From NCBI GenBank assembly GCA_003215895.1, contig QCJR01000003.1, forward strand, positions 1-64,000: a stretch of DNA of 64,000 nt, read 5' to 3'. Positions 1 through 64,000 of this stretch are shown piece by piece (position 1 is the stretch's first letter; every line of letters begins with the position of its first letter). Position numbers and translations under genes: made by a program. The notes under the pieces were generated by a model. It did not search any database, was not told where the DNA came from, and saw nothing but the letters and a program-made list of their open reading frames with translations. The DNA is from Prochlorococcus sp. AG-409-D14. GTDB lineage: Bacteria > Cyanobacteriota > Cyanobacteriia > PCC-6307 > Cyanobiaceae.

Positions 1-579
1 AATACTTCTGCTTCTTGGAGTTTTTTTTGCCCAATAAGGATTGTTCCAAGAAGGTAATGAGGATTAAAGAGATTAGAATTGAGCTTTATTGCTTTACGAG
101 CAGATAATTCTGCTTCTTGGATCTTTCCTAATTGAACATAACCATTAGCAAGGTTACCCCACGCAAGAGATAATTTAGGGTCAGATTGAGTCGCTTTGAT
201 TAATAAAGATAACGCTTCTTGTTTATTACCTATAGTAAGTTCAATGTTGCCAAGATTTGTTAAAGCTGGAGCATAAGATCTATTAATTTCTATCGCTTTT
301 TGATAATAGTGTTTAGCAGTTTTAGGATCCCCAATAGCTTGATATGTATTACCTAGATCTTTAATTACTTCATAATCATTGGGATTAATATTTAAAGCTT
401 TATTGAAATATAAACGAGCATCATCTATCTTTCTTGTTGCTAAGAAAGATTTTGCGATTAATTTTATAGATTCTATTGATTTAGTATCATTAGCTAATAT
501 TTGATTACAAGTATCAATTGTTTCTTGATATTTATTTTGTTGAAAGAGCAATTGAGCTTTTTCTATATCTGATTCCAAG
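1..579 (-). CDS. TPR repeat protein (3'-truncated by window edge, TTG start)
   Basis: Reverse-strand translation is open from TTG at 579 to the edge: LESDIEKAQLLFQQNKYQETIDTCNQILANDTKSIESIKL...NPNDYEVIKDLGNTYQAIGDPKTAKHYYQKAIEINRSYAPALTNLGNIELTIGNKQEAL, repeated TPR consensus. Confidence 0.85.
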
Positions 580-684
580 TTTATAACAATCTTAATAAAA
601 ATTTTTCATAGTTAGTATATCAGGCTTTATTTAAGTTCTTAGTGCTTGCGTGTGAAAAGTTATTCAATGCATAGAACCTAATTA

Positions 685-818
685 TTCAACAAAGGGAAGA
701 CAAAGTGACTTTTCCTGAATGCTCCTGACTACTTCTGAATGCCCTATTTCAATACAAAGGGAGTCATAGACAAAAAGAGAACTTTCGAGGCCTCCTGCAT
801 GCTTCTGACTGTTTCTAA
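685..818. repeat. Diverged ~65-70 bp direct duplication in the 3' flank of tRNA-Asn
   Basis: ttcaacaaaggga..gacaaa..gactttTCCTGAATGCTCCTGACTACTTCT (685-737) versus ttcaatacaaaggga..gacaaa..CTCCTGCATGCTTCTGACTGTTTCT (748-815). Confidence 0.6.
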
Positions 819-821
819 GAA

Positions 822-893
822 CTCCCCGGGCGGGATTCGAACCTGCGACCAATCGGTTAACAGCCGATCGCTCTACCGCTGAGCTACCGAGGA
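822..893 (-). tRNA. tRNA-Asn (anticodon GUU)
   Basis: Reverse complement TCCTCGGTAGCTCAGCGGTAGAGCGATCGGCTGTTAACCGATTGGTCGCAGGTTCGAATCCCGCCCGGGGAG folds as a cloverleaf with GTT anticodon and GGTTCGAATCC T-arm. Confidence 0.96.
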
Positions 894-922
894 TTACAAC
901 ACTAAGAACTTACCCTTGCCAG

Positions 923-1612
923 CTACCTAAGGGCAAGTGATTTTAATTCTTGGAACACTTTTGAACCAGAATTCCAACGACCAATACCTCCATTTTGAAG
1001 AATGGCTGCCCCATCACAAAAATATAATTCTTCCAAACGATGAGTAATCCATATTGCTGTAATTGGATCATTAGGAGAACTTGTCAATTTTTTCAAAACT
1101 TTCAACACTGAATTTTGACTTTGAGGATCCAATAGAGCTGTGGGTTCATCAAGTAAAAGTAAATTGGAATTGCTGACAATTGCTCCAGCAAGTGCTAACC
1201 GCTGCTTTTGGCCACCACTTAAAGTATGAATAGGTCTGTCCAACATTTCGCCTAAGTCAACTTTTTCAAGAGCAGATTGAACCACATTCAATAAACTTCT
1301 ATCAGGAATAGTTTTAGGAACGCTAAGCATTAACTCACTTTTACATGTTGGCATAAGCAGTTGGTGGTCTGGATTCTGATAAACCATTGATGGCCTAAGA
1401 GAACAGAAAATTTTTCCACTTTCAGGACGAATTGCTCCATTGATTAGGCGAAACAAAGTACTTTTGCCACTTCCATTTTCACCTACTAGCATCCACAAAC
1501 CAGGTTTTACAATTGAAAAAGAGCAGTGATCGATAACTTTGACTCCATTGGGCCAAGAAAAAGAAACTTGATCGAATTTCAAATAGCAAGACTCAGTTGG
1601 TTCCAAAATCAA
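923..1612 (-). CDS. ABC transporter ATP-binding protein (CbiO/ECF-like)
   Basis: Walker A GENGSGKST, signature LSGGQKQRLALAGAI, Walker B LLLLDEPTALLD. Confidence 0.88.
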   Translation of the reverse strand: MILEPTESCYLKFDQVSFSWPNGVKVIDHCSFSIVKPGLWMLVGENGSGKSTLFRLINGAIRPESGKIFCSLRPSMVYQNPDHQLLMPTCKSELMLSVPKTIPDRSLLNVVQSALEKVDLGEMLDRPIHTLSGGQKQRLALAGAIVSNSNLLLLDEPTALLDPQSQNSVLKVLKKLTSSPNDPITAIWITHRLEELYFCDGAAILQNGGIGRWNSGSKVFQELKSLALR

Positions 1613-1629
1613 ATCACTCCTATTGTTAC

Positions 1630-1896
1630 TTAATCCTGCAGCGAGAATCCTGGTCGTTTACTAGTGCTACTACTTGTTTTTTCATAAATCTGAACTGCTG
1701 TAATTTCACTAACAAGAACACTTATTCTTTTATCTGCCACTTTTTCACAAGTCAATTCTAGAAGCCTTTGGTTCCCCCCTTGAATTGAATCTCTTACTTC
1801 AGAGTAAAGCCTTTGAGCATCTTCATGCTTTTTTCTCTGCACTACCAAAGGGATGGGACTTAATTTAATTGTAAGTTCGATGCAATACACTTTCAA
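1630..1896 (-). CDS. UPF0367 family cyanobacterial protein
   Basis: CIELTIKLSPIPLVVQRK...LLELTCEKVADKRISVLVSEITAVQIYEK matches the remembered UPF0367 consensus. Confidence 0.8.
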   Translation of the reverse strand: MKVYCIELTIKLSPIPLVVQRKKHEDAQRLYSEVRDSIQGGNQRLLELTCEKVADKRISVLVSEITAVQIYEKTSSSTSKRPGFSLQD

Positions 1897-1971
1897 AAAA
1901 TTCTAATAACTAAAATATTCTTACAAATGAAAGCGGAAGAAGTGAAAAATATGTTAATAATAATATTTTAT

Positions 1972-3543
1972 TTAATCATTACATGTATAAAGATCCCAAT
2001 CATTTGTTTTCTTAATTGATTTGCATTTAGTTTGATTTTTTTCTTCAAAACTTTTTATTTGTTTTCGTGCATACCAATTTAAACTTGGTCTTTCAAAGCT
2101 ATTTTTAATATAAATTTCTTGATCTGGAAAGTTAGATATAAATTCAGCTACAGGTCTTACATCCCAATTCTCATTGATCTCCCATATCCAAAGTTTAGAA
2201 CTCACAAAGAAGAATAAACCAATTATGCTTCCAAAAATCAATCCAATAAAACCAACCTTTCTAATATTCTTTCTTGAATTAGATAATAATAATCCCCCAA
2301 AAAACCAAGCCAAAGTTATAGAAAAAATTACATTAAAATAACCTTCTCCGAAGTTGAGAATTTTTAGTTTAACCAATAAAGAAAAAACAAATGCAGACAA
2401 TCCAATGCAAGATAAAAAATTAGGGATTTTTCTTAATAGTTTTCTAGCAAAAATATAATCATTCTCTTTTCTTTGAATTAACCAAGAAACTGGTGGGCCA
2501 CAAACTAAAGCAAAAGGCAACCAAAATGGATGAATATACCAGGGAAGATGCATTTTTAAAGGTAAAATACTTCCTGCAATAATTATTTGAGTACTAAAAG
2601 CCCAAATCCCCCAACGAGTATTTAGACTAGAGCTTGCCCACAACAGACCAATTGGCCATACAAGTATCCAAGGCCACCCACCTTCAAATATTTCAATTAT
2701 TGGCACCAGAACTCCTAAATCACTACCTGAGCCTTTTTCAAATAAAACCCTTCCTGCCCCATCACCCCACCACATCCAAAAAGCACCTTTCCCATAAGAA
2801 AGCAGGTTCCAAAAGTGCCAAGAAAACCCAGGGATTAATCCATAAAGAAACCATGTCCATGAAAGATTATTTAAATATTTTTTTGATTTTGATTCCCAAA
2901 TCAAAGGAAATAAAGATGCACATAATGCGGGTATAACTACAGGGGGTTTAAGTAAAAGCATGAAACTACATGCAAAACCAGCTCCTAAAAAATTTAATTT
3001 AGTAGACCTATAGTTTTTTATAGATGATAAACAAAACCATAAAAATGCGATAGCACTAAGCTGTGTTCCATCCAACATTGCCATTCGGCCATATCTAATT
3101 ATTGGTAATAAAGTCAATAAAATTACTGATGTAGTAATACAAGCTATTCGGTCTTTAGGTCGTAAATTCCATTGAATCAAACCACCCAATGGAACAACAA
3201 AAGTAGAAAAAAGTGCTGGAAAAAATCTTATACAAAACTCCGATGGTAATAAATTAATATTATTTTGAAATTTTTGACTAATTCCAATAGCAAAAGATAT
3301 TATCCAATGAAGTCCTGGCGGCTTATTCAAATATGGCTTGTCCCAAATAGAGGGGAGAAATCGCTCTAATCCACTTTTTTGATTCAATTCCAACGCAACT
3401 CGAGCAACTGTTGCTTCATCAAAATCTCTTAAAGGTAAATTCCCAAGAGATGCAAATGCAATTCCACAAGCTATGGTCCAAAAAAGAAAAATCCACAGAA
3501 ATGGAGGCTTATAGTTTTGGGAAACGTTCTCAGTCAACACCAA
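1972..3543 (-). CDS. GT39/ArnT-like membrane glycosyltransferase
   Basis: Multi-TM 523 aa; N-terminal LRDFDEATVARVALEL...KPYLNKPPGLHW motif of PMT/ArnT-type transferases. Confidence 0.8.
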   Translation of the reverse strand: MVLTENVSQNYKPPFLWIFLFWTIACGIAFASLGNLPLRDFDEATVARVALELNQKSGLERFLPSIWDKPYLNKPPGLHWIISFAIGISQKFQNNINLLPSEFCIRFFPALFSTFVVPLGGLIQWNLRPKDRIACITTSVILLTLLPIIRYGRMAMLDGTQLSAIAFLWFCLSSIKNYRSTKLNFLGAGFACSFMLLLKPPVVIPALCASLFPLIWESKSKKYLNNLSWTWFLYGLIPGFSWHFWNLLSYGKGAFWMWWGDGAGRVLFEKGSGSDLGVLVPIIEIFEGGWPWILVWPIGLLWASSSLNTRWGIWAFSTQIIIAGSILPLKMHLPWYIHPFWLPFALVCGPPVSWLIQRKENDYIFARKLLRKIPNFLSCIGLSAFVFSLLVKLKILNFGEGYFNVIFSITLAWFFGGLLLSNSRKNIRKVGFIGLIFGSIIGLFFFVSSKLWIWEINENWDVRPVAEFISNFPDQEIYIKNSFERPSLNWYARKQIKSFEEKNQTKCKSIKKTNDWDLYTCND

Positions 3544-3677
3544 AAAATTATTCCATCTATTTATATCTCTAAAAGGTCAATAAAGCTTTTGAATAAAAAA
3601 TATTCAAGCATTATTAAAGAAGAGTTGAATTATTAAATAATTTCTTTCAAAGCTGATTCCAGTTTTTTTATAAAATC

Positions 3678-4646
3678 ATGCCAATTGCTAACGACATAAC
3701 TTCTCTAGTTGGCCAAACACCTTTGGTCAAACTAAATCGATTACCTCATGAATTTAATTGTAAGGCTGAAATAATTGCCAAATTAGAAAGTTTCAACCCC
3801 ACAGCATCTGTAAAGGACCGCATAGCTGGAGCGATGGTGAAATCAGCTGAAAAAGAGCAAACTATTAAGCCTGGGAAAACTGTTCTTATTGAGCCCACCA
3901 GCGGTAATACAGGTATTGCATTGGCAATGGTAGCTGCAGCAAAAGGATACCGACTAATCCTTACAATGCCTGACACAATGAGTACTGAACGACGCTCAAT
4001 GTTAAGAGCATTTGGAGCAGAGCTTCAACTAACTCCTGGCAAAGAAGGAATCCAAGGCGCAATTGATTTAGCTAAAGAATTGGTAGCTTCCATACCTGAT
4101 GCATATTTGCTGCAGCAATTCGATAACTTATCTAATCCTGAAATTCATGAAAAAACTACAGCTGAGGAAATATGGGAAGATTGCGAAGGCAAACTTGATG
4201 CATTAATTGCTGGAGTAGGAACAGGAGGAACAATCACAGGTTGTGCCAGGTTTTTAAAACAAAAAAATCCAAAAATCAAGGTTTTTGCAGTAGAGCCTTC
4301 ATCAAGCCCTGTTCTTTCAGGAGGGAATCCTGGATCTCATGCTATACAAGGCATTGGTGCTGGTTTCATTCCTAATGTATTAGATATGAATCAAATTGAT
4401 GAAATCATACAAATCAATGATAATGAAGCAATGGACATTGGAAGAAGGCTTGCTAAAGAAGAGGGACTGTTAAGTGGTGTTAGCAGTGGCGCTGCAGTAG
4501 CGGCTGCTTTAAAAGTAGGAAATCAACCTGAGTTTGCGAATAGGCGATTGGTTGTCATCCTGCCTAGTTTTGGGGAAAGATATCTCTCAACAACTATGTT
4601 TACTTCCATCCCCGCAAACCCAGTAAAAGGGAATGAATACCTCTAA
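3678..4646 (+). CDS. cysK: Cysteine synthase A
   Basis: NFNPTASVKDRIA-like ESFNPTASVKDR, EPTSGNTGIALA, GVGTGGTITG. Confidence 0.95.
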   Translation: MPIANDITSLVGQTPLVKLNRLPHEFNCKAEIIAKLESFNPTASVKDRIAGAMVKSAEKEQTIKPGKTVLIEPTSGNTGIALAMVAAAKGYRLILTMPDTMSTERRSMLRAFGAELQLTPGKEGIQGAIDLAKELVASIPDAYLLQQFDNLSNPEIHEKTTAEEIWEDCEGKLDALIAGVGTGGTITGCARFLKQKNPKIKVFAVEPSSSPVLSGGNPGSHAIQGIGAGFIPNVLDMNQIDEIIQINDNEAMDIGRRLAKEEGLLSGVSSGAAVAAALKVGNQPEFANRRLVVILPSFGERYLSTTMFTSIPANPVKGNEYL

Positions 4647-4667
4647 AAAATAAAGAATCATTCAACA

Positions 4668-5321
4668 ATGAGAAAAGACCCATATCAAATATTGAAAGTT
4701 CATCCCAACGCAAAACTAGAAGAGATTAAAAAAGCATATAGAGAACTTGTAAAAATACATCACCCAGACAAAGGAGGAGATTCAGCAGCAATGCTAGAGG
4801 TAAACTCAGCATGGGAAATATTAAAGAAAAAACATAAAGATCATAAATTAAATAAAGTTAATAACTCAAAAGTTTATAACCAGAATGAATACAAAAGAGA
4901 AACTAATAATTACTCCAAATCTGAAGATATAAAAAAATGGTTTCACAATATATACCTCCCCATTGATAAATTATTAGGACAAATAATTAATCCTCTAGGC
5001 TCGAAAATAAAAGATTTATCAGCTGATCCTTATGATCAAATACTAATGGATTCTTTCTGCCTATATCTTGAGGAAAGTAAAAAGAAAATAACTAAAATTA
5101 AAAAAATTTATACATCTTTTGCAAGTCCTTCAATGATAAGGGATTTCAGCTTAGATCTCTATCATTGCTTATCACATGTTGAGGATGGCATTAATGAATT
5201 AGAACGTTATACAATGGGTTATGTAGACAATTACCTTCATGATGGAAAAGCAATGATTGCTATTGCCAAGAAAAAAAGAAAATTTTTACAAAGCCATAAA
5301 AAAGAATGGCTTATCTTATAG
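4668..5321 (+). CDS. J-domain (DnaJ-like) protein
   Basis: DPYQILKVHPNAKLEEIKKAYRELVKIHHPDKGGD J domain with HPD motif; C-terminus unassigned. Confidence 0.85.
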   Translation: MRKDPYQILKVHPNAKLEEIKKAYRELVKIHHPDKGGDSAAMLEVNSAWEILKKKHKDHKLNKVNNSKVYNQNEYKRETNNYSKSEDIKKWFHNIYLPIDKLLGQIINPLGSKIKDLSADPYDQILMDSFCLYLEESKKKITKIKKIYTSFASPSMIRDFSLDLYHCLSHVEDGINELERYTMGYVDNYLHDGKAMIAIAKKKRKFLQSHKKEWLIL

Positions 5322-5341
5322 TTTCAATCTTTATTTATTTA

Positions 5342-5605
5342 TTAATATGAGATTATATGATCACAATTTATCCAAACATCAGGGACTGGCCTTCTCCACC
5401 TAACTTGACAATAATCGCCGTTAATCAACAATACTTCTCCAGGCCCTTGAAAAATATATTCAGGTAAATTAGTGTCACTTGCTTGAGATTCTAAGCTGTT
5501 CAAATATTTTTCACGATCAACTTTTACAAGATCTCCTTTTCTGAATTTCTTTTTTATCTTTGGAGGTGATTGTGAATCATCTACTTTTCCGGTTTGTTCA
5601 GACAT
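5342..5605 (-). CDS. ndhO: NAD(P)H-quinone oxidoreductase subunit O
   Basis: KKFRKGDLVKVDREKYLNSLESQASDTNLPEYIFQGPGEVLLINGDYCQVRW. Confidence 0.85.
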   Translation of the reverse strand: MSEQTGKVDDSQSPPKIKKKFRKGDLVKVDREKYLNSLESQASDTNLPEYIFQGPGEVLLINGDYCQVRWRRPVPDVWINCDHIISY

Positions 5606-5734
5606 TTTAAATAATTAATAAAAAAGACTAATGACTTAATTCAAATATTCAAATGAAGAATAGCAGTTAAAACAAAATGGTAGAAACCATGTCATTAATT
5701 AATTGCAAATTCCATAACGCAAATATTCTTGAGC

Positions 5735-5777
5735 GATCAACACCATAAGTTGATCAAAAGCCCACTAAGCTGATCAA
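5735..5777. promoter_or_regulatory. Three closely spaced GATCAA elements upstream of the epimerase gene
   Basis: GATCAA at 5735, 5752 and 5772; the last two sit in similar contexts cacCATAAGTTGATCAAA / cccACTAAGCTGATCAAA. Confidence 0.35.
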
Positions 5778-5794
5778 ATCTGATTAGAGAAATC

Positions 5795-6724
5795 GTGAAA
5801 TTACTACTTACTGGATGCTCTGGTTTTATCGGAAGAGAATTAATTCCTTTGCTAATCAAAGAAGGTCATAGCCTCATAGTGATATCTAGACAATCCAAAG
5901 AGAAACTAAAAGCCATCGCTAATGACCAAAGCATCAATTTCATACAAATGAATCCAGCAGAGTCATCGTCTTGGGATAAAGAAGAAATTCAAAACTCTCT
6001 TAAAAGCTGCGAAGGTGTTATCAATCTTGCTGGGGAGCCTATTGCTGAAAAAAGATGGACAACTGATCACTGTAAAGAAATCATAAATAGTCGCATAGAG
6101 ACGACAAATAATCTGATTAAAAACCTAAGGAATCTAAGAAAACCACCAAAAGTTCTTATTAATGCATCGGCAATTGGTTTTTATGGCTCACATCCTCAAA
6201 CTGAATTCACTGAAGAAAATATGCAGGGTGATGATTTTCTAGCAAATTTGTGCAAAGAATGGGAATCTAGTGCAAAAAACAAACCAAGAGCGACTCGACT
6301 TTTAATTGTAAGAATTGGCATCGTATTAGCTAAAGATGGGGGAGCACTTGGAAAAATGCTTCCCATTTTTAGAGCTGGTCTTGGAGGCCCAATAGGAGAT
6401 GGAAAACAATGGATGAGCTGGATCCACAGAACAGATCTTTGTAATCTTATTAACGAAAGTGTGAAAAATTCCTCTTGGTCAGGTGTCGTCAATGGGGTTG
6501 CACCAAATCCTGTACGAATGAATGAGTTTTCTAACTTACTTGGTAAATCACTTGGCAGACCAAGTCTTCTCGCAGTTCCTGGGCCAATATTGAAGTTAAT
6601 TTTAGGAGATGGAGCTCGTGTAGTTTTAGAAGGACAAAATGTACAACCTCAAAGATTGAATAAACTCAAATTTAAATTCAGTTTCCCCTCAATTAATGAA
6701 GCTTTTAAAGCAATATTAACTTAA
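5795..6724 (+). CDS. TIGR01777-family NAD-dependent epimerase
   Basis: MKLLLTGCSGFIGRELIPLL, INLAGEPIAEKRWT, NASAIGFYG, MSWIHRTDL. Confidence 0.9.
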   Translation: MKLLLTGCSGFIGRELIPLLIKEGHSLIVISRQSKEKLKAIANDQSINFIQMNPAESSSWDKEEIQNSLKSCEGVINLAGEPIAEKRWTTDHCKEIINSRIETTNNLIKNLRNLRKPPKVLINASAIGFYGSHPQTEFTEENMQGDDFLANLCKEWESSAKNKPRATRLLIVRIGIVLAKDGGALGKMLPIFRAGLGGPIGDGKQWMSWIHRTDLCNLINESVKNSSWSGVVNGVAPNPVRMNEFSNLLGKSLGRPSLLAVPGPILKLILGDGARVVLEGQNVQPQRLNKLKFKFSFPSINEAFKAILT

Positions 6725-6750
6725 AAATTTCTAGGAAATCTAATCATAAA

Positions 6751-7170
6751 TCAAAGATCTAACCAATTTTTTATTTTAAGTAAAGTTTTCCAATGAGGTT
6801 TACGAGAAAGACCATCTTCAAAGGATTCTTTTAATTCTTTTTCTAATTCAGGAAGAACTAACATAGCTCTTTTAACATAATCAATATGATCTCTAACTCC
6901 TTTAGAGTTAGTTTCTAATAATGCAAGACTCAAATTTATCCTTGATTGTGGATCTTGACCGTTAAGTTTCACTGCATACCGAGCAGAGCGCAAGGCTTCA
7001 TGAGGCGAATCACATAACAATTGCAACCAAGACAAGCATGTCCATGCAGCAGCATTATTTGGGGTAGTAGAAGCTATTTTCTTAAAATCTTCAATCAATT
7101 CATCTGCTGGCAACCCAGCTTTATAGCGATTTAGGGCATCTTCAAAAAGACTTTCCTCTGGTTGATCCAT
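6751..7170 (-). CDS. TPR-like conserved protein
   Basis: Internal Met (MDQPEESLF) is the likely start because the longer ORF (to 7230) overlaps the upstream hesB/iscA-family gene; TPR-like AAAWTCLSWLQLLCDSPHEALRSARYAVKLNGQDPQSRINLSLALLE. Confidence 0.75.
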   Translation of the reverse strand: MDQPEESLFEDALNRYKAGLPADELIEDFKKIASTTPNNAAAWTCLSWLQLLCDSPHEALRSARYAVKLNGQDPQSRINLSLALLETNSKGVRDHIDYVKRAMLVLPELEKELKESFEDGLSRKPHWKTLLKIKNWLDL

Positions 7171-7199
7171 TGTTAATTTAAAAACTCTTTTAGTTAAAG

Positions 7200-7589
7200 T
7201 TAAACTGCGAAAGAACTTCCACAGCCACAAGTTTGTGATGCATTGGGATTAGTAAAGTTAAAACCACCACCAATTAAATCTGTACTGAAATCTAATTGCA
7301 TTCCATATATATATAAAAGACTCTTTGGATCACAAATCACTTTAAACGAACTGCCACCAACTGAATATTCATAGACTTCATCATCTTTTTGAATATCATC
7401 AGTAGATACAAAGTCCATGGTGTAACTCATACCACTGCAACCTCCTGAACGTACTCCTACTCTTAATAATTTTCCTGAGCCTTGTTCTTTACAAAGCCTG
7501 GACAACTGATCCAATGCAGTAGTTGTAATGAGTACTCCCTTACCACCTTGAGCTTTATGAGTTTTGGGCGGTGCCTTTGATTCACTCAT
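7200..7589 (-). CDS. HesB/IscA/ErpA family iron-sulfur assembly protein
   Basis: LLRVGVRSGGCSGMSYTMDF ... GGGFNFTNPNASQTCGCGSSF with three conserved Cys. Confidence 0.93.
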   Translation of the reverse strand: MSESKAPPKTHKAQGGKGVLITTTALDQLSRLCKEQGSGKLLRVGVRSGGCSGMSYTMDFVSTDDIQKDDEVYEYSVGGSSFKVICDPKSLLYIYGMQLDFSTDLIGGGFNFTNPNASQTCGCGSSFAV

Positions 7590-7695
7590 TGTTTTTTTTC
7601 AAACATTAATAACACTCTATTAATCATATTCGATTTTAAAAGTGCCAAAAAAGAGTTTTTGTTCATAGAGTTAGTGTATCCATCTAATTAAACGA

Positions 7696-9156
7696 GTGAA
7701 AATCGCAATAATAGGTGCAGGTTTAGCAGGATTGACTGCTGCAGTTGACCTTGTTGATGAAGGACATGAGGTCGACCTATATGAGGCAAAACCATTTATG
7801 GGAGGAAAAGTTGGGAGCTGGGAAGATTCCGATGGAAATCATATAGAGATGGGTCTGCATGTGTTCTTTTTCAACTATGCCAATCTTTTTGCATTAATGA
7901 GAAAAGTAGGGGCATTTGAAAATCTTTTACCAAAAGACCATACTCACCTTTTTGTTAACAAGGGAGGTGACATTAAGTCACTTGATTTTCGATTTTTTGC
8001 AGGAGCTCCTTTTAACGGCTTAAAAGCCTTCTTCACTACACCTCAATTAAATTGGATTGACAAGCTAAGGAATGCACTTGCCCTTGGAACAAGTCCGATA
8101 GTCAGAGGGCTTATTGACTACGAAGGTGCGATGAAAACAATACGATCACTAGATTCTATAAGCTTTCAAAAATGGTTTCTTAACCATGGAGGAAGCCTAA
8201 ATAGTATCGAAAGGATGTGGAATCCTATTGCATACGCACTGGGATTCATTGATTGCGAAGCAATTTCTGCAAGATGCATGCTTACTATCTTCATGATGTT
8301 TGCTTCGAAAACAGAGGCATCTAAGCTCAACCTATTGAAAGGGTCACCCCACAAATGGCTCACTAAACCAATACTCGATTACATTGAACAAAGAGGAGGA
8401 AGGCTTCACTTAGAAAATATTGTTAAAGAAATTCATTCAGAAGATTCCAACCAACCATCCGTGACTGGATTAACTCTTCAAACACCAGAAGGTGAACAAA
8501 AAATTGAAGCAGACAAATATTTAGCTGCTTGCGATGTATCTGGGATTAAAAGAATAATTCCTAGATCATGGAGACGTTTTAAAGAGTTTGACTCACTTTT
8601 CAAGCTTGATGCTGTACCAGTCGCGACAGTGCAACTTAGGTACGATGGGTGGGTAACCGAGATCAATAATGAAAAAGCTCAAACAAATCTAAAAAGTCCA
8701 TCTGGTTTAGACAATTTGTTATACACAGCCGATGCTGATTTTAGTTGTTTTGCAGATTTAGCTTTATCAAGCCCAGAAGACTATAAAAAAGATGGTCAGG
8801 GCTCACTACTTCAATGTGTGTTAACACCTGGAGATCCTTGGATTACCAAATCGTCAGATGAAATTGTAAAACATACTGATCTACAAGTAAGGACACTTTT
8901 CCCTTCTTCAAGAGGCTTGAAGCTTTTATGGAGCAATGTGGTCAAAGTTTCTCATTCTCTTTACAGGGAGGCTCCTGGAATGGAGCCATATAGACCAAAT
9001 CAAAAAACCTCTTTTAGTAATTTCTTCTTGGCAGGCAGTTACACAAAACAGGATTACATTGACTCTATGGAAGGAGCAACAATGAGCGGTCATCTTGCTG
9101 CTTCAGCAATGCTCTCAAAGTCTGTTTCACTAGCAAAAAATTCTTCGGTTGCTTAA
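7696..9156 (+). CDS. zds: Zeta-carotene desaturase
   Basis: [42 protein letters not shown]...[17 protein letters not shown], typical length (486 aa); GTG start. Confidence 0.92.
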
Positions 9157-9159
9157 GAA

Positions 9160-9612
9160 ATGGGAAAGTGGCTTGATCACACAGTGATAAGTGAAATTCA
9201 TGCTCCAGTTGAACTTGTCTGGAAGTTTTGGAGTGATTTAGATTCGATGCCTTTGTGGATGACTTGGATTGAATCGGTTAAGACAGTCGATGAAAAAACC
9301 TCGACACTTCCTGATTTAACAGAGTGGACACTTGCAGCTAATGGCTTTCGTTTTAAATGGAAAGCTCAAATCACCGAAAGAGTAGAAGCAGAGAAATTGG
9401 AATGGAAGTCAGTTGGTGGTTTACCTACCAAAGGTTCAGTACGCTTTTACAATGAAGAGAGCACTAAAACTGTGGTTAAATTAAAAATATCTTATGAATT
9501 ACCTCAAGTTTTAGCAAATCTAATGAAAGCAAATATTCTTGGAGGAATGGTCACAAAAGAATTACAAAAAAATCTTGATGGTTTTAAAGATCTTGTCGAA
9601 AAATCTGCATAA
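9160..9612 (+). CDS. SRPBCC/polyketide cyclase family protein
   Basis: TVISEIHAPVELVWKFWSDLDSMPLWMTWIESV START-like beginning. Confidence 0.8.
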   Translation: MGKWLDHTVISEIHAPVELVWKFWSDLDSMPLWMTWIESVKTVDEKTSTLPDLTEWTLAANGFRFKWKAQITERVEAEKLEWKSVGGLPTKGSVRFYNEESTKTVVKLKISYELPQVLANLMKANILGGMVTKELQKNLDGFKDLVEKSA

Positions 9613-9614
9613 AT

Positions 9615-10400
9615 TTAATTAAATTGTAATTCCAAACATGCTTTTAATAATCCATCTAGATCATGTGGTGAAGCCTCTTTATCAGGTTTTCTAATAAGGT
9701 TTTTACAGCTAATAGTTGTTTGGGGTCCAATCGAAACAAGTTTAATCCTTTCGATTAATGTCAACCAATTTTCACCAAAGTATTTTTTTAATAAGGTGAC
9801 AGTATTTTTTACTGTTTTACCACTAGTAAAAGCAATAATATCTATTTCCCTACTATTCAAAGCCTCTACAGTCTTTTGAGGAATATCTTTAGGACAAGAA
9901 GATTCGTAAGCAGCTACTTCAGTAACCTCTGCTCCTTTTAATTTAAAAGAGTCAGATAATATTGATCTACCTCCAGTTTGTACTCTCGGAATGAATAGTT
10001 TTAAACCTTTGTGATTCTGAGGGAAATATTCAACCAAGCTATCTGCAACAAAACTAGGAGGAACAAAACTAATCTTTGCATCAATATCTGATAAGAAAGA
10101 AGCTGTTTTTCTACCGACAGCAGCAATTTGAATAGTCTTGGAAATTTTCGATAAAGATAATCCTATTTCGTTCAGTCTATCTTCAACATTTCTAACACCA
10201 TTTGCGCTAGAAAAAATGATCCAGTCAAAGGTAGCAATTTCCTTTAAGGCATCATCTAAAGGAGCCCAGTCATCTGGAGGTCCAATCACTAATGAAGGAA
10301 GATCGAATACCTCAGCTCCATTTTCTCGAAAGATCTTACGAGCCTCTGAAGTCTGTTCTTGGGCACGAGTAATAATTATCTTCTTGTCGGTTAAAGCCAT
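9615..10400 (-). CDS. hemD: Uroporphyrinogen-III synthase
   Basis: KKIIITRAQEQTSEARKIFRENGAEVFDLP ... DWIIFSSANGVRNV ... IDIIAFTSGKTVKN ... LVSIGPQTT. Confidence 0.9.
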   Translation of the reverse strand: MALTDKKIIITRAQEQTSEARKIFRENGAEVFDLPSLVIGPPDDWAPLDDALKEIATFDWIIFSSANGVRNVEDRLNEIGLSLSKISKTIQIAAVGRKTASFLSDIDAKISFVPPSFVADSLVEYFPQNHKGLKLFIPRVQTGGRSILSDSFKLKGAEVTEVAAYESSCPKDIPQKTVEALNSREIDIIAFTSGKTVKNTVTLLKKYFGENWLTLIERIKLVSIGPQTTISCKNLIRKPDKEASPHDLDGLLKACLELQFN

Positions 10401-10500
10401 TTCTATATGCTTCTTTCTAGGAAGTCTAAAGAATTACTATAAAATTATTTAAACAATGATAAGGTTTTTCTTGAGTACTAGATTCTCTATTAAACAATTT

Positions 10501-12135
10501 TCAATCAGTAAATTCTTTACTTGATTTTTCATCAACTTCCTTTTGAACTATTTTTGATGGCAAAATACGACTTAAAATTTGAGTTTGTGCTTCCTCTATT
10601 TGACTAGGACTATAAGCTAAAGGGATAGTTTCATGAATAGTTTTCTTTATTTTGTCATATAAATATGGACATCCATATATTATAATTCCTGATAATCTTT
10701 CCTCAATTTCTAAATTTTTTATAGCGTCTATCCAATGATCATTATGATATTCTGATCCTATAAATGGTTTACCTCTTACAAAAAGCTGAACAAGAATTTT
10801 ACCATTACCAATTCGCGCCAATTCTAAAAACCTTTTATTACTATTTTGCCATGGGCTGATGCCTAGTGGATGTATAATTAAATTTCTAAAGCCTACTGCC
10901 TTAGGTAAATTTAATGCAGGGAAAAATTTATTAGAAACTTGATCAAAATTATCAATCTGTATGAGATTAATATCATTAACCTTTGCCTTTGTAGTAATTT
11001 CTCCTCTGACACAAATTGAATTTTTTATTATTGAATTACTAAATCTATAAGCATCAACTAAAAATTTATTCTTAACATCTTCATGTCTCAATTTTTCTTC
11101 TAAATCATTTTCATTACTAATTAAATCAAGTTGTTTTTTTCTTCTTTCTCTAGACATACGCAACCTTTCTAAAGAAATTTTTCCTGAATAAAAAGCATCA
11201 GTAAGAGAATCAATTGCCTCATTAATATTTTTTGGCATCATAATCAAATCAATTCCTGCATCAAATGCCATTACTGCAGCTTTACCACTACTATATTTAT
11301 TAGATATTGCATTCATAACTAAAGCATCGCTGACGATTAAACCATCGTATTTGAACTTAATACGTAATAATTCAGTAACCAGTATTTTTGAAAGTGTTGC
11401 CGGATAAATAGGATCAATCTTTGGAAAAAGTAAATGCCCAATCATGACACTATTGACTCCTTGATTGATTAAAGATTCAAATGGAATCAATTCAAATTTC
11501 TCTAATTCAGATAAGTCATTATGTATTTCTGGCAAATACAAGTGAGAGTCAACTTCGGAATTTCCATGCCCAGGAAAATGTTTCGCACAAGTCAGTATTT
11601 TTGATCTAGAAACACCTCGTTGAAAAGCACAAGTTAAACTTTTTACTGTTTCAGCCTCTTCTCCCCAAGCTCTTAGATTTATAACCGGGTTATTTGAATT
11701 GTTATTGATATCACAGACTGGTGCTAATAGCCAATTTAAACCAATATTTTTTGCTTCTTTAGCTGTAAAATACCCTATTCTCTCAGCAATAGATATTCCT
11801 AAATGATGATCTTTTTTATAAATCTGAGCGATACCCATTGGAGGAATGAACTTTGTTCCTCCATGAAATCTTTGACCAACACCTTCCTCAATGTCAGCAC
11901 ACAAGAGAAGGCGTTTACCAGACCATTTTTTTAAGATATTGCAACGAATTTCTAATTCTTTTACTGTTCCTCCTAGAAAAATAACTCCTCCCACACCTTC
12001 TTCTAAAAGTCTCTTTAGACTTGTATTAGATTCCTCTAAGTTAGGATATAAACGTTGTGAATCAAGATTATATCCACTTGCTCGAACTATAAATAATTCA
12101 GCAACTTGCCTTCTAAGATCAGATCTATTCATCAA
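10501..12135 (-). CDS. Glycoside hydrolase family 3 (beta-N-acetylhexosaminidase, NagZ-like)
   Basis: CAKHFPGHGNSEVDSHLYLPEI and GLIVSDALVMNAI GH3 motifs. Confidence 0.9.
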   Translation of the reverse strand: MMNRSDLRRQVAELFIVRASGYNLDSQRLYPNLEESNTSLKRLLEEGVGGVIFLGGTVKELEIRCNILKKWSGKRLLLCADIEEGVGQRFHGGTKFIPPMGIAQIYKKDHHLGISIAERIGYFTAKEAKNIGLNWLLAPVCDINNNSNNPVINLRAWGEEAETVKSLTCAFQRGVSRSKILTCAKHFPGHGNSEVDSHLYLPEIHNDLSELEKFELIPFESLINQGVNSVMIGHLLFPKIDPIYPATLSKILVTELLRIKFKYDGLIVSDALVMNAISNKYSSGKAAVMAFDAGIDLIMMPKNINEAIDSLTDAFYSGKISLERLRMSRERRKKQLDLISNENDLEEKLRHEDVKNKFLVDAYRFSNSIIKNSICVRGEITTKAKVNDINLIQIDNFDQVSNKFFPALNLPKAVGFRNLIIHPLGISPWQNSNKRFLELARIGNGKILVQLFVRGKPFIGSEYHNDHWIDAIKNLEIEERLSGIIIYGCPYLYDKIKKTIHETIPLAYSPSQIEEAQTQILSRILPSKIVQKEVDEKSSKEFTD

Positions 12136-12149
12136 AAATTTTGATTAAT

Positions 12150-12533
12150 CTATGAGTCTTTACTTTTGTCTTTTCTTTTTCGTTCAAGCTCCAATGAATT
12201 GAGAAGATCTAAAACTGCTGGACCTTTTGTCATTCCTTTATCAATTTTAAAAACAAGCTCAGGAGATCTTCTCATTTGAAGCCTTCGAGCAAGCTCAGCA
12301 CGAACAAATCCCTTCGCTTCTTCTAAACCACATAGTACTTCAGCTTTTTTTTTGTCTTCACCAAAAAGACTTATAAAAATTTTGGCATGCTGCAAGTCAC
12401 CTGAGACTTCAACAGATGTAATCGAAATCATAGCTTGATGAATTCTTTCATCTCTAACACCATTGACTAAAAGTTCACTAACTTCTCTTTTTAGTAAAGC
12501 TGCTAATTTTTCTACCCTTCTTGAATTAGCCAT
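12150..12533 (-). CDS. rbfA: Ribosome-binding factor A
   Basis: [28 protein letters not shown] ... [10 protein letters not shown] ... [18 protein letters not shown]. Confidence 0.94.
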
Positions 12534-12535
12534 AA

Positions 12536-12742
12536 CTAAGTAATTGGTACGGGGAAAGCCATAGCCTTTAATAAGAAAATTATTGTCAGAAGTCCACTTA
12601 ACAACGCCCCAACGAGAGCAATCGCTGTGATCGGATTACTACCTCTTTTAATTAATGGAGAAAGTGCAGAAGTGAAAACCCCCAAAACTATGGTGATGAG
12701 ATATTTGGGATATCTAGAAACATTAGAAAAAAACTCACCCAT
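12536..12742 (-). CDS. ycf33: DUF751/Ycf33 family protein
   Basis: [45 protein letters not shown]. Confidence 0.85.
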
Positions 12743-12787
12743 TTTTCACCACCAAAAGACTGAATTAATAGCTACTCTGCTAACCAT

Positions 12788-13519
12788 TTGAAAGAACATA
12801 AAATGTTGGAGCTTCATCAATTTAGGCACTCACCTTATTGTTTAAAAGTAAGAATGGCTTTGGCTGCAAAAAAGCTTGAATATCGAACCGTTGAGATAAC
12901 ACCAGCCATAGGGCAAATAGATATCTTTCAAAAAACAGGGCAAAGAAAATTACCCGTGCTTTTTGATAAGGAAACAACAATCCATGACTCAAGTTCAATA
13001 ATACGACACTTAGAGAAAATTGAAATAGAACCAAAATTAATTCCAGAGGATGTAAAGGAAGCTTCTCAGGCCCAAATCATTGAGAATTGGGCAGATACAA
13101 CTTTGGCAAAATCAATAAAAATTGTCTTTTTAGAAGAACTGACGAAGAATCCAAAATTGATTTCCTCTTTATTTGTCAACGAAATTTCGGATTCCATGAA
13201 AAAACTTCTTTTTAATCTTCCTACAAAGATTACTAGTCAGATATCTGGATTAATAAACCAGAAAGAGAAGGAATCTCTAAAATCAAATCTAAAGTATCTA
13301 TCAAATTTAATTGATCAAGAAAACTTTCTTATTGGAGAAAAGCTTTCTATTGCTGATATTGCTGTAGCATCACACTTATCTCTACTCAAATTTCCAAACT
13401 CATCTGGAGAAAATCTTACAGGCAAAGGTTGTTCTTTATACATAAACGATCCAAGTCTTCAAAATATTTTTAACTGGAGAGACTTAATTGAAGATCAATT
13501 AGAAATAACTAATCATTAG
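12788..13519 (+). CDS. Glutathione S-transferase family protein
   Basis: LELHQFRHSPYCLKVRMALAAKKLEYRTVEI...KLPVLFDKETTIHDSSSIIRHLE; likely start is MLELHQ. Confidence 0.88.
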   Translation: MKEHKMLELHQFRHSPYCLKVRMALAAKKLEYRTVEITPAIGQIDIFQKTGQRKLPVLFDKETTIHDSSSIIRHLEKIEIEPKLIPEDVKEASQAQIIENWADTTLAKSIKIVFLEELTKNPKLISSLFVNEISDSMKKLLFNLPTKITSQISGLINQKEKESLKSNLKYLSNLIDQENFLIGEKLSIADIAVASHLSLLKFPNSSGENLTGKGCSLYINDPSLQNIFNWRDLIEDQLEITNH

Positions 13520-14237
13520 TCTTTCTAAGTATTAATCTAGATTTCTCTGTTTTTATCGGCAAGGAAATCAAATTTTGGCCAGGTTGATTGTAAATTGCTT
13601 GAAACTGTTCTCCGCAAATATTAAAGTCACTCAGATTTATTTCATTATTTTGATTAGATCCACATTTTTTAAACTCAGTTAATGTTTCGACCTGGCTAAC
13701 CCGGCTAAATTCTGGAGTATGCAAAATTTGTAAAATTAATTCATCAGTAACAAAAATATTATTATCTATTTTTTCTTGGAGTCTTCCTATGATCTTTGTC
13801 TCTAAATACCTATCTTCAGTTAATTTAGCAACCTGACGATTAGGAGATTGAGGATCATTCTTTACTGATAAAAAACCACCAGTCTTTGTACTCAAAGCAT
13901 ATGACTTAGTATTGTATTCACGGTCAGCAATTAAATCACCAGAAGTATTGTGAATAAATTTAGCTGAATGAATAATAGATTCTTGATTCTGATCACTTTC
14001 TACCTCGCTTGTGACATCCCATACTCCTTCAAACCAATCAGGGTAAATTAAATCATCTTTCAATCCTGGGCGTCTCATAGAAGAAGGAAGGCGCCAATCA
14101 GGCCAGATTAATTTGCGTTCAGAAAGCTTAGATGATTGAAAATTATTTATTTCAAAAATACTTTCAGCTAGTGCATGACGTGTATAAGTAAAAATAATTA
14201 AAATAGAAATCAAAAAAAAGAAAAATTTCTGTCTCAT
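13509..14237 (-). CDS. DUF6816-like secreted cyanobacterial protein
   Basis: Signal-like N-terminus MRQKFFFFLISILIIFTYTRHALA; PDWFEGVWDVTSE. Confidence 0.65.
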   Translation of the reverse strand: MRQKFFFFLISILIIFTYTRHALAESIFEINNFQSSKLSERKLIWPDWRLPSSMRRPGLKDDLIYPDWFEGVWDVTSEVESDQNQESIIHSAKFIHNTSGDLIADREYNTKSYALSTKTGGFLSVKNDPQSPNRQVAKLTEDRYLETKIIGRLQEKIDNNIFVTDELILQILHTPEFSRVSQVETLTEFKKCGSNQNNEINLSDFNICGEQFQAIYNQPGQNLISLPIKTEKSRLILRKTND

Positions 14238-14499
14238 GTCTGATCCGCTAATTAGAGAAATGGATAATTATGTTGTTTTGGTTCCTGGCGAAAGTGAACA
14301 ATTCCTGGATAAAGAACAAACTCTTTTATGGCTTCAATCTTGGTTAAAGAAATTCGATTCATTACCATTAGATCTTGAATCTAAGTCTTCAATAGCAGAA
14401 GCTGCACAACATTTGCTTGATACAGCCTGCGACCTAGAAATTAAAACAGGTTTTACAATTCAGTGGTATGCCATTAGGCTTGAGTCTGCGGGTCAATAA
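14236..14499 (+). CDS. Chlororespiratory reduction 7 (CRR7)-like protein
   Basis: DNYVVLVPGESEQFLDKEQTLLWLQ...QHLLDTACDLEIKTGFTIQWYAIRLE. Confidence 0.8.
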   Translation: MSDPLIREMDNYVVLVPGESEQFLDKEQTLLWLQSWLKKFDSLPLDLESKSSIAEAAQHLLDTACDLEIKTGFTIQWYAIRLESAGQ

Positions 14500-15049
14500 G
14501 GATACTTGGCAAATGTTCAGCAATCAAAGTTGCGACCTCATGTGGAGATTGATCTTCAACTTCTATTCGCAAATCTGCCTCTAAATATATTGGTTTTCTA
14601 CTTTCATAAATCTGACTAAAATTCTCAGCTAAATCATCCCCTATTAGTAAAGGGCGTTTCTTTTTATCACTTTCTAAACGTTTTATTGAACGTTTTAAAT
14701 CAAGATCTAACCAAATAACTATTCCTTGATGAAGAATTCCCCAGTTTTCAGGCAAGGTAACTAAACCACCTCCAGTAGCAATTACAAGAGAATGATGTTG
14801 ACTAATTTCTTTTAAAACTTTTTTTTCAACATCCCTAAAGACTTTTTCTCCATCTTTTTCAAAAATAGTTGAAATAGATTGCTTAGAAGCTTTTTCAATA
14901 ACATCATCAGTATCAACAAAAGCATAATTGATCATTTTTGCTAGAAAAGGTCCCGCTTGACTTTTTCCAGAACCCATCATTCCTATCAAAAATATATTTC
15001 GACCACCTAACTTTTCTTTAAGAGTTTCAGGGTTTGATTGGACGGTCAT
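14474..15049 (-). CDS. aroK: Shikimate kinase
   Basis: NIFLIGMMGSGKSQAGPFLAK, DTDDVIE, FRDVEKKVL, VIATGGGLV. Confidence 0.94.
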   Translation of the reverse strand: MTVQSNPETLKEKLGGRNIFLIGMMGSGKSQAGPFLAKMINYAFVDTDDVIEKASKQSISTIFEKDGEKVFRDVEKKVLKEISQHHSLVIATGGGLVTLPENWGILHQGIVIWLDLDLKRSIKRLESDKKKRPLLIGDDLAENFSQIYESRKPIYLEADLRIEVEDQSPHEVATLIAEHLPSILIDPQTQA

Positions 15050-15101
15050 AAAGACAGAAGTAACTAAAAGTTATTAAGATGAGTATTGATGTGAAAAATT
15101 T

Positions 15102-16028
15102 ATGGAAGCGATCACATCTAATTTTCCTCACGGAGAGGGTAGAAGCTGCGTAATCACAAGGCGAGCTTGCTTTAGCGCAAGCCACCTTTATAGGCTTCCT
15201 GAATTATCTGATGATGATAATTCAGCTTTGTTTGGCCCATGCTCAATAGCTCCTGGCCACGGACATAATTACGAGTTAATCGTAACCATGGAAGGAAACC
15301 TTAATAAATATGGCATGGTCTTAAACCTTTCAGATGTAAAACATGCCATAAAAAATGAAGTAACAAGCCAACTTGACTTTCGTTTTTTAAATGAAACATG
15401 GCCAGAATTTGACCTTTCCAAACCCGAAGGTTGCCTTCCCACAACTGAAAGTTTAGTCCGTATTATATGGGAGCGCCTTAAATCTCACTTACCACTAAAA
15501 TCTCTTCGTCTTTACGAAAACCCAAAACTCTGGGCTGACTATCAAGGAAATGCTATGGATGCTTATTTAACAGTTCAAACACACTTTTCAGCTGCTCATC
15601 GATTAGCGAGAGAAGACCTACCTCAAACCGAAAACGAAAAAATATTCGGAAAATGTGCTCGGCCTAATGGGCATGGTCACAATTACTTAGTAGATATAAC
15701 TGTCAAAGGAAAGATTAATCCTAGGACCGGAATGATATGTGATTTATCAGCATTAAATAGTTTAATAAATGATTTAGTTGTAGAGCCTTTTGATCATACC
15801 TTTTTAAATAAAGATATTCCTTATTTTGCAAATTGTGTACCTACAGCTGAAAATATCGCATTACACATTTCAGATAAATTAACTAATCCAATTAATGCGA
15901 TTGGGGCTAATTTATATAAGATAAAACTACAAGAAAGTCCTAATAATGCGGCTGAAGTTTATGCAAACGTACCTGAATCAAAGATCGATACCAAGGACTC
16001 AAAGAATCAGGTTGGTTTGCTGAGATAA
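15102..16028 (+). CDS. Tandem 6-pyruvoyl/6-carboxy-tetrahydropterin synthase (PTPS/QueD) fusion
   Basis: Two PTPS units: CFSASHLYRL...GPCSIAPGHGHNYELIV and HFSAAHRLA...GKCARPNGHGHNYLVDI. Confidence 0.9.
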   Translation: MEAITSNFPHGEGRSCVITRRACFSASHLYRLPELSDDDNSALFGPCSIAPGHGHNYELIVTMEGNLNKYGMVLNLSDVKHAIKNEVTSQLDFRFLNETWPEFDLSKPEGCLPTTESLVRIIWERLKSHLPLKSLRLYENPKLWADYQGNAMDAYLTVQTHFSAAHRLAREDLPQTENEKIFGKCARPNGHGHNYLVDITVKGKINPRTGMICDLSALNSLINDLVVEPFDHTFLNKDIPYFANCVPTAENIALHISDKLTNPINAIGANLYKIKLQESPNNAAEVYANVPESKIDTKDSKNQVGLLR

Positions 16029-16706
16029 TTGAAACAAAAATGGGTTAAATTAGTTTTAGCTTCTAGTATTGATGGACGTATCGCATATCCAGAAGGAGGG
16101 AAAACACAATTAGGTCAGTTTGGTGATCGTATGGTTCTAGAAGAATCACTTGCTTGGTCAGATGGGATTTTAATGGGAGGGCAAACGCTTAGAGACCATC
16201 AATCAATTTGTGTCATTAAAAATAAAAGCTTATTGAATAAAAGAACATCAGCAGGCAAGAACGAACAGCCAATTGCTCTTATAGCGAGCAATCAAATAGA
16301 TTTTCCAGAAAATTGGCTTTTTTTTAAACAACCTCTTCAAAAATGGTTACTCCAAGCTCAAAATAAGAAAAATGAAATTATGCTTCCTAGTGGATTCGAT
16401 AAAAAAATAAATTTAAAAACCAGTTGGCGTGCTTCTCTTGATGATTTATATCAGAAAGGAATTGCGAAAATTGTATTACTAGGAGGCGCAAATCTTATTT
16501 CAGCTTTTCTTTTAGAGGATCTAATAGATGAATTACAAATCACCATTACACCTCTACTTATAGGAGGAGATTACTGTTGGGTTTCATCTAAATTAAGAAA
16601 CTTAAAGACAATCATGAATAAAAAAAATAACTGGATCCTAAAAGAAATTAAAAATCTTGGTAATAATGAATTAGTTATCAGATATTTTAGAAATAATTTA
16701 TCCTGA
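16029..16706 (+). CDS. RibD C-terminal/dihydrofolate reductase-like protein
   Basis: KWVKLVLASSIDGRIAYPEGGKTQLGQFGDR...WSDGILMGGQTLRDH...KIVLLGGANLISAFL; TTG start abutting the upstream stop. Confidence 0.85.
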   Translation: MKQKWVKLVLASSIDGRIAYPEGGKTQLGQFGDRMVLEESLAWSDGILMGGQTLRDHQSICVIKNKSLLNKRTSAGKNEQPIALIASNQIDFPENWLFFKQPLQKWLLQAQNKKNEIMLPSGFDKKINLKTSWRASLDDLYQKGIAKIVLLGGANLISAFLLEDLIDELQITITPLLIGGDYCWVSSKLRNLKTIMNKKNNWILKEIKNLGNNELVIRYFRNNLS

Positions 16707-16728
16707 ATATAAATTTAGTATAAAAGAA

Positions 16729-17910
16729 ATGTATAATATCAAAATCAAATGGCATGCAACAATCAAAGAAATTCCTAAGATTATTTGGAATAATTTCTTA
16801 CAAGAAAATTCAACTCCTTTTTATAAATGGGATTGGTTAAATGCATTAGAAAGATCAAAAAGTGTTAGCACAGAATATGGATGGCAACCATTATTTCTCT
16901 CTGCGTGGAGTGAAAATGATTTAATTGCGTGTGCACCTCTCTATCTTAAATCTCATAGTTATGGAGAATTTATTTTTGATAATGCCTTTGTTCAACTAGC
17001 ACAAGATATGGGACTTCAATATTATCCAAAACTAATCGGAATGAGTCCATTAAGTCCTATAGAAGGTTATCGCTTTCTTTTTGCAGAAGGAGTTAATGAC
17101 ATAGAGCTCACACAAATATTAATCTCTGAAATTGATAATTTTGCCAAACAAAATGGAATTCTAAGTTGTAATTTTTTATATGTAGATCCCCAATGGATGA
17201 AAGTAGCTGAATCTCTAAATTGCGCTAAGTGGGTCAATCAACAAAGTTTGTTGAAATTAAATGAAGAAAAGAGTTTTTCTGATTTTTTAAAAAAATTTAA
17301 TTCCAATCAACGTAGAAATATTAAAAGAGAAAGAGAAAGCATAAAAAAATGTGGGATAAAAGTTGAACCGCTTAGTGGATCTCAAATAAATGTAATGAAT
17401 TTAAAAAAAATGCATTATTTTTATAAGCTTCATTGTTCAAGATGGGGAGTATGGGGAAGTAAATACCTCACTGAATCATTTTTCACTGAACTTACATCCA
17501 CAGAACTCAAAGAAAATATTGTTTTATTTGATGCAAAAGAAGACGGCATTGATAAAACAATTGGAATGTCATTATGTGTGAAAAACGAAAATATGCTTTG
17601 GGGAAGATATTGGGGTGCAGAAAAAAATATAGATAATTTACATTTTGAAGCTTGTTATTACTCCCCGATTGAATGGGCAATAGCAAGTAAAATAAAATAT
17701 TTTGATCCTGGAGCGGGCGGCAGTCACAAAAAACGAAGAGGTTTTATTGCTAAACCCAATGCAAGTCTTCATAGATGGTACAACTTAACTATGGACTCAT
17801 TAATAAGAGAATGGCTACCAAAAGCAAATAAGTTAATGCTTGATCAAATAAACGCTACAAATAATGAAGTACCTTTTAAGTTTGAAGAGCCAAAACTATC
17901 AAATACATAG
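16729..17910 (+). CDS. Peptidogalycan-biosynthesis/FemAB-like GNAT family protein (PF04339 type)
   Basis: PFYKWDWLNALERSKSVSTEYGWQPLFL ... FDPGAGGSHKKRRGFIAKPNASLHRWYN. Confidence 0.82.
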   Translation: MYNIKIKWHATIKEIPKIIWNNFLQENSTPFYKWDWLNALERSKSVSTEYGWQPLFLSAWSENDLIACAPLYLKSHSYGEFIFDNAFVQLAQDMGLQYYPKLIGMSPLSPIEGYRFLFAEGVNDIELTQILISEIDNFAKQNGILSCNFLYVDPQWMKVAESLNCAKWVNQQSLLKLNEEKSFSDFLKKFNSNQRRNIKRERESIKKCGIKVEPLSGSQINVMNLKKMHYFYKLHCSRWGVWGSKYLTESFFTELTSTELKENIVLFDAKEDGIDKTIGMSLCVKNENMLWGRYWGAEKNIDNLHFEACYYSPIEWAIASKIKYFDPGAGGSHKKRRGFIAKPNASLHRWYNLTMDSLIREWLPKANKLMLDQINATNNEVPFKFEEPKLSNT

Positions 17911-17942
17911 TAACTTCAGACAAATTAAAGACTTAATCTCAA

Positions 17943-18208
17943 TGCCAGACAACAATTTACTAGATTCTCCTGAGAGCAATAAATCACTTTCCAGCGAGAA
18001 AGATGCAGCTGATTCTAAGGAAGAAAAACCTTTCTTTGCGCAAGGGATTTTTAGTTATAAAGATAAAGGGACTCAAGGTGTTATTACTCTTTTTGGCTAT
18101 GAACTAACAGCACCAGCAGGCCTGAAAAATCCAGGTATTGTTTATTTATCTTTTATTTTTGTAAATCTGCTTATATTTTTAATCTTAAAAAGCTTTATTT
18201 CAGGATAA
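17943..18208 (+). CDS. Small single-TM protein, degenerate Hlip-like
   Basis: Internal start MPDNNLLDSPESNKS favoured because the longer ORF overlaps the upstream CDS; FGYELTAPAGLKNPGIVYLSFIFVNLLIFLIL resembles the Hlip core without its ExxNGR residues. Confidence 0.65.
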
Positions 18209-18246
18209 TTTTTTGAAGAGAGATCTAAAGATTTAATAACTACATA

Positions 18247-18259
18247 ACAAGTGACTTGT
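18247..18259. promoter_or_regulatory. 13-nt odd palindrome ACAAGT-G-ACTTGT upstream of the DUF4346 gene
   Basis: Perfect inverted repeat read directly from the sequence; function unknown. Confidence 0.35.
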
Positions 18260-18290
18260 GTATCTTCTTTTTAATTTGTAAATTAAAGAA

Positions 18291-18692
18291 ATGAACAATT
18301 TAGATTTTCAAGAAGACTTAATTAACTCAATAACGCTTTTAGACGATAAATTATCCAAGCGGCAAATAGACCTTGACCCAAGAGGTTATTTCATAATAAA
18401 AATTGAACCCAAAACGAATGAGTTAATACTTGAACATTATTTGAATGATATTGATCAAAAAGGTCGTGCTATTGATCCAGAGTCCGGAGAACCAATTGGT
18501 TGTAAAACAAAAAGTAGAAATCAACCAAGCAATATTTATAGAGCGAAGAGTGCCAAGCAATTAGGTATTCAAATCTCCGAGTGTCATGGTCCATTCCCGA
18601 TCAGTCGTTTAGATCATGCGATTTACATTGGTCGTGAATTACAGAAAGCGGAGCAATGCCTGATCACTGGTAAACAATATATTCAAGATTAA
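18291..18692 (+). CDS. DUF4346 family protein
   Basis: [26 protein letters not shown]...[29 protein letters not shown]. Confidence 0.8.
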
Positions 18693-18754
18693 AATTAATA
18701 AATTCAAAAGTTAAAGCACTGATGTTCTATTATTAATTTAGAAATTTAAATCAA

Positions 18755-18847
18755 ATGGGAATTCTCTTTTACTTAGTTTTTGTTGGAGCAGGCCTTTCTG
18801 CAGCATTCTTGATTCAAAAAGCCTTGAAAGCTATTAAATTAATCTGA
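18755..18847 (+). CDS. petL: Cytochrome b6-f complex subunit PetL-like (30 aa)
   Basis: ATG...TGA encodes MGILFYLVFVGAGLSAAFLIQKALKAIKLI; size, single TM and RAIKLI-like C-terminus match PetL. Not in the supplied ORF track. Confidence 0.75.
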   Translation: MGILFYLVFVGAGLSAAFLIQKALKAIKLI

Positions 18848-18988
18848 ATAAATAAATCACTTTGTATTAGTAATAGATTAGTTCAAGAGATATATCTTTA
18901 ATTCTCAATCAAATATTTATGGTTTTTAAAATATAATAAACATTGAAATTAATATAGATTGTTAAGCCTTTAAATGAATTATTCACTA

Positions 18989-19020
18989 GAATGTTGAATG
19001 AATTTATTTATTCAACATTC
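18989..19020. promoter_or_regulatory. Perfect 11-bp-arm hairpin just before the VKOR-Trx start codon
   Basis: GAATGTTGAAT-gaatttattt-ATTCAACATTC, ending 5 nt before ATG 19026. Confidence 0.6.
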
Positions 19021-19025
19021 ATTGC

Positions 19026-19967
19026 ATGGGATCATCAAGACTAAAAAGTCGACGTCGACAAGATATGGGTTCTAAATCGGCGAGAGTTGCAATAGCTATA
19101 TTATCAACAGTTGGAGTTATAGATACAGGATCAATAACATTGAACAAATGGGGATTCATAGGAAATTTAAATTGCCCTGGTGGATTAGGGGGTTGCGATA
19201 AAGTTTTAAATAGCCCTTGGGGGACTCTAATTCAAACAAATAATTATTCTATTCCATTATCTTTAATGGGATTAATAAGTTATTTTTTAATATTATTAAT
19301 GGCAATATTTCCATTAATACCTATCTTCAAAAACCAAAAAAGTAATATTTCAAAAGTTTCATGGTGGGGATCATTTTATATATCTACATCCACTTTTATT
19401 TTTAGCTTAATTTTAATTTCAATTATGATATTTAAAATTAAAGCTTTCTGTTTTTTCTGTCTTCTTTCTTGTCTTATATCACTTTCACTTCTACTATTAA
19501 ATATGTTTGGAGGCGGATGGGAAGATTATGGACAGTTATTTTTTAGAGGTTTTCTCATGTCAGTAGCAGTTCTTTTAGCAGGACTAATTTGGTCATCATC
19601 TGTTGACCCATCTAACAAGGCAGTTTCCAATAATATCCAGGGTATTCCACCTGCAGTAATCGCGATCAGTTCTCCTGAAAAAATAAAACTCGCTGAACAT
19701 CTAACAAAAGAAGGAGCTGTTATGTATAACGCTTATTGGTGTCCACATTGTCACGATCAAAAAGAAATGTTCGGGAAAGAAGCTGCAGAAAAATTAAATT
19801 TAGTTGAATGCGCAAAAGATGGGTTTAATAACAAAAGAGAACTTTGCGAAGCTAAAGGTATAACAGGTTTCCCTTCTTGGGAAATTAATGGCTCAATTGA
19901 TTCAGGAGTGAAAAGCCTTGAAGAATTAGCTGAACTTACCCATTACAAGTACTCTAAAGATTTTTAG
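19026..19967 (+). CDS. VKOR domain-thioredoxin domain fusion
   Basis: DTGSITLNKWG, CPGGLGGCDKVLNSPWG, CFFC, C-terminal NAYWCPHCHDQKEMFG. Confidence 0.92.
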   Translation: MGSSRLKSRRRQDMGSKSARVAIAILSTVGVIDTGSITLNKWGFIGNLNCPGGLGGCDKVLNSPWGTLIQTNNYSIPLSLMGLISYFLILLMAIFPLIPIFKNQKSNISKVSWWGSFYISTSTFIFSLILISIMIFKIKAFCFFCLLSCLISLSLLLLNMFGGGWEDYGQLFFRGFLMSVAVLLAGLIWSSSVDPSNKAVSNNIQGIPPAVIAISSPEKIKLAEHLTKEGAVMYNAYWCPHCHDQKEMFGKEAAEKLNLVECAKDGFNNKRELCEAKGITGFPSWEINGSIDSGVKSLEELAELTHYKYSKDF

Positions 19968-21654
19968 GAAACTCAGCTTTATCCATAATGGGTCTTGTAT
20001 GAATATTCATTCCTTTTTTTTGACGTGTATGACATTGCCAAAAAGGAACGGAAGTAGGAAAGTCATCTCTAAAGTGCCCACCTCTACTCTCCTCACGAAA
20101 CAAACAAGCCTCCAACATAAGCAAACTTGACATCTGCCGATTACTCAAGTCAAGCAGCAAATTAAGGTCTCTTCTGGCAATCTCATCGAATTCATTAATT
20201 GCATCTTTTGACTGAGAAAAAACCAAATTTAATAAAGGTTCTTGTAAAAGATTTTGATAATCTCGTTTGACTTTTGCAAGAGCAGAGCTCATTCCTTTTC
20301 GTGATCGATCAACGCCAGCTTCACGCCAACATAATTGTCTCAGTTTTTCAATTTCTTTTAATAAATACTTAGTTCCTTCATTCTTAGAAAAGCGAAGATT
20401 TGATTTATTAAAACTTAATTTTTTTTCTAATATATCGGAAGTTTCAAAATCATTTAATTCAATATTTCGCATTTGATTTGCAAAAACCAAACACTCCATC
20501 AATGAATTACTTGCAAGTCTATTAGCACCATGTAGACCAGTACATGCAACTTCACCTATTGCAAAGAGTCCTTTGATATTGGTTTGTGCCTTCAAATTTG
20601 TAGCGACACCACCCATCCAATAATGAGCAGATGGAGCTACCGGGATTACTTCTGTTAAAGGTTCTAAACCAAGCTCTCTGCACCTTTGAAATATCGACGG
20701 AAAGCGTTCTTCTACATCCTCAAAAGCAATGGATTTGACATCAAGGCCAATATGATCAACTTTTTGCTTTTGCATTGCTTTAAACAATGCCCTGCTGACT
20801 TGATCTCTTGATGCAAGATTTTTTCCCTCAAGATGATCTACTGGGCTCTCTCCAAGTGAATCAACTAAAACTGCACCTTCTCCTCTTAAAGCCTCAGAAA
20901 TCAAAAATGAAGGAGCACCCTCAACTTTTAGAGCAGTTGGATGAAACTGAAAAAATTCGAGATCTTCTATGAAAGAACCAGCCCTCCAAGCTAGAGCAAT
21001 TCCCTCACCTGCGGCTTGAGTTGGATTAGTAGTATTGGCAAACAAATGGCCACCACCACCAGTAGCTAAAACAACTGCCTTTGCTTTTATCCAACGCAAA
21101 GCTGGTCCATCTAGAACTTGTACCCCTAAACATCGTTCTCTTTCAACCCAAATCTGAGTAACTCTTATTCCTCTTTGATGAAGAACATTATCTCTTTGAT
21201 CAACTTGCTCATTAAGAACATCAACCAATGCCTTTCCAGTTCTATCTTTTACGTGAAGTACTCTTCTATGAGTATGAGCAGCCTCAAGAGTTGTAGATAA
21301 CTTTCCAGCCGTTCTATCAAATTCCATTCCTAGTTTCAAAAGTCTATCTACTAATTTCGGCGCACTCTTAACAAACATCTGAACTGCTTCCAAATCACAA
21401 AGTCCTGCCCCAGCTTTAATGGTATCTAGGGCATGAATATCCTCGCTATCATCAATTCCAGTAACAGCAGCCATTCCTCCTTGTGCCCATCTACTGGAAG
21501 AACGCTTACTAGTATTTCGATTTAACAGTAAAATTTTGAGATTTGATGGCAATTCAAGAGAGGACATCAATCCTGCAGCTCCTGCCCCAATCACAATTAC
21601 ATCCCAATTAGTTGAGTAAATATCAGTTTTATTAAATCCAGTATTGAAGTTCAT
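19954..21654 (-). CDS. nadB: L-aspartate oxidase
   Basis: DVIVIGAGAAGLMSSLEL, RSSSRWAQGGMAAV, HTHRRVLHVKDRTGKALVD, EFFQFHPTAL, GLFAIGEVACTGLHGANRLASNSLMECLVF. Confidence 0.95.
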   Translation of the reverse strand: MNFNTGFNKTDIYSTNWDVIVIGAGAAGLMSSLELPSNLKILLLNRNTSKRSSSRWAQGGMAAVTGIDDSEDIHALDTIKAGAGLCDLEAVQMFVKSAPKLVDRLLKLGMEFDRTAGKLSTTLEAAHTHRRVLHVKDRTGKALVDVLNEQVDQRDNVLHQRGIRVTQIWVERERCLGVQVLDGPALRWIKAKAVVLATGGGGHLFANTTNPTQAAGEGIALAWRAGSFIEDLEFFQFHPTALKVEGAPSFLISEALRGEGAVLVDSLGESPVDHLEGKNLASRDQVSRALFKAMQKQKVDHIGLDVKSIAFEDVEERFPSIFQRCRELGLEPLTEVIPVAPSAHYWMGGVATNLKAQTNIKGLFAIGEVACTGLHGANRLASNSLMECLVFANQMRNIELNDFETSDILEKKLSFNKSNLRFSKNEGTKYLLKEIEKLRQLCWREAGVDRSRKGMSSALAKVKRDYQNLLQEPLLNLVFSQSKDAINEFDEIARRDLNLLLDLSNRQMSSLLMLEACLFREESRGGHFRDDFPTSVPFWQCHTRQKKGMNIHTRPIMDKAEFPKNL

Positions 21655-21667
21655 GAAATATTTATTT

Positions 21668-22327
21668 TTAGATCAATCCACTTAATTGAGGCTGAATCAA
21701 TGTAGTCGCAAAAAATAAACCATCAACCCATAAAGTTGTTGTCAAAGCTGAACTTGATACAAGCCAAGCATCAGAGGATAAAGGTTCACTTTTTGATTTT
21801 TGATTCATCCAATTTGCTATCAAAATTATAAAAAGTGCCGCAATAAAAATTGCTAATAACGAAAAAGGTGACAATAGTTGTTTCGCAGTTAAACTCAAAA
21901 TTTTCGTGGCCTCAGGAAAAGGCGCATCAACAACTTCGGGCCAGGCCTTCATTACCCCTGTTAAAACAATCATTACATCAGTAAATGCAGTTCCAAGTAA
22001 AGATGCCAAATAGAAACTGGCCCCAATTTTCCATCTAGTGTTTAAAAGGCTTATTGCTATTGGCAAGGCAATTGACTCAACAGGCAAATGCCACACAGGA
22101 TGAGCTCTTAACCATCCCCAAAAAAGACATCCTCCTAACCAGCTCCAACTCACGCCAACCAAAAGCGAACCGACAGAAGACCATCTGACGCTTGAAAATT
22201 TTAGTAAATAAAAACCAAGAAAAAATATTATGAAACTAAATAAAAAAGCTGAAAAGGGAAACACATGAACCCATGGAGCCTGAACAAAAACAGGCAGGAC
22301 AACCATTGTGCTAGCCCAAAATTGCAA
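21668..22327 (-). CDS. DUF3120 family membrane protein
   Basis: Multi-TM: VFVQAPWVHVFPFSAFLFS...GCLFWGWLRAHPVWHLPVESIALPIA. Confidence 0.75.
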   Translation of the reverse strand: MQFWASTMVVLPVFVQAPWVHVFPFSAFLFSFIIFFLGFYLLKFSSVRWSSVGSLLVGVSWSWLGGCLFWGWLRAHPVWHLPVESIALPIAISLLNTRWKIGASFYLASLLGTAFTDVMIVLTGVMKAWPEVVDAPFPEATKILSLTAKQLLSPFSLLAIFIAALFIILIANWMNQKSKSEPLSSDAWLVSSSALTTTLWVDGLFFATTLIQPQLSGLI

Positions 22328-22718
22328 TGTCCTCGGCTTTGACAGATAGGACGTTTCTTGATTTATGGGCTTGGTGGGATTGTTTGAGTAAATCAGAATT
22401 AATAAAACCGAGTTGATTTTCAGCTCAACCTTCTATGAATTTACATTCAAGTCGATCCACAAACCAAAATGTCTTCAGAATACAAATAACAAAGTTAAAA
22501 GAAAATTCATAAAAACTTGTCAATTAGAATGATTGCAATGTTTTTCAAGACCAAGTTTCTTAATCCTTAGAAAAAAAGATGATTCAAAAAAACTTCTAAA
22601 GTACTTTTTATTGAAAATTTACTTATATTGAAGAAATAATTGATTATTCAAAATCAATTTAATTCTCTCAAGCCACTTGAAAAGTATAAAAAATTTATTT
22701 TCTTGTTGAGGAGCATAA

Positions 22719-24068
22719 ATGAGCACCCTAAAGATAAATAAAAACAAAATTAAGCCTGCTGTTGTTGCCTCTATAGAAAAAGGTTCAATAGGCGAGGAAC
22801 TAGGATTTGAAGTTGGAGATCAATTAATTAGTATTAATGGAGTAAAACCAAGAGATCTTATTGATTATAAATTTCTTATTGCTGAAGAAAATATTCAACT
22901 AACAATATTAGATGAAAAAGGTAAAACACATACAATTGACATTGAAAAAGATTATGATGATCAGTTGGGACTTGCTTTTACTGAAGCACTATTTGATGGA
23001 TTAAAACAATGCAATAATCAATGTCCATTTTGTTTTATTGACCAACAGCCTCCAGGAAAAAGAAAAAGCTTATATTTAAAAGATGACGACTACAGGCTAA
23101 GTTTTTTATATGGTTCTTATTTAACACTTACAAATCTTTCCGAACAAGACTGGCTGAGAATTGATCAACAAAGACTCACCCCCTTATTTGTATCAGTGCA
23201 TGCAACAGAACCTGCTTTACGGTCAAAATTACTAAGGAATCCTCAAGCTATTGACCTTTTAAATCAGTTAAATTGGTTTTCAGAAAAAAGAATACAAATT
23301 CATGCTCAAATTGTAGTTTGCCCTGAAATAAATGATGGGAAAGCTTTAGAGAAAACCATTAATGATCTATTTAGCTTTGCGCAAGGAGATTTTCCTGTGG
23401 TCCTTTCAGCAGCAGTAGTTCCAGTTGGATTAACAAGGTTTCGTCCAAGTAATGATGGTCTAAAGCCGGTGGATTCTGATTGTGCGATAAAAGTCATCAA
23501 TCAAGTTGAGCCAATGCAGAAAATATTTTTTAAATCAACCGGTTCCCGTTTTGCTTGGTTATCTGACGAGTGGTACTTAATAGCAAAAAGGCCGCTACCT
23601 TCACTAAATTCTTATGAAGATTTACCTCAAAAAGAGAATGGGGTCGGAAGTATTCGCAGTTTTCTTAAAGCGATGGATGAAGCCACAACCAATCTGCCTG
23701 TAAAAATTTCTCAAAAGAAAGCCTGCAGCTGGGTTGTTGGCAAACTTGTTGAAAACGAATTAAAAAAGCCTTGCAGAAGACTGAATAAAATAAATAATTT
23801 CACACTGCATCTGCATGGGATTCCAAGTCCTTATTGGGGTCAAGAACAAATAGTGACAGGCCTGCTAACAGGCCAAGATCTAATTAAAGGGCTTCAAGGA
23901 AAAGACTTGGGCGATGAATTACTGCTCCCATCGGTAATGCTAAGACAAGATGAAAAAATCTTTCTTGATGACATGACGCTTCAAGAGCTCTCTTCTTCAC
24001 TTAATGTATCTATTAGAATTGTCCATGATGCTCAAGACATCGTGAACAAAGCACTTGGTAAAGCATAA
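22719..24068 (+). CDS. PDZ-radical SAM protein, DUF512/TIGR03279 family
   Basis: PDZ-like KGSIGEELGFEVGDQLISING; CNNQCPFCFIDQQPPGKRKSLYLKDDDYRLSFLYGSYLTLTNL. Confidence 0.92.
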   Translation: MSTLKINKNKIKPAVVASIEKGSIGEELGFEVGDQLISINGVKPRDLIDYKFLIAEENIQLTILDEKGKTHTIDIEKDYDDQLGLAFTEALFDGLKQCNNQCPFCFIDQQPPGKRKSLYLKDDDYRLSFLYGSYLTLTNLSEQDWLRIDQQRLTPLFVSVHATEPALRSKLLRNPQAIDLLNQLNWFSEKRIQIHAQIVVCPEINDGKALEKTINDLFSFAQGDFPVVLSAAVVPVGLTRFRPSNDGLKPVDSDCAIKVINQVEPMQKIFFKSTGSRFAWLSDEWYLIAKRPLPSLNSYEDLPQKENGVGSIRSFLKAMDEATTNLPVKISQKKACSWVVGKLVENELKKPCRRLNKINNFTLHLHGIPSPYWGQEQIVTGLLTGQDLIKGLQGKDLGDELLLPSVMLRQDEKIFLDDMTLQELSSSLNVSIRIVHDAQDIVNKALGKA

Positions 24069-24104
24069 TTGCTTTATTAAATCCATCTGAGTTTTCTGAT
24101 AACT

Positions 24105-25682
24105 ATGAGGAGAGTGAAGAGAAAGTTCCTAATTGTTGCAGGTTTATTTGTATCTGGACTAAATCCTTTATGGGCAACAAGTTCGCAAAAAATAACTTCC
24201 AATATAAAGATAAAAGGAGAATCAAATAAAAGCCAAAGCCAAAATCTTGAAGGAGTCTTTTATGAATTAAATTCACCTGAAGATCTTTTTTTACCGTCTA
24301 GGTCAAGAGAAGTATTAGTAAAGAGTTATCAAAAAGTTAATCTCGATCAGTTAGAAAAGATTTTGATAAATAACAATCGAACAATCAAAATCTACTTAGA
24401 AAGAATTGACCAAGCTAAATCAATATTAAAAAGTTCTTTATCCTCTTGGTACCCAACATTAAACCTCACAGCAAATGGAATTCCTCAATATTTTGAATCT
24501 AATAATTACAATGAATCAAATTTAATACAAGAAACTTCAAGTAAACAATGGAGTTCATCTGTCTCCGCTCAAATCAAATGGGATTTAATTAATCCTGCAA
24601 GAGTACCAGAGATAGCATCAGCTAGAGATAGTTTTGAACAGTCAAAATATTCATACTCAATAGTTTTGAGAGATTTAAAATTAGAAGCAAAAAAACGCTA
24701 CTTCAATTTACAAAAAGCAAATGAGGAAATAGAAGTGGCAAAGAAATCCATTGAATCCTCAACTCTTGGATTAAAAGACGCAGAAATTAGATTTGAATCA
24801 GGTATTGGTACGAAATTAGAAGTTCTAGAAGCAAAAACTCAATTAGCTAGAGATCAACAGCTATTTAATATTAAATTAGGAGATCAAAAAATTGGTCAAA
24901 GATCTCTTGCTGAAATACTTAATTTTCCAGAAGATGTAACACCATTAATTGGTTCAAAAACTCAAGTAATAGGTATATGGGATTTATCATTAGAAGATAG
25001 CATTATAGCTGCTTATAATTCAAGAGAGGAACTTGAAAGTATCCTATTAGATATATCAATTAATAATAGTAATGCCAATGCTGCACTTGCTTCTAGCAAA
25101 CCAAAATTAAGCATAGTGAATACATCAACCACTTCATTTGCAAAAGGTGAGTTAAATCAAATATCTCCAAACACTAGCAAAGAATCCTCCAATTTCTCTA
25201 ACACCATTGGGCTCAATGCAACATGGTTTATTTTTGATGGAGGAAATTCAAGATCTTTATACAATTACAACAAAAGTAAAGCAAAAGAAGCAAAGCTAAA
25301 TTTTGCTACAAAAAGAGCTCAAATCAGAAAAGAAGTTGAAGAAGTATTCTTCAAACTAGAATCAGCTAAACTAAATATTTCTGCTTCTTACACAGAAGTT
25401 TTATCTGCAAGAGAATCTCTAAGACTTGCCAAGCTTAGATATAAATCAGGTATTACTACACAAAGAGAAGTTGTAAATAACCAAAGAGATTTAACTGATT
25501 CTGAGGTTCGTTATATAATTTCAGTCACTAGCTATAACAGCTTATTAGCTGATTTAAGTAGACAAACTGGTTTAGATAGCTTCAAACCATGTGATATTAA
25601 AGTGAATCAAGAAAATCAAATCAACATAGGCAACAAGTCAAATCTCTATGAATCAAATTTAATTCCTTTATGTCAGCTATAG
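24105..25682 (+). CDS. TolC family outer-membrane efflux protein
   Basis: Two long OEP-like repeats (DLKLEAKKRYFNLQKANEEIEVAKKSIESS; AQIRKEVEEVFFKLESAKLNISASYTEVLSARESLRLAKLRYKSGI). Confidence 0.88.
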   Translation: MRRVKRKFLIVAGLFVSGLNPLWATSSQKITSNIKIKGESNKSQSQNLEGVFYELNSPEDLFLPSRSREVLVKSYQKVNLDQLEKILINNNRTIKIYLERIDQAKSILKSSLSSWYPTLNLTANGIPQYFESNNYNESNLIQETSSKQWSSSVSAQIKWDLINPARVPEIASARDSFEQSKYSYSIVLRDLKLEAKKRYFNLQKANEEIEVAKKSIESSTLGLKDAEIRFESGIGTKLEVLEAKTQLARDQQLFNIKLGDQKIGQRSLAEILNFPEDVTPLIGSKTQVIGIWDLSLEDSIIAAYNSREELESILLDISINNSNANAALASSKPKLSIVNTSTTSFAKGELNQISPNTSKESSNFSNTIGLNATWFIFDGGNSRSLYNYNKSKAKEAKLNFATKRAQIRKEVEEVFFKLESAKLNISASYTEVLSARESLRLAKLRYKSGITTQREVVNNQRDLTDSEVRYIISVTSYNSLLADLSRQTGLDSFKPCDIKVNQENQINIGNKSNLYESNLIPLCQL

Positions 25683-25697
25683 CTTTTACTGAAAAAA

Positions 25698-26516
25698 ATG
25701 AATCAAAACCCAATATCTAAATCTCTGAGCAACTCTCAACTAATTGCAATTCATCATTTAGTTGATGAGGTTGGAAAACGTCAACTTCAAGATTTTGGTC
25801 AAATCAACTCTGACATAAAACCTGATGGAACACTTATTACAGAATGTGATAGGTGGAGTGATAAGACAATAGTTCAAGGGTTATCAAAAATTGCTCCCGG
25901 AGAAGGAGTCCTGAGTGAAGAAGGGAAGAAGTCAATTCCTAACTCCAGTGAATATTGGGTAGTAGACCCGCTCGATGGCACAACTAATTTTGCAGCAGGC
26001 ATTCCATACTGGGCAATATCAATAGCTCGTTTCACAAATGGTGAGCCTGAAACAGCCTTTCTTGATATACCTGCGCTGAAAAAAAGAATTTTTGCCATTA
26101 GAGGAAAAGGAGTTTGGCTAAATGACAAGCCACTGAAGCCAGACTCCCGCTTCAAAAAAAATAGTGACTGCATTTCTCTTTGTAGCCGTTCAATTAAAGT
26201 GTTACAAATGAAACCAGAGCAAACATTTCCAGGAAAAATAAGACTACTTGGAGTCTCAAGTTTAAATATGACTAGTGTTGCAATAGGCCAAACAATTGCT
26301 GCTTTAGAGGCAACACCAAAAATCTGGGATATTGCTGCTGCTTGGTTAATACTTGAGGAACTTAATTGTCTAATAAATTGGTTAGATACCAACCCAAAAG
26401 ATATTCTCTCTGGAACAGATCTTACTTGTGTAAATTTTCCCTTACTAACAGCATCCTCTGAAGATCAATTGAACAACATGCTGCCTTGGGCGACCGCATT
26501 AATCCAAGATAATTAG
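25698..26516 (+). CDS. Inositol monophosphatase family protein
   Basis: SEEGKKSIPNSSEYWVVDPLDGTTNFAAGIPYWAISIA; KIWDIAAAWLILEE. Confidence 0.93.
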   Translation: MNQNPISKSLSNSQLIAIHHLVDEVGKRQLQDFGQINSDIKPDGTLITECDRWSDKTIVQGLSKIAPGEGVLSEEGKKSIPNSSEYWVVDPLDGTTNFAAGIPYWAISIARFTNGEPETAFLDIPALKKRIFAIRGKGVWLNDKPLKPDSRFKKNSDCISLCSRSIKVLQMKPEQTFPGKIRLLGVSSLNMTSVAIGQTIAALEATPKIWDIAAAWLILEELNCLINWLDTNPKDILSGTDLTCVNFPLLTASSEDQLNNMLPWATALIQDN

Positions 26517-26654
26517 TTTACTTTGTGTTTTTTTTTAATCATTAAAAAATAAATTAACTTCACCAAAACAATATATGATTTTAAATCTACTGAATCAACT
26601 AAGAAAAATCTTCTCCCTAGGAGGTAACTTAAGACTAAATACTTTAAAACCAAA

Positions 26655-27569
26655 GTGGGCTTGAACTGGAGTAAAAAAGCAAGATGGTTTTTTAGTAGCC
26701 TCTGGAGAGCTTATGAAAGATGGTCTAAGTGTGATTGTGTCGATTTAAGCGCAGCATTTGCTTACTACACTCTTCAATCCTTTTTTCCAATATTACTAAT
26801 ATCTTTATCGGTTGCATCATGGTTCTTAGGTAAACAGCAAGGCATAGAGCAAAGAATAATTGAGTTAACTGCGGAAGTTTTACCGTCTGAAGTAATAGCA
26901 TTGGTAGCATCAACTTTAGAACAGTTAATTAATCAAGGGTTTGGAGCAGGAATACTGGGGGCAATGTTTTTAATGATTACTGCTGGAAATGCCTATCTAA
27001 CATTACAAAGAGGAGCAGATCGATTATGGGAAGATGTTCTACCAATTAAATCAAAGCCTGATCCACTAAAAATTCAAGCTTTTCGATTTATCAGAAATCG
27101 TATTGAGGCTTTTTTTGTAGTTCTTTTAGTTGGGATTTTGATGGTTATCGATCAAATCAGTGCAAATATTCGTATGATTCCCGAGACGGTTTTAGAAGAC
27201 CTAGCAAAGACAACTCCTTGGATTGAAAACGCAATTACTAAAATACCTGTACTTCAAGTGGGTCAATTCATACTTCCTCTTATAGGTTTTTCAACTATGG
27301 CACTACTTTTGCAGGGTTTACTCCCAAGTAGAAGAGTACCTTTAAAACCATTAATACCTGGTGCTTTTATGATTGGAACTTTGCTAACCATTCTTAATTT
27401 GGCAGTTAGTAGAAGTATCCTCTCCTTGGGATCAAGGTTTCAAGCTTATGGATTTATTGGTGGAGTCCTAGTATTGACTCTTTGGGTTTGGATGGTAGGA
27501 GTGATTATTTACTTTGGTCAATGTTGGAGCGTTGTCATTGCAAGCATGCGTCGCAGTCGATACGTTTAA
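26655..27569 (+). CDS. YihY/BrkB-like membrane protein
   Basis: AAFAYYTLQSFFPILLISLSV ... WVWMVGVIIYFGQCWSVV; GTG start. Confidence 0.88.
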   Translation: MGLNWSKKARWFFSSLWRAYERWSKCDCVDLSAAFAYYTLQSFFPILLISLSVASWFLGKQQGIEQRIIELTAEVLPSEVIALVASTLEQLINQGFGAGILGAMFLMITAGNAYLTLQRGADRLWEDVLPIKSKPDPLKIQAFRFIRNRIEAFFVVLLVGILMVIDQISANIRMIPETVLEDLAKTTPWIENAITKIPVLQVGQFILPLIGFSTMALLLQGLLPSRRVPLKPLIPGAFMIGTLLTILNLAVSRSILSLGSRFQAYGFIGGVLVLTLWVWMVGVIIYFGQCWSVVIASMRRSRYV

Positions 27570-27631
27570 ACATCAATGAAACAAGGAAGAAAATTTAAAT
27601 TATAATATATAAAAATATATCTTAAGCTCTC

Positions 27632-27961
27632 ATGAATAAGCCATCTACATTGATATGGATGGTATTTATTTTACTTTTTATTTTACCTACACCAGCTGGG
27701 AAATTTATTATTGATTTAGCAGGTGGAATATTTCTTATTATTACAATCATACCATTAATTTTAGGAGGAATTGGATGGTTTGCTTGGAAAAGTATCCAAT
27801 CAAAAGTACAAGTCTGTGAGGCTTGTGGCTCAACCTTTCTAAATAATCAAATGGTTTGTCCAATATGTGGAACACCCATAAAAAACACCACGGATATTCA
27901 TGAGAATATTCCAGCAAGTGCAGCAACAATTGATATAAAGTCTGAAGATATAGATTTATAA
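27632..27961 (+). CDS. Membrane protein with zinc ribbon
   Basis: Two hydrophobic segments then CEACGSTFLNNQMVCPICGTP. Confidence 0.75.
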   Translation: MNKPSTLIWMVFILLFILPTPAGKFIIDLAGGIFLIITIIPLILGGIGWFAWKSIQSKVQVCEACGSTFLNNQMVCPICGTPIKNTTDIHENIPASAATIDIKSEDIDL

Positions 27962-27967
27962 ATTCAT

Positions 27968-28213
27968 CTATTTTAAAAATTCTGGATTGATTTCATTAAT
28001 TTCTTGTTCAACAAAATGCAGAAGTTCCTCGCAATGTTTAAGAAGCAGATGACCTTTAATATAATTCATCTGAATTTTATCCAGTGAAATATTTTCATCT
28101 TGTACATTTGTTAAAATAGTTTCTAATTCAGTAATAGATTCTTCATAACTTAATTTATCAATATCTTTTTTTAAAATTTCTACATTTTTTTTGTTAGTGA
28201 ATTTGTTAGACAT
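27968..28213 (-). CDS. xseB: Exodeoxyribonuclease VII small subunit
   Basis: LSYEESITELETILTNVQDENISLDKIQMNYIKGHLLLKHCEELL. Confidence 0.88.
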   Translation of the reverse strand: MSNKFTNKKNVEILKKDIDKLSYEESITELETILTNVQDENISLDKIQMNYIKGHLLLKHCEELLHFVEQEINEINPEFLK

Positions 28214-28279
28214 TGATAAATAATTTTTAGGGCCTTAATCTGTAGATGACATTGTATTACTGATTTTTATTTAAGCAGT

Positions 28280-29440
28280 TTATATTTTATCATAATTTAT
28301 ACTAAAAACTTCTGCACTAATTTTTCCATCACAGAGCTGAATCAATAACTTATCTTTCTCTGTAACATTTCTAACGCTATATATCGAATCACCCGACTCG
28401 TCAGTAATTAGAGCAAAGCCTCTTTTTAACAATTTTTCTGGGGAAAGTGCATTCAAGAGATCATATATATGTTTAATTTTTGATCTTTTATTTTTTATTA
28501 ATAGTCGTGGTGAATGAGATTGGAAAAAAGATTTTTTTGTAGATAAGAATGCCTTTTTATTGACAAAAAATAAATTCAAATAATCTTTTAATATCTGTTT
28601 ATTTTTTAAAAACTTATTTTTTTCAATTTCTCTGGAGGGTAATAAATCAACAATCGCAGCAGTTGGAGTAGCAGATCTATGGTCAGAGACAAGATCAGCA
28701 ACTGTTAGATCATCTTCATGACCTATTCCTGTAATTACTGGCAAAGGAAATGTTGCGATTTCTCTGGCTATTATTTCACTATCGAACAACATTAGATCTT
28801 CTCTACTTCCTCCTCCTCTAGCTATAATTAGAGCATCTAGTTCTAACTTATTTTCTTTTAATTTACTTAAAATAGATTTCAGTTCATTTTCATTATTACC
28901 TTGAACTGGAATAGGAATTATTTGCAGTTTTGTTAAAGGCCATCTCTCCCTAGATGTTCTAAGCATGTCAGCCAAAGCAGAGCTTGGAACACTTGTAAGA
29001 ATACCAATTGACCGTGGGTATTTTGGTAATTTCCGTCGCAATAAATCATGAATCAAACCTTCTTTAAAAAGTTTTGATTTAACTATTTCGAATTTTTTAA
29101 GAACAGTAGAAATACTTGGTCGAATATCAAAAACTTGTACAGAGATTCTTGCTTGAGATTCCCAGAAGTTTAATTTCCCAATAATAACAACTCCATCATC
29201 TTGCTTTGGCAAAAATTTTAAAGACTTTATTGTCGATGACCATGCAACCCCATCTATACTTGATTTCCCATCAGTCAAAGTTAACCATAAATGACCTTTT
29301 TTTATTTGCGATTTAGAAACAGTTGCTTTTAGTATAAATTTTGGTGCAAATCCTCTTGATAGTAAGAGACCAATAGATTCGTTTAATTCTTTGACACTAT
29401 ATGTATTTAAAGATTGTTTAGCGTTTTTAAGATCAGTCAA
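28280..29440 (-). CDS. xseA: Exodeoxyribonuclease VII large subunit
   Basis: IGILTSVPSSALADMLRTSRERWP; LIIARGGGSREDLMLFDSEIIAREIATFPLPVITGIGHEDDLTVADLVSDHRSATPTAA. Confidence 0.95.
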   Translation of the reverse strand: MTDLKNAKQSLNTYSVKELNESIGLLLSRGFAPKFILKATVSKSQIKKGHLWLTLTDGKSSIDGVAWSSTIKSLKFLPKQDDGVVIIGKLNFWESQARISVQVFDIRPSISTVLKKFEIVKSKLFKEGLIHDLLRRKLPKYPRSIGILTSVPSSALADMLRTSRERWPLTKLQIIPIPVQGNNENELKSILSKLKENKLELDALIIARGGGSREDLMLFDSEIIAREIATFPLPVITGIGHEDDLTVADLVSDHRSATPTAAIVDLLPSREIEKNKFLKNKQILKDYLNLFFVNKKAFLSTKKSFFQSHSPRLLIKNKRSKIKHIYDLLNALSPEKLLKRGFALITDESGDSIYSVRNVTEKDKLLIQLCDGKISAEVFSINYDKI

Positions 29441-29473
29441 ACTATTAAAAATAAAAAACTAAAACTTAATTTT

Positions 29474-29620
29474 TCAACCAATTCCCATCTGAGTCAAAAT
29501 ACCCTGCCCAGTTAAAAGCTCTGTTGTTAAACCTATTAAAATACCCATCATGGCTAAACGACCATTCCATATTTCAGCAAAGTTGACAAATCCATAACGA
29601 GGTTCAAAGTTATCTTTCAT
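29474..29620 (-). CDS. High-light-inducible protein (48 aa)
   Basis: Reverse strand encodes MKDNFEPRYGFVNFAEIWNGRLAMMGILIGLTTELLTGQGILTQMGIG with canonical ExxNGRxAMxG. Not in the supplied ORF track. Confidence 0.92.
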   Translation of the reverse strand: MKDNFEPRYGFVNFAEIWNGRLAMMGILIGLTTELLTGQGILTQMGIG

Positions 29621-29720
29621 TTGTAAATCCAAATATACTTAATAATACTAAAAAAATGCTCACAATGAGAAAACATATAAATTGACTCTTGAAATTAATT
29701 TATTCTTAATTTTCAACAAA

Positions 29721-30104
29721 CTATCTAACGTGTCTTGCTCCATCAACTGGATGATAATCCTCTCCAGTAAGTTCCTCGTAAATAATTGCTGGTAATCCAG
29801 TTTCGAACATTGTTTGAAGAGCTTCTTTTAAATAAGGATTCCATCCACCTGTACTCACTTCTCCATGTCGCACAGTCCAATCCCATGTTCCCTGTAAATC
29901 TCTGGGCATTCTCCCTTCTCTATCTCTTCTCGCAACTAAATCAAGAGATTCTACTAACCCAACTTGAATAGGATCTTTTCCATAAGCTGGGGTAAGACTT
30001 AATTCAAGCCTTACTGGATCTTCCTTTAATAATCTGAGACGAAACCTTGGAGGTAACTTCATGTTTTTCAAAACTGCAGCGACTATGCGGGTTCTTTGTT
30101 CCAA
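29721..30104 (-). CDS. Conserved hypothetical protein
   Basis: Intact 127-aa ORF in syntenic-looking context; no family recognised. Confidence 0.7.
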   Translation of the reverse strand: MEQRTRIVAAVLKNMKLPPRFRLRLLKEDPVRLELSLTPAYGKDPIQVGLVESLDLVARRDREGRMPRDLQGTWDWTVRHGEVSTGGWNPYLKEALQTMFETGLPAIIYEELTGEDYHPVDGARHVR

Positions 30105-30158
30105 AATTAAAACCTCTGTGAGAACTATTTAATGTCAAACCAAAAAATCTAATGAAAA

Positions 30159-30443
30159 TTATTCAGAAGGCTTTTCAAATGATTGTGGATGATCAGTGTC
30201 CTTTGAAAAACGAACTGTGAGCAAATCTTCATCAGTAATGCAGCCATCCTTATTTAAAAGCTCAGGATGAACAGTGACCAATCCTGTTCGATCGTCGCTT
30301 TTTTTCTTAGAAAATGAATTTTGAGTCTTAAATGATGCTTGACCTGAAAAAAAACCATTCAGCATTATTCTTGCAGCCAAAATCAACAAAATAAACACTG
30401 AAAGGCCATACAAAACAGGTAAAAAATTGCTCAACATATGCAA
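30159..30443 (-). CDS. DUF2973-like membrane protein
   Basis: N-terminal TM plus TGLVTVHPELLNKDGCITDEDLLTVRF. Confidence 0.75.
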   Translation of the reverse strand: MHMLSNFLPVLYGLSVFILLILAARIMLNGFFSGQASFKTQNSFSKKKSDDRTGLVTVHPELLNKDGCITDEDLLTVRFSKDTDHPQSFEKPSE

Positions 30444-30665
30444 AATGATAAATCAAAAACTGAATGCATCAATCAGATAAATTTTGAAGTCGCTCTAGTT
30501 TAATCATCAAGAACATAGTAAATCAGAGAAATATTCTAAAGGAAAGAAAGTTCAAAGAATAGTTATTTAGTAAAAATCTACGGTAATTCAATTATTAGGT
30601 CTTTGGATTCCTGAATTAGCTATGATTGTTTTCGATAATAACAACTAATCCCTTCCAGTAGATCC

Positions 30666-31844
30666 ATGCATGGATTAGATACAAAGAGACTATTAATAGG
30701 ATCCCTAAAATTACGTCAGCAAAAATATTTGAAAATTTTTATTTTAGTTTTTCTTATTTTCTTTAATTTCCGATATGAAGCTCCGCTTCATTCTAGTGAA
30801 GCTTTATTATCAACTACACCAAATCTAAGTAAACAATCTTTCGTATCAAAAGCATTAGAAATAAGTGGTGATGCGGTGGTCACCATTGAAACAGAGCGTA
30901 AGGTTTTATCTTCAAGTGAAGGCGGGTTTCCTCCTGGGATCTTGAACGATCCATATTTTGAACGATTCTTTGGTTTAAGAGGGCTCAGAGTGCCAAGAAC
31001 TCGAATTGAAAAAGGGCAAGGTAGTGGAGTAATTTTTTCTAAAGAAGGACTAGTCTTAACCAATGCTCATGTAGTAGAAAAAACTGATCAACTCATAGTG
31101 GGTTTATCAGATGGAAGAAGAGTACTGGGAAGTGTTGTTGGAGAAGATGCTTTGACGGATCTTGCAGTTATTAAACTTAAATCAAAAGGTCCTTGGCCCA
31201 TCGCTAAATTAGGTGACTCCGATAATTTAAAAGTTGGTGACTGGTCAATTGCAGTTGGAAATCCTTTTGGACTCGAAAATACAGTTACTCTTGGAATTAT
31301 TAGCAATCTCAACAGAGATGTTGCTCAGCTAGGCATATCCGATAAAAGAATAGATCTTATTCAAACTGATGCAGCAATTAATCCAGGTAATTCTGGGGGA
31401 CCATTGTTAAATGCCGTTGGAGAAGTGATTGGTATTAATACTCTTGTTCGCTCAGGGCCAGGTGCAGGGCTAGGTTTTGCAATACCAATAAATAGAGCTA
31501 GAAAAATCGCACAAGATATTATCACTACTGGCAGAGCTAAACACCCCGTGATCGGAGTTACACTTGCAAGCAATATTAAACAAAAAAATAATTTTCTTTC
31601 TCAGACAGAAAATGGAGCAATTATTAAATATTTGATGCCAAACGGTCCTGCCGAAAAAGGTGGGTTAAAAGTTAATGATCTAATAATCTCAATCAATAAG
31701 GAAAAAATTTCAACCCCATCAGATGTAGTACAAAAAATCAATCAGAATAACCTCCAATCGGCTTTAGAAATTATAATACTTAGAGAAAATATAAAGTTAT
31801 TAAAAATTATCAAACCAATTGATATTTATGATCTGCCGCTATAA
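30666..31844 (+). CDS. HtrA/Deg-type trypsin-like serine protease with PDZ domain
   Basis: GQGSGVIFSKEGLVLTNAHVV, DALTDLAVIKL, QTDAAINPGNSGGPLLN, PDZ ENGAIIKYLMPNGPAEKGGLKVNDLIISIN. Confidence 0.95.
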   Translation: MHGLDTKRLLIGSLKLRQQKYLKIFILVFLIFFNFRYEAPLHSSEALLSTTPNLSKQSFVSKALEISGDAVVTIETERKVLSSSEGGFPPGILNDPYFERFFGLRGLRVPRTRIEKGQGSGVIFSKEGLVLTNAHVVEKTDQLIVGLSDGRRVLGSVVGEDALTDLAVIKLKSKGPWPIAKLGDSDNLKVGDWSIAVGNPFGLENTVTLGIISNLNRDVAQLGISDKRIDLIQTDAAINPGNSGGPLLNAVGEVIGINTLVRSGPGAGLGFAIPINRARKIAQDIITTGRAKHPVIGVTLASNIKQKNNFLSQTENGAIIKYLMPNGPAEKGGLKVNDLIISINKEKISTPSDVVQKINQNNLQSALEIIILRENIKLLKIIKPIDIYDLPL

Positions 31845-31869
31845 ATTAAAAAACAATTTTCTATAATTA

Positions 31870-33588
31870 TTATTTTTTATTTAATTTTTTCTTCTTCCGC
31901 TGTTTTTCTCGATTAGCCAACCTCTTTCTTTCTCTTTCAGCCAATTGAATTTCTTTTTCTTTTTTTTCTTCTTCTTCCTTTTTTTTCTCTGTATAATATT
32001 TGTAATCACCTTGATATTTAATTAATTGACCATCTTTTAATTCAACAATTTTATTTGCGACTTTTGAAATAAAGTATCTATCATGAGAAACTATTAATGC
32101 AGTGCCATTATAATTAAATAATGCCTGCTCTAGCATTTCCTTTGAAGGTATATCTAAATGGTTTGTCGGTTCATCGAGAATAAGCAAGTTGGATGGCTTA
32201 ATAATCATTAAAGCCAAAGCAAGTCTAGCTTTCTCTCCTCCACTTATCTGACTGACCTGCTTAAAAACTGAATCATTAGTTAAACCAAAGTTACCTAATA
32301 GAGATCGGACTTCTGTTTGGGTCCAATTTGGTACAGATTGAGAAATTGTCTCTATTACGGTTTTTTCTAATGCTAAGGCTTCTGCCTGATTTTGTTCAAA
32401 GTAACTAGGAATAATATTATATTTACCTATCATAATAGATCCTTCATCAGGTTCTTCTAAACCCATAATTAGTCGCAGCAAAGTAGATTTCCCAGAACCA
32501 TTAGGTCCTAAAAATGCGATTCTTTCGCCTGGTTCAATCTCCAAAAAGGCTCCTAGAAATAAAATATTTTCTTCATAGCTATGCGTTAAATCCTTAATGC
32601 TTAGTATATCCTTACCAGACCTAGGTGCATCCATAAATTTAAAAGTAGGACCTTTAAGAGTATTCTCCGGAGCTTCTATTTTTTCAACTTTATCTAATAA
32701 CTTCTCTCTGCTTTTAGCTTGTGTACTTCGCGTAGCACTTGCTCGAAATCTATCTATATAAGCCTTTTGAACTTGCATATCTTTCTGTTGTTTCTCATAT
32801 GCAACTCTTGTTGATTCCAATTCAAAATCTCTCTGTTTGATATAGGATGTATAATTTCCAAGATAACTTTTAGATTGACCACGTTCTGTATTAACAATTC
32901 TTGTACATATTTTATCTAGAAAAGATCTATCATGGCTAACAATTACCATGGAAACTTTCTGATTAAGTAAATAGTTTTCTAGCCATTCTATAGTTTCTAA
33001 ATCTAAATGGTTAGTTGGTTCATCCAATAACAATAAATCTGGACTTTGCAAGAGAATTTTCCCTAAGGCTATTCTCATCTGCCAACCACCAGAAAAGTCT
33101 CCAACTAATCTGTCTCCATCATTTTGGTTAAAACCAATAGTGGGTAATAACTTTTCAACTTTTGACTCTAAATCGTATCCATTTATTGATTCAAATTTGC
33201 CTTGAGTAACACTTAATTCCTTAATTAATGAATCCAGATAATCTAAATCTCTAGAGGCTAATTCAGATTCCATATTTTCTTGAATTAATTTTTGACTTTT
33301 AAGTAAGTCGGATGCTTCTTTAAATGCCTCAAACAACTCTTCTCTGACAGTTCTTGAAAGATCAACATCAAATTCCTGTTTTAAATATGCAATAGCTGGA
33401 TCCCCTTCAATAATCAAAGATCCATCCGTTGCCTCTTCTAATCCAGCAATAATTTTTAATTGTGTTGATTTTCCTGCTCCATTCACTCCAACCAGACCAA
33501 TTCTCTCTCCGTTCCTTATTTCCCAACTGACATCTTTTAAGACTTCACCAGTAGGATAGATCTTACTAATCTTTTCAAGTCGCAACAC
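31870..33588 (-). CDS. ABC-F family ATPase
   Basis: Two NBDs (GVNGAGKST, GPNGSGKST), two LLLLDEPTNHLD/LLILDEPTNHLD, inter-domain linker, no TM; Lys/Glu-rich C-tail. Confidence 0.94.
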   Translation of the reverse strand: MLRLEKISKIYPTGEVLKDVSWEIRNGERIGLVGVNGAGKSTQLKIIAGLEEATDGSLIIEGDPAIAYLKQEFDVDLSRTVREELFEAFKEASDLLKSQKLIQENMESELASRDLDYLDSLIKELSVTQGKFESINGYDLESKVEKLLPTIGFNQNDGDRLVGDFSGGWQMRIALGKILLQSPDLLLLDEPTNHLDLETIEWLENYLLNQKVSMVIVSHDRSFLDKICTRIVNTERGQSKSYLGNYTSYIKQRDFELESTRVAYEKQQKDMQVQKAYIDRFRASATRSTQAKSREKLLDKVEKIEAPENTLKGPTFKFMDAPRSGKDILSIKDLTHSYEENILFLGAFLEIEPGERIAFLGPNGSGKSTLLRLIMGLEEPDEGSIMIGKYNIIPSYFEQNQAEALALEKTVIETISQSVPNWTQTEVRSLLGNFGLTNDSVFKQVSQISGGEKARLALALMIIKPSNLLILDEPTNHLDIPSKEMLEQALFNYNGTALIVSHDRYFISKVANKIVELKDGQLIKYQGDYKYYTEKKKEEEEKKEKEIQLAERERKRLANREKQRKKKKLNKK

Positions 33589-33673
33589 TACAATAAAACC
33601 TCAAGTGAATTGCCTTCGATCATTTAGCTTTAAAAGATGTCAACTGATTTAAATTACATTACTTAAGTAAACG

Positions 33674-33838
33674 ATGTTAAGACTAGAACAAATTGCTGCT
33701 TTAGTACTTGCCGCAGCTCTTGCAATTCCAAGTTATTGGTTCTTTTGGACGATGGCAGGTGGAGGGGGCTACGACAGGAGAGGAATTAAAGAAAATGGTC
33801 AAGAAGCATTAAAAATCCCCTCTTCATTCAAAAATTAA
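33674..33838 (+). CDS. Small hypothetical membrane protein (54 aa)
   Basis: MLRLEQIAALVLAAALAIPSYWFFWTMAGGGGYDRRGIKENGQEALKIPSSFKN; single TM. Not in the supplied ORF track. Confidence 0.65.
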   Translation: MLRLEQIAALVLAAALAIPSYWFFWTMAGGGGYDRRGIKENGQEALKIPSSFKN

Positions 33839-34069
33839 TCACAAACCACCTCTAGCCTTCATTAGCCATTGCTTAGTATCTAAATCATCAATATTAGACA
33901 AATATTGTTTCACCTCTTCAGACGTAACAGGCAAATTCATTTCAATCCCAAATGCACATATTGATTGCATCGCACCTTTTGGATTTTGTAGTGCTTGTCG
34001 AAAAAGATCTTGTTTTTTCTTAGGATCTGCATTTATCAGCTTATAAAGCTCTTCAGCATTTCCACTCAT
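33839..34069 (-). CDS. Nif11-leader-like protein ending in ARGGL
   Basis: MSGNAEELYKLINADPKKKQDLFRQALQNPKGAMQSICAFGIEMNLPVTSEEVKQYLSNIDDLDTKQWLMKARGGL. Confidence 0.65.
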   Translation of the reverse strand: MSGNAEELYKLINADPKKKQDLFRQALQNPKGAMQSICAFGIEMNLPVTSEEVKQYLSNIDDLDTKQWLMKARGGL

Positions 34070-34102
34070 GAGAAAAACATTGACTAATTAAAGAATATTC
34101 AA

Positions 34103-34459
34103 TTATGCAGCTTTTGTCTCGAAATCGGTAGATTCATTGCACATATCTAAATCACTTTCCTTTAAACCCAAAGCAGAGGCATCCTTCATGCTTCTAGCAT
34201 CCATACACAGGACTTTACGCAGTTGAGCGAAGTTTGCCGCATGAGAAGATCTTCCTTCTTTGCTAGCCCCATATTCCGCTCTTTGCAAAACATGGTGCAA
34301 ATGAGTCAATAAATAAGAACTCACTACAGCAGAAATCAGAACATCTCCATTCTTGCCATTACTTCGACTCTTCCTTCTTTGTCGTTTTATAGTTCCTCTC
34401 TCTGCAACAACATTTGCAGAAAGAGGTTTAGATGTTTTCGGAAGGGATGGCTTGGACAT
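34103..34459 (-). CDS. Hypothetical protein with basic N-terminus
   Basis: Intact 118-aa ORF; TIKRQRRKSRSNGK basic segment; no family recognised. Confidence 0.7.
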   Translation of the reverse strand: MSKPSLPKTSKPLSANVVAERGTIKRQRRKSRSNGKNGDVLISAVVSSYLLTHLHHVLQRAEYGASKEGRSSHAANFAQLRKVLCMDARSMKDASALGLKESDLDMCNESTDFETKAA

Positions 34460-34533
34460 GAAATACTCCTTTTAAATCAAAAATTCAAACAAAGGGTGGA
34501 TAAGGCAAAACTAGCCAGCTTGGTAAGCATCAT

Positions 34534-34586
34534 ACACAAGGATACTACCCTTGCGTAACAGTGTACACTATTTACTACTTGGTAGT
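34534..34586. promoter_or_regulatory. Cluster of inverted repeats in a divergent promoter region
   Basis: ACACAAGG(34534)/CCTTGCGT(34549), palindrome GTGTACAC (34561-34568), ACTAC-TTG-GTAGT (34574-34586). Confidence 0.5.
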
Positions 34587-34597
34587 TCTTTGTCCGC

Positions 34598-34900
34598 ATG
34601 GCTACTCGTCAAAACTCATCTAACGGGAAGCAAAAGTCACCTCGGATCCAAGTTGTCCTACCAGAAGATTTATGTGAAAGATTGTCAGAATTAGCGGAAA
34701 CAGAATCTAGAACTGTGAGCAATATGGCCAAAGTTTTAATTCAAGAAGGAATTAAAAATCACGAATTAAAAGAAAGTTCAACATCTAAAGAATTAGAAAC
34801 AAAAACAACTAAAACACAAAATTTCATCAATGCTTTAGAAAAGCAAAAAACACAAAGATTAAAAGGTATTCCAAAAAGATTAAAGTTTAGAAGAAATTAA
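34598..34900 (+). CDS. Ribbon-helix-helix (CopG/Arc-like) protein
   Basis: SPRIQVVLPEDLCERLSELAETESRTVSNMAKVLIQEGI. Confidence 0.8.
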   Translation: MATRQNSSNGKQKSPRIQVVLPEDLCERLSELAETESRTVSNMAKVLIQEGIKNHELKESSTSKELETKTTKTQNFINALEKQKTQRLKGIPKRLKFRRN

Positions 34901-34906
34901 TTAATA

Positions 34907-36043
34907 TCAAGGATCAACTCTTACTCCATACAAAATAGATTTATTAGCTCCTGTAATGTACTTCGGATTAACTTTTCTTCCTAAAAAATTCCACCAAGAT
35001 AAAGTTGCAAAAACAAGAGCCTCTCTAAATTGTGATGGAATACCAATTTCATTTATTTGACGCACATGAACACCAGAACATTGTTTCTGAAGTTGTTGCA
35101 TCAAAAATAAATTCTTAGTTCCACCTCCAGCAACCAAAAGCTCAATTAAACGTATATTTTTAAGCCTAAAAAGATTCTCTAAATCTTGAGAGACTATTGA
35201 TGCTGTAAATGTACTTAATGTTGATAGTAAATCTTCTTTTGATATTGCACCCAATTCCTTTTTCCTTTTTTGTAAATCTTGAGAACCAAATTGTTCTCTA
35301 CCTGTGGATCGAGGAGGTTCTAGGTGAAAAAAAGGATCCCTCAACCACTTTTCAATGATTCCCAAATTAGGAGTCCCACGAGAAGCTAATGATCCATTCT
35401 GATCAAAAGTTAAAGATGAATTAGTACTTTCTTTAATGGCTAAATCAATTAAAGAGTTAGCTGGCCCACAATCCCAACCTAAGCATTCAGAAGTTTTATC
35501 AATTCCTGTTTTAGGTGGAATAATTGTAAGATTAGCTATGCCACCAAGGTTTAGGACCCCTCTCCATCCATATAACCTTCCGACTAAGGCTTCATCAACT
35601 AAGGCGACCAAAGGAGCACCATGTCCACCTGAAGCAATATCCTTTGATCTAAAATCATAGATAACAATTTGATCTAAAATATTTGCAAGCAACGGTCCTA
35701 AAAGAATTTGAAGACTTCCTCCTCTTTTTGATTTTTTTGCACTTCTATGAAATAAGGTTTGGCCGTGACATCCGACAACTTCTGCAGTTGAATCAGGATC
35801 ACATATTCTTGCAACAAAAGCATTTAGTTCAGTAATTTCCTCAGCTAACTCAAGCCAATCTTTACTATTAATTTTTAATCCTTGACCAACTTGTATTATT
35901 TTTTCTCTAGTTGATGAAGGATATTCATGGGAAACAGTATTTAATATCTTCCATTTTGGCTTTGAAGGATCACCTTTAAATTCAACTAAAACTGCATCTA
36001 TTCCATCAGCACTAGTACCGCTCATTAAACCCAATACACGCAT
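34907..36043 (-). CDS. anmK: Anhydro-N-acetylmuramic acid kinase
   Basis: [54 protein letters not shown]. Confidence 0.95.
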
Positions 36044-36046
36044 AGA

Positions 36047-36751
36047 TTAAGTTTGGGGCAGCTTTTGAAGATCTTCCATTGAACCCATAACTACAAGAAC
36101 ATGATCTTTTTCCAAAATATATTTTGCTGGAGGATTGACCGTTAGTAGTTGAGCAGGACCAGCCGCTAAAACATTCACAAAATAATTTTTTCTAAGATTC
36201 AAATCTCGCAAGGAACGACCTACAAAAACCTCCGGCACCTTAATTTCATCGATACCGGTTTTATCATCGAGTTCTAATCTTTCGATCAAATTAGGTCTAA
36301 CCAATTCCAAGCCCAATCTTTCTCCTTGCATTCTTGAAGGGAATACAACACGATCAGCACCAACTCTTTTCAGCATTTTTTCATGCAGATCACTGGTCGC
36401 TCTCGCAATAACCTGCTTCACTAAACTTCCTTCTGTGTCTTTTGCAATCAGAGTTGTCGTAATACTTGCTTCAATTGGCTCACTAATACCTACTACTACA
36501 GTTCCCATTTCAAGAACACCTGCCTCTTTCATAGATTCTTCATCCGTTGAGTCAACTACTCTCGCTTCAATTGTTGGCTCTAGTTGACGTAATTCCTCAA
36601 TTGCCTTCTCTGAGAAATCAACAGCCAAAACATCAGCACCATTTCTCATTAACTCTCTACAAACCGCACTTCCAAAACGACCAATTCCAACTACTGCAAA
36701 ACCAAGTTTCTGGTTTGCTTTTATAGGAGACCATTGCCACCAATCACTCAT
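36047..36751 (-). CDS. TrkA/KtrA-type potassium channel RCK regulator
   Basis: KLGFAVVGIGRFGSAVCRELMRNGADVLAVDFSE; TrkA_N and TrkA_C. Confidence 0.92.
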   Translation of the reverse strand: MSDWWQWSPIKANQKLGFAVVGIGRFGSAVCRELMRNGADVLAVDFSEKAIEELRQLEPTIEARVVDSTDEESMKEAGVLEMGTVVVGISEPIEASITTTLIAKDTEGSLVKQVIARATSDLHEKMLKRVGADRVVFPSRMQGERLGLELVRPNLIERLELDDKTGIDEIKVPEVFVGRSLRDLNLRKNYFVNVLAAGPAQLLTVNPPAKYILEKDHVLVVMGSMEDLQKLPQT

Positions 36752-36763
36752 GATTTATCCTCC

Positions 36764-38161
36764 TTAAACATAGAGATCCTCCCTCGGGTAGCCAATTCGA
36801 TTGCGATGTTGAAGTTTGCTTTTATTAAGAGCTTGCCATACAGCGCTCAAGAATAAAAGGATACCCAGTCTGCCAACAAACATCCCAATAATCAGAACTA
36901 ATTGACCTACGTGTCCTAGCTTAGAGGTCACACCAAGATCGAAACCTACAGTTGCAAAAGCAGAAATACAAGTGAAAAGCATTTCTAAAAATGAAAAATT
37001 CTCTCCACTATTTAAACCATTACTCAAACTTAATAATAGAGCCATAATTAATACAAATAAAAATGAACCAACAGTGATACCAACAGCCTTAAGAATTACT
37101 TTGTCAGATATCTGCCTATTCCGAATAATAATTTCATTTTGACCACGTAAGGTTGCTCTTGTAGCAGCCATTAATGCAGCAATAGTTGTCGTCTTAATTC
37201 CACCTCCAGTTCCACCTGGACTTGCACCGATAAACATAAGAAACATTATTAATAAAAGACCAGAGTCAGAGACACTCTCAATTGATATGGGTAAATTCGT
37301 AAAGCCTGCAGTTCGTGCACTAACAGAAGTAAATAGAGCGGTTAAAATACGATCATCAAAATTTATTAACGAAAAGAAACTACCTCTAGCCAATGATTCA
37401 GTAAAAATCAATCCGAAGAATCCCAGAGAAATTAATATGAAAGATGATCTAATGACTAGGCGTGTATGAAGACTTAAATTTCTTAATTTTAAAGATCTAC
37501 GATTAATCCAGATATCATTTGTTACTCTCCATCCAAAACCACCTAATATGATTAAAGTAATTAAAACAAAATTTACTACCGAATTACTTCTATAAGCTTG
37601 TAAACTGTCTGACCATAAACTAAACCCAGCATTATTATAAGCAGAAATACTATGAAAAATTGATGCCCAAATCCTTTCACTTGAGCTAGTTATATTATTG
37701 AAACCAAAAAAATATAAAGTTATAGCACCAAGAAAAATAAGAATAGATGCCGTAATTGCTATTCCCTTAAAGGTTCTTCCCACGCCACCGACTCCAAATT
37801 CATCAAGAGTTTTTCCTCTATCTAGACGTGTTTTTAATTCTGTTCCACTAACAATAAAGCCCTGTAGAAATGTAGTAATAGCCATTAAACCTAGCCCCCC
37901 AGTTAACAACATAATTGCTAAAATGAACTGCCCAAAAAATGTCAAATCTATCCCTATATCAATAATAGATAATCCAGTAACGGTAACAGCAGAAGTTGCC
38001 GTAAATAATGCCTCCCACAAGCCTACATTTGCATTAGAACATAAAGGTGTAGCTAATAATAATGTTCCAAAAGTAATCACAAGTAAACCCGTTACCACTG
38101 TGAATTGTGGAACCGTAAGCCTTCTGTAAGTGTCTTGCCTAATACTCACTTTTCTTGACAA
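36764..38161 (-). CDS. TrkH/KtrB-type potassium transporter
   Basis: LFTATSAVTVTGLSI; SISAYNNAGFSL; SVSARTAGFTNL; GASPGGTGGGIKTTT selectivity-type repeats. Confidence 0.93.
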   Translation of the reverse strand: MSRKVSIRQDTYRRLTVPQFTVVTGLLVITFGTLLLATPLCSNANVGLWEALFTATSAVTVTGLSIIDIGIDLTFFGQFILAIMLLTGGLGLMAITTFLQGFIVSGTELKTRLDRGKTLDEFGVGGVGRTFKGIAITASILIFLGAITLYFFGFNNITSSSERIWASIFHSISAYNNAGFSLWSDSLQAYRSNSVVNFVLITLIILGGFGWRVTNDIWINRRSLKLRNLSLHTRLVIRSSFILISLGFFGLIFTESLARGSFFSLINFDDRILTALFTSVSARTAGFTNLPISIESVSDSGLLLIMFLMFIGASPGGTGGGIKTTTIAALMAATRATLRGQNEIIIRNRQISDKVILKAVGITVGSFLFVLIMALLLSLSNGLNSGENFSFLEMLFTCISAFATVGFDLGVTSKLGHVGQLVLIIGMFVGRLGILLFLSAVWQALNKSKLQHRNRIGYPREDLYV

Positions 38162-38252
38162 TAGATGGAGCCTAATACTGAAAAGATGAAATAACCAAAC
38201 TCAAATGTAAACCTTGAATCTTTTCCTAAATTAATAATCATATCCATCATAT

Positions 38253-40070
38253 TTAAGAAATACCATACCTTAGCAAAATCAACCCAGGTACAAGAAACGT
38301 CATCAAGATGGTCAAACCAGCTCCGTATCTAGTGACATCTAAGAACTGATAACGTCCAGGACCAAATACCATCAGATTTGTTTGGTAACCCATAGGCGTA
38401 AGAAAAGATTGACTAGCGCCAAAAAGAACTGTTATCAATAAAGCCAAAGGAGGTATACCCATACTTGGCGCCAATTGAACAGCAATTGGCGCTAAAAGAG
38501 CTACTGAAGCCGCGTTACTGACAAATTGAGTAAATATTGTAGTAGAGAGAAAAATTACTAGTAAAGCGGAATAAGTAGATAAATCTTGCAATATAAAAAT
38601 TAAAACATTCGCAAAAGCATCAGCAAGGCCTGTGCTTTGCATTGCGACACTAAAACTAGAAAGAGATCCAAGCAAAAGAATTACATCAAGTCGAATTGAT
38701 CTTTGAACCTCGGCGGGCCTTAAACATCCACCACAAACCATCCCAATTACAGCCAATAAAACCGAAGCAACCAAAGGCAAGTCAGTAAGTGAAGGAAGAA
38801 TCAACATAGCAATAGCAATACCAATTGCTATTGGTTTTCTTGTCACAGTTGGTAGATCATTATCAAATTGATCTAAAACAAGTAGATCATTACTATCTTG
38901 CAATCCTCTAATTGAATCTCTGGGTGCTTGAAGAAGTAATACATCCCCCTCTCTTAAAATTGCTTGACCCAATCTTTCTTGAACAGTTTGCTGCCCTCGT
39001 CTTAAAGCTAAAACAGTTGCATTATGCCTTTGCCTAAATCGTAGTTCTCGCAAACTCGCTCCAGCCAAGGTTGAGCCAGCTGGCAAAAGGACCTCTACAG
39101 TTTGTTGGCCTTCATCATTATTGGATAGAAAAAAATTCTTTTCAGTATTTAAATTTTTAGTTAATTGAACTGTATGTTCTTGTTTTAAACGCAAAAGATC
39201 TAAGCGTGTAATTCTTATCAACAAGCGATCACCAGATTGAATTCTTCGATCAGCTAGAGGTGGTAAAAGTCTTTCATTATCTCTCTGTATTTCTAGAACA
39301 TCGACATCAAATCTTCTTTGCAACCGACTATTCCTCAAAGAATTCCCAACCAACTCAGAACCAGATGGAATTGTAATTTCTGTAAAATATCCTGTCTGAT
39401 CCGAACTACCTCCATACTCTGAACTAATTCTTCCTCTATCAGGTAGAAGAGATTGAGGAGCTAACAACATATACGCTGTCCCAAATAACCATATAGGTAT
39501 ACCTATTGCAGTAAAAGTAAAAAGATCGAAAGGGCCATAGCCAAGTTGATCGCTAATATCGCTCACCAACAAATTTACTGAACTCCCCAAAAGAGTTAAA
39601 GTACCACCTAAAACCGTCGCGAAAGATAGTGGTAGCAAAACACGAGAAGGAGATAATTTTCGCTTTACACACCAAGCCTCAATAACGGGTAAAAGCGATG
39701 CTACGACTGGAGTATTAGGAACAACACCTGAAACAGGTGCGACAACCAATCCAAGTAAAGCTATTAACCTACGAGGGGTTCGAATACTTTCAGATGCAAT
39801 TAACTCTCTTAAACGATCAAGAGCTCCACTTTTAAAAAGTGCAGCAGAAACAGCAAATAAGCCCATCAATGTAATCAAAGCGGGGCTTCCAAAACCAGCC
39901 AATGCTTTTTGAGGAGAAAGAACTCCTGTTGCCATTAACAATGCAACACTCAAAAGCCCAGTCAGTTCAGGAGCTAGAGCACTACTTACAAATAAACAAA
40001 CTGCACTAATTAACACTGCCAAAGTAATGACAGCTTTTGGATTCTCAAAAACAGTTAATATTTCATTCAT
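38253..40070 (-). CDS. SLC13/DASS-family transporter with two TrkA_C domains
   Basis: GVVPNTPVVASLLPV; FVSNAASVALLAPIA; FLTPMGYQTNLMVFGPGRY; internal RCK_C-like repeats. Confidence 0.9.
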   Translation of the reverse strand: MNEILTVFENPKAVITLAVLISAVCLFVSSALAPELTGLLSVALLMATGVLSPQKALAGFGSPALITLMGLFAVSAALFKSGALDRLRELIASESIRTPRRLIALLGLVVAPVSGVVPNTPVVASLLPVIEAWCVKRKLSPSRVLLPLSFATVLGGTLTLLGSSVNLLVSDISDQLGYGPFDLFTFTAIGIPIWLFGTAYMLLAPQSLLPDRGRISSEYGGSSDQTGYFTEITIPSGSELVGNSLRNSRLQRRFDVDVLEIQRDNERLLPPLADRRIQSGDRLLIRITRLDLLRLKQEHTVQLTKNLNTEKNFFLSNNDEGQQTVEVLLPAGSTLAGASLRELRFRQRHNATVLALRRGQQTVQERLGQAILREGDVLLLQAPRDSIRGLQDSNDLLVLDQFDNDLPTVTRKPIAIGIAIAMLILPSLTDLPLVASVLLAVIGMVCGGCLRPAEVQRSIRLDVILLLGSLSSFSVAMQSTGLADAFANVLIFILQDLSTYSALLVIFLSTTIFTQFVSNAASVALLAPIAVQLAPSMGIPPLALLITVLFGASQSFLTPMGYQTNLMVFGPGRYQFLDVTRYGAGLTILMTFLVPGLILLRYGIS

Positions 40071-40142
40071 ATTATTTAATTAATAACCTTTCCAACTGAC
40101 TCTGTCCAAGTATTAATTTTAAGACTACTGCGTAAAGGAGAG

Positions 40143-41344
40143 CTAAGGAGATTGGGAAAATAAACGATTAATTATTTTTTTACTAAATAGCCATGAACCA
40201 GAGGATTTAAACGACAGAAAAAAGCCCGGCATTCTCATTAAATATGCTAAACGCCTAATTTCAAATGCGATGGGTCCTGCCAAGGTAATTCCATATCCAG
40301 TAATAGATGCATTACCAATGCCAAGACTCAACATTTCTCCACTATCTTCAAATTGAAATGGTTTAAGTTCATTTCCCTCTCTTAAAGAAGTAATATTCTG
40401 AGCAACTAAAGAACCTTGCTGCATTGCAACTTGAGCCGAAGAGGGGAAGGGGGCATTTTCAGAAAATGTAATATCTCCAACAAAAAAAATATTTTGATAT
40501 TCATCCATTTGCATAAATTCATTTACTTTAATCTTCTGATTTTCATTCAAAAAATTATGTACAAATTTTGATTTAGAAGGTTTTAATCCTGCAGTCCATA
40601 ATAAAGTAGAATAATTAATTTTAATAAAATGATTTATTTCATTATCATTTCTGGAAAGTTCTAAAAAAGTTCTATCAACAGATTTCATATAATAGTCTAG
40701 AAAAACTCTAATATTTCTCTTACCAATTGCATCAATTGCTTTCTCTCTATTAAATGATTTACAATTAGGTAGAATTTTATCTCCTTTATCAAATAAATAT
40801 ATTTCAACGCGATTTTTTATTAAATCAGAAATTTTACATGCAAGCTCAACACCAGTTGGACCTGCTCCAGCAATCACTATAGGATTAGTCAATTCAGAAT
40901 AATTATTGATTTTAGTTATTAACTTTTTAATTTTTCGACAGTCATTTAAATTAGAAAACCCACAAGCATAGTCTTGTAAATTTTCTATAAAGGAATAATC
41001 AGTTGTAACTCCTGTGCTAATGACAAGTTGAGAATAAGTTATTTCAAGCTCAGATGAGGTAATTAACTTTTGTTCTATTTCATCAATCTCAACTACACAT
41101 TCTTGTAAAAAAATAAATCCTAATTCTGAAGCTAAATCAGAATACAGAGGTGCCACCTCCCATAATTGAAGCTCACTGCTTAATAACTCATATAGCAATG
41201 GCTTAAAAAGAAATCTATGGCCTTCATCAATCAAAATTACTGAGGTTCCATTTGACTTATTTAACAAAGCTTGAACAGTAGCTAGTCCTCCAAAGCCACC
41301 ACCTACAACAACTATTGGGTTAGATTTCAAATTGTTCAAGTCCA
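40143..41344 (-). CDS. Type II NADH dehydrogenase-like FAD/NAD oxidoreductase
   Basis: PIVVVGGGFGGLATVQALLNK; GAGPTGVELACKISDL; NIFFVGDIT. Start MDLNNLKSNP favoured over the ORF-track start, which overlaps cysH. Confidence 0.88.
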
Positions 41345-41416
41345 TAGGGACTAGATTAAAAATGATTTTAAAGACCCTAAACAAACTTTGACCAATTCGG
41401 CATTGAATTCTCAAAT

Positions 41417-42208
41417 ATGCAAAAAAAATCCCAAGACAATTACACCAGTGATTTGAGAGAATCAACTAACTTCGCTCAAACTTATCTGGTGAAATCAATT
41501 GACGAAACAAGTAAATATCTTGAAAAACTTGTTCCTCAAGATCAACTTCAATGGGCCTATGAGAAATTTGATGAGAAATTTGTTCTAACAACCAGTTTTG
41601 GAATCCAATCCGCTGTTTTACTTCACATGACAGTGGCTTTAAAATCTAGACAAAAACCAAAGGTGATTTGGATAGATACTGGTTATCTCCCTAAAGAAAC
41701 TTATAACTATGCAGAAGAACTAACAAAACTATTCGAATTAGATTTAACAGTGGTCCAAAGCCCTATCTCTCCTGCAAGGATGGAAGCATTGCATGGAAAA
41801 CTTTGGGAAACTGGCGAGCGACGAGATCTAGACAAATATCACCAAATACGAAAAATCGAACCTTTAGAGAATGTTTTATCAGAACTCGACGTTCTTTGTT
41901 GGGCTAGCGGAGTCCGTAAAGGTCAAACCAAAAACAGAGAATCAATGTCTCATATTGATTACATCAGAAACCGTTTAACTCTAAGACCTCTCTTGAACTG
42001 GACTAAAAAAGATATTTTCTATTACATGGAAAATAATGATTTACCTCAACACCCTTTATTTGAGAAAGGCTATTCTACTGTTGGAGATTGGCATTCTAGC
42101 CTAGCAGAAAATAATCATTCCAAAGGAAGATCAACAAGATTTGGAGGGGTCAGTGAAGAGTGTGGCATTCATGTTGATGAAAAGAATTTTATGGGAGAAG
42201 GAATTTAA
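41417..42208 (+). CDS. cysH: Phosphoadenylyl-sulfate reductase
   Basis: LTTSFGIQSAVLLHM; VIWIDTGYLPKETY; GVRKGQTKNR; PLFEKGYSTVGDWHSS; EECGIH. Confidence 0.93.
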   Translation: MQKKSQDNYTSDLRESTNFAQTYLVKSIDETSKYLEKLVPQDQLQWAYEKFDEKFVLTTSFGIQSAVLLHMTVALKSRQKPKVIWIDTGYLPKETYNYAEELTKLFELDLTVVQSPISPARMEALHGKLWETGERRDLDKYHQIRKIEPLENVLSELDVLCWASGVRKGQTKNRESMSHIDYIRNRLTLRPLLNWTKKDIFYYMENNDLPQHPLFEKGYSTVGDWHSSLAENNHSKGRSTRFGGVSEECGIHVDEKNFMGEGI

Positions 42209-42211
42209 CTA

Positions 42212-42913
42212 GTGTTTTTAGAAAAAAATTACTTAATGATTGGGAATACAAGATGGCATTGGGCAACAAAGATCCAAGAAGATTGGAAATATTTTCATAC
42301 CAATCCAAATCCAATCGAATTTCAAAATAAAAATTATTGTGAATTATCTTGGGCTTCAGTAGGTCCAATTCCTGAGAATCTTAATTTATGTCCCTCAAAA
42401 AAAATAAATTTAAATGATATTCCACTCACCAATCTTCCATCTAATTTAGGGATTGATAGAGCTCTAGCTTCATGGAGTGCTTATAAAAAGCAATCATCTT
42501 TCAAAAGCAAAAGACAAGACTTAATTGTTATAGATGCAGGGACAATCATGAGCGTCACAAAAATAACAAAAAAAGGAGAGTTCGCTGGAGGACAATTAAT
42601 TTCTGGCTTAAGACTTCAATTATCTTCTATGGCAAATGGTGCATTAAATTTACATAATCCAATCATCAAGACAATCCCAATAGAGACATTTCAACATGAG
42701 ACAAAAAAGGCAATGATTAGAGGAGCAGTAAATGGCTTATTAGGAGTAATCTTAAAGACTTTTGAGGAGACAAAATTACCTATATGGATCTGCGGAGGTG
42801 ATGCACCAATCATATTAAATGAACTTAAAAATAAAAATATTGATATAAATCATTGTCCTAATCTAGTTCTAGAAGGAATGATTGATATAGACCAAAAAAT
42901 TAGTTCAATTTAA
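42212..42913 (+). CDS. coaX: Type III pantothenate kinase
   Basis: MIGNTRWHWA; LGIDRALASWSA; LIVIDAGTIMSVTKI; GGQLISGLRL; GTG start. Confidence 0.88.
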   Translation: MFLEKNYLMIGNTRWHWATKIQEDWKYFHTNPNPIEFQNKNYCELSWASVGPIPENLNLCPSKKINLNDIPLTNLPSNLGIDRALASWSAYKKQSSFKSKRQDLIVIDAGTIMSVTKITKKGEFAGGQLISGLRLQLSSMANGALNLHNPIIKTIPIETFQHETKKAMIRGAVNGLLGVILKTFEETKLPIWICGGDAPIILNELKNKNIDINHCPNLVLEGMIDIDQKISSI

Positions 42914-43367
42914 GATCATTTAAAATCTGATTAGCCATATTTGCTGATTTTACTTTTAAATATATTAATTCTATTTTTCCGTCTTTATCTATAACAAAAG
43001 TATGTCTCATCATTCCATAATATTCTCTACCCATAAATTTCTTCAAGCCATAACTTTCATATAATGCCGCAACAGGACATGGCTCACTATCTGTTAAAAG
43101 TATAAAAGGTAACTTATGTTTATCAATGAATTTTATATGCGATTTTGAAGCATCCTTACTAATACCTAAAACTTGAATATTATTTGTTTTAAAAAGCTCC
43201 CAATTATCTCGAAAGCTACAAGCTTCCTTAGTGCAGCCAGGAGTATCATCTTTTGGATAAAAATAAATTACGACTCTCGAACCTTTGAATGATGAAAGAG
43301 TCGTATCAACACTATCTTGATTAGGGAGCGTGAAATCTGGTGCAGAATCGCCTATACAGAGAGTCAT
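42900..43367 (-). CDS. Peroxiredoxin (BCP/PrxQ)
   Basis: GDSAPDFTLPNQD; VIYFYPKDDTPGCTKEACSFRD. Confidence 0.94.
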   Translation of the reverse strand: MTLCIGDSAPDFTLPNQDSVDTTLSSFKGSRVVIYFYPKDDTPGCTKEACSFRDNWELFKTNNIQVLGISKDASKSHIKFIDKHKLPFILLTDSEPCPVAALYESYGLKKFMGREYYGMMRHTFVIDKDGKIELIYLKVKSANMANQILNDLKLN

Positions 43368-44022
43368 GATTACAACTCAAATCAACAATAAAAGAGTACT
43401 AGGCCTTTGGCTTTTTTTGATGCCATCGAAACTTTTACCAATAAGTAGTGAAGAAAAAAAATGGGTTCAAAAATTAACACCAAGGAAAGGGTTGACTTAC
43501 CACTTTTCTAGAGGCTGCCTAAGGCATGCCATGTCCAGCATGATGGGCTTAGAGCCACTTGATATTCCTCTTAAAGCCTATCCGGGGAAGCCCCCTTCTT
43601 TAGCTGAAGGATTTGGTTATGTCAGCATGAGTCACTGTTCTGATGCTTTATTAATAGGATGGTCGTCAGCAAAGATTGGGGTCGATATAGAAAGAAATGA
43701 TAGACATTTTCAAGCGCATAAATTGTCAAAACGTTTTTTCAGTAAAGATGAAAATTGCGAGATGGAAAATTTAACAACAAGTCAAGCTAAAGAATTAGTA
43801 CTAAAAAGATGGGTAATAAAAGAAGCCGCAATCAAATGGCAAAATGGGAAGATATCGACTAATTTAAATCAATGGATTTGGGAAAATAAATCATCATTTG
43901 CATATCATAAAAAACTTGGATACAGGGTTAAAGTTTACGAACAAAATCATGATCAATGGACTTATGCAATTGCATTAGATGGAGATTCAGTAACACGTAA
44001 ACCAATAGTTTGCCTTCATTAA
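43366..44022 (+). CDS. 4'-phosphopantetheinyl transferase (Sfp-type)
   Basis: YVSMSHCSDALLIGWSSAKIGVDIERNDR; FFSKDE; LKRWVIKEAAIKWQNGK. Internal Met 43366 chosen (alternative 43330). Confidence 0.88.
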   Translation: MITTQINNKRVLGLWLFLMPSKLLPISSEEKKWVQKLTPRKGLTYHFSRGCLRHAMSSMMGLEPLDIPLKAYPGKPPSLAEGFGYVSMSHCSDALLIGWSSAKIGVDIERNDRHFQAHKLSKRFFSKDENCEMENLTTSQAKELVLKRWVIKEAAIKWQNGKISTNLNQWIWENKSSFAYHKKLGYRVKVYEQNHDQWTYAIALDGDSVTRKPIVCLH

Positions 44023-46223
44023 TTCTTTTTTGTAGCAAGAAACTTAGTATGTATAAGCTTTTGTTTTATAGTCCTGCCATCCAAGCTTTTAAATAATTTT
44101 TTTAATCGATTCAATTCGTCTTCATGACAATTTTTTAGGATAATTTCTCTATATTCACTTCCTAGATTAAGCCACCTTTTAATGATGGAGCTATCAATTT
44201 TTTGATATACAAGCTCAGTCCATTCTTCACAAGAAATATTCCAACCTAATTTTTCTAATTGTAGAATAAATTTTTCTTTATGTTTTTGGTTATTCAACCA
44301 TGTCTCTTCTTTACAAATCAAATCATTCAATAATGTAAAATCAGTATTTTTATTATTGCTATAAACTTCTAAGCTTTTTTTTAAAGAAAGGGCAGGGCCA
44401 GAACATGGGTTACTTATAATCAAACTTAACTCTGTATTAGGTGTACATTTATCAGTAAGAATCGGCCACAATTTAGAAAAATTTATTTCCGAAAAAACTT
44501 TCCAAGGAATCCTTCCTCCAATTACCTCGAATTTGAGATTATCTTCTAATTTTTTAATTGATTCAACTTTTGAATCAATTAAAAGTGGTCGCTCCATTGG
44601 AGCCAAAACGTCTATTTCAGCTAATAACCTAGGATGATTATCTTCTGATACAGCCAAAACAACACCACCTTCACATACCTCTCTTAAAGGCTTTAAATAC
44701 CAAAGCAAAGAACTAGGTGTTAAGACTAAGACCCTATGATTTTTTTTCCAGTTAATACCGGACCATAATTTAATCATCAAGTTTTTTAATCGTTCCCCCT
44801 CTTGCAAAAGTTGTGTAGAGAGCCATTCATCCAAATCTTTATCAACTTTTCCAGAGGTAATAGTTAAAGGATTTTGTTGCTCAACCTCAACCAATGAAGC
44901 TAACTGTTCAGATCTTCTCTCATTCAAAAGACATCGTCTTTGTCCTTCCCATCCATGTTCAGTTGGCTCCCAAAAAATCTCTTTTAGCAAAGTATCTGGC
45001 AAATATTGTTGTGGAACCCAATTGTCTGAAAATAAATGTGGATACCTGTAACCCATGCCATCTCCAAAAGCTTCTTGATCTCGATTTGCATCTTTCAGGT
45101 GCGATGGAACATTTTGCTTTTGGGAATCTTTAACTTTTTGAACTGCCTTAAAAATAGCCTTCACACTATTGCTTTTTTCAGTTGAAGCCAAGTACAAGGT
45201 TGCCTGAGCCAGTGGATAAATGCCCTCTGGCAAACCTATTCGATCAAAAGCCGCGGCGCATGCCTCAACTATGACAATTGCATTAGGATCAGCAAGACCA
45301 ATATCTTCCCCCGCAGCGATGAGCATACGTCTAAAAATGAATCGTGGATTTTCTCCAGCCTCCAACATTCGAGCAAGCCAAAACAATGCCGCATCAGGAT
45401 CCGAACCTCGTAATGACTTAATAAAAGCGCTGATCGTATCAAAATGAGCATCACCTTTTTTGTCGTATAAAACCGCTCTTTCTTGAATTGAATCCTCAGC
45501 AATCTTGAGATCAATACTGATTGAACCATCTTGGTTTGCGATCGTGCTCTCTACAGCAAGTTCAAGCGCATTAAGCAGAATGCGTGCATCGCCATTACAA
45601 ACATCAACCAAATGAGCCTCAGCTTCATTGGCTATATTGATTACTCTCAACCCATAACCCCTTTTCTTATCGCTCAAAGCTCGTTTAAGCAATTTATGTA
45701 ATGCTTGTGAATTCAGACTGTTTAATCGAAATAATCTAGATCTGCTTACCAAAGCTTTATTTACTTCAAAATATGGATTTTCCGTAGTTGCCCCAATCAG
45801 GGTTAAAGTTCCATTTTCAACCCAAGGTAATAAGGCATCTTGTTGAGCAGTATTAAATCTATGGACCTCATCAATAAATAAAATCGTACTTTTACCATAT
45901 TTGTTTAATCTATCGATTGCAGACTCAATCTCAGATCTCAAATCCTTGATGCCAGCCAAGGCAGCATTTACTATACTAAAGTGAGACAGGGTATTTGAGG
46001 CGATAATCCTAGCCAAAGTAGTCTTACCAACTCCAGGTGGTCCATAAAGCAATAAATTACCTACTTTATCAGCAATAATTGAACGTCTCAATAAACGTCC
46101 TTGAGCAAGAATGTGATCTTGACCAACAAATTCATCAAGTGTTTGAGGCCGTAAGCGATCAGCTAAAGGAGCATTATTCTGTATTAGCTGTTCACCATTA
46201 AAAGCAAACAGATCTTTGGCCAA
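44019..46223 (-). CDS. RarA/MgsA AAA+ ATPase fused to C-terminal domain of unknown function
   Basis: [77 protein letters not shown]; ~270-aa extra C-terminus. Confidence 0.92.
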
Positions 46224-46311
46224 AGCTAATAAACAAACATTCTTAATACTCTAAAAGCAAAAAAAAACTTATAAAGTTGTTTTGATGATTTCCAATTAGA
46301 AAGTTTGTGAC

Positions 46312-47961
46312 CTATGTAATAACTGTAGGGACGGACATGCCTGTTCGTTTTGAAATCTCAGCTAAAGAATCAATACTTTTAATTAAAGGAGCCAAGGCTA
46401 ACTGTGGATCTTGGCTGATATCACCATCACTTGGAACAAATCGTTCAAAGTAGACTCTTAATGTGGCTCCTTGAGTTCCAGTTCCAGAAAGTCTCACTAA
46501 CACTCGACTACCATCATCTAATAAAATCCTTAAACCCTGATTAAGCGTAATTGAACCATCAACTGGATCTGTGTAGCTAAAATCATCAGCATTTTTAACT
46601 GTCCTACCAGCAAAAGATTGATCTTTTAAAGTGGGAAGTATGTTACTCAATCTGGAATACAGAGAATTTGCAACTTCAGATGGAATAGATTCATAGTCAT
46701 GACGAGAGTAGTAATGACGACCAAAGAATAGCCAATGATTTTTCATTATCTCAGAAACAGACTTTTTCTTAGACGCAAGTATCTGCAACCAAAAGAGAAC
46801 AGCCCACAATCCATCTTTCTCTCTTACATGATCACTTCCAGTCCCAAAGCTCTCCTCTCCACATAGAGTAATTTTATTAGCGTCCAAAAGATTGCCAAAG
46901 AATTTCCATCCAGTAGGAGTTTCAAAGCAATTGATCCCTAAATGTTTTGCTACAACATCTACAGCGGAACTCGTCGGCATGGAACGAGCCACACCGGATA
47001 AACCTTTGGCATACCCTGGAACACATTCGTAATTAGCAGCTAAAATTGCTAGGCTATCACTAGGGTTTACAAAGCAACCACGTCCTAAAATCATATTTCT
47101 ATCACCATCCCCATCACATGCCGCTCCGAAGGAATATAAATTCCCTTTTAAAAGCAAATCAGCAAGATCTTTTGCATAAGTCAAATTTGGATCAGGATGA
47201 AGACCGCCAAAATCTTCCAAAGGTATTCCATTCCTCACTGTTTCTGCATTAGCTCCTAAATGATCCACAAAAAGACGTTTTGCATATGGTCCTGTAACAG
47301 CATTTAATGCATCAAAAACGACCGGAAAATCATTTTTGATATAGGAACTAATCAAATCAAAATCAAATATTTTTTTCATTAAATCTAAGTAATCTTCTAT
47401 TCCATCAATAATCTCAACAACCATTGAAGCTAATTTGTATTGACCAGGTGAATAAGAATTAGTTGATTGACATTTGATGATCTTATATTCTTTAAGATTT
47501 TTGGAGTAATTATAAATTTGATCAGTTAAAGATTCTGAGGCAGGTCCACCATTTGAGCCATTTAGCTTGACTCCAAAATCACCTTCAAGTCCACCTGGAT
47601 TATGACTAGCAGATAAAATAATTCCACCTATTGCTTTATTCATTCGAATCAAGTTAGAAGCCGCAGGAGTCGACAAGATTCCATCAAAAGTTGTTATGAC
47701 TTTTTGAATTCCATGTGCAGCGGCCATTCGGATAATGATATCAATCGCTCTTTTATTGCCATATCTACCATCACCACCCACAACCAAAACACCTCCTTGC
47801 ACTCCAGGAAGAGAGCTCAAGATTGACTCAATAAAACTCTCAAGGTAATGAGGCTCTTCGAACTGCAAAGTACTTTTTCTTAATCCAGACGTACCTGGTT
47901 TCTGATCAGTAAAAGGTGAGTTTAACTGAACTTTAAGTTGGCTAAATTCTGAAGAAAACAC
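46312..47961 (-). CDS. pgm: Alpha-D-glucose phosphate-specific phosphoglucomutase
   Basis: KPGTSGLRK; GGIILSASHNPGG; AACDGDGDRNMILG; CGEESFGTGSDHVREKDGLWAVL. Confidence 0.95.
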   Translation of the reverse strand: MFSSEFSQLKVQLNSPFTDQKPGTSGLRKSTLQFEEPHYLESFIESILSSLPGVQGGVLVVGGDGRYGNKRAIDIIIRMAAAHGIQKVITTFDGILSTPAASNLIRMNKAIGGIILSASHNPGGLEGDFGVKLNGSNGGPASESLTDQIYNYSKNLKEYKIIKCQSTNSYSPGQYKLASMVVEIIDGIEDYLDLMKKIFDFDLISSYIKNDFPVVFDALNAVTGPYAKRLFVDHLGANAETVRNGIPLEDFGGLHPDPNLTYAKDLADLLLKGNLYSFGAACDGDGDRNMILGRGCFVNPSDSLAILAANYECVPGYAKGLSGVARSMPTSSAVDVVAKHLGINCFETPTGWKFFGNLLDANKITLCGEESFGTGSDHVREKDGLWAVLFWLQILASKKKSVSEIMKNHWLFFGRHYYSRHDYESIPSEVANSLYSRLSNILPTLKDQSFAGRTVKNADDFSYTDPVDGSITLNQGLRILLDDGSRVLVRLSGTGTQGATLRVYFERFVPSDGDISQDPQLALAPLIKSIDSLAEISKRTGMSVPTVIT

Positions 47962-48023
47962 TTTGAAAATAAATTAGTGAATGATATAAAAAATGAATCG
48001 ACAATAAAATGGCAACACTCTAT

Positions 48024-48194
48024 TTAGTGAGGCATTTCAGAAGTACGAAGCATTGCAATAAACCAAAGAGTACTTAATATCAATGCACTTAAAACACCAG
48101 GACCCAGTCCAAAACGCTCAATCGTAGTAGGAATTAATAAAGGAAAAGCAAGAGCGCCTACTAATGGAGTAAAAGCAACAATTAAGCGAACCAT
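48024..48194 (-). CDS. Small hypothetical membrane protein (56 aa)
   Basis: MVRLIVAFTPLVGALAFPLLIPTTIERFGLGPGVLSALILSTLWFIAMLRTSEMPH; two hydrophobic segments. Not in the supplied ORF track. Confidence 0.7.
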   Translation of the reverse strand: MVRLIVAFTPLVGALAFPLLIPTTIERFGLGPGVLSALILSTLWFIAMLRTSEMPH

Positions 48195-48213
48195 TAATTA
48201 AGTGGGATTAGAT

Positions 48214-49389
48214 TTAAAACCATTCTGATTCAGCTTTTGAATTTGGATTAGTGTTATCAACTGGAGTAACTCTTTCAAATTTCATCGTTATGTTTCTAGA
48301 ATCAACCCCATCTTTATCTATGGCTTTAATTGAATAGTTCTGAATACCATCTCTGAATGGGACTTGCAATCTAAAAGTTCCATCATTTGCTAAAGGAACC
48401 TCTTCATCTTCAATAAACAATTTAGCTGAGGGATCAGTGGCTCCATACACAATTAATTCAGCGTCAGCAACTAACCAAAAAGAACGAGCTTGAGGGACCC
48501 CTCCAATACCAGATTCATTCAAACCACTAGCCCAAAGCCCACTACCAGATTCATTATTTAAATTTAGATCTCTTGGAACACCCTCTTGGAATTCTTCTGA
48601 ACCCACTCTTCGAGATCTAAATTGTGTGGTCGCTGATTGATACAAACGCTCATGCAAGCCACTATCTGGTTGTTCTGATGAAAAACTTTCTATCTTAGGA
48701 TCAGATGAGGTAACTGGTGCTTCCAGGCTAAACGGAACAAATTGATCAAGAATTTGTTCACTTGGATGAAGTGAGGGTACTTTGGCTGAAGATGAATGAG
48801 CAAGTGACATCCATTTATGACCAATTCGATAACCGAGTTCAACCTTGTAATCTCTTCCACCTAAAGGAATAGGCAAGTACCACTCTGTACTGTGACTATC
48901 AACAACTACTTCTTGAAGAGTTCCAGGATTAGCTTCTCCATTATTTTTATTGGTTACATCAGCTAAACGCAAACAAAGCCTATTAGCCCCTTCATTTTGA
49001 GCATTAGAGCGATCAGAATCTGATATCTCCCAAAATACGTATGCCCACTCTGGATCACGAGGAAGAAAAACTACTTTGGTCTCGGCAGAACTTGAGTATG
49101 TAATTTCGCTAGATGGTTGAACTTTATTGTTAATCAACTGTTTTTCTAATTCCTTTTTTTCTTGGTAGAGAAAAACACCTTTAACTAAATCAGCCTTTGA
49201 TTTTCTACTATAAAGGGGAATACCAAGTTCACTAGCTTTAATACGAAGCTGACGAAGTGTTAAACGTGACAGGGATTCTTGATCAAAAGTCACGCCCATA
49301 AACCTCCATTTTTTGTTTGGGATCAGTGCGATAAGTATGTGATGAAATGTGCTCTTCTCGTTGGTGTGGTCAGCATCTACTGACTCCAA
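48214..49389 (-). CDS. DUF4912 protein with Rho-N/SAP-like N-terminal helix pair
   Basis: LTLRQLRIKASELGIPLYSRKSKADLVKGVF; VFLPRDPEWAYVFWEISDSDR. Confidence 0.85.
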   Translation of the reverse strand: MESVDADHTNEKSTFHHILIALIPNKKWRFMGVTFDQESLSRLTLRQLRIKASELGIPLYSRKSKADLVKGVFLYQEKKELEKQLINNKVQPSSEITYSSSAETKVVFLPRDPEWAYVFWEISDSDRSNAQNEGANRLCLRLADVTNKNNGEANPGTLQEVVVDSHSTEWYLPIPLGGRDYKVELGYRIGHKWMSLAHSSSAKVPSLHPSEQILDQFVPFSLEAPVTSSDPKIESFSSEQPDSGLHERLYQSATTQFRSRRVGSEEFQEGVPRDLNLNNESGSGLWASGLNESGIGGVPQARSFWLVADAELIVYGATDPSAKLFIEDEEVPLANDGTFRLQVPFRDGIQNYSIKAIDKDGVDSRNITMKFERVTPVDNTNPNSKAESEWF

Positions 49390-49579
49390 GAAGAGATCAA
49401 AAAGTGGTATCTGCAGACAAAAAGCGTTGCGATAACTAAAAACTAGGAGTTCATTACCAATCCACGAATTTCAAAGTCAACCAACAAATCAAATCCAAAT
49501 TTTAAATATTTTGAAGACTTTTTTCTTTGGGATCACTTTCTTAAAATAAATTTCTTCTAATCTAGGAACTAAAACGATT

Positions 49580-49939
49580 TCAAACCTCATATGCATCAAT
49601 TAAATTTCTCAATGTCAAATCCAATGGGGCAACTTTTAAATCATTTGACAATCTTTCAAGCTGGATAGCTGCTCCAGAAAATTGCTCGAACATAATCTGC
49701 ACAAACTCGTCATCTTTCATCATGATGGGATTCTTTAAGCACCATTCAAGCCATTCTTCCTTCCCAGGGATCAAACCTTTTGGACTCTCATTGCTCATGG
49801 ATTTAAAACATTGCAAGCAATGTGCAAGCATTCTTAAATGATGTTTTTCACTAGCTGAAAGGTTAGTCAAGCCGATCAAATTTATATCCTCTTTACTTAA
49901 AGGACTATTTTTAGAATTATCATTAAAATTAGATTCCAT
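49580..49939 (-). CDS. Conserved hypothetical protein
   Basis: Intact 119-aa ORF; no family recognised. Confidence 0.65.
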   Translation of the reverse strand: MESNFNDNSKNSPLSKEDINLIGLTNLSASEKHHLRMLAHCLQCFKSMSNESPKGLIPGKEEWLEWCLKNPIMMKDDEFVQIMFEQFSGAAIQLERLSNDLKVAPLDLTLRNLIDAYEV

Positions 49940-50279
49940 AATCTGGCAGTGGGATCATCTCTTGTGTTTAAAGTTTAAAAGAATATTTATCTTCAAATAG
50001 GTTTTATCTTATTTTTTTCCACTTATAAACAAGAGAAAGATATTTATGAATTAATTATGACTAGTCCGAAAAAGTAATTGATAGAGCAAATCATCTGTAT
50101 TAATAGGGATTTTCGTAGCTATTTGTATACATTAGAAAATCTTTTATTAATTGAAAAAAGATTAAGAGTCTATTCCAGCACAATTAGAAGTGGAAACGCT
50201 TGTAAGCATTTTGGCTTATGGTGATAAGAGATAAAATTACTTTCGTAACACTGGGTTTTCCCCCATGATTTGACTTAGA

Positions 50280-50339
50280 ATGACATTTGAGATCCAACTA
50301 TCAAAACACTCTGATCCAATGATGAACCCCAAATGTCAT
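50280..50339. promoter_or_regulatory. Perfect 10-bp inverted repeat in the sufB upstream region
   Basis: ATGACATTTG (50280-50289) ... CAAATGTCAT (50330-50339). Confidence 0.5.
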
Positions 50340-50418
50340 AATTGAAGATTATCTTGGATCTTAAAAGCCAAACTTTTCATAAATAAAAACTACTACGACT
50401 TGATTTAATCAAAATAAA

Positions 50419-51861
50419 ATGACCCAATCTAATACTGTCGAAGAAATTGTTTCCCAACCTTATAAATACGGTTTTATAACTGCAATTGAAACTGAAAAGA
50501 TCCCAAAAGGATTGAATGAAGATGTTATTAGGTTAATTTCCGCCAAAAAAAATGAACCAGATTTCTTATTAAAATTTCGTTTAAGAGCTTACGAACAATG
50601 GTTGAAGATGAAAGAACCTGATTGGTCTAGCTTAACTTATTCCAAAGTAGATTATCAGGATCTCGTTTATTATGCAGCCCCAAAACAAGACATAAAGAAG
50701 AAGAGTTTAGATGAAGTTGATCCTAAATTACTAGAAACTTTTGAAAAGCTTGGAATACCACTTAGTGAACAAAAAAGATTATCTAATGTAGCCGTAGATG
50801 CAGTATTTGACAGCGTTTCTATAGCAACCACATACAGGGAAAAGCTAGCTAAACATGGAGTAATATTTTGCTCTATTAGTGAAGCTATTAGCGAATATCC
50901 AGATCTAATTGACAAATATATGGGTACAGTAGTTCCTATAAATGATAACTTTTTTGCAGCCCTAAATTCTGCAGTTTTCAGTGACGGTTCGTTTGTTTAC
51001 ATACCCAAAGGTGTCGAATGTCCAATGGAATTATCATCTTATTTTAGAATAAACTCTGGTGACACTGGCCAATTCGAACGAACTTTAATTATCGCAGAAG
51101 AATCTTCCTCTGTTAGTTATCTAGAGGGCTGTACAGCGCCTATGTTTGATACCAATACACTTCACGCCGCTGTTGTTGAGCTTGTCGCACTCGATAATGC
51201 ATCTATTAAATATTCAACCGTACAAAATTGGTATGCAGGCAATGAGGAGGGAGTTGGTGGAATATATAACTTCGTCACGAAAAGAGGGGAATGTAGAGGT
51301 AAAAAAAGCAAAATAAGCTGGTCTCAAGTGGAAACAGGATCTGCAATTACATGGAAATATCCAAGTTGCGTTTTACAAGGAGACAATTCTATAGGTGAGT
51401 TTTATTCAATTGCACTAACTAATAATTTTCAGAAAGCGGATACTGGGACAAAAATGATTCACATAGGAAAAAATACAAAATCAAAAATCGTAAGTAAAGG
51501 TATCAGTGCTGGACAATCTAAAAATAGCTATCGAGGTCTTGTATCCATTAGCCCAAATGCTGAGGGCTCCAGAAATTACAGTCAATGTGACTCCATGTTG
51601 ATCGGTGACAAAGCCAGTGCAAATACATACCCATATATTCAATCCAAACAACCTCAGTCAAATATTGAACATGAAGCTAGTACTTGTAGGATTTCAGAAG
51701 ATCAACTTTTTTACTTACAAAGTAGAGGAATTGATTTCGAGGAATCAGTTTCAATGTTAGTAAGTGGGTTTTGTAGTGATGTTTTCAATGAATTACCTAT
51801 GGAGTTTGCATCAGAGGCAGATAAACTTTTAGCTTTAAAATTGGAGGGGTCGGTTGGATAA
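50419..51861 (+). CDS. sufB: Fe-S cluster assembly protein SufB
   Basis: [55 protein letters not shown]. Confidence 0.96.
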
Positions 51862-51911
51862 AAATAAATTAAAACCATACTTTTGCTCTCTACAACTTTC
51901 TCCCTAATTTA

Positions 51912-52703
51912 GTGATTTCATCAACTTCAGAAACAATATTATCTATTGAAGATCTTCATGCCAGTGTTGAAGACCAAGAGATACTTCATGGAGTCAATCT
52001 GGTAGTAAAAGAAGGAGAAATCCATGCGATTATGGGTCGCAATGGAAGCGGAAAAAGTACACTTTCGAAAGTTATAGCAGGTCATCCATCTTACAAAGTT
52101 TTATCAGGATCTATCCAATTTAAAGGTAAGGATATTATTCAGCTAGCACCTGAGGAAAGAGCAAGAATTGGTGTTTTCCTTGGTTTCCAATACCCAGTAG
52201 AAATTCCCGGGGTTAGTAATCTCGAGTTCTTAAGAGTTGCCACCAATTCAAGAAGAAAAGAATTACTAAAAAGTGAATTAGATACTTTTGAATTTGAAGA
52301 TCTAGTAAAAGAAAGGTTGAAAATAGTTGAAATGGATCCAGCCTTTCTAGAAAGAAGCGTAAATGAGGGTTTTTCTGGCGGAGAGAAAAAACGCAACGAG
52401 ATTCTTCAAATGGCTCTTCTTGAACCAGTTATATCAATTCTCGATGAGACTGACTCAGGACTTGATATAGATGCGCTGAGAATTGTTGCATCTGGTATCA
52501 ATAGACTCTCGCAACCAAGTTCGTCAACAATTTTAATAACCCATTATCAAAGATTGCTCAATGAAATTACTCCTGACTTTGTACACATAATGGCTGACGG
52601 AAAAATAATAAAAACCGGCAACAAAGAACTAGCCATAGAGCTTGAGAAATCAGGATATGACTTTATTGATGACAATGCCAAAGAAAAGGAAATGGCAGAA
52701 TGA
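51912..52703 (+). CDS. sufC: Fe-S cluster assembly ATPase SufC
   Basis: [74 protein letters not shown]. Confidence 0.96.
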
Positions 52704-53950
52704 AATCATCAACTTTTTGCAAAGAGTGGCTTGACTCTCTTCCTCAAAATGAAGGTTATTTAAAAAATGAACAATTAATAGGACGAGAATTTCTCTTAGA
52801 AAAAGGGATGCCTTCTAAGAAAGATGAAGCTTGGAGATTATCTAATTTGAATAAGTTAAATAGTTTTTTATCTTTACCAACAATTATCGATAGCGAGGAT
52901 ATTGAATCTACATCCAAAGCCATCTTTCCAGAAAAGGATGAAAATAGAGAAAGAATTATCATTAACCCTAATAAAACGCCAATTTTGAATATTGATCTAC
53001 CCAATGGAATTGAAAAGCTGAGCAACAGAGAAATTGAAGATAATCTCGGCAAAATAGTTAAGTCAACTAATATAAAAAATGACATTTCAGTATGCCTTAA
53101 TCAGGCCTCAAGCAGACAGCTTCTAGCTTTAAAAGTTAAACGTAATTTCAATCAATCATTAGAGATAGTAATTCCTTCAATAGAGGGAAAGTCAATCTCA
53201 ACTAGAATCTTTCTCCTTATAGAGGAGGGAGCAAAATTAGACCTTTTACAAATTTTCACAGGTAATAATAATTCAGCACAAAATCATTTAATCGAAATAA
53301 AACTAGAATCTAAAGTAGAATTAACTCATGGGTTGATTTCCTTAGGTGAAGAGAAAGAATCCTCCTCAATTTGTACTTTAGCCGTAGAACAATCAGAGAA
53401 AAGCAAATATTCACTTCATTCAATTCATCATGGTTGGGATTATGCAAGATTTGAACCAAGAATAATTCAAAGTAAAGGAGAAGCTTCAACTATTATCAAA
53501 GGGCTTCAAGTCACTAAATCAAAAGAACAAATATCCACACACTCTTTAATTAGATTTGAAGGTCCAAATGGAAAGCTTGATCAATTACAAAAAGCTGTAG
53601 CTTCTGAATATTCACATTGCATTTTCAATGGTTCGATTGAAGTTCCTCAAAAAGCACAAAAAACAGAAGCTGCGCAGCTAAGTAGAAATTTATTACTTTC
53701 AAAGCGCGCTAGAATAGATACAAAACCAGAGCTTGAAATAGTTGCTGATGATGTTAGGTGTACTCATGGAGCAACTGTAAGCCAACTCCAAGATGAAGAA
53801 TTATTTTATTTACTTAGTAGAGGTATTGATAATAAGCATGCTAATTCTTTGTTATTAAAAGGATATTATGATGAAGTGATTTCACACTTTCCAAAAAGTG
53901 CTGGGAAGTGGAAATTTATTGAAAAATTAATACAAGACAAAAAAAAGTGA
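52700..53950 (+). CDS. sufD: Fe-S cluster assembly protein SufD
   Basis: [39 protein letters not shown]. Confidence 0.94.
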
Positions 53951-55194
53951 AACATTTAATAAAAAATATTGCTGAGAAATGTAGAAATGATTTTCCATTA
54001 TTTAATGGAACACATAATAACTTAATCTATTTAGATCATGCAGCTACTAGTCAAAAGCCGCAAGAAGTTATAGATTCTTTAAAAGAATACTATAGCTTTC
54101 AAAACGCTAACGTTCATAGGGGTGCTCATCAGCTGAGTGCAATCGCAACAGAAAGATTTGAAAATTCAAGAAAGTTAACAGCAAATTTCATTAATAGTAA
54201 TAATGAAAAAGAGATTATTTTTACTAGAAATGCTACGGAAGCTATCAACCTTGTAGCTTATACATGGGGCAATTATGAACTGCAGGAAAACGACGAAATC
54301 TTAATTACTTTAATGGAGCATCATAGTAATATAGTACCTTGGCAACTAATAGCCAATGCAAAAAAATGTAAGCTAATTTATATTAATATTGATAAAAATG
54401 GAAAATTAGATCTTAATGATTTCAGAAGAAAATTGAGTAATAGAACTAAAATAGTCAGTCTTGTTCATGTTAGTAATACACTAGGTTGTTGTAATCCTAT
54501 CGAGGAAATTGCAGACCTTGCTCATCAAAAAGGTAGCGTAGTTCTTTTAGATGCTTGCCAAAGTCTTGCTCATAAGCCGGTAGATATTAAAAAACTTGGT
54601 ATTGATTTTCTGGCAGGATCTTCTCATAAACTTTGCGGGCCTACTGGGATAGGTTTTTTATGGGGTAGAGAAGAAATTTTAAAAAAGATTCCTCCTTTCC
54701 TTGGTGGAGGAGAGATGATTAATGAAGTTTTCAAAGATAACAGCACTTGGGCAGATTTGCCGCATAAATTTGAAGCGGGTACTCCAGCGATTGGGGAAGC
54801 AATCGGTATGGGAACCGCACTCAATTATTTACAATCAATTGGATTAAACGAAATCCATAATTACGAGAAAGAATTAACAAAATATCTTTTTGAAAAATTA
54901 GAGGAGATAGATGATTTAAAGATTCTTGGTCCTAGCCCTGCAATTCAACCTGATAGAGGACCATTAGCAACTTTTTATATAAAAGGTATTCACTCTAATG
55001 ATATTGCTGAGTTACTCGATAACAGCAATATTTGCATAAGGAGTGGTCATCATTGCTGCCAAATACTGCATCGCTTCTATGGGATAAAAAGCACAGCTAG
55101 AGCAAGCTTGAGCTTTACATCTACTCCATCAGAAATTGATTCTCTTACTGAAGAATTAAAATCAGCAATTTCTTTTTTAAAGAAAAATTCTTAA
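53947..55194 (+). CDS. sufS: Cysteine desulfurase SufS
   Basis: IYLDHAATSQKPQEVIDSL; NVHRGAHQLS; AGSSHKLCGPTGIGFLWG; IRSGHHCCQ; GTG start. Confidence 0.95.
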   Translation: MKHLIKNIAEKCRNDFPLFNGTHNNLIYLDHAATSQKPQEVIDSLKEYYSFQNANVHRGAHQLSAIATERFENSRKLTANFINSNNEKEIIFTRNATEAINLVAYTWGNYELQENDEILITLMEHHSNIVPWQLIANAKKCKLIYINIDKNGKLDLNDFRRKLSNRTKIVSLVHVSNTLGCCNPIEEIADLAHQKGSVVLLDACQSLAHKPVDIKKLGIDFLAGSSHKLCGPTGIGFLWGREEILKKIPPFLGGGEMINEVFKDNSTWADLPHKFEAGTPAIGEAIGMGTALNYLQSIGLNEIHNYEKELTKYLFEKLEEIDDLKILGPSPAIQPDRGPLATFYIKGIHSNDIAELLDNSNICIRSGHHCCQILHRFYGIKSTARASLSFTSTPSEIDSLTEELKSAISFLKKNS

Positions 55195-57125
55195 ATATTT
55201 AGATATTGTCTAAAAAAAGCCTCTGTTTTTTTTAATACATCAACTTTTATTTTGCCGTCTTTAAATCCATGACCCTCATTCTCAAACAAATTTATTTGCA
55301 CTGGAATTCCACGTTTTAACAATTCATCTTTGATTGCAATAGATTGATCAGAAGGTATAACGTTATCTTTTAATCCATGAAATAAAATTAATGGTATGTT
55401 GATAGAGTTAACATTTTCTATTGGCGATCTTTGAAGATATTTTTCATAATCAGCTTCTATATTGCCTATTAAATAATCTAAATAAAATTCTTCAAATCTA
55501 TGCGTTGACTTAGCCATCCCTATCAAATCAGTTACAGCATATTTACATGCTCCGACATTAAAAATGTCATTAGATATCAAACAACTTAAAGCTGTAAAAC
55601 CCGACGCGCTACTCCCTAAAATTGCTATACGGTCCTTATCAGCTTTACCAGATGCAATCAATGACTGAGCTGCCTTAGTGCAATCCAAAACATCAATTAC
55701 TCCCCAATTCCCTTTCAATCGATCTCTATATTCTCTACCAAAACCAGAAGAGCCTCCATAATTAACATCGACAACCGCCCAACCTCTTGATGTCCAAAAT
55801 TGGACTTCCATATCCAATCCACAATGAGCCATACCAGTAGGTCCGCTATGACTTTTCACCAATAAAGGAGGTAACAATATTTGTTTATTAAGAGGTGGAT
55901 AATACCAAGCATGAACATTCTCTTGATTCGATCCGATAAACCAAAAAGATTCGCCAATACTTACTTCCGTTGGATCCAATCTGAATGAAGAAGCAGGAGT
56001 ATGTTCCCAACTTTTATCCAATAAATCTATTTCAAAAATGCCTTCAGTAATTACTGAACTACTTGCAATTGCAACAAGTCGATTTTGATGCGAATGAAGA
56101 CCTGAGAACTCAATAAAAGGCAGATCAAAAGTTTTAATAGATCCATTTTCTTGAAATAAAGCTAAAGTCCAAGTTCCTTCCTGAGCAAAAGCCCCAACGA
56201 CATTATCCCCTACAGATGAAAAGCTCGACATCCCTAGAAGCCATTGTGGGAAAGCAATTTCAGCCTTAATAGGCCATTGATTCTGAGAAATAGTAATTGA
56301 ATTATTATTAATGTCAGTTTTAATCTGAGTTATATTCCACCATCCACTGCTATCTTCAGCGACAAAAAGATCACCTTTCTCAGACCAAGTAGGATTAAAG
56401 AATGATATTTTTTCTGTACATTTTAAATATTCATTATTAATTTTTACGATACTTATGATATTTACGTTCTCATCTAATTTAGCTAATTTTAATTCATTTA
56501 AATCCCAAGGCATTGAAGTGTTTTTCCACTCAACCCATGCCAACTTTCTATCTTTAGAATTCAGCGCAAGATAACCTAATAACCCATGAGATGAATAAAT
56601 CAATTTTGGATATTGATCAGTTTTTTTTAGAGAATAAGAAACTATATGATCTCCTTCCTCATCTTCCATCAATCCAATCCAAATATTTTTTTCAAGGTCA
56701 ATTACGCCACCCGCAAGAAAATAATTATGTTTTTTTGTAAGACAGATTGATTGTATTCTAGGTATGAATTTAAACGAAGAAGGTTTTTCATTTTCTTCCT
56801 CATACGACCAAATTCTCATCCATAAGCAGTTGTCTTTATTATCGACCCAAGTCAATATCAGATCTGATCCATCGAGAGTAGCTGTTAAAGGAGCACCACC
56901 ATATCCATGAATTTTTGTCCTTAAATCTATTGGATAAGGTGTTAACTCTTGAGGTAATACCTCTTTTTGCCTCCAAGGTCTAATTAAAGCTGTAGTTCTG
57001 CCGTTTTCGTTTGGTCTTTGTTCTAACCACAAAACCCAATCACCTATTATCCTGGGCTCTTTCAAGATGGGTGCTTCGCCATAAACTTTTTTAGCATCCA
57101 AGATTCTAGTTGTTGTTTTCTTCAT
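55191..57125 (-). CDS. S9 family (prolyl oligopeptidase-like) peptidase
   Basis: GWAVVDVNYGGSSGFGREYRDRLKGNWGVIDVLDC; IAILGSSASGFTAL; FHGLKDNVIP; ENEGHGFKDG. Confidence 0.92.
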   Translation of the reverse strand: MKKTTTRILDAKKVYGEAPILKEPRIIGDWVLWLEQRPNENGRTTALIRPWRQKEVLPQELTPYPIDLRTKIHGYGGAPLTATLDGSDLILTWVDNKDNCLWMRIWSYEEENEKPSSFKFIPRIQSICLTKKHNYFLAGGVIDLEKNIWIGLMEDEEGDHIVSYSLKKTDQYPKLIYSSHGLLGYLALNSKDRKLAWVEWKNTSMPWDLNELKLAKLDENVNIISIVKINNEYLKCTEKISFFNPTWSEKGDLFVAEDSSGWWNITQIKTDINNNSITISQNQWPIKAEIAFPQWLLGMSSFSSVGDNVVGAFAQEGTWTLALFQENGSIKTFDLPFIEFSGLHSHQNRLVAIASSSVITEGIFEIDLLDKSWEHTPASSFRLDPTEVSIGESFWFIGSNQENVHAWYYPPLNKQILLPPLLVKSHSGPTGMAHCGLDMEVQFWTSRGWAVVDVNYGGSSGFGREYRDRLKGNWGVIDVLDCTKAAQSLIASGKADKDRIAILGSSASGFTALSCLISNDIFNVGACKYAVTDLIGMAKSTHRFEEFYLDYLIGNIEADYEKYLQRSPIENVNSINIPLILFHGLKDNVIPSDQSIAIKDELLKRGIPVQINLFENEGHGFKDGKIKVDVLKKTEAFFRQYLNI

Positions 57126-57205
57126 GGATGTTGAGAGTCAATGATTAATTCACTCATGGAACTTAAAACAAAGTACAGTGTAAAAGTTGTTGTCTGAAGA
57201 CTCCT

Positions 57206-57814
57206 TTGGCTGGCAGTTTTGCTCAACTTGCAAAAAATGCAGAAAAAAAGAAGCCCTCAATTTCAGTTTCGAAAGAACCTGTCAAGAATCCCCCTTTGAA
57301 GGTATATCAACTGGGACACGAGGCTTTGAGAACTCCAGCCAATCGTATCGTTAAAGTTGATGATTCAATTCGAAAGTTAGTGAAAGACATGCTCATAACT
57401 ATGTATTCATCAAAAGGGATAGGTTTAGCAGCACCTCAAGTGGGAATACAAAAGAGATTGTTAGTTATTGATTTAAATTTTGAAGATCCAAATGCCCCGC
57501 CGATGGTATTTATAAATCCTGAGATAATTTCATCTAGTGCAAGCTTAGATACATATGAAGAAGGTTGTTTAAGTATCCCTGGTGTTTACCTAAATGTTGT
57601 ACGACCCTCCTCAATCAAATTAAGTTATCGAGATGAAATGGGTAGACCAAAGAAAATGAATGCAGATGGTCTAATGGCAAGATGCATTCAGCACGAAATA
57701 GACCACCTAAATGGTGTCTGTTTTGTTGATAAAGTAACTGATGAAGAAGAGCTGAAAAAACAATTAAATGAGAATAACTTCAATCAAAGCGACGTAATAA
57801 AAGAAAATAATTGA
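57206..57814 (+). CDS. def: Peptide deformylase
   Basis: GIGLAAPQVGIQKRLLVID; EEGCLSIPGVY; CIQHEIDHLNGVCFVD. Confidence 0.96.
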   Translation: MAGSFAQLAKNAEKKKPSISVSKEPVKNPPLKVYQLGHEALRTPANRIVKVDDSIRKLVKDMLITMYSSKGIGLAAPQVGIQKRLLVIDLNFEDPNAPPMVFINPEIISSSASLDTYEEGCLSIPGVYLNVVRPSSIKLSYRDEMGRPKKMNADGLMARCIQHEIDHLNGVCFVDKVTDEEELKKQLNENNFNQSDVIKENN

Positions 57815-57883
57815 AAGAATCATGTCAATTCAAATCAATAAGAAACCCATTAGATTCTTATTTTTGGTCTCTCCTCAAATTCA

Positions 57884-58219
57884 ATGACAACAATTTTCGA
57901 TAAAATTCTTAGCGGTCAAATTCCTTGTGACAAGGTCTTTAGTGATGACAAATGCCTAGCTTTCAAAGATATTACCCCTCAAGCACCTACTCACATTTTA
58001 ATAATTCCTAGAAAACCTATTCCAAGTCTTCAAGATATAAAAAAAGAAGATCAAGAATTACTAGGTCACTTGCTGCTAAAAGGGACCGAAATTGCAAATG
58101 CTGCTGGTTTAGAAAGTTGGAGAACTATCATTAATACAGGAGAAGAAGCAGGTCAAACAGTATTTCACTTACATATTCATATCATTGGAGGAAGAAAATT
58201 AAGTTGGCCGCCAGGGTAA
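57884..58219 (+). CDS. HIT family (HINT-like) protein
   Basis: TIFDKILSGQIPCDKVFSDDKCLAFKDITPQAPTHILIIPRKPI; TVFHLHIHIIGGR. Confidence 0.95.
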   Translation: MTTIFDKILSGQIPCDKVFSDDKCLAFKDITPQAPTHILIIPRKPIPSLQDIKKEDQELLGHLLLKGTEIANAAGLESWRTIINTGEEAGQTVFHLHIHIIGGRKLSWPPG

Positions 58220-58319
58220 CTCTTAAATTTCCATAATTTTTTCAATACACACGATTGACTTACTGGCTTAGTTATCGACTCAGCTACACCCTTCAATGCG
58301 CTATAAGATATTTAATTAA

Positions 58320-58610
58320 TTGCTTCTAATGGATTCCCAAACTGTTGAAGATAAAAACAGCCTTATTAACAAAGTAAAAACAAATTTACAAAATTTTTGG
58401 TCAAATCTTAGTGAGAATCAGAAATCTATTTTTAAAAAAATATGGGCAATTTTAACCTACAAATGGCAATGGCAGATAATTCTGAATAGCCCTTTTTTGG
58501 TTATTTGGGTCTTAGATCAAACTATTCCTTCAGTTCACTCTTTTGATATGCAGCTTATTTCCTCGCTACCAATACCAATGATAATAAAAACATATTTGGG
58601 TTTTAGCTAA
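58320..58610 (+). CDS. Hypothetical protein with one hydrophobic segment
   Basis: Intact 96-aa ORF; no family recognised; start could be internal MDSQTV. Confidence 0.6.
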   Translation: MLLMDSQTVEDKNSLINKVKTNLQNFWSNLSENQKSIFKKIWAILTYKWQWQIILNSPFLVIWVLDQTIPSVHSFDMQLISSLPIPMIIKTYLGFS

Positions 58611-58731
58611 TATATACAAATAAATTACTTTGATGAGTTTCTGTCTCAAAAAGCGTCAAATTAACTTTAAAAAAATAAGCTAGCCTCATAGCTAATCAAG
58701 TATTTATTGACTTTAAAATAATCAAATTAAT

Positions 58732-60720
58732 ATGACCTCAACAATTTCGAAAGCTCAAAAAGGACTAGTAAGCCAACTTGTAAAATTACGAAAGCTTACT
58801 CAGCCATATTTTCTACCTTATACAAAAAACAATGGCTGGCTATTTGTCTATTTATTATTAGCTTTATTATTTTGTGTAGGCGGAACAGTTCTATTTTTGC
58901 TAACAGGTTTAATGAGCCTGTTAACCAATGTAGCTCCAGAGATAACAAACCAATTTTTAGGAGGTGTTCAAAATTCCTTAAAGCTCATATGGGATGGTCC
59001 TTCAGGAATAATAATTTCAAGTTTGTTTGCCTTAGGAATTTTTTCATTTATTACGGTTCGTGGTCAGCTAAGGCAAAAAAGATGGCTTCCTTGGCTTTTG
59101 CTAGGAGTAATTATTTTGATGTTATTGTCTGTCAATGGAATTAACGCTGGAATTACTTTTCTTGTTAGAGATATAACTAATGCATTAATACAAAAAAATG
59201 AAAATGAAAGTTATAAAAATTTGTGGATTCTTGGAATTTGTTTTATCGCAGCTCTTCCAATAAGAAGCTTTCAATTTTATTTTTCAGCAAAGCTTCAGCT
59301 TTTATGGAGAGAGTGGTTATCTAAAAGCCTAATAACCGACTATTTGGATGAGAGGACATATTATATATTAAATCCCAACGATGAATCTGCAACGAATGTA
59401 GATAATCCAGATCAAAGAATTACAGAAGATGCTAGAGACTTTACTGCTCAAACAATTGATCTCTCGCTCAATATTTTTGATTCTTTATTAGTATTTTCAT
59501 TGAACATTTTTATTTTACTAAGTATAAGTAAGGAGTTAACACTTGCTCTGATAATTTACGCCACATTAGTTTCATCTTTGCTACTTTTTGCTAGTAGAAA
59601 ATTATTTAAATTAAACTATGATCAATTAAGATTTGAAGCTGATTTTCGTTATGGACTTGTTCATGTAAGAAACAACGCAGAATCAATTGCCTTCTATTCA
59701 GGTGAAAATCAAGAGGGAAAAGAAGTCAGTAGAAGACTAAAGTCTGTAGTTGATAACTTTAATCTTTTAATAGTTTGGGAAGCATTGTTAAGAGTACTCC
59801 AACGCTCTGGAATTTATGGAAGTGTTTTTATTCCTTTTATTATTCTCGCAGGACCAATTCTTAGCGGCCAAATGGACTATGGAAGTTTTCAACAAGCCAC
59901 TTTGAACTATAACCTTCTTGAGGGATCATTATTTTTTATCATTTATAAAATAGAGGCTTTAGCTAGATTTTCAGCTTCCATAGGCAGACTTGAAGGATTC
60001 CAATCAAACATGAATGAGATCAGAAATGACCAATTTGATGATTTCAAAGTGGAAATCAAAACGAACGATTCTATTATTCTTAAAAATGTAAGTATTAAAA
60101 CTCCTGGAAAAGAGAATTATCTAATTGATAATTTAAATCTTAGTATTAACTCTGGTCAAAGTTTACTTGTAGTAGGACCTTCTGGTTGTGGTAAAACGTC
60201 TTTACTTCGAGCTATTAGCGGTCTTTGGGCAATCCAATCTGGTGAAATAGAAACACCTTCAAATGGTGATTTACTCTTTATCCCTCAAAAACCATATATG
60301 ACTCTTGGCTCTTTAAGAGAACAGCTTTGTTACCCATTAGATAAAAATAGATTCAGTGATGACCACCTAAAAGCAGTTTTAGAGGAAGTCAAGTTACCTC
60401 AAATTATCCAAAGATATCCTGACCTAGATATCAAACAAGATTGGCAAAGGCTATTATCTCTTGGAGAGCAACAAAGGTTAGCTTTCGCAAGACTTTTACT
60501 AAATGCGCCTAAATATGTTGTTTTAGATGAAGCAACAAGTGCACTAGACGTAAATACAGAAAAACATCTTTATGAACTTCTTAACCAACGTGATATGGCA
60601 TGCATTAGCGTTGGTCATAGGCCAACACTAAAGAACTATCATGAAACTGTGCTTGAAATCACGGAGAGCAAAGGTTGGCGATTATTGCCAGCTGCAAGTT
60701 ACCAATTTACTGAGAGCTAG
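58732..60720 (+). CDS. ABC transporter, fused permease/ATPase (SbmA/BacA-like, ABCD-type)
   Basis: NPDQRITEDARDFTAQTIDLSLNIFDSLL; VVGPSGCGKTSLLRAISGLW; LSLGEQQRLAFARLLLNAPKYVVLDEATSALD. Confidence 0.9.
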   Translation: MTSTISKAQKGLVSQLVKLRKLTQPYFLPYTKNNGWLFVYLLLALLFCVGGTVLFLLTGLMSLLTNVAPEITNQFLGGVQNSLKLIWDGPSGIIISSLFALGIFSFITVRGQLRQKRWLPWLLLGVIILMLLSVNGINAGITFLVRDITNALIQKNENESYKNLWILGICFIAALPIRSFQFYFSAKLQLLWREWLSKSLITDYLDERTYYILNPNDESATNVDNPDQRITEDARDFTAQTIDLSLNIFDSLLVFSLNIFILLSISKELTLALIIYATLVSSLLLFASRKLFKLNYDQLRFEADFRYGLVHVRNNAESIAFYSGENQEGKEVSRRLKSVVDNFNLLIVWEALLRVLQRSGIYGSVFIPFIILAGPILSGQMDYGSFQQATLNYNLLEGSLFFIIYKIEALARFSASIGRLEGFQSNMNEIRNDQFDDFKVEIKTNDSIILKNVSIKTPGKENYLIDNLNLSINSGQSLLVVGPSGCGKTSLLRAISGLWAIQSGEIETPSNGDLLFIPQKPYMTLGSLREQLCYPLDKNRFSDDHLKAVLEEVKLPQIIQRYPDLDIKQDWQRLLSLGEQQRLAFARLLLNAPKYVVLDEATSALDVNTEKHLYELLNQRDMACISVGHRPTLKNYHETVLEITESKGWRLLPAASYQFTES

Positions 60721-60729
60721 TGTATTTCT

Positions 60730-60969
60730 ATGAACTCCAATACTGAAACAAACCAAAATAATCAGTCAATAGAACAAGATCAAACTGATTCAGAAATTAA
60801 AAATCTTTCACCTAGCGCAACCACAAATGATATTCCCGAATTTGGGTGGAGTGGCTATGCAGAGAGAATAAATGGAAGATTTGCAATGATTGGGCTAATG
60901 GCAGTTCTACTTATTGAAGCAATTAGCAAAATATCTTTCTTGGAATGGGCGGGAATAATTAATCAATAA
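60730..60969 (+). CDS. High-light-inducible protein
   Basis: FGWSGYAERINGRFAMIGLMAVLLIEAI with canonical ExxNGRxAMxG. Confidence 0.92.
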   Translation: MNSNTETNQNNQSIEQDQTDSEIKNLSPSATTNDIPEFGWSGYAERINGRFAMIGLMAVLLIEAISKISFLEWAGIINQ

Positions 60970-60980
60970 TCATTGTTTAA

Positions 60981-61949
60981 TTAATCATCAAATCTTGAGC
61001 TGTTATCTCTTGGTCTCGACTTTCTTGTGGAAGATGAATAAGAGCTTTTAGAAGAGGGTCTTTGATTTACAGGATTTGAACCAGAATTCTTTGTAGCTCT
61101 TCTACTAGCTCTACTCACTCCTTTTTCAGAACTAGAAAAGGCAGCATCTTCAATACTGTTAACAGTTTTAGAAGGCCTATTAGATCTATAAGAGGGCTTA
61201 GTTGCATCCTCAGAGTTTAGCCTTGAAGATGATGCTTGAGAGAGATTAGGCTCTCCATTCCTTCTTCGACTTGATGTTTGACTGTTGACTGAAGGGCGAC
61301 TACCTCGCCTAGTTTCTTGTCGACTAGTTCGCCTATCTCCAAAGCTTGAGGCTCTATCTGAGGACGAATTTGCATTATTAAAACGTCCCATTCTCCTATC
61401 TCTTTCATCTCCTCGAGAATTAATTTCTGAAGAACTAATATTTCTCGGTCTTCTACTTACAGCCTGCTCTGGTATTGCCGCCCTCGATGGACGCCTTACA
61501 TAATTATCATTATCTGAAAATTCTTCTTGATAATCTTCTCTACCAGAAAATCTTCTACTTATCGTTTGAGACTCGTCAAATCGATCATAATTCCTATCAG
61601 AGCCTGAATCAGACAAGCCTTGTCTAGAAGATCTTGGCAACTCAGGTTCATCATCAAAATATGAAGATCTTCGTGCCTGATCGGTTGCAATACCTCTCAA
61701 TCGAACACTTTCATAAGCAAAGAAAACAGTAGTTCCTGCAAGCAAAAACTGTCCAAACTGAAGAATGGGATCTAAACGCCATCCTTGAAAAAAGAGTATT
61801 CCACCACAGAGCAAGCCAATAGCGGCAAAAAACACATCGTAATCTCTTGCCAATGCTGGCTTAAAAGATCTAAGAAAATATAAGCCAGCTCCGCATACAG
61901 CAAGAACTATGCCAACAATGCTGGCCCAATTTAGACTGGCATTGACCAA
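60981..61949 (-). CDS. Ycf66 family protein with long Ser/Arg-rich tail
   Basis: N-terminal TM segments LNWASIVGIVLAVCGAGLYFLRSFKPALARDYDVFFAAIGLLCGGILFFQGWRLDPILQFGQFLLAGTTVFFAYESVRLRG; ~230-aa S/R/N-rich tail. Confidence 0.87.
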   Translation of the reverse strand: MVNASLNWASIVGIVLAVCGAGLYFLRSFKPALARDYDVFFAAIGLLCGGILFFQGWRLDPILQFGQFLLAGTTVFFAYESVRLRGIATDQARRSSYFDDEPELPRSSRQGLSDSGSDRNYDRFDESQTISRRFSGREDYQEEFSDNDNYVRRPSRAAIPEQAVSRRPRNISSSEINSRGDERDRRMGRFNNANSSSDRASSFGDRRTSRQETRRGSRPSVNSQTSSRRRNGEPNLSQASSSRLNSEDATKPSYRSNRPSKTVNSIEDAAFSSSEKGVSRASRRATKNSGSNPVNQRPSSKSSYSSSTRKSRPRDNSSRFDD

Positions 61950-62032
61950 GTTTGCCCTCTTGAATAAACATTTTCAGGTTGAAAACAACCCTATTTTGAT
62001 CAGTCTATGGCATAAACAGGTGATTGCTAGGG

Positions 62033-62203
62033 CTATCTACTCAATGCATCTTTTTGACTTACCCAAATCAATGCGGCAGCAGCAGGTGCAACTACCAAAG
62101 CTCCAGCTGCAAGAAAACTCCCTAGCATCCCAACAGCAGAGCTTGTAGCAGCTTCACTAGAAGCTCCAGCACTAAGGAACAAATTTAATAAATGAAAAGC
62201 CAT
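62033..62203 (-). CDS. psbX: Photosystem II protein PsbX
   Basis: [58 protein letters not shown] plus SQKD C-terminus typical of PsbX; adjacent to ycf66. Not in the supplied ORF track. Confidence 0.82.
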
Positions 62204-62278
62204 TTCAGCTAATTCTTATGCAAGACCGAGTAATCTTAAGCAATAAAAGATGATTTATACCATCTATTCAATAATGCT

Positions 62279-62590
62279 TTGAGCTTTGTGATGCCTCTGT
62301 TAGTTAAAAGTCTTCCAACCCTACATTTTTTAATGGGTTTTGTAATAGGTTCGCTAACCCTTGCATTCCTTCTGAGAATTATTTTAACTTGGTACCCAAA
62401 AATAGATTTAAGAACTGGTTTTTGGCCAATTATCTTCTTAACAACTGAACCTGTACTGGTAGCTACGCGAAAAATCGTAGCTCCAATAGGAGGTGTAGAT
62501 GTTACTCCTATTATTTGGGTAGGTCTTTTAAGTCTTTTTCGAGAATTGTTTCTTGGTCAACAAGGTTTACTAACTCAAATTATATTTTAA
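62279..62590 (+). CDS. YggT family membrane protein
   Basis: LAFLLRIILTWYPKIDL...TEPVLVATRKIVAPIGGVDVTPIIWVGLLSLFRELFLG; GTG start possible. Confidence 0.88.
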   Translation: MSFVMPLLVKSLPTLHFLMGFVIGSLTLAFLLRIILTWYPKIDLRTGFWPIIFLTTEPVLVATRKIVAPIGGVDVTPIIWVGLLSLFRELFLGQQGLLTQIIF

Positions 62591-62602
62591 TCTTTTGGCT
62601 AT

Positions 62603-63946
62603 TTACAGCATTTCTTGTTCAACAAACTTTGTATGAACATCACCTTTTATAAATTCTTTTCTATTCAGTAACTTCAAATGAAAATCAATCGTAGTTGTAA
62701 TGCCTGTGACTGCACATTCATTCAAAGCTCTTTCCATGCGTTTAAGTGCAGCTTCTCTATCTCTTCCCCAAACAATTAATTTTCCTATTAGAGAATCATA
62801 AAAAGGGGGTATATCGTAACCGGTGTAAACATGGCTATCTACCCTGACACCTGGGCCACCAGGAGGCAACCAGCCTGTAATTTTGCCTGGAGAGGGTCTA
62901 AAATTATGACTAGGATCTTCAGCATTAATTCTGCATTCAATTGCATGTCCTTCAAGCTTAATCTCTGATTGACTAGATTGTAATTTTTCTCCTCCAGCAA
63001 TACGTAATTGTTCTGATATTAGATCCATACCAGTCACTAATTCTGTTACAGGATGCTCCACTTGAATGCGAGTATTCATTTCCATAAAGTAGAAATTTCC
63101 TTGCCTATCCAATAGGAATTCAACGGTCCCAGCACCTTCGTAATTAATACTTTTTGCAGCTGCAACAGCTGCTTCTCCCATTTTCAATCTCAAGTGATCA
63201 TCTAAAGCTGGACTTGGGGATTCCTCTAATAGTTTCTGATGCCGTCTTTGAATCGAGCAATCTCTCTCACCAAGGTGCACAACATTTCCAAAACGATCAG
63301 CAAGAATCTGAACCTCTACATGCCTGGGACGATCAATAAATTTCTCCATATATAGCCCTGGATTACCAAATGCAGCTTCTGCTTCCCCCTGTGCAGCTTT
63401 AAAAAGATTCTCCAATTCATCGGCATGTCCAACCAAACGCATCCCTCTTCCACCACCTCCTGCTGTTGCTTTAATCATTACTGGGTAGCCCATTTCAGAG
63501 GCAAGCTGAGATGCATCTGAAACGCTCTCTAACAGGCCTTCACTTCCGGGAACGGTAGGAACTCCAACCTTCTGCATCGTCGATTTAGCTGTCGACTTAT
63601 CACCCATTGAACGTATTGCATGAGGTGATGGGCCTACAAAAATCAGCCCATGGTCTCCACAAATCTCCGCAAAGCGATCATTCTCAGCTAAAAAGCCATA
63701 GCCAGGATGGATAGCATCAACACCTCTTGATGTTGCTGCAGCTAATATATTGGGAATATTTAGATAACTCTTACTACTAGGCGAATCTCCAACGCAAACA
63801 GCCTCATCAGCGAGTTGAACATGTAGCGCATTTTTATCGACAGTGCTGTAAACAGCAACCGTTGCAATCCCCATCTCACGACAACTACGGAGAATTCTTA
63901 AAGCTATTTCGCCTCGATTAGCTATCAGCAATTTGCCTATGGGCAT
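62603..63946 (-). CDS. accC: Acetyl-CoA carboxylase biotin carboxylase subunit
   Basis: [60 protein letters not shown]. Confidence 0.97.
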
Positions 63947-64000
63947 TCAAATTTATTACGGCCTCAGGCGGATCGTATCAGTATCAGTGCCCAAGACAGA

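Follow-up and report, generated by a model that had tools for sequence, protein, structure and literature searches.

The stretch of DNA analyzed here (64,000 nucleotides, positions 1 to 64,000 of contig QCJR01000003.1 of Prochlorococcus sp. AG-409-D14; hereafter, the window) carries a minus-strand ORF at 33839-34069 that starts with an ATG at 34069 and ends with a TGA at 33841-33839. The ORF encodes a protein of 76 amino acids, P0001, with the sequence MSGNAEELYKLINADPKKKQDLFRQALQNPKGAMQSICAFGIEMNLPVTSEEVKQYLSNIDDLDTKQWLMKARGGL. The C terminus is WLMKARGGL, followed directly by the TGA, and no core peptide lies downstream, as the frame beyond the stop codon reads only LIFE and a second stop. 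The original prediction, which had described a Nif11-leader-like protein with one residue between Gly-Gly and the stop codon and no core past the TGA, was accurate on this point. In relatives of P0001, read-through of the stop codon gives short or unconserved sequence, and nothing conserved was found downstream in that frame. A core reached by read-through was ruled out on these grounds.

The genes around P0001 are conserved (Table 1). Most genera share the gene order anmK, ribbon-helix-helix (RHH) protein, 118-aa protein, P0001, convergent 54-aa protein, and ABC-F ATPase, the names anmK and ABC-F being our own reading of the sequences. The 118-aa protein, which received no Pfam, NCBIfam, or PHROG assignment, is a neighbor of P0001 in most but not all genera, and it is possible that the two genes form an operon in this genus. 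The 118-aa and 54-aa proteins keep their order across most of the Cyanobiaceae genera examined. Beside P0001 in genus g10 (L051 and L065), the RHH and 118-aa genes are absent, and genus g45 (L179, L180, and L182) retains the RHH, 118-aa, 54-aa, and ABC-F genes but has a DUF2811 ORF where P0001 is missing. Because these loci separate the neighbors from P0001, none of them is an obligatory partner, and the neighborhood was set aside as a guide to a functional partner. Furthermore, since genus g45 lost the gene cleanly from a locus that is otherwise in place, P0001 is not strictly essential and is dispensable at least in that genus.

Table 1. Positions of P0001, its parts, and its neighbors in the window
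Feature	Position	Strand	Basis
P0001, 76-aa core-less Nif11-type protein, ATG to TGA	33839..34069	-	ORF and orthologues
Nif11-like helical region, residues 1-59 (first four predicted helices)	33893..34069	-	hhalign to Nif11 set; AlphaFold2 model
Invariant C-terminal motif W-hydrophobic-x-K-A-R-G-G-L, residues 68-76	33842..33868	-	Orthologue alignment; last residues disordered in model
Stop codon TGA right after Leu76; same position in all members, any of the three stop codons	33839..33841	-	Orthologue codons
Convergent 54-aa membrane-type small protein; stop abuts P0001 stop; conserved neighbor	33674..33838	+	ORF list, locus comparison
118-aa conserved protein, 33 bp upstream of P0001, same strand	34103..34459	-	ORF list, locus comparison
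Ribbon-helix-helix (CopG-like, RHH_5) protein; conserved neighbor	34598..34900	+	Domain match, locus comparison
ABC-F type ATPase, named from sequence; conserved neighbor; marker for empty g45 locus	31870..33588	-	Locus comparison

Conservation of the gene and of its C-terminal tail

Matches to the P0001 family were found in 229 of the 251 Cyanobiaceae genomes searched, a count that includes a few matches other than full orthologues (the leader-type paralogues of G120 and, in G184, a contig-end fragment ending in KARGGL). Among genomes at least 90% complete, 164 of 167 carry an orthologue, in nearly all cases as a single match. Two of the three exceptions belong to genus g45; the third is G021 (90% complete), in which the locus was probably not assembled, since the neighboring ABC-F orthologue is missing as well. 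Among 386 genomes sampled from the whole phylum, full-length strong matches were confined to the Cyanobiaceae, and the named relatives in GTDB contigs were all Prochlorococcus. Phages and viral contigs gave no match either, and a phage-borne or mobile gene was rejected for this reason.

Pairwise dN/dS values of P0001 within the genus were 0.05 to 0.14 by the NG86 method and 0.04 to 0.06 by the YN00 method. Because of these values and the conservation across the Cyanobiaceae, the ORF lies far beyond chance, and the gene is under purifying selection. The original prediction had offered, as one option, a precursor that lost its core. Read as decay in this genome, that option fails: nearly universal orthologues, low dN/dS, and a fixed end point rule out a broken or truncated precursor.

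The 61 distinct orthologues collected first all end in GGL and, more fully, in W-[LIV]-x-KARGGL. The KARGGL end is also kept by the orthologues of early-branching genera, which are more divergent, at only about 40% identity, and the conservation of the GGL terminus, which had been proposed as a check, was thereby confirmed. At the amino-acid level, W68 and K71 to L76 are 100% conserved. The codons behind the tail vary: all six Arg codons, all six Leu codons, all four Gly codons, and all four Ala codons are in use, and the stop codons of the family comprise 36 TGA, 16 TAA, and 16 TAG. Because residues 71 to 76 are constant while synonymous and stop codons change, selection on the tail acts on the protein and its exact end and not on the DNA.

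Two other reasons for a constant tail were considered and rejected. Overlap with the convergent gene does not hold the tail in place, because the distance to that gene differs between genera and synonymous codons are free; an RNA terminator was excluded by the same codon freedom, and a terminator-like site was not found. Searching seven genomes for ARGGL followed by a stop codon returned the P0001 orthologue one time per genome and few sites besides; the one of these that was inspected, from G141, falls within a different coding region. A description of a KARGGL family was not found in the literature.

The AlphaFold2 model of P0001, which is of only moderate confidence (mean pLDDT 77.7), predicts five helices (residues 3-14, 16-28, 30-43, 50-59, and 63-72) and gives residues 74-76 a pLDDT below 50. 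A C terminus that is predicted to be disordered and yet is invariant suggests a linear motif that may fold on binding. Foldseek searches against the PDB and viral models returned no significant match, which is uninformative for a small helical protein. The only solved relatives were PDB 9zn4 and a designed repeat protein, both weak matches.

Relation to the Nif11 domain and to Gly-Gly leaders

Proteins with a Nif11 domain are commonly annotated as precursors of RiPPs. P0001 itself matched neither the Pfam Nif11 model nor any NCBIfam model, and its family stays below the curated cut-offs of both PF07862 (23.8 bits) and TIGR03798 in NCBIfam (32.3 bits): weak Nif11 matches were obtained for 13 of the 28 aligned members, the best at 20.7 and 22.5 bits. 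In a profile-profile comparison by hhalign with the Nif11 set collected here, the family reached a probability of 90.4% and a score of 37.5, colinear over about residues 1-59; with divergent members added, the score was 41.8 and the probability up to 93.7. Among the controls, the highest scores were 16.9 for 150 column-shuffled alignments and 17.0 for ten unrelated families of the P0001 locus, and the reversed alignment scored 14.1. On these profile comparisons, we take the P0001 family to be a true remote homologue of Nif11 with a colinear helical architecture, placed outside curated membership. The likeness to Nif11 in the original prediction thus stood as remote homology, and the PF07862 search proposed there as a check came out negative for P0001.

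The family profile also matched multicopy ORFs in G120, G141, and G156 that are of the type MATLEQFKQIRSSVSPEIETELYGLLIQDLDAAVQRMIEIGNENDVSFTADEVRSYLREMDAEDEFDDIELDEATLAAVSGG and then have a short, often Cys-containing core. These MATLEQF-type leaders were compared with P0001 in both directions. First, hhalign between the two gave a probability of 97.4% and a score of 62.2, against a maximum of 19.3 for shuffled alignments. Second, a profile built from the leaders matched P0001 in the window genome at E 2.3e-6, and in most of the Cyanobiaceae genomes searched the P0001 orthologue was its only match. Third, in a tree of 62 rows and few columns, with no outgroup root, the P0001 family (FAM) was monophyletic (99/96) and branched together with the MATLEQF-type leaders (PREC; 99/96), apart from canonical Nif11 leaders. 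Collectively, these results showed that, by sequence, the MATLEQF-type Gly-Gly leaders are the nearest relatives of P0001. From their anatomy only, these leaders are presumed to be RiPP precursors.

The precursors of this type (MATLEQF...ELDEATLAAVSGG, then a short core that often contains Cys) were seen at L146, L147, L157, and L160-L168 in G141, G156, and G120 and also at G029:C45:2314-2556. They are scattered, often in island-like surroundings, and one adjoins an integrase. Five of the leader ORFs were compared with Pfam and NCBIfam, and no model was matched at its cut-off. Near the precursors in G120 are a Cupin_8/JmjC-like protein and a GNAT acetyltransferase (L191:2847-4085 and L191:675-1778), which are possible tailoring enzymes. 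In G186, about ten weak matches to the leader profile were found in ORFs of 80-257 aa (e.g., C1:2111403-2111633), possibly a long-leader variant.

RiPP machinery and the function of P0001

RiPP precursors are expected to share their genome with a modification enzyme and a Gly-Gly exporter, and most genomes that carry P0001 do not follow this pattern for LanM and C39. A LanM dehydratase domain was found in 5 of the 45 carrier genomes searched and in none of the other 40. The C39 domain gave 50 matches in these 45 genomes. About 12 genomes have PCAT-type proteins, which are about 700-800 aa long and match from profile position 2-6 onward; most of the other matches are transporters of about 980-1,180 aa in which the match starts past the catalytic Cys region, and 16 genomes have no C39 match whatever. 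Of the RiPP machinery, the search covered LanM and C39. In the window genome, which is 55% complete as available, so that claims of absence rest on complete relatives, no LanM match was found. Its only C39-like match is a transporter of about 986 aa on another contig which, read beside the PCAT of G056, appears to be without the peptidase-site Cys and His. The earlier remark that no LanM or C39 protease is visible in the window was correct. Because most carriers are without LanM and 16 of 45 are without a C39 match, P0001 is independent of LanM and of Gly-Gly (C39) exporters. The original prediction had named universal conservation of the GGL-ending form in cyanobacteria without any RiPP genes as the result that would speak against its RiPP readings, and that form was indeed found in every orthologue first collected and in complete genomes without LanM or without C39.

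P0001 is probably a housekeeping small protein of the Cyanobiaceae, in which a stand-alone Nif11-type helical domain is joined to the fixed tail W-hydrophobic-x-K-A-R-G-G-L and which acts as an adaptor or regulator through docking of that tail. The tail, with its free carboxylate, would serve as a ligand that docks on a conserved partner in the cell, because it is predicted to be disordered yet is the most conserved part of the protein and its end point is never shifted by a residue in either direction. The helical domain may provide a second binding face, and the protein would stay in the cell. Among the options of the original prediction, a gene that is nearly universal, single copy, and independent of LanM and C39 agrees best with the third, a housekeeping protein with a Nif11 fold.

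A broader and more tentative proposal, which we consider possible but not favored, is that the domain of this universal protein was recruited as the leader of a lineage-specific class of RiPP precursors, that donor and leader now coexist, and that a conserved protein of picocyanobacteria recognizes the donor by its W..KARGGL tail as a docking signal. Shared ancestry of the Gly-Gly-leader class and the P0001 domain belongs to the housekeeping reading that we favor. Such recruitment would be the simplest route to these leaders, because the stand-alone protein is universal whereas the precursors have a patchy distribution, although the tree behind this direction, stand-alone to leader or the reverse, is unrooted. 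The reverse course is that a Gly-Gly RiPP precursor lost its core at the base of the Cyanobiaceae and its leader was kept for another function. The sister group of the family, consisting of Gly-Gly leaders with Cys-containing cores, would be consistent with such an ancient loss, as would the tail, which resembles double-Gly leaders in its Gly-Gly and in having a hydrophobic residue at position -7. However, position -12 is Asp and not hydrophobic, W, K, and R have been added, and recruitment in the opposite direction needs fewer losses when precursors occur in few genomes; we regard ancient core loss as rather unlikely.

The original prediction had also proposed an adaptor or decoy for RiPP machinery, that is, a protein that binds a leader-recognizing enzyme or exporter, possibly as an inhibitor, and is not itself a substrate. 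Nif11-type domains of leaders bind ProcM-type enzymes (PMC10783134), and the domain of P0001 is related to such leaders. As a general function, this role is strongly weakened and now improbable, as LanM is missing from 40 of 45 carriers, C39 matches are missing from 16, and the window genome, as far as assembled, has an active form of neither. It is still harder to credit a secreted or processed peptide, cut or exported via Gly-Gly to leave Leu or a C-terminal fragment as a signal: Gly-Gly does lie near the end and cyanobacteria have many type I exporters, but just one residue follows Gly-Gly, most carriers are without an active-looking C39, and a signal peptide is not apparent in P0001. The least probable reading, a ubiquitin/Pup-type conjugation tag, would account for a C-terminal Gly-Gly preceded by Arg, but Leu always follows Gly-Gly, the predicted domain is helical and Nif11-type and not beta-grasp, and the conserved neighborhood has no activating enzyme.

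The housekeeping role that we favor for P0001 has several consequences. First, the family would be a conserved, core-less, non-precursor use of the Nif11 domain in organisms that rank among the most abundant phototrophs, and it is invisible to current profiles. Second, the invariant tail could serve directly as bait for a picocyanobacterial partner. Third, as a warning for annotation, Gly-Gly near a C terminus is no evidence of a leader. What stands out most is that one domain occurs both in a universal stand-alone protein and in a patchily distributed class of Gly-Gly leaders. Haft et al. (2010) proposed that Nif11 proteins, and nitrile hydratase, are housekeeping proteins retailored into RiPP precursors (PMC2887384), and the P0001 family offers a concrete test case for leaders recruited in this way.

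Comparison with known systems

Compared to Nif11 proteins of PF07862/TIGR03798, the P0001 family has the same helix order (L..I..DP, helix, I...G, P/F.[VI][TS].EE[VL]; four helices in Nif11) and extra residues between helices 2 and 3 (LFRQALQ[ND]P.GA). The C termini differ: Nif11-like leader precursors have an ELSDEELE..AGG cleavage motif and a core, whereas the P0001 family has neither and ends in W..KARGGL and a stop (TKQWLxKARGGL-stop). PDB 9zn4, a "Nif11 domain-containing protein" of 77 aa, aligns with residues 4-64 of the family profile at a weak E of 0.045, and its aligned part is without the KARGGL tail.

Prochlorosin and synechococsin precursors (ProcA and SyncA) have a distantly homologous helical Gly-Gly leader (hhalign 29-32 against the P0001 family). 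They are multicopy proteins with MSEEQL... leaders and a variable Cys/Ser/Thr core, are present in few genomes, and are modified by a LanM encoded in the genome, whereas P0001 is single copy and core-less. A conserved Nif11 group F, which starts with MALDQL and ends in GEYH/N, was described in a survey of marine Synechococcus and Prochlorococcus (PMC10783134), and it matches a 71-aa Nif11 paralogue seen here. Like P0001, these core 71-aa proteins ending in PGEY[N/H] are stand-alone, core-less, and conserved in many genera of the family; in contrast to P0001, they are clear Nif11 members (54-64 bits) with another C terminus, and the two are distant (hhalign 22-26). The 71-aa proteins (L099-L124, in many Cyanobiaceae genera) exceed the TIGR03798 "RiPP precursor" cut-off while having neither Gly-Gly nor a variable core, and such names given to them automatically are probably misleading.

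Closest to P0001 by sequence, with reciprocal profile matches, are the apparently unclassified MATLEQF-type leaders of G120, G141, G156, and G029. These end in EFDD[IF]ELD..ALAA[IV][SA]GG before their short, often Cys-containing core and are multicopy and patchy, whereas P0001 is without a core.
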